A stretch of DNA of 22,635 nt from a virus, in IMG/VR virus record IMGVR_UViG_3300012936_000195, positions 1 to 22,635 of that record, one strand, 5' to 3'. Position numbers and translations under genes: made by a program. Shown here piece after piece: positions 1-22,635 of this stretch. Each line of letters begins with the position of its first letter. Position 1 is the stretch's first letter. The notes beneath the pieces were generated by a model. The model was not told the DNA's origin. It was given only the letters and a program-made list of their open reading frames with translations, and made no database searches.

Positions 1-190
1 CCATTGTATTTTAAAACTTGTCCGTTAGTAGCTGATGTGATTGTCACATCGCTCAATTGTGTAATAGTGTTTGCACTTATGTCTGTAGTGTTTGTGTCTA
101 CATCATCTGCAACAACCCAACTAGTACCATTGTATTTTAATATCTTGCCATTTGCGGCGCCTGACGTATCAACATCAGATAATGCATTGA
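1..190 (-). repeat. 42-residue in-frame tandem repeat in the fibre gene
   Basis: The 14-base string ccattgtattttaa occurs at 1-14 and again at 127-140, a period of 126 bases or 42 codons. In protein terms both copies read LSDV, then about 10 residues, then NG(K/Q)(I/V)LKYNG. The array probably continues beyond the left edge. Repeats of this type are usual in the shafts of marine T4-like fibre proteins and could expand or contract by recombination. Confidence 0.8.
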
Positions 191-887
191 TACTTGATGC
201 TGATATCCTTGCATCTGCTCTTGCATTTGTGAAGTATAAGTTTGATCCTTCTGCTAGATTGCCTGTGTTGTGATTTGCAATGCTTGAAACTGTACCTGTA
301 ACAGAACCAGTTAAATCTGCAACAACACTACTGACAGTTAAAACACCAGCCGCTGTTAATGTCAAATTCTCTGCTGGTGTACCTGCTGTGTAAGTGTTAA
401 TACTAAACTTACCTGTTGAATCATTCCCTACTCGTTTGAATCCTAAATATCCTAATGAACCTGTAGCACCATCATCTTCAATTTGAAAACTAATAGAAGA
501 TCCAAAATTGTCTCCCATGTTTGTAGCAGAAGCTCTTTTTGATTTGACTCTCAGCGGTGAAAACATATCGTCTGACGTCAAACCTGTTCTAGTTAAAATT
601 GCTGATGTTGTAAGTGACGTACTATTGACTGTGAGAACTCCTCCCACTGTACTAGTTCCAATGGCAATATTTCCTGCGTTTGAAATTGTGTTCGTACCAG
701 CATCTAAGTCTGCTGTCAATGGAGAAATAGATTTATTTTTAACAGCTTCCGCTAATTCTAAAAAGTTTAAATCTACTTCTTCATGTGTTAATGGAGAAGA
801 TTTTACGTTAATACTTGCGTCAACGTTAGCCTTAAGATTACTTACTGCTGTTGTTGATGCTCTTAATTTTATATTCGATATTGCCAT
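1..887 (-). CDS. Tail-fibre-like structural protein, 3'-truncated by window edge
   Basis: Reading the minus strand from the ATG at 887 gives 295 uninterrupted codons and no stop before the window ends, so this is the N-terminal part of a longer gene. The protein begins MAISNIKLRAS. Near residues 34-42 it has THEEVDLNF, a motif common near the N terminus of marine phage tail-fibre proteins. Further on comes NLYFTNARADARI, also typical of such fibres. The last 80 or so codons hold LSDV...NG(K/Q)(I/V)LKYNG units with a 42-residue period. The composition is rich in Ser, Thr, Ala, Asn and Gly with no membrane segment, as expected for a trimeric beta-rich fibre. It lies 32 bases after the giant baseplate gene on the same strand and has its own late-type promoter. 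The exact fibre class and the receptor-binding end cannot be judged because the C-terminal part is missing. Confidence 0.85.
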   Translation of the reverse strand, partial: MAISNIKLRASTTAVSNLKANVDASINVKSSPLTHEEVDLNFLELAEAVKNKSISPLTADLDAGTNTISNAGNIAIGTSTVGGVLTVNSTSLTTSAILTRTGLTSDDMFSPLRVKSKRASATNMGDNFGSSISFQIEDDGATGSLGYLGFKRVGNDSTGKFSINTYTAGTPAENLTLTAAGVLTVSSVVADLTGSVTGTVSSIANHNTGNLAEGSNLYFTNARADARISASSINALSDVDTSGAANGKILKYNGTSWVVADDVDTNTTDISANTITQLSDVTITSATNGQVLKYN

Positions 888-916
888 ATTAATATTTAAT
901 CCTTAAATTATGTACA

Positions 917-924
917 TATTTATT
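917..924 (-). promoter_or_regulatory. T4-late-type promoter (AATAAATA) for the fibre gene
   Basis: On the minus strand the bases read AATAAATA. This fits the NATAAATA late-promoter form described for marine T4-like phages, where T4 itself uses TATAAATA. It overlaps the stop codon of the giant baseplate gene and ends 29 bases before the fibre ATG, leaving room for a short leader. That leader contains AAGGA, 12 bases before the start. In so A+T-rich a genome a chance match is possible, but the position between two genes supports it. Confidence 0.55.
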
Positions 925-3900
925 CTTCACTAAAGTATCCTGTTGTTATACCTGCTTGATTTACACTGTATCCTGGTTCAGAATATGTAGAGTTAAACAA
1001 GTTAAAGTTGCTGTTTCCACCTGCTCTAATGAATATAGCTTGTTCTGAAGGATCTAGTGATGCTTTATCCCATAATGTATCTACTCCATCCCATGCAACT
1101 GCGTCCCATGTTGCCTGTACAGTTTTATCAATCATTGTTGTACCTGCAGGATCTAATGCACTCCATCTAGCTGAATCTTTAGCATTTGGAATATCATGCT
1201 GATCGTTTGCTGAGTTTACTTTGTCATTTGCTTTGTGTGACTGAATTGGCGTGCCATACACACCTCTTCTTAATTTTTTCAATCTGTTTCCGTCAACTTC
1301 TCTGAACTCAATTATTTCCTGATTAATCCAAATGTATCCAGGATTATTATCGTTGATAGTGCCAGTGACTGTTGCTGGAATAGTGCCTATAGTCACAGTA
1401 TTATCATCTGGGTCCTTAACTGACAGTTGTTGATATAATACTGAAGCATCTGCAACATCAATATAAGTCACAGTGTCATCTATATTAGCTGACAATGTTG
1501 TTTCAGCAACAAGAGGTAATCTTTTGAACGATATGAAACCGTTGCTGTTATAGAATATTCTAAACGTATATTGATCACCGTATCCGTATTGTTCAGTGAC
1601 GTTGCCATCACCATCGATGTCTGCAATATCTGTAGCTGTGAATTCTGCTGTGGTTACAGTTATCGATAAATTTTCTTTCATGTTTGTACCAACATATTCT
1701 TCAGGATTGTCAGTTTGCATTGGTCTATAGAATCCAGCGGCATCGAAAACTGATGTCACTAGTTCCCAATTACCGTTTGCATAATCAGTTGCAAACGTTC
1801 CTGACGTGTGATCTTTTAATGCAACATAAACTAAATCTTTTATGTAATCCCACTTGCTAAAATCAAAACTTGAAACATCAACTGCGTTATGTTTGACATT
1901 GCATCTGTAAACCAATCCTTGATGTTTAACATAAGCACCTACTTCGTAGTTTTTACTCACGTCCCAGGATGTGAAGTGTGATAAATCTGTGTATGACACC
2001 ATAGTATTACTTGACATGACTGATGACTTATTAAGTGTTATAGATGGTGTATATGCAACACCTGTTTTCCATACTGTTGCACTTTGGAATAATGTTGTGT
2101 AGAATTTTTGTTGAGCTGAAACGTCCCAATCTAATGATGTGTCGTATCCTGTAACATCCAATCCTAAGAATTCAACTAATTCGCTGTCAGTCAGTTTGTC
2201 AAAGCCAAAAGGTAGTCCATTTAAGTCTATGTCTTTGAATGGAGCAATAATTTTCTTTAACGATGCCATGAAAACTTTTACTGCATTTTCATCATTAGTA
2301 TCTAAATCATTTAATTCTTTGTATAGAACATATTTTGCTATTCTTTCAACTGCATTGTCATTACTCTGTAAATCACCTTGTCTGCCATCAAACTCAATAG
2401 CAGAAACTGTTCTTTTTCTTTTCAGTTCAGCTAACTGTTCTGCATCAGTACCAGATCCAAGTAATTCAATTTTCTGACTGATTCTGTCAAACACAATCTT
2501 AGGTGTTATTTTAAAGCTGTCATCTGCATCAACTTTTACTTCTTCAAGTACTGGTTGTTTCTTGCTTAGATAATTTACAAGTTTACTGTGATATGGTTTA
2601 GCTTCGTTGATATATTCTTTCACAAAGTTAAATGTGTCAGGTGTGTAACTTGCCAGTTGCGTTAAAGATAAATCATCTTGTACAACATCAAAGTAAGAGG
2701 TTTTAATTACCCAGTCAATATTTTCTTGTTCGGCAAAGATATAGTTTAGCATATCAAATAACAATGTGTTATTTTTTACCTGATTAGAACCTGCAAAAAT
2801 ATAATCATATAATTTTTTCATTAACAATCTAGTGTCAGTGGCCACATCATCGTTTGTGTAAAATTTAGAATTAATTTCAAACGTACTTGTTTGGTTTGCA
2901 ATTCTAACAAGTTCTTTCGTGCTTGATCCACTGCCTGAACCGCCACTGCCTGAGCTCTGTGTTTCTACTGAATAAGAACTGTATCCAGAACCCGGTGTGG
3001 TTGTAGCTGTGCTAGATTGTGTAGTAGATCCTGTTGATACTGGTGCCTGTCCTGAGATAATCGTATCTCTATCACCGTAAATGTATACTGCCCATTTATT
3101 GTTGTAATCAGAATTAACTTTAATGACTTCAAAGTCAGATAACACACTTGTATCAATATCTGAATATGTATCGACTGTTCTGTTTATAACAATAGCATTT
3201 GTATAGCCAGACAAATAATAGTCTTTTTTATCATAAATTGCACTGTTAACAAATCCATTTTCCCATTCTGGATAATCTATGTCCATGTTTATTTTAGATA
3301 TAATATTGTTTAGAGATGATGCAAATTGTCTTCTAGCTTCTTTGATATTTTTAAACCAAGTCTGTCTAGGTCTGATACTGTTACCATATCTATTCAAAGT
3401 ACCAAGTGTTGCTGTGTCTGGCACTGCTAGTCCTGATGCATCTTGTCCACTTAGACTGTCTGTAAATTTATTCCAAATTCTTTTATCAACAGGTTCATGT
3501 GGATCGTTCTGTTTTAACATCAACCATTGCTTATGTGATGGCTTGTCAACGTCAATTGTTCTGTAATTTAAAGTAAACAAACTATCATCTGTAATTGATT
3601 TTGTGCTGTTAGCAATAATTAAGCTGTTTTCATCAACAGGTGCATACCAGTTTAATCCAAATGAAGTTGGATCCTTGATAATTCTTGCTAATGAAGTTGT
3701 AGAATATCTTCTCCAATTTACGTCTGGTGTTTCTGTTTTATTCTTTGTCCAGAAGTAATATCTTGTAGTTTCAAAATTTTGTTTGTCAGTTGTTGTTATA
3801 ACTGAATAATTTGTTGTGTTCACTGGTGTTCCATCACCTACATAGTTAGCCGGCGCCGTTGAACTTTCAGTCCATTCATAAATGTCAACTGTTGATCCAG

Positions 3901-6900
3901 GAAATATCTTACTCCAATATTTTTGTTTGTATGATAGATCAAAGTTTTCATATTCAAAATATTTCAATGTAGAAGTATTCCACCATGTGTTACCTACTTG
4001 TTCTGCACCCCATGGTTCTAAATTAGTAACAGACGCTGTGTCACTGTGATTTGTGTAGACAGCTGGATCAACTAATCTTTTATAAACTATTTCTTTTTCT
4101 GCTATAGCCGGAATTAAACTTTTAGCTGGATCGTATAAATTAAATTCTGTTTCTCTGTTGTAATCTCCTAGATCAACTAATTTTGATTTATTGAATAAAC
4201 CACTATCAACTTGTTTTGTATTTTTATTTGTTCTTACAGTATCTGCAAATATTGTAGGAGACAAATTAGCAGTGTCTGTGTAATCAACATCTGAATTAAT
4301 TATCCAGTGATTGCTACCAATAGTAATACTTGAGTTTACATTGGCGTTCGATGCCAAGTTATCATATGCAGTTTTGACACTTGCACTTGTTGTCGCTTTT
4401 AAATTGTACCAATATGTATCTCCGCCATTGTCAATCCAGATCTGATCACCGTCAGTAAAGCTGATTGAAGAACAAACATTTGAAACAAAGTCATTAACTG
4501 TTGCAGATAAATTAACACCGATATTGGCTTGGTCTATGCCGTTATTTCTTGTAGCAAGTCTTACATCTTTGTAAACATATAATGGATGTGGTGATCCAGC
4601 AAGTGTTGTAGTATCTATAGTTGTTGCAACTTCACCAGTGCCATTCATTTTTAAAACATCATATGTTGCTTTTTTGTAATTAACTGTAATGGTTGCATTA
4701 CCAGTTGTTCCTTTTGTTACACTGAATCTAGCTCGAACTGTCACGTTTGATCTATCAGTTACATTTGTACCAAATGCTGTTTTATCAAGAGTGATATCTG
4801 TTCCTACCGCAGTGTTGATCTCCATTGGATTACCTGCAGAGAATTTTGTATAGTTTGTACCTTGACCTATATCAAGTTTTGGTGTACCACCAGTGTTGTC
4901 AAATGCTTCATTTATTCTGACAACAACATTGCTTATTTGATCACATTTAATTAATGGGTCTGTGATATCAACAAACTTATTATCGCTTGTAGCTATTGTA
5001 TCTGTAACAGTAATTTGTATATCAGCATTTGGCGTAAATTCTTTTCTATATCCATAACCTGGATTTGTTGAGTAAGCACTAGTAATACTTCCTGCACTAT
5101 GTTCTGTTTCACCACTTGCTATACCAACTGTGCCAGAAACTGTAAATTGCGGATTGACATAAGCCGAACCACCAGCATTTACTTTGTAAGTTAATATACC
5201 ACCAAATGTTGTATCACCTGATGACTGTGTGCTTCGTTGTGTTACTGTGTTTGTTCCATTTGTTTGTGCCCCACTTGAAACTCCAGTGAACACATCCGTA
5301 GTTGCTGGTGCTTGATTGTGATTGTGTACGTGTAAAACAATTACCCCGCCACTTGCTTTTTTAAATGAGTTAGTAACAGTTGCTGACATTCCAGAATTAC
5401 TTGTTACTGTTTCGCCTTCAGTGAAATTAACTGCCGCATTGTTTAATGTTGTATCAATCTGATATGTTGGATTGTTACCTTTTAAATTGATAATTGCTCC
5501 TACACCTGATGAGTCAACACCACCTGTTTTAATAGATATATCTGCCGGCTCGGCATAGAAGCCTCCACCTGCACTTACCAATGTGATTGAAGTTATTGCA
5601 CCACTGCCATCAACAGTTGCAACTGTACCCGTAGCACCTGTGCCTCCATTACCACTGACCGAAACAGTATCACCTACTGAATAACCTGTACCGCCGTTTG
5701 TAATCACAAAGCCTGCAACTTTATCAGCTATTGTGTCTGCAACTATATCTGCATTGGCTCCACCAAAGTCACCAAATGTTATTGTTTTAGATACGCTGGT
5801 ATCTGTTAGATTTAATTTTAATTTCTTACTACCGTGTGTAGTTGATATTACTGCAACATTACTTGCATTAACTTCTTTTGGTAAAACTATTTCAGTTGTA
5901 GCATTTGCTGTAGTTAATAACTTACCTGCTGACTCATCTAATGTCACAGTTAATGTGTCATTGCTTACTACACTGTCTAGTGTTTGTGTTATAGATGATA
6001 ATCTGTAAACGTTCCAGTCTAGATTAGTATCTTTAGCTATCCAATAAGTAGAACCTAATGAAATACCTGTGCTGACATTATTTTCATAATGTGTTAACAA
6101 GTTTGCTCTGTCAAATATTTGATATGTTGTATCTAGTGCATGAACGTAACCTGCTGTTGGCATTTCAAATTTTTCATTTCTAGTTGAAAATAATTCTTTT
6201 GTGCTTCTATCACCACGTGGCTTTTTGACCCATGTTTCATTGTCATCAACATCTATTGTAATTACATCATCAAATAAATCATCTGTGGTTACAACATCGT
6301 TCTTCTCAGGTAAGAAAGTTATTAGTTGTGGATTTGATTTTATTTTAGTACTGTCAATTTTAAATTCAATAGATTGATTTACATCTGTACCACCAAAGTC
6401 TCCTACTTTGAATGCATAGTATTCATACGTATCAAAATTTTGATTCTGTGTTACTTTTTCACTTCTAGTGATTTTATCAATACTGTTCAGTGTTCCTTTT
6501 TGTCTAATAAATCCTTGATAGAATTTTGTTTGATTGTCGTCAACAATTTCTAAGTTATCTAAATATGTTCTATTTTGATAACCTATTGTGTGTAGTCCTG
6601 ATGCATTTAAATTTTCATTGTTAACTGGTTTGTCAACATCTAAATAATTTTCTATTTCATTAGTACTTGTTTCAAAGTTACTGATAATACCATTTGTGCC
6701 ATCGATCAAGTAACCGTTAGCTTCTAGTTTACCCATCCAATCGTTTGTTCTCAAGAGTGTTTGTTTAACTCTTGGTTGTCTTATTGACAATGTTGGATTA
6801 TATAATGTATCTTTAAACAAAGTTTCATTATCAAAAATTGTAATGTGTTCTATTTCTCTTACATATAGATTCACAAAGTATATTGGTTCTCTGTTGTCTT

Positions 6901-9900
6901 GTGTGACTGAAATCTGTGAACCTTCTCTTAATACTGTAGTTGTTGCTGGGTCAATAGGACTTCCTGTTTTATCGAGTATAGAATATGTACTACCAACAAT
7001 ATCTTCTATGTTAGCAACAATACCTAAGTTTGGTTTAAACTTAACTTGGTTTGCCGCTGGTGATAAAGCAATGATACTTCCTACACTCCAACCACCTACG
7101 CTCCAGAATAAAAATTCTTTGGCCGCATACAACCAGTTTAATGTTTGACTTGCATCATTGTTTATTTCATCAAATATCCAGCCCTGGCTTTCTAAATATC
7201 TTCCATAATTAATTAAGAAGTCAAAAACTTCTTGTGCAGTTTTAAATTCTGTACCATATGGAATCTTAATTGTTTTGTTTGCTACTGCTCTCTGATAATA
7301 GATTGCATTAACTCCGCCTTCAGTTGGAATGTTGTTTATTGTTTTAAAATTCTTAGCTACGAATGTGTTAGATGTAACATGATTAACAAGTGTTTCAAAA
7401 AACTGACCTTCGTATCTTATTAGTTGTCCTTTTTCTAAAGTTTGATTAGGTAAGTATGGTCCTACTTCAATTGCTTTGCCACCTACCGACACTGCTACTT
7501 TAGATCCTGATTTGTTACTTTCTGTTGTGTTGAAATAACTTCTGCTTATGTCATAACCTCTTACAGTAAAACCGTTTGTTGTTTTTTCAACAACAACACC
7601 GCTGTATGAAGCATTTTGTATACTTGGACCAGCATGAGGTAGATGTGAAATATTGTTGTTTGGAATATACACACTTGTTCTTGTTGAATTAGGCGAGTAT
7701 GACTCTGTCTGAGCTCTGTAACTACCAAAGTCAATAAATGCACCTTGTTTGTGTGCAAGTTGCGGTCTAACGTTTCTTAGTATACCGCCATAAAAGTTTT
7801 TAACATCTTTGTTAGCTTCAACTAATCTTTGACTGACATACTGTTGGTATCCACTAGCACTGAACACATCTGATCCAATGCTTTCTCTGTGTACATAAAC
7901 ATTGTTTGTTGGTCTTTTACCTGTATTAAAATCATATGAACTTTTTAAATTTATTCTTGCTTGTCTAGTGTTTAATGTATCAAAACATTTCTCATAGAAC
8001 TCAGCCGGCTTTAATACTGACAATGTTATCATTTCTCCAAATGATCCTGCACTGTTAATAAAATATGCTCTTTCACCTGGTGCGTTATCACCTATCTTCC
8101 AATTTGTTTGTGCTTCAGAAACTGTAGGCTCTCTGCTCACTAAACCGATAGTAAACGGATTAGTTACTTTTCCAAATGCATCTACCGGAACATAACTGCT
8201 GAAACCTTCGTGCTTGTATGGATTTTCTTGATCAGTGTAGCTTAGATCTAAAAAGTTTTTACGTAAACCTTCTCTGATAATACCTTTTTCAATATCGTTT
8301 ATCAAAGCGGTTCTTTTAGCAGGTTGAGTCCAGCTATAATTTCTTTCCCACCAATGTGGTTTGACTGTGTAGCCTAGCATTTCCCACGGATGTGTATCTG
8401 GCCTATCAGTGCCATAGAATTTTTTATAAACACCTCTCCAGTGTCCAGGTGCTTTCGTTCCGCTTATGTCTTGCAGAGCACTCCAGTTCCATGTTTTCCA
8501 ATCACTTGCTTGATAACCATCATTTGTAAACAGTTCTACACTGTTGTTTACTGCCCATCTGTGAATGTGTGGTGTCAGTACTTCCGTGTATTCATCATAA
8601 CTGTAATCTTTTTTATTGAAATAGTTACTGACTACTGTTTGATATGATACAGGTGGAACATAATCTGGATCCATGAATCTATTTTCAATGTCGTTGTAAA
8701 TTCTTTTTTCAAGTTCTAGCAATGCTCTGTCACGTACATCGTTAAATTTAAGATTCAAAGAACCATCATGTCCTTCAATAAATGTTTTTGCACCTGATGA
8801 ATAACTTGTATCCGTAATTTCTCCGGGTAAGAATGTTTTTGTTATACCTAACTTGGCTGGCGTAGCAGGTATCCATGCTGGTTGTTTTGAATCGTAATGA
8901 ACAACTTTAATAACATCACCAACATCTGGTTTAACTTCGCCAGTGAACACTAAACGTGATCCACTTGAGTTTTCAATAACGTAATCATGATTCATTGTCA
9001 TCAGTTTATCATTTTTATAAACATAAACTGATTTCAAATCTTTGTCATCTCTAGGATTGAATGTATTAGTCAAGTCCAGACCAGGTTCACCTATCATGGA
9101 TAATATATCTTGATAATCTTGTACTGCTTGGCTTTGTGTCTGTGTGTTACTCCAAGTTTTATTTTCTGTTGTGATATTGATCGTTTGTACTTTAGAGTTA
9201 TCACCGTAATTCAGCATCAAACTATAAGCCCATTTTTCACTTACTTTTCTGTTTTTGTTTAATGACTGTAATGCTTGATCGACTAGACTAGCATCTGTGG
9301 TTGTTGCTAGATCTTTTTCTTTATCCAGCTGTATAATTTTTTGCAAAAACTTATTTTTAAATCTAACATAATCATCTTGTGCTGTTCGTGTTGCTTTAAC
9401 AACATCTCTGTTGTCGCTGTTGACATGAGCCATGTATTTCACTAGTGGTGCTGTGTGCTGTAATATTTTAGTACCAAATTCGTTATTTTTCTTAGTGTCT
9501 CTATATGTGTTAGATCCTAAAGGCTTACCAGTAATGTTAAACTGTTTAGAAACAGCCGAACTCATGTGCGGTAATAAATCGCTGTAGCTGTATTCTACAA
9601 CTGAACTGTTTAACGCATTGTGCGTTAAGTTTGTTGGCATCTGATATCTTGCTTTTTTCAGTTCTTTTATTTCATTGCTAAACCAAGTTATGAAAACATG
9701 ATTTCCTTTAGCAACATCACTAGTCATTTTAACTGTTTTATTTTTTTCAATTTTAAAATCAACATTGTGTTCTTGCTCAACATTGTTTATATATAATTTT
9801 ACTTTTGAATCATCAGCTATCAATGATTCTAGTACAAAAGTATTTGCACTATTATAATCATCGACATTGAAATTTTGTTCTAATGGTTGTATTGATTTAT

Positions 9901-12376
9901 TTTTAGGTTGTATCCATTCAGACTCATATTCACTTGATATGGCATCAACTAATGTAGAAGCTGTGTTGTTCACAACTAACAATTTGCCACCCATGTTGGA
10001 ATGGTTAACACAATAATAGTACATTGTGTCTGGAGTATTAGTGTCTGGTGTGAACTCAACTTTTCTAGAAGTCGCGGTATTGTAGTTGGCGCCATAGAAA
10101 GTAGTTTCATTTACTTCAACGTTGTCATGATAGTATTTTACTTTAGTTGAATATCTAGAACCACTTGCGTGAGTACCATTACTAGTTGTGCTTAAAGCAA
10201 ACGGATGTATACCTGCTGAATATCCTTTATTGGTTAAACTCGAGTCAGACAGATCAAATACATATTTGTTTCCTCTGATTAGAACTAAATTTTGTGTTTC
10301 TACATCATCGATGAAATATTTGTTTCCAGTAGATTCTATACCTGGCTGTACAATTACTTTATGATCAATAACTTTTTCTAAAGTTGTTGGATATGAAGTT
10401 TTTTTGTAGTAAGCAAGTCCTATACTTTCATCTTGCTGATAGTTTTTAAATTCTGTGGTGCTTACACTAGTATATGAATCATATGATAATGGAAATCCTA
10501 AAGAAGTATCGTTTGTGCCTGTGCCTACTTTGTAACCAAAGAGTTTATTACCAGCGAATGTTGAATCACTATATTTCACTGAGTCATTTAATGCTACGCC
10601 ATTACTGTCATACAACATAAACAACGGTGCTTGGTTGTAATCTGATTTTGCCTGTGACAATGTCCACGCAAATCCATTCCAATAATATTCTTTACCAGCA
10701 TTTGTTTTACCTTGTTTAACTGTTATCTTGTCATTGTCTAGGATTGTCAATCCAGCGACTTTATTTAAAGCAATGCTTGTACCGACGCCGCCAACAGTCC
10801 ATACTGAACTAGATTCGTCAAAGTCGACACCTGTAACATCCCATGCTTTATCAGATGCACCATCTCCGTCTGAGTCGTGGTCCCATGGGAAGTCATTACC
10901 ATCCCATAAAATCATAGATGTTTGGAAATTAGGATTTAAGAATAATATTGACATACCATTCTCTAGAGGTATGCCGTCTATTGTAAACGATGCCTGTCCT
11001 TCTATGTCTGCCTTTGTATCAGATGTAGATAACAAGTTGACTGTTTGTTTATGAACAGCACCATAATTGAACAACTGTAAATTTTCTTTAAATTCGATAA
11101 TTGGTCTGGTAGCTTTTCTAGATGAATCTAATTGAAAACTAGATTCTTGTAACTTGTCAGTTGAATCCCAATAGCCACTGTCGTATCCATTTACATCTGT
11201 GGTAGATACATCCCATGGATGTTGAACTTGCACCAATGCTTGTAAGTTTCTATAACTTGTGATATTATCTCTGTGTATCCAACCGTTTGTTCTTGACCAT
11301 GGATTTTTATCTTTTGCAGAACGATCGATAGTCAAGTAATCATGTGTACTAAAGTCAGGATCAGTATCCCATTTTCTACTATCCCATGAATAACTTCTAT
11401 CTACACCGCTGACTGTTACAGTATAATCCCATGGTTGTTTTTTCTGTTTAATGTATAATTCTGTTGACAATGTATCTTCGTCAGCTTCGACTAGTTCTAT
11501 ACCGTTACCTCTACCAACTCCTTCAACATAATATTTTTTATTTTTATATGCTGTCTCTGTTAGATAGTCGTTGTCAAACTCAATTAACATACCAGAACTA
11601 AATTTAATATTGTTCGGTGATGTGTAATTTATTGATCCTATGATTGATGTTGGAGAAACTTTGTGTGTTACTTCAATTACATCATTTGCACTGATTGTGA
11701 TTCCTGAGTTTGCAAAGTCTAGGTTTAATCCTAATGTTTCATAATCTGCTGTTACAGTTCCGTTAACAATTACAACATCAATGCTTGACGTAATCGGGTA
11801 TGATAGAGTAAAAGATGTCTGTGAAGCATTAGCAGTAAATTTTTCAACAGATCCTGTAACAACAATTGATGGAAGATCCGGGTCGGCACTCGGATACCAA
11901 TAATAGTTTTCATAGTTAATAAATTTATCATAATCAATCGGAGGTGCATAACTGTAATACTTCTGATTAAACAATCTGTTCTGATCATTTGTTTTACCGT
12001 TTTCACTTGATACATGATTTAGTGCTTCGCTGTAAAATACAGCGTCAGTTTTATTCAATGAATCTGGGTTTCGTATAACTAGAGCTGGTTCTAACTGGTA
12101 GTCTTGTCTAGTTTTTGTTTTTTCTATTTTGTAGTTGTCTTTCTCTTGTGAAAAGTAAACATCATCTTTCCTACCGATAAATTCAGTTGTCTTAACCGAG
12201 TCCGGTGTGCTGAAAAGTTGTTCTACAGTTCCATCAAAAAAGTTTTTCAGTTTTGCTGATTGAAAAACTTCAGGTAAGAATGACAAAGTCTTGAATGACT
12301 CAGTTGTACTAACATTAGCTGAGTATGTATCGCTAATATTACTATTAGAAAATGAAATGTTTGACTCGTAAGCCAT
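920..12376 (-). CDS. Giant baseplate/tail structural protein (T4 gp7 position)
   Basis: This is one uninterrupted frame of 3818 codons directly downstream of gp6, where T4 has gp7 (about 1030 residues). Visible parts: an N-terminal region with a YENYYWYP motif; a cupredoxin-like segment at about 675-805; a Trp-rich block near 1300-1370 with RPDTHPWEMLGY and KPHWWERNY, a signature I associate with large structural proteins of marine T4-like phages; a DLDWNVYRL block near 2100; a glycine-rich GGTGYSVGD beta segment near 2220-2280; a Ser/Gly/Thr low-complexity linker near 3110-3150; and, at about 3680-3735, a segment containing IWINQEIIEFREVDG followed by a conserved-looking RRGVYGT. No signal peptide or membrane helix is evident. 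The start is well set: an ATG 2 bases after the gp6 stop, preceded by GGAGG. It is likely part of the outer baseplate or a fibre-attachment scaffold. Its exact T4 counterpart is inferred from position, and fusion of several ancestral baseplate genes is possible. Confidence 0.8.
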   Translation of the reverse strand: MAYESNISFSNSNISDTYSANVSTTESFKTLSFLPEVFQSAKLKNFFDGTVEQLFSTPDSVKTTEFIGRKDDVYFSQEKDNYKIEKTKTRQDYQLEPALVIRNPDSLNKTDAVFYSEALNHVSSENGKTNDQNRLFNQKYYSYAPPIDYDKFINYENYYWYPSADPDLPSIVVTGSVEKFTANASQTSFTLSYPITSSIDVVIVNGTVTADYETLGLNLDFANSGITISANDVIEVTHKVSPTSIIGSINYTSPNNIKFSSGMLIEFDNDYLTETAYKNKKYYVEGVGRGNGIELVEADEDTLSTELYIKQKKQPWDYTVTVSGVDRSYSWDSRKWDTDPDFSTHDYLTIDRSAKDKNPWSRTNGWIHRDNITSYRNLQALVQVQHPWDVSTTDVNGYDSGYWDSTDKLQESSFQLDSSRKATRPIIEFKENLQLFNYGAVHKQTVNLLSTSDTKADIEGQASFTIDGIPLENGMSILFLNPNFQTSMILWDGNDFPWDHDSDGDGASDKAWDVTGVDFDESSSVWTVGGVGTSIALNKVAGLTILDNDKITVKQGKTNAGKEYYWNGFAWTLSQAKSDYNQAPLFMLYDSNGVALNDSVKYSDSTFAGNKLFGYKVGTGTNDTSLGFPLSYDSYTSVSTTEFKNYQQDESIGLAYYKKTSYPTTLEKVIDHKVIVQPGIESTGNKYFIDDVETQNLVLIRGNKYVFDLSDSSLTNKGYSAGIHPFALSTTSNGTHASGSRYSTKVKYYHDNVEVNETTFYGANYNTATSRKVEFTPDTNTPDTMYYYCVNHSNMGGKLLVVNNTASTLVDAISSEYESEWIQPKNKSIQPLEQNFNVDDYNSANTFVLESLIADDSKVKLYINNVEQEHNVDFKIEKNKTVKMTSDVAKGNHVFITWFSNEIKELKKARYQMPTNLTHNALNSSVVEYSYSDLLPHMSSAVSKQFNITGKPLGSNTYRDTKKNNEFGTKILQHTAPLVKYMAHVNSDNRDVVKATRTAQDDYVRFKNKFLQKIIQLDKEKDLATTTDASLVDQALQSLNKNRKVSEKWAYSLMLNYGDNSKVQTINITTENKTWSNTQTQSQAVQDYQDILSMIGEPGLDLTNTFNPRDDKDLKSVYVYKNDKLMTMNHDYVIENSSGSRLVFTGEVKPDVGDVIKVVHYDSKQPAWIPATPAKLGITKTFLPGEITDTSYSSGAKTFIEGHDGSLNLKFNDVRDRALLELEKRIYNDIENRFMDPDYVPPVSYQTVVSNYFNKKDYSYDEYTEVLTPHIHRWAVNNSVELFTNDGYQASDWKTWNWSALQDISGTKAPGHWRGVYKKFYGTDRPDTHPWEMLGYTVKPHWWERNYSWTQPAKRTALINDIEKGIIREGLRKNFLDLSYTDQENPYKHEGFSSYVPVDAFGKVTNPFTIGLVSREPTVSEAQTNWKIGDNAPGERAYFINSAGSFGEMITLSVLKPAEFYEKCFDTLNTRQARINLKSSYDFNTGKRPTNNVYVHRESIGSDVFSASGYQQYVSQRLVEANKDVKNFYGGILRNVRPQLAHKQGAFIDFGSYRAQTESYSPNSTRTSVYIPNNNISHLPHAGPSIQNASYSGVVVEKTTNGFTVRGYDISRSYFNTTESNKSGSKVAVSVGGKAIEVGPYLPNQTLEKGQLIRYEGQFFETLVNHVTSNTFVAKNFKTINNIPTEGGVNAIYYQRAVANKTIKIPYGTEFKTAQEVFDFLINYGRYLESQGWIFDEINNDASQTLNWLYAAKEFLFWSVGGWSVGSIIALSPAANQVKFKPNLGIVANIEDIVGSTYSILDKTGSPIDPATTTVLREGSQISVTQDNREPIYFVNLYVREIEHITIFDNETLFKDTLYNPTLSIRQPRVKQTLLRTNDWMGKLEANGYLIDGTNGIISNFETSTNEIENYLDVDKPVNNENLNASGLHTIGYQNRTYLDNLEIVDDNQTKFYQGFIRQKGTLNSIDKITRSEKVTQNQNFDTYEYYAFKVGDFGGTDVNQSIEFKIDSTKIKSNPQLITFLPEKNDVVTTDDLFDDVITIDVDDNETWVKKPRGDRSTKELFSTRNEKFEMPTAGYVHALDTTYQIFDRANLLTHYENNVSTGISLGSTYWIAKDTNLDWNVYRLSSITQTLDSVVSNDTLTVTLDESAGKLLTTANATTEIVLPKEVNASNVAVISTTHGSKKLKLNLTDTSVSKTITFGDFGGANADIVADTIADKVAGFVITNGGTGYSVGDTVSVSGNGGTGATGTVATVDGSGAITSITLVSAGGGFYAEPADISIKTGGVDSSGVGAIINLKGNNPTYQIDTTLNNAAVNFTEGETVTSNSGMSATVTNSFKKASGGVIVLHVHNHNQAPATTDVFTGVSSGAQTNGTNTVTQRSTQSSGDTTFGGILTYKVNAGGSAYVNPQFTVSGTVGIASGETEHSAGSITSAYSTNPGYGYRKEFTPNADIQITVTDTIATSDNKFVDITDPLIKCDQISNVVVRINEAFDNTGGTPKLDIGQGTNYTKFSAGNPMEINTAVGTDITLDKTAFGTNVTDRSNVTVRARFSVTKGTTGNATITVNYKKATYDVLKMNGTGEVATTIDTTTLAGSPHPLYVYKDVRLATRNNGIDQANIGVNLSATVNDFVSNVCSSISFTDGDQIWIDNGGDTYWYNLKATTSASVKTAYDNLASNANVNSSITIGSNHWIINSDVDYTDTANLSPTIFADTVRTNKNTKQVDSGLFNKSKLVDLGDYNRETEFNLYDPAKSLIPAIAEKEIVYKRLVDPAVYTNHSDTASVTNLEPWGAEQVGNTWWNTSTLKYFEYENFDLSYKQKYWSKIFPGSTVDIYEWTESSTAPANYVGDGTPVNTTNYSVITTTDKQNFETTRYYFWTKNKTETPDVNWRRYSTTSLARIIKDPTSFGLNWYAPVDENSLIIANSTKSITDDSLFTLNYRTIDVDKPSHKQWLMLKQNDPHEPVDKRIWNKFTDSLSGQDASGLAVPDTATLGTLNRYGNSIRPRQTWFKNIKEARRQFASSLNNIISKINMDIDYPEWENGFVNSAIYDKKDYYLSGYTNAIVINRTVDTYSDIDTSVLSDFEVIKVNSDYNNKWAVYIYGDRDTIISGQAPVSTGSTTQSSTATTTPGSGYSSYSVETQSSGSGGSGSGSSTKELVRIANQTSTFEINSKFYTNDDVATDTRLLMKKLYDYIFAGSNQVKNNTLLFDMLNYIFAEQENIDWVIKTSYFDVVQDDLSLTQLASYTPDTFNFVKEYINEAKPYHSKLVNYLSKKQPVLEEVKVDADDSFKITPKIVFDRISQKIELLGSGTDAEQLAELKRKRTVSAIEFDGRQGDLQSNDNAVERIAKYVLYKELNDLDTNDENAVKVFMASLKKIIAPFKDIDLNGLPFGFDKLTDSELVEFLGLDVTGYDTSLDWDVSAQQKFYTTLFQSATVWKTGVAYTPSITLNKSSVMSSNTMVSYTDLSHFTSWDVSKNYEVGAYVKHQGLVYRCNVKHNAVDVSSFDFSKWDYIKDLVYVALKDHTSGTFATDYANGNWELVTSVFDAAGFYRPMQTDNPEEYVGTNMKENLSITVTTAEFTATDIADIDGDGNVTEQYGYGDQYTFRIFYNSNGFISFKRLPLVAETTLSANIDDTVTYIDVADASVLYQQLSVKDPDDNTVTIGTIPATVTGTINDNNPGYIWINQEIIEFREVDGNRLKKLRRGVYGTPIQSHKANDKVNSANDQHDIPNAKDSARWSALDPAGTTMIDKTVQATWDAVAWDGVDTLWDKASLDPSEQAIFIRAGGNSNFNLFNSTYSEPGYSVNQAGITTGYFSEE
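9962..10354 (-). other. Cupredoxin-like domain with type-1 copper ligand set
   Basis: Within the giant protein, about residues 675-805 form a compact beta-rich segment. It contains GIHPFALS (His724) and, 65 residues later, YYYCVNHSNMGG, giving Cys789, His792 and Met795. His...Cys-x2-His-x2-Met is the ligand order of type-1 copper proteins, and the Cys-x2-His-x2-Met spacing equals that of amicyanin. Similar YYYC..H..MGG segments occur in other marine phage structural proteins. Real copper binding is inference: the fold may have been kept for structure or adhesion alone. Confidence 0.6.
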
Positions 12377-12378
12377 TA

Positions 12379-15300
12379 TTAGTAGCCTCCAACAGCATTA
12401 TCAGTAACTGATCTTAAATTAACTCCTGTTAAACCAGAAACAATTTCTACTTGATTTACTGTGGCGGTACTAAAGAATAATTCATTACTTCCTGCTTTGA
12501 TCTGAAACAGGTCACCAAACTTTGCTTCTGAATCTTTTGGCACAATTACCACACTTGATATTTTGCTTGATAACTGAGTATGTATAAATGCGGCAAGTTC
12601 ACTGTAATAGAAAGTATCGCCGAAATCCCAATTTGATATAGCAAAGTATCTGTTAATTGCATTTACTATTTCTGTTTTAATTTCGTTGTCAGTATAATTT
12701 GTATTCGGTATTTTCACTACTCTAAAGATAGCTTGATTTTGTTCATCAGCAGTTGGTCCAAATAATAATTTAAATTTAGCTGATGTGTAAATTAATTGAT
12801 CACTTATTGATTTATACTTTTCTAATTCATTGACACTGTTTTTGATTTCCTGTGATGTAGGTTCAGCTGGAAATAGAGATCTTGCAGAACCACTACTAAA
12901 CCAGTTTTGTACATTTGTGTAATGAGTTTTATCAAGTATCACAAGTTCAATAATATTACTTACTGATGGATCGATTCTTTGTGATCTTGGTGCACTATGT
13001 TTATAATGGAAGTACAATTTGTTTGAAGACGTAAATGATCTTCCAACATAGGCTTTATATGTTGATTTGTTTGTTGTGTCGTAACCTTTTCTTTTTGTGT
13101 AACTTGTACTGCTTACATCGTTTTCTAATTTATTAAGAGTAGCAATTACACCCGAGCCATTACCTCTGTAAAAGAAGAAGTTGTTAGACGCTGTTGTGTC
13201 GGCAGTAACAAAAGCTATACCGTTAACACTTGCGGCCGCGGCCATTGTACTAACTTGAGTAACCGCATTACTTAATCTATAATATGTGTAACCATCATAG
13301 TCGTTGTAACTTTCAAAGAATACATAATGATTATCACTTAATAAATCATCATGTGCAATTGGATTATCTGGTGCACCGTCATTGTCGTTATCTATGTTTG
13401 ACACTTTAATTTTTTTAATGTCAACATAACCATCTTGTTCAGTAAAGCTGTCAGCAACACTAAACGTGATAGGATTAGATAATTTTTCTTCGCTACCTGG
13501 ATTAGTTAACAATCTAACATCTTTATTAATATCTAAAATTTCAATAGTATCTTTTACTGCTTTACCTGTTTGTGAATCGATGTTTTTATAATCACTAACA
13601 TAAAAGAATCTAACTTCGTCTTTGCTTTCAAAAACGTAATCTAATCCTCTAATAGTAAATTCATATCTAGCCGAACTTGCAGATGATGAAGCAGGAATAT
13701 ATTTTGCATATACCAACCAAGAAGTATCACTGCTTAATGCTTGATACCCAGGAGGAAATTTTGCATTGTATTGTACACTAAAATCATTTGTAGTATTGAT
13801 ATAATCATCTTCAATAATGTACCAGCCTTCAGTTTTTAATGATGGGTCTCTATAATGATACCCTATACCAAAATTAACACCGGCTTGCATTTGTGATCTA
13901 ATATTTTCTTTTTCTGTAGTAGTTAAAGAAGTTCTAAAGTTTGGTAAAATTTTTCTAATTTTATAACCATTTGTAATTTGTTTATCTAATTGTATTGCTC
14001 CTGCTGTATCTTCGCTAGTAACAGCACCATTGTTTCTTACACTTACCACAGTGGTAAAAATACTTTTTGTAGGTGTAGTATAATCGTCAACAAATTCTAA
14101 AACTGTTCCTGGTCTAATCATACCAAGTTTTTCGTTGTTATTTTTTGGACTTAGATGTACGCCAGTTGCTTGAGAAATTGATTTGTTAACTGCACCAGCA
14201 ATAACAAGATATCCGTATTGACTTGCACCTGCACTAGGATAAGTCACCCATTCATTTTTCTCAGTACTAGCTAACTGCATAACAAATTGATTTGCATCAT
14301 GATCGGACTCTACTGCTTTTTTATATGTGTCGTAATAATAATTAGATAATAAATTCTTCTGTATCAAAGGTTCTAATATATTTTCTATAATATATGTATA
14401 GCTTGTATAATCAACAACTGTTCCTGTGATTTCCTCACTGTTCAATGTGAAGTCAGGGTTTTTGTAAAGTATACCGTCTTCACCATATACATTAACACTT
14501 TTCACAGTTCCTGTTGGATCGTTGATGTCCAAGTATCTAGAATGACCTATGTGAGTTTTATTAATGGCTTTTATTTTTTGTATTGATGTACTTTGTGTTA
14601 ACGGAAATATATTATAGTCTTCCGCATTGACCATTCTATCTTGTGAGTAATAAGATTTTGGTGCATTCTGTTTAATACTTGCATCTGTTTCACTTGCTTG
14701 TGAATTTGTTACGTTATAATTTAAAGTCAACGACAATGTAAGAACATATTGTTGTCCTTCTTTATTTGTGTATGTTATCGAAACATCTTTGTTTTGAATT
14801 CTGTTAGCTCTAATAACTTGACCTTGTCCTGCACTTCTTCTGTGCCAAATTCTAAAATTACCTTTTGGTGCTGTACCAAAATTACCATCACTGAAGTTTA
14901 CTGTAACTTGGTCATTGTTTCTAGATTGTACACTAAAGATTTTTGTGTCAGTCAATGCTAAACTATTATAAATTGTATTTTGTCCAAACAAGCTAGGAAC
15001 TTTTTTCCATTTTTCTAAAACTCCACCGCTTGTAGAAACTTTTTGTACAAACACATCAAGGTCATTAATGTTGCTCAAAGAAATATCAACAGTTCTATTT
15101 GGTGCAGGAGTTTCAAATGTTACATCTTCATATCCTAGTTCACCTTCTTTAAAATAAGCAAAGAAGCCTGTGTTGTTACTTGAGAAACCTTGATTATCAT
15201 TTTTGTAAATTAAGTTGTACGCCTCTGACTGGTCTGGATCTTTTTCATAAAAGTAACTGTCTGAGTGAATATCTGATTTTACAACATCTATCGATGTTGT

Positions 15301-15924
15301 TACACCATCAACTGATGCACTAATATTTTTTACTACAGATTGATCGCTTGTGCTGTTGATGTTATAAATTTCTGAAGACACGCCATTTACTGTGCCACTC
15401 TTAACTGGATCACCAAATTGGTTAGTGCTGTTGAATGCACTGTTACAAATCTGTAACCATTGGTCATACCATTCTGTGTTGTTTGGATCATTCCATGACA
15501 CACTTGTATTTGATAAATTAGTTCCTTCTGAATCAACTAAAGGTTCATTGGTACGAACTTTAGTTACTTTTAATAAACCTCTTGCTGGTACATTTCTCTT
15601 TGGTGTGTAGTTTACAAGTTTTGCGAGTCTAATAATACTGTCTCTTCTTTCAGCAGTATCAAAAAAGTTTTCTCTTGAATTTAAATCTGTTCTAAATGCT
15701 AAACTTTGACCAAGGTATGAAAGCAAATCAATGATAGCAATAAATTCACTTGACTGAATGTAATCATTAAAGTCTTCAGGATAGTTAGTTTGAATATAGT
15801 TTAACATACTTGTTCTTATAGAATCGTAATCGTATGATGTGAAATCAGCCTGAGTGAAACTTCTGTAAATTGTTTTCCAATCTTCTGCTGAGAATAAATT
15901 ATCCTGTCTTTGTATTTGACTCAT
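12379..15924 (-). CDS. 6: Baseplate wedge protein gp6-like, enlarged
   Basis: The 1181-residue product matches the gp6/baseplate-J type of wedge protein, which joins neighbouring wedges into the inner ring around the hub. The N-terminal signature lies at about residues 60-115, with IIDLLSYLGQSLAFRTDLN, then a run containing RRDSIIRLAKLVNYTPKR. The C-terminal 140 residues hold FRVVKIPNTNYTD, an INRYF...WDFGDTFYYSEL block and IVPKDSEAKFGDLFQIKAG, typical of the end of the family. T4 gp6 is 660 residues, so several hundred residues of beta-rich Ser/Thr/Asn sequence are inserted between the conserved ends. The ATG overlaps the gp25 stop by one base (TAATG), implying translational coupling. gp25 and gp6 belong to one wedge complex, which supports the call. 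Confidence 0.9.
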   Translation of the reverse strand: MSQIQRQDNLFSAEDWKTIYRSFTQADFTSYDYDSIRTSMLNYIQTNYPEDFNDYIQSSEFIAIIDLLSYLGQSLAFRTDLNSRENFFDTAERRDSIIRLAKLVNYTPKRNVPARGLLKVTKVRTNEPLVDSEGTNLSNTSVSWNDPNNTEWYDQWLQICNSAFNSTNQFGDPVKSGTVNGVSSEIYNINSTSDQSVVKNISASVDGVTTSIDVVKSDIHSDSYFYEKDPDQSEAYNLIYKNDNQGFSSNNTGFFAYFKEGELGYEDVTFETPAPNRTVDISLSNINDLDVFVQKVSTSGGVLEKWKKVPSLFGQNTIYNSLALTDTKIFSVQSRNNDQVTVNFSDGNFGTAPKGNFRIWHRRSAGQGQVIRANRIQNKDVSITYTNKEGQQYVLTLSLTLNYNVTNSQASETDASIKQNAPKSYYSQDRMVNAEDYNIFPLTQSTSIQKIKAINKTHIGHSRYLDINDPTGTVKSVNVYGEDGILYKNPDFTLNSEEITGTVVDYTSYTYIIENILEPLIQKNLLSNYYYDTYKKAVESDHDANQFVMQLASTEKNEWVTYPSAGASQYGYLVIAGAVNKSISQATGVHLSPKNNNEKLGMIRPGTVLEFVDDYTTPTKSIFTTVVSVRNNGAVTSEDTAGAIQLDKQITNGYKIRKILPNFRTSLTTTEKENIRSQMQAGVNFGIGYHYRDPSLKTEGWYIIEDDYINTTNDFSVQYNAKFPPGYQALSSDTSWLVYAKYIPASSSASSARYEFTIRGLDYVFESKDEVRFFYVSDYKNIDSQTGKAVKDTIEILDINKDVRLLTNPGSEEKLSNPITFSVADSFTEQDGYVDIKKIKVSNIDNDNDGAPDNPIAHDDLLSDNHYVFFESYNDYDGYTYYRLSNAVTQVSTMAAAASVNGIAFVTADTTASNNFFFYRGNGSGVIATLNKLENDVSSTSYTKRKGYDTTNKSTYKAYVGRSFTSSNKLYFHYKHSAPRSQRIDPSVSNIIELVILDKTHYTNVQNWFSSGSARSLFPAEPTSQEIKNSVNELEKYKSISDQLIYTSAKFKLLFGPTADEQNQAIFRVVKIPNTNYTDNEIKTEIVNAINRYFAISNWDFGDTFYYSELAAFIHTQLSSKISSVVIVPKDSEAKFGDLFQIKAGSNELFFSTATVNQVEIVSGLTGVNLRSVTDNAVGGY
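12386..12390 (-). promoter_or_regulatory. Shine-Dalgarno GGAGG fixing the start of the giant gene
   Basis: On the minus strand GGAGG lies 9 bases before the ATG at 12376 and inside the last codons of gp6. It is one of the few full-strength ribosome binding sites in the window. It makes this ATG, 2 bases after the gp6 stop, the clear start of the 3818-codon gene. Confidence 0.75.
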
Positions 15925-16349
15925 TATATTGTTTCTCTTTCAAATAGTAGTTGCATTGTTGCTTGTTGGTTAAATGGCATCACTGTTATACCTACTTCAA
16001 TTCTTAATCCGTTTTCAGCTTCCATTACATTAGATCTATCTAATTCAACTCTTGGATCACTGCTGATAATTCTGTGACAATCTTCTATGATGATTTCCTT
16101 GTTTGCATCATCTAATGGTTCGTATAACATATCCCAAATTATTGAACCAAATTCAGGATTCATAACTCTTTCGCCTTTTCTTGTGTAAAAATGATTGATT
16201 AAATCTTGTTTGATCAATTCAACGTCATACAGCTGATTAGTTTTTCCACCAGAAAGAGTACTAAAACCTTTGTAGGTTCCGGCTCTCAATTGACTGCTCT
16301 GTGATGAAGCAGAATTACTGTTATTACTAGTTGTTGTACTGTATGCCAT
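15924..16349 (-). CDS. 25: Baseplate wedge protein gp25-like
   Basis: The 141-residue product is close to T4 gp25 (132 residues), the small wedge protein related to TssE of type VI secretion. gp25 binds gp6 and helps start sheath assembly at the baseplate. After a Ser/Asn-rich N-terminal stretch of about 35 residues, the core starts at DVELIKQDLINHF. It contains RKGERVMNPEFGS (58-69), the typical gp25 core motif, then WDMLYEPLDD and a DPRVEL segment (98-103) at the place of the conserved acidic-PR motif of the family. The gene is first in a minus-strand unit gp25-gp6-giant protein, with a one-base stop/start overlap with gp6. A late-type promoter lies 18 bases before its ATG. Confidence 0.93.
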   Translation of the reverse strand: MAYSTTTSNNSNSASSQSSQLRAGTYKGFSTLSGGKTNQLYDVELIKQDLINHFYTRKGERVMNPEFGSIIWDMLYEPLDDANKEIIIEDCHRIISSDPRVELDRSNVMEAENGLRIEVGITVMPFNQQATMQLLFERETI

Positions 16350-16367
16350 AATCTTTTACTCTACAGA

Positions 16368-16375
16368 TATTTATT
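16368..16375 (-). promoter_or_regulatory. T4-late-type promoter (AATAAATA) for gp25-gp6-giant unit
   Basis: The minus strand reads AATAAATATCT, matching NATAAATA. It ends 18 bases before the gp25 ATG, which would give a leader of only about a dozen bases. It sits in the inverted repeat opposite a plus-strand copy, which makes chance less likely. Confidence 0.6.
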
Positions 16376-16417
16376 GTTGAATTTATATGCTGTTTTAATT
16401 ATATATCTAAATATCAA

Positions 16418-16425
16418 GATAAATA
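16418..16425 (+). promoter_or_regulatory. T4-late-type promoter (GATAAATA) for the clpP-like gene
   Basis: The plus strand reads GATAAATATCT, matching NATAAATA, and ends 26 bases before the clpP ATG. It shares ATAAATATCT with the oppositely directed gp25 promoter. If used, clpP and the following 77-codon gene would be expressed late, together with the virion genes. Confidence 0.55.
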
Positions 16426-16451
16426 TCTTAAAACACAAAATAAGAAAGATT

Positions 16452-17015
16452 ATGGCTTCAAAATTTGAAAATTTTACGAGTGAAGATAGGATAGACGTAT
16501 CCTTATTAGAGAATGACGTACACTATCTCTACGGAGATATAGCCGAAGATAATGTGGCTCAAGCTATCAAATGGATATTACACTCTAATCTAAAAAAGAA
16601 GCCAAAAAGAACACTCACTTTGTACATCAATTCATACGGTGGTGACGTTTATCAGATGTTTGCACTGATAGACGTAATGAAAAACAGTTATCATAAAATC
16701 AGTACAATTGGTATTGGTTGTATTATGAGTGCGGCATTAATGATCCTAGCCAGTGGAGCCAAAGGACTCAGATACGTTGGTAAGAATACTGGTATAATGA
16801 ATCATCAACATTCTGATGCTATAGAATCCAAAATGCATGATCTAAGAGCTTCAATGAAAGAAAATGTACACGTCGAACAAAGATGTTTCCAAATATTACG
16901 TGATGCAACTGGCTACTCATTGGCAGATGTGCGTAAAAAATTCAATAATCCTTCTGATCAATACTTCACGGCAAAACAATTGGTTGACTTAAAGGTGGCT
17001 GATCATATACTATAG
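16452..17015 (+). CDS. clpP: ClpP-like serine protease
   Basis: The 187-residue product resembles ClpP along its whole length. YINSYGGDVYQM (58-69) is the oxyanion-loop region (YINSPGG in E. coli). GCIMSAALMILASGAKG carries the nucleophile Ser93, GIMNHQHSD carries His118, and NPSDQYFTAKQLVDLKVAD carries Asp169. The Ser-His spacing of 25 is the same as in E. coli ClpP. There is no propeptide: the ATG at 16452 gives a protein about the size of mature ClpP. An in-frame ATG at 16374 would add 26 hydrophobic/basic residues but lies upstream of the late promoter, so it was not chosen. ClpP forms a barrel that degrades proteins fed by an AAA+ unfoldase; none is encoded here, so it may use a host ClpX/ClpA or act alone, for example in virion protein maturation. 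It stands on the opposite strand from the baseplate genes. Confidence 0.9.
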   Translation: MASKFENFTSEDRIDVSLLENDVHYLYGDIAEDNVAQAIKWILHSNLKKKPKRTLTLYINSYGGDVYQMFALIDVMKNSYHKISTIGIGCIMSAALMILASGAKGLRYVGKNTGIMNHQHSDAIESKMHDLRASMKENVHVEQRCFQILRDATGYSLADVRKKFNNPSDQYFTAKQLVDLKVADHIL

Positions 17016-17019
17016 GTAT

Positions 17020-17253
17020 ATGAGCAATCAGATCAAAAACTTTTCCAGCGGAAAAGACTGGTGGTACATGGATAGGAAACAAGCTATCCAACTTCTGGAC
17101 GTAATTACTGAAGCCTATAATAAGAAACTTTCAGACGAGTTATGGTATGATGATCATGATGTGGCTTTAAAAATGTATGAGATCAAGGACGATATCATGC
17201 GATTTCCTGATATAATATTCCGTAATGCTGGTATTAAAATCGAAAAAGACTGA
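17020..17253 (+). CDS. Small acidic protein of unknown function
   Basis: The 77-residue product is not recognised. It is acidic, apparently mostly helical and soluble, with Trp and Tyr near the N terminus (GKDWWYMDR) and a WYDDHDVALKMYEIKDD stretch in the middle. It begins 4 bases after the clpP stop, so the two are probably co-transcribed and perhaps coupled. No good Shine-Dalgarno precedes the ATG at 17020; an internal ATG at 17068 would give a 61-residue protein starting MDRKQAIQLLD and cannot be excluded. Its position suggests, without proving, a function linked to the protease, such as a substrate adaptor or modulator. Confidence 0.65.
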   Translation: MSNQIKNFSSGKDWWYMDRKQAIQLLDVITEAYNKKLSDELWYDDHDVALKMYEIKDDIMRFPDIIFRNAGIKIEKD

Positions 17254-17281
17254 TAGTTGGAAAGAAAAATGCAATTACCGG

Positions 17282-17310
17282 TTGACATTAATTGAATACT
17301 AGTATATTAT
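17282..17310 (+). promoter_or_regulatory. Near-consensus sigma70 promoter (TTGACA-17-TATTAT)
   Basis: TTGACA (17282-17287) is a perfect -35 box. It is followed by exactly 17 bases and TATTAT (17305-17310), one mismatch from TATAAT. Transcription would start at about 17316-17318. This is the strongest host-type promoter seen in the window. It would drive the 104-codon gene independently of the late promoters, for instance early in infection. Confidence 0.8.
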
Positions 17311-17346
17311 AAGGATGTTATGTTTAAAACGTTAATAAAATATCTC

Positions 17347-17351
17347 GGAGG
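17347..17351 (+). promoter_or_regulatory. Shine-Dalgarno GGAGG deciding the start of the 104-codon gene
   Basis: GGAGG lies 10 bases before the ATG at 17362. The frame could also open at ATG 17320, preceded by AAGGA. However, the predicted transcript start (about 17317) leaves almost no leader for that start, so 17362 is preferred. Confidence 0.7.
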
Positions 17352-17361
17352 TAACAAAGAT

Positions 17362-17676
17362 ATGGCAAGAACAAAACAATACGTTGTATACACTAGAGAG
17401 TTCTCAAAAGGTAGAGTTAACAATAAAGTTGGCGTATTCCTAGATGAGGCTAAAAATGCAACAGATAACTCAGGTAACATCAATGGCGGTGTTATCAAGT
17501 TCAAAAACCTAAAGATGAAAAGATCAACTCCAACAACTGATCTAGTATCTAAAGGTTATGATTTCAATGTAAGAGTAATTGGTACTGGTTCGTACGAAAC
17601 TGCGAAACAAATCAAAAACTCTGTAATTGAGTTATTGTCTGGTACAGGTAAAACTGTAATCAATGCTAACGCATAA
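17362..17676 (+). CDS. Basic 104-residue protein of unknown function, own promoter and terminator
   Basis: The product starts MARTKQYVVYTREFSKGRV and is not recognised. It is clearly basic, with many Lys and Arg and few acidic residues, lacks cysteine, and has no membrane segment or signal peptide. A beta-rich first half (VNNKVGVFLDEA, GGVIKFKNLKMKR) is followed by GYDFNVRVIGTGSYETA and a helical end (AKQIKNSVIELLSG). It sits alone between a near-consensus sigma70 promoter and a perfect intrinsic terminator, with a full GGAGG site, which predicts strong expression. Nucleic-acid binding or a small abundant structural role would fit the charge, but neither is shown. An upstream ATG at 17320 would add 14 residues and is considered unlikely. 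Confidence 0.8.
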   Translation: MARTKQYVVYTREFSKGRVNNKVGVFLDEAKNATDNSGNINGGVIKFKNLKMKRSTPTTDLVSKGYDFNVRVIGTGSYETAKQIKNSVIELLSGTGKTVINANA

Positions 17677-17697
17677 TTAAGACAATTAACACTATGG

Positions 17698-17725
17698 AAA
17701 AAGGCGCTTCGGCGCCTTTTTTTTT
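17698..17725 (+). terminator. Perfect rho-independent terminator
   Basis: The sequence is AAAAA, GGCGC, a TTCG tetraloop, GCGCC, then nine T. The flanking A and T runs extend the stem. It follows the 104-codon gene by 21 bases and should stop its transcript efficiently. Confidence 0.93.
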
Positions 17726-17726
17726 G

Positions 17727-17756
17727 ACTTATAAACAGTTTTTATTGCTTATAAGT
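17727..17756. repeat. Inverted repeat ACTTATAA / TTATAAGT
   Basis: The perfect 8-base arms ACTTATAA (17727-17734) and TTATAAGT (17749-17756) are separated by 14 bases. They lie directly after the terminator and before the membrane-protein gene. They could be a binding site for a dimeric regulator or a weak RNA hairpin. Confidence 0.6.
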
Positions 17757-17778
17757 TGGTTAACAGCATTGTTAACCA
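17757..17778. repeat. Inverted repeat TGGTTAAC / GTTAACCA
   Basis: The perfect 8-base arms at 17757-17764 and 17771-17778 surround the 6-base spacer AGCATT. The right arm overlaps the -35 box of a weak promoter candidate, as an operator would. A third, 6-base pair (TGTGTT 17786-17791, AACACA 17803-17808) follows. Confidence 0.65.
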
Positions 17779-17797
17779 CAAACAATGTGTTTAAATA
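17769..17797 (+). promoter_or_regulatory. Weak sigma70-like promoter candidate for the membrane-protein gene
   Basis: TTGTTA (17769-17774), 17 bases, then TAAATA (17792-17797); each box matches four of six consensus bases. A promoter is needed here because a strong terminator lies upstream, but this assignment is tentative. Confidence 0.3.
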
Positions 17798-17817
17798 ATA
17801 CGAACACAATTTAGTTA

Positions 17818-17822
17818 GGAGG
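17818..17822 (+). promoter_or_regulatory. Shine-Dalgarno GGAGG of the two-helix membrane protein
   Basis: GGAGG with an 8-base spacer precedes the ATG at 17831. This is an optimal arrangement and fixes the start. Confidence 0.75.
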
Positions 17823-17830
17823 TCCATAAC

Positions 17831-18064
17831 ATGGATATTATTAACAAAATAAAATCATGGGCGTCAGCTTTAGCAGATGTCGGTGTTTCTTTAATAGCTC
17901 TAGGAATTGTCCTAGAAGTTCTTTTTACAGGCCAAGGCATTCCTTTTTGGCCAGACATTTCAGTAATTGGAAATGTACAATCAATCATTGCAGGCTTTTC
18001 CGCACAAGGTTTAGTTGGATTAGTAGCAATTTGGGTTTTATATCACATTTACAAATCTAAGTAA
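17831..18064 (+). CDS. Small two-helix membrane protein, holin candidate
   Basis: The 77-residue product has two clear hydrophobic segments, about residues 12-33 (DVGVSLIALGIVLEVLF region) and 55-74 (FSAQGLVGLVAIWVLY region). They are joined by a loop with PFWPD. The N terminus (NKIKSW) and C terminus (YKSK) are basic, predicting both ends in the cytoplasm and the loop outside. Size, two helices and a charged C terminus fit class II holins, but no endolysin is in the window and the family was not recognised with certainty. It could equally be a small membrane protein that alters the host envelope. It has a strong ribosome binding site and lies just upstream of another tiny membrane-protein gene. 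Confidence 0.8.
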   Translation: MDIINKIKSWASALADVGVSLIALGIVLEVLFTGQGIPFWPDISVIGNVQSIIAGFSAQGLVGLVAIWVLYHIYKSK

Positions 18065-18070
18065 AATCTA

Positions 18071-18093
18071 AAAGGTCGCCCTAGGCGGCCTTT
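18071..18093 (+). terminator. Weak terminator or attenuator hairpin between the two small membrane genes
   Basis: AAA, GGTCGCC (18074-18080), CTA, GGCGGCC (18084-18090), TTT forms a seven-pair stem with one G-U pair. The T run is only three bases before CTC, so it is probably a partial terminator or a processing/stability hairpin. It would lower expression of the next gene relative to the first. Confidence 0.65.
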
Positions 18094-18110
18094 CTCACAA
18101 GGAGTATAAT

Positions 18111-18230
18111 ATGAAATTTTTCAAAAACAAATGGACATGGGTTGGTATAGCAGTACTTTTAATTGCCGCTTGGTTAATTATGGGTGATGCACCAATGCTA
18201 CCGGGTAGCGAAGCTACACCGACAGAATAA
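18111..18230 (+). CDS. 39-residue single-span membrane protein
   Basis: A 39-codon frame starts MKFFKNKWTW and ends at TAA 18228-18230. AAGGAG (18099-18104) lies 6 bases before the ATG, an excellent initiation signal that supports a real gene despite its size. Lys residues 2, 5 and 7 precede one hydrophobic helix (about 10-24, VGIAVLLIAAWLI). A short polar tail, MGDAPMLPGSEATPTE, follows, predicting N-in/C-out topology. There is no lipobox cysteine, and signal peptidase cleavage is uncertain. It is placed between two terminator-like hairpins and just after the two-helix protein. A role as its partner, such as an antiholin, is possible but only inferred. Confidence 0.75.
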   Translation: MKFFKNKWTWVGIAVLLIAAWLIMGDAPMLPGSEATPTE

Positions 18231-18252
18231 TAAAAAAATATTCTTAAAACTT

Positions 18253-18279
18253 AAAGGCGTCTAATAGGCGCCTTTTTTT
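18253..18279. terminator. Intrinsic terminator between convergent genes, likely bidirectional
   Basis: AAA, GGCGTC (18256-18261), TAATA, GGCGCC (18267-18272), then seven T on the plus strand: a good terminator for the small-gene island. On the minus strand the same stem is preceded by seven A and followed by TTT. It overlaps the end of the gp5-like gene by two bases, so it probably also ends transcription from that side, with lower efficiency. Confidence 0.85.
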
Positions 18280-19708
18280 ATGACTGATTAGCCAAATTTT
18301 TACTTTCGTGATCTGGATAAGGTTCTCTGGTTGGGAATCTTGTCAATATTGAACCTCTTTTAGTTTCAGTATGTCTAGGGGAATTCAATGCACTACCTGA
18401 TCTAGTTTCTAAAATATTTGTATACAACAAATTACCTTCACTATCTACTTTTAATGATATTCCAGAAATTGCTGTTGTTTTGAGAGCTACTTGACCTGCT
18501 GAGTTCATGTCAATTCTACCTGCACCGTTATTGGCAGTTTCTTTGTGACTAACACCACTATTAATATTTGATGATCCTACCTGTGTTAATTTCAAATCTT
18601 CTCCTGAATACACATTTGTATTCTTAGCAGTAGTAGTACTAATATCTTCACCGGCTTTTAATTTAATTTCACCAGCAACATCAATATGTAAAGTACCAAG
18701 TACATCATCTAAATCTACAGTTGATTTTGGTTGTGTTTCTGGTGTAGTTGATTTAGTGCTGTGTGTTTTAATGTTGATGTTTCTACCTGATTCAATATTA
18801 ATATCTCTATCTGCTCTAAAATTTATATCTTTTTCAGATCTAACTGATATAGAATCAGCACCCCACATTTCAATTTTACCTGATTGAGAAATTTCAACCC
18901 AACCTGTGCCTTTGCTGTTCACAACATATACAGTGCTGTTAGAATCATCAAGTAAAATTTGTGATCCGCCAACGGTTCTTAATCTTACGTAATTTTGACT
19001 GCCGTCGTCCATTACAAACTGATGACCGCCTGGTGTTAATATACCAAACACTTTACTAGGTGTTTCTCTTCTTGCTGTACTGTCAGTTAATCCTCTAATG
19101 TTATCGTTTTCTAATCCTTGTGTAGTAAGTCCTTTGTATAAAGGTTCATGTTTTGCTCTACGTACACCGTCAACAGGTTTACCTGCTTCTGTATGGAATA
19201 AGTCTAGCAAGTCATCTACTTCTGATCCTGCTCTGTTATGTTCAGCTACAGGAACCACAGGAGCATCTTTGCCGAACGTTGCACCTTTGGCTATGCCAGG
19301 TAACATATGATTCATACCTGGTTGAAATAAGCAACCTAAACAAACACCATTGTTTTGATCTCCGTTAATAAATGCTACAATAACTAGATTACCCACATCA
19401 GGAGGTGTCATCCACATACCATAACTTTTTTGTGTAGCAGAATAAGAATTTTCAATTTCAGCTTTACCTTTAACTAAACCGCTTTGTGGTGTTGTTCCTG
19501 CAAATGGCGAACTCCACAGAACAGTTTTCCATTTACTGGCATCTGTTTTGTCGGCTTGTGATCCATATAAGAAAACTTTTAAACGACCCATTCTGGCATT
19601 ATCAATAACTTCCATGACTTCACCAATTTGTATGGTATTAAGTTTTACCTGTTTGGTATCAAACTTTTTATTGTATAATGATGTTGAGCTTTCTATTTTA
19701 TTTGACAT
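18278..19708 (-). CDS. 5: Baseplate hub/central spike protein gp5-like, without lysozyme domain
   Basis: The 476-residue product has the plan of T4 gp5. Residues 25-140 form an OB-fold-like N domain (IGEVMEVIDNARMGRLKVFL; later PPDVGNLVIVAFINGD and GCLFQPGMNHMLPG). Residues 215-330 contain GILTPGGHQFVMDDG and beta repeats, and the rest is a spike. Octad repeats of the gp5/VgrG type are readable as ISVRSEKD, INFRADRD, INIESGRN, INIKTHST (about 285-316) and again as IKLKAGED, ISTTTAKN, TNVYSGED (about 345-370). The C terminus ends in RFPTREPYPDHES, a tail style I associate with marine phage gp5 proteins. T4 gp5 is 575 residues with a lysozyme domain between OB-fold and helix. Here that space holds only about 75 residues with no recognisable lysozyme, so the spike probably punctures mechanically. 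It starts 5 bases after the hub gene. Confidence 0.88.
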   Translation of the reverse strand: MSNKIESSTSLYNKKFDTKQVKLNTIQIGEVMEVIDNARMGRLKVFLYGSQADKTDASKWKTVLWSSPFAGTTPQSGLVKGKAEIENSYSATQKSYGMWMTPPDVGNLVIVAFINGDQNNGVCLGCLFQPGMNHMLPGIAKGATFGKDAPVVPVAEHNRAGSEVDDLLDLFHTEAGKPVDGVRRAKHEPLYKGLTTQGLENDNIRGLTDSTARRETPSKVFGILTPGGHQFVMDDGSQNYVRLRTVGGSQILLDDSNSTVYVVNSKGTGWVEISQSGKIEMWGADSISVRSEKDINFRADRDINIESGRNINIKTHSTKSTTPETQPKSTVDLDDVLGTLHIDVAGEIKLKAGEDISTTTAKNTNVYSGEDLKLTQVGSSNINSGVSHKETANNGAGRIDMNSAGQVALKTTAISGISLKVDSEGNLLYTNILETRSGSALNSPRHTETKRGSILTRFPTREPYPDHESKNLANQS

Positions 19709-19713
19709 TGTTA

Positions 19714-22317
19714 TTATTTAAGTCCTTTAAATAAGTCTTTATCTGATGATGCTATAGATAAAAGACCGTTTTCGTCTTCGCTGTATCTCGCCATAACATT
19801 ATCTCTTGCAACTAGATTGTATTCTGCTTCTGTAAATTTGCTTACTTCTTTTCCTACTAGATTAGCATCTGCATATTCTATAGCTTCTCTGTCAGACAGT
19901 TTTGAAATATCACCTGTCATATCTTTTTGTGATGTTATTGAACCATCGCTGTTTTCTACGTTTGTTCTTTCTTCGATTTTTGTTTTCATTGATTGACTAT
20001 TATCAATCACAGGTTTTTCTTCAGGTTCAGGTATTGGATCTCCCATTACTAGCCCTAAGTCAGTAATAGTATCTCTTACCATATGTAATTTTGTAGTGAA
20101 CTGTCCATTTTCAAATGTATGATCGATTTTCCAAACTCTGTACAATGCTGTTATAAATTCATCAGATTGTTGTCTCATTGCTTCCGGTAAATCTCCCATT
20201 GCTCCTTCAGATGCTGATTTTAGTTTTTCAGATCCTACTCTGGAAACAAATAATACTACGTTTTCTCTTTTAGGATTGAATGCTTCAGGATCGTCCATTT
20301 TTGCACTTTGTTCTGGTTTGTCTAACCAGTAAGTATCTCCAATAATGTCTAGCTCTGCTTTGACCATTTCAGCACTACCTACTTTGGCATTTCTAATTAC
20401 AGTTTGAAATTCACTTCCTGCACCTACTTCAGTAATACCTTCTGTTTCAGGTTGGAAATATCTTTCATAAAATTGTACTGGAAATTGTGTACCGTTTATT
20501 TGTGCCGCTGTGATATATCTTTTATCTTCTATTTTTTCTGCAAGTGTTTGATCCATAGACATCCATGATGTCTTACCAACCTTTCGGAACTCCTGACCAG
20601 CGTCTGCATAAGTGTTGACAACTTGATTACCTAAATAACTTTTACTGTCAATGCTTGATAAACTATCAATCATTGTATTTTCATTTGGATTTAAATTTGA
20701 CCTATCGTAATTTTTGATATCTTCATTATACGATTCGACTAGTTGATTGTAAGCTTCTAAACTGTTTGAATCTGCTTCAACTTCAAAATTTGTATATGCT
20801 TCTTGCACTAATTCTAATGTCTGTCTTCTTAGCGTCAATGTTTTAAAATCACTGCTACCTGTCTTTGCACCACTGCTTTGATATGCTTGATTGATAGCAC
20901 CTTGTTTTGCTAGTTGTTGAAATTTTTGACTGCTATCAAACTCTGCACTTGTTTTAGTTGATAATGCATCGCCATATCTGTTGTACAAACCAACTACAGT
21001 ATCTAATCCATATACATATTGGAAATTAAAATTGATATCAAAGTTTAAAACATCTAAGTTCATACCAGTATTGTAATAGTCGTATCTTTTCACAATATGT
21101 TTTTTAGTTCTCATAGTTTCTGCACGTAATTTTGAATATTCTTCAGATGGTGTCAGCTCATCTCTCACTGCACTTGACACAGTGTTGTAATCCGCTAGGT
21201 GTATTCTCCATGTGAACTTTTTTGCATAGTCTCTACGCAAAGGATCGTATCGTAATAATTCATGATGACAGGTCATCATTGGAAGTAGTTTACCTAAGTT
21301 CACGTCTTCCCAATTTTGTGTTGAAAATGCTTTATGTAAGTTGTCTCTAATACCTGTTATTTCTTTTTGTGCAAACACGTTTCTAGATATTATTTTTTCA
21401 AGTATTTCTCTTATGCTAGTATTTTTGTTTATAGAAAATGTAACAGTTCCAGTATCCGTACCCATGTTTTGTAGCTGTGTGGCATTGATGTCATCTTGTA
21501 TTGGACTGTCTAAAAATTGATCAGCTCTATTTTTATCTTTTTCGTTTGTGTTTCCACCCTTCCATGGTCCTATGACTTCAAAATCATATTGATCTAATAT
21601 TAATTTTGATTGACCCAAATAGTGTCTTTCTTGTTCGTGTAATTTTTCTTTGAATATTCTTAAAAACTCTTTGAAAGAAGGAATTGGTTCTGTGATGTCC
21701 ATGTCTTGTACCAACATATGATCATCAGCTTTACCTAAATCTGTGGCTCTGATAGCTGTTATATCAAACAGTACAGCACCTAGTTCTACTCTATATGTTA
21801 TGTTGCTTATGTAAATTGCATAGACTCTTTTAGTTCCAGGTATTTCTTGCACTGGTGCAGATCCATCTTTGGCTCTACCTTTTAAATAAACCTGTAAGAA
21901 ATATGGATGACTATAGTGATTCTTTATATCTAATAAAGTTGCTGACTTATAAATGTTTCTTAAAAAACTTCCGCCTAAAGGTTGTGTCACTGCCATTCGA
22001 AAATTTGATGAAAAAGTCAAGTTTGTAATTTGGTTTGGAGATGTTGTTCCTTCTATATCTAGTCTTGTTATTTGTGCGACTGTTCCTGCTGTCTGCGCCA
22101 GTATAATAACTTCATCTTCGAATATTGACTTGTTGCTAAGATCATTAATGTCATATGGAACTTCGTCTTTTGATCTTTCGTAATCCATCCATCTTTTTGT
22201 GACTGCTGTCGTAGTCATAGCTAACGTAATATCGTAAGTTACGTTTTCATAATCATGCAATACATTTGGATTGATATCTGTACCGTCTTTAATTAGATTC
22301 CAAAAATTATTTTCCAT
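19714..22317 (-). CDS. Baseplate hub-type structural protein (867 residues)
   Basis: This large soluble protein lies between gp53-like and gp5-like genes. Near the C-terminal third, about residues 719-749, it has the pattern aLYRVWKIDHTFENGQF...LHMVRD. Such Y.V..V.H.F..G.F...L...R segments are characteristic of phage tail hub proteins of the gp27/gpD type, which sit on the gp5 spike. Other visible parts are an N-terminal region with GTVAQITRLDIEG and PLGGSFLRNIYKSA, a RVELGAVLFDITAIRA strand region, and a long central helical part near 500-580. T4 gp27 has 391 residues, so if related this is a much enlarged version. I infer that it forms or surrounds the hub beneath the tube; direct homology to gp27 is not proven. 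It ends in tandem stops (TAATAA) 5 bases before gp5. Confidence 0.7.
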   Translation of the reverse strand: MENNFWNLIKDGTDINPNVLHDYENVTYDITLAMTTTAVTKRWMDYERSKDEVPYDINDLSNKSIFEDEVIILAQTAGTVAQITRLDIEGTTSPNQITNLTFSSNFRMAVTQPLGGSFLRNIYKSATLLDIKNHYSHPYFLQVYLKGRAKDGSAPVQEIPGTKRVYAIYISNITYRVELGAVLFDITAIRATDLGKADDHMLVQDMDITEPIPSFKEFLRIFKEKLHEQERHYLGQSKLILDQYDFEVIGPWKGGNTNEKDKNRADQFLDSPIQDDINATQLQNMGTDTGTVTFSINKNTSIREILEKIISRNVFAQKEITGIRDNLHKAFSTQNWEDVNLGKLLPMMTCHHELLRYDPLRRDYAKKFTWRIHLADYNTVSSAVRDELTPSEEYSKLRAETMRTKKHIVKRYDYYNTGMNLDVLNFDINFNFQYVYGLDTVVGLYNRYGDALSTKTSAEFDSSQKFQQLAKQGAINQAYQSSGAKTGSSDFKTLTLRRQTLELVQEAYTNFEVEADSNSLEAYNQLVESYNEDIKNYDRSNLNPNENTMIDSLSSIDSKSYLGNQVVNTYADAGQEFRKVGKTSWMSMDQTLAEKIEDKRYITAAQINGTQFPVQFYERYFQPETEGITEVGAGSEFQTVIRNAKVGSAEMVKAELDIIGDTYWLDKPEQSAKMDDPEAFNPKRENVVLFVSRVGSEKLKSASEGAMGDLPEAMRQQSDEFITALYRVWKIDHTFENGQFTTKLHMVRDTITDLGLVMGDPIPEPEEKPVIDNSQSMKTKIEERTNVENSDGSITSQKDMTGDISKLSDREAIEYADANLVGKEVSKFTEAEYNLVARDNVMARYSEDENGLLSIASSDKDLFKGLK

Positions 22318-22337
22318 TTTTACACTTCTTTAATTTA

Positions 22338-22628
22338 TTAAACATTTATGCCAGACAACGACTCTCTACTAGGGAGTCTTATTGTTGTTCCAGCACGAAA
22401 ATCTTTAATAGGGTCTTTTATTTCATTCATGTTTCTTTTTGCAAAAACCCACCACAATCTAGTGTTACCATAAAGATGATAAGCTAATAGATCAGGCCTT
22501 CGGTCAAATTTTGATTCTATTGTGTAATATTCATCGTTGTCATCTTTACCTATGATAGGCATAGATATAATATCTCTGTAGTCGTCAACGATTGGCGTTT
22601 TAGCATAAGGTGAACTTCTAGTAGCCAT
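22338..22628 (-). CDS. 53: Baseplate wedge protein gp53-like (short)
   Basis: The 96-residue product contains RRPDLLAYHLYGNTRLWWVFAKRN (about 43-66; key residues RPDLL, YG and WWVF). It is followed by KDPIKDFRAGTTIRLPS (71-87). This is the gp53/LysM-like core: T4 gp53 has a comparable RPEELANAIYGNPQLYWVL stretch. T4 gp53 is 196 residues, so only the core is present here. gp53 clips wedges together around the hub. The gene is followed after 20 bases by the hub gene, and the order gp53-hub-gp5 agrees with the T4-like baseplate cluster. Only 7 bases precede the ATG in the window, so its promoter and binding site cannot be seen. Confidence 0.85.
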   Translation of the reverse strand: MATRSSPYAKTPIVDDYRDIISMPIIGKDDNDEYYTIESKFDRRPDLLAYHLYGNTRLWWVFAKRNMNEIKDPIKDFRAGTTIRLPSRESLSGINV

Positions 22629-22635
22629 TAAATAA

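Follow-up and report, generated by a model that had tools for sequence, protein, structure and literature searches.

An opposite-strand gene island with a conserved backbone and variable extras between gp5 and gp25 of marine T4-like phages

In the virus record studied here, the minus-strand genes for the baseplate proteins gp25 and gp5 are separated by an interval (16350-18277) that holds five ORFs read the other way, and this arrangement raises the question of whether such genes are passing cargo at an exchange site or a settled part of the genomes that carry them. The window, by which we mean the whole stretch of DNA analysed, is the entire 22.6-kb record. A sequence-only reading had described the baseplate cluster as interrupted between gp5 and gp25 by five small opposite-strand genes, encoding a protease, unknown proteins and two tiny membrane proteins, and as furnished with three terminator-like hairpins. 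This description holds throughout (Table 1). Pfam matches identify both borders, and the identity of gp5 is also backed by a DNA match to the annotated gp5 of PA5oct relatives; the protease is a ClpP by Pfam, tm77 has two hydrophobic segments and tm39 a single TM segment, and the five ORFs are not chance frames, since their reading frames are conserved in relatives. The three hairpins, scored as fold z against shuffled sequence, are far more stable than the shuffles (z -4.4 to -4.7). The one that sits where the island meets the gp5 end folds on the minus strand too, and so may serve gp5 as well. Elsewhere in the window, a single minus-strand ORF of 3818 aa (920-12376) follows gp6.

Table 1. 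Features of the island and its borders, in window coordinates.
Feature	Position	Strand	Remarks
gp25 baseplate wedge protein, left border	15924-16349	minus	Pfam GPW_gp25 PF04965, 8.5e-10
Late promoter element AATAAATA for gp25 (predicted)	16368-16375	minus	18/18 representative haplotypes, 4.6 expected in shuffles
Late promoter element GATAAATA for clpP (predicted)	16418-16425	plus	15/18 representative haplotypes, 3.6 expected in shuffles
clpP	16452-17015	plus	ClpP-type serine protease, 187 aa, triad S93-H118-D169; Pfam CLP_protease 1.2e-27
orf77	17020-17253	plus	small, acidic, mainly helical; in 29/31 close intervals
Sigma-70 promoter TTGACA-17-TATTAT for orf104 (predicted)	17282-17310	plus	conserved in relatives
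orf104	17362-17676	plus	basic, 104 aa, GIY-YIG-like predicted fold; alternative in-frame ATG 17320
Terminator hairpin 3' of orf104	17696-17723	plus	UUCG tetraloop and U-run, fold z -4.4
tm77	17831-18064	plus	small membrane protein, two hydrophobic segments (hydropathy); 28/31 close intervals
Terminator-like hairpin 3' of tm77	18071-18093	plus	fold z -4.6, weak U-tail
tm39	18111-18230	plus	39 aa, single TM; recognisable in 9/31 close intervals
Terminator hairpin between convergent tm39 and gp5 ends	18253-18275		z -4.7 plus, -2.6 minus; also found by terminator scan
gp5 baseplate hub protein, right border	18278-19708	minus	Pfam Phage_base_V 1.6e-07

Searches of viral contigs seeded with ClpP and with gp25 yielded 160 loci, with some contigs represented more than once, from which we drew a close set of 31 distinct gp5-gp25 intervals, the window's among them, whose gp25 is at least 55% identical to the window's. 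These intervals are distinct sequences and are not independent; grouped by similarity, they reduce to 17 representatives plus one further type, L023. Within the close set clpP and orf104 are present in all 31 intervals, orf77 in 29, tm77 in 28 and tm39 in 9, and the backbone, with clpP first, keeps one gene order throughout. The presence of clpP is not merely an effect of the seeding, because two of the loci (L085 and L102) were found through the gp25 search only. Around this backbone other genes come and go: a cold-shock protein (cspA; CSD, 5e-25), an S-adenosylmethionine decarboxylase (speD; 2e-13), a radical-SAM protein (9e-08), a weak kinase-like match, small basic or membrane proteins, and a 320-aa protein encoded on the minus strand. 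The extra genes sit mostly between tm77 and gp5; cspA is also found between orf104 and tm77, and one interval (L073) has four extra genes between clpP and orf104. Four more distant intervals, those of the L023 type (gp25 46% identical), keep clpP and carry a cupin-like gene (recognised by eye) and an HTH_39 gene in place of the other island genes. Beyond these, there is a type (L060/L061) in which clpP adjoins gp25 and is followed by several radical-SAM-like and SGNH-hydrolase-like genes (by eye; L061, 5596-9066); gp5 was not found within the 5 kb fetched for it.

In this distribution the island consists of a conserved backbone and a variable slot, and we think it likely that it represents a lasting accessory module and not a site at which cargo is freely exchanged. 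The earlier proposal of an accessory cassette site with different cargo in related phages survives in part. Non-structural genes of opposite orientation do insert at this site, which is empty in distant relatives and occupied by other genes in phage PA5oct, and tm39 and the extras do differ from one relative to the next, so that content varies inside a conserved structural module; clpP, orf77, orf104 and tm77, however, are near-constant and in the same order. The comparison of this interval across relatives, which had been suggested as a check, thus returned largely the same genes in the same order for four of the five, the outcome named beforehand as counting against the proposal, with variable extras besides. 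A freely exchanged site, at which unrelated genes are gained and lost and where the five genes of the window would be one content among many, would fit the varying extras, the differing content of the L023 type and of PA5oct, and the empty sites elsewhere; we nevertheless regard it as unlikely, since clpP leads and orf104 is present in every close interval, orf77 and tm77 are present in nearly all, and their order does not change.

The stable-module reading carries with it a question of origin. In distant relatives among the viral contigs, the gp5 stop and the gp25 start are separated by -1 to 20 nt in 34 of 36 loci, and in the remaining two the genes overlap by ORF calling. Phage CBB has no opposite-strand gene between gp5 and gp25, and Pseudomonas phage PA5oct has two (PQE65_gp351 and gp352), neither of them related to island genes by tblastn. 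In a tree of gp25 and the start of gp6, the island-bearing rows fall on one side of a branch with support 88/92, and PA5oct and CBB adjoin that side. The island DNA gave only a short gp25 match in INPHARED, where orf104 and tm77 had no match at E 0.1. We suggest that gp5 and gp25 once belonged to an unbroken late operon, which a single insertion probably interrupted in one clade of marine T4-like phages. The insertion would have left clpP, orf77, orf104 and tm77 as a fixed backbone, with later turnover giving differing extras mostly at the gp5 end. One origin for the island has moderate support from these sequences, and losses can be separated from gains only without certainty.

Comparable arrangements are known. 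The PA5oct pair lies at the same site and in the same opposite orientation and likewise consists of small hypothetical genes; unlike the island, it comprises two unrelated genes and no clpP. The known hyperplastic or accessory regions of T4-like phages also place variable genes, thought to adapt the phage to its host, within a conserved structural module. The island differs from them in its site between gp5 and gp25, in its opposite strand, in the phage clade that carries it, and in a content that is mostly fixed backbone. T4 itself has opposite-strand non-structural genes at gene 5, the repEA and repEB genes of oriE, although these overlap gene 5 itself and are part of a replication origin; an origin role of this kind was one candidate reading weighed for the island.

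How could a late operon tolerate such an insertion? The island had been said to have its own promoters, and by count alone this fails: 14 sigma-70-like sites were found and 13.6 were expected, which is the level of chance. Any claim for island promoters must therefore rest on conservation, and on that basis the sites before orf104 and clpP stand. A sigma-70 site matching at least 10 of 12 positions precedes orf104 in 26 of 31 distinct relatives (1.8 expected), and one matching at least 11 of 12 in 17 (0.1 expected). Before clpP the conserved element is of another kind. The motif NATAAATA, reported as the late promoter of cyanomyovirus S-PM2 and close to the TATAAATA of T4 (PMC2984593), has three copies in the window. 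Two stand back to back, one before gp25 (16375, minus strand) and one before clpP (16418, plus strand). The third, at 924 on the minus strand, is directly upstream of a gene that starts at 887. The rest of the island sequence, 40 kb over 18 representatives, contains it three times. A gene for a gp55-like late sigma is present in both large island-bearing contigs, and none was seen within the 22.6-kb window itself, so that the two elements of T4-type late transcription, NATAAATA and a gp55-type sigma, are both found when the sigma is taken from the large contigs. From the promoters we read clpP as a predicted late gene and orf104 as a predicted early one; the paired late-type promoters would serve gp25 and clpP, and the early-type promoter would serve orf104. 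The island would then show how a T4-like late operon, though divided by genes of opposite orientation, can remain functional with a pair of late promoters.

The leading gene of the backbone is a clear member of its family. ClpP scores 97.4 bits against Pfam PF00574 (CLP_protease; cut-off 20.2), and its triad is invariant among 51 relatives, at positions that fit the alignment to bacterial ClpP. Against the bacterial ClpP equivalog TIGR00493 it reaches 70.2 bits, and because this is far under the cut-off of 308.6, the island protein belongs to a divergent lineage. A 242-kb island-bearing contig (L066) encodes a ClpX well over the equivalog cut-off and a protein over the Pfam ClpS cut-off, which points to a phage Clp system. 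This is the only island-bearing contig in which ClpX and ClpS were found, and neither was seen in the closest relative of the window (107 kb, possibly incomplete). Elsewhere among marine phages, clpP has Hsp20 and ClpS genes in its neighbourhood. It seems likely from these gene contents that ClpP supplies the proteolytic component of a phage Clp system. Its partners would be either the phage ClpX and ClpS, whose genes one relative carries elsewhere, or host proteins, and it would degrade selected host or phage proteins. ClpP, ClpS, ClpA and ClpX have been noted in jumbo phages and proposed to serve host hijacking or to aid assembly (PMC7824862), and ClpP has been noted among ocean viral genomes (PMC5332604); a literature search by phrase for phage ClpP and ClpX gave no match. 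Like the jumbo-phage genes (PMC7824862), the island supplies phage-encoded parts of a Clp protease, but here clpP, with orf77, orf104 and tm77, has a constant place next to gp25. If the association holds, it connects a phage ClpP with phage-encoded ClpX and ClpS in uncultured marine phages.

A late-type promoter before clpP, strong conservation, a fixed position beside gp25, and PHROG matches that are mostly head maturation proteases could also suggest that the island takes part in virion assembly, with ClpP maturing the head or tail and the small proteins being minor virion or assembly components. We consider this very improbable: two island-bearing contigs have another gene for a prohead protease, of the gp21-type S77 kind, which makes ClpP an unlikely head protease, and ClpP scores 51.4 bits against the head maturation model NF045542, under the cut-off of 120, so that the head-protease identity is set aside as the main explanation; moreover, the orf104 promoter is of the early type, orf104 adjoins Clp genes in other phages, and tm77 adjoins gp32 there.

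A second constant member of the module, orf104, is a basic protein (pI 10) that is 71-91% identical among island-bearing relatives. The corresponding range for gp25 is mostly 55-69%, so orf104 is better conserved than the neighbouring structural proteins. It has no match in Pfam, PHROGs or PDB sequence searches. Its AF2 model (pLDDT 83) superimposes on the I-TevI catalytic domain with Z 8.3 and rmsd 2.7 over 82 residues, unrelated rows reaching at most 3.5, and among viral models the listed matches are mostly GIY-YIG. ClpS-like structures in the Foldseek list were dropped (rmsd about 10). A profile of orf104 gave no significant match to T4 GIY-YIG domains; aligned by eye to I-TevI, the protein has a Gly at the position of the YIG Tyr, and its last helix has no invariant Glu among relatives. 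Since the catalytic residues are not kept, we describe orf104 as having a predicted GIY-YIG-like fold that lacks the nuclease residues, and do not file it as a GIY-YIG nuclease. In other marine phages it is found near ClpA, ClpS and Hsp20 genes. We suspect that orf104 is probably made early and that its predicted GIY-YIG-like fold, catalytically dead, would serve to bind nucleic acid or protein. It is a long shot that orf104 founds a new family of such proteins, made early in marine T4-like phages and tied to their Clp genes, with the role of blocking host nucleases that share the fold or of directing substrates to the phage Clp system.

No family match was found for orf77 in Pfam or PHROGs, and its predicted model has a pLDDT of 75. 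Both tm77 and tm39 would be small membrane proteins. Viral contigs hold 265 relatives of tm77; the best 80 were retained, and of these the copies outside the island mostly come after gp32, many of them being followed by curli CsgF/CsgG genes of the pelagimyophage type. The curli region of pelagimyophages (PMC7029224) thus resembles the island in that tm77 homologues lie between gp32 and CsgF/CsgG in similar marine phages, and differs in that CsgG was not found in three island-bearing contigs, which may be incomplete. The single match to tm77 in bacterial genomes, on a MAG contig, is uninformative as to origin. That homologue (74%) lies on L301 (PAND01000020.1, 2089-4234), a contig assigned to a Flavobacteriales MAG. 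A nearby gene resembles 5-aminolevulinate synthase by eye, and the contig is possibly a misbinned phage contig.

Several minor observations concern starts and promoters. At the 3' end of clpP (window 17005-17020) there is a conserved sigma-70-like sequence, TTGACT-16-TATACT, which the ATG of orf77 follows by 8 nt in relatives; its conservation may be due in part to the coding constraint on clpP. Upstream of orf104 (window 17320-17361), 26 of 31 relatives have an in-frame ATG, with none in the other two frames. In most relatives this ATG lies 8-9 nt past the -10 box and opens a 14-27-codon leader of the MF(K/N)xIxxL type, so a long form of orf104 made from a leaderless mRNA is possible on the basis of these sequences. 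A similar leader precedes the unrelated HTH_39 gene of L023. The fetched loci contain 855 distinct sigma-70-like sites, and the starts of ORFs of at least 40 aa peak sharply 6-9 nt past their -10 boxes; the peak spans many gene families (ClpS, S21 and others; for example L199, L201, L205, L239 and L256) and may point to leaderless early mRNAs in these marine phages.
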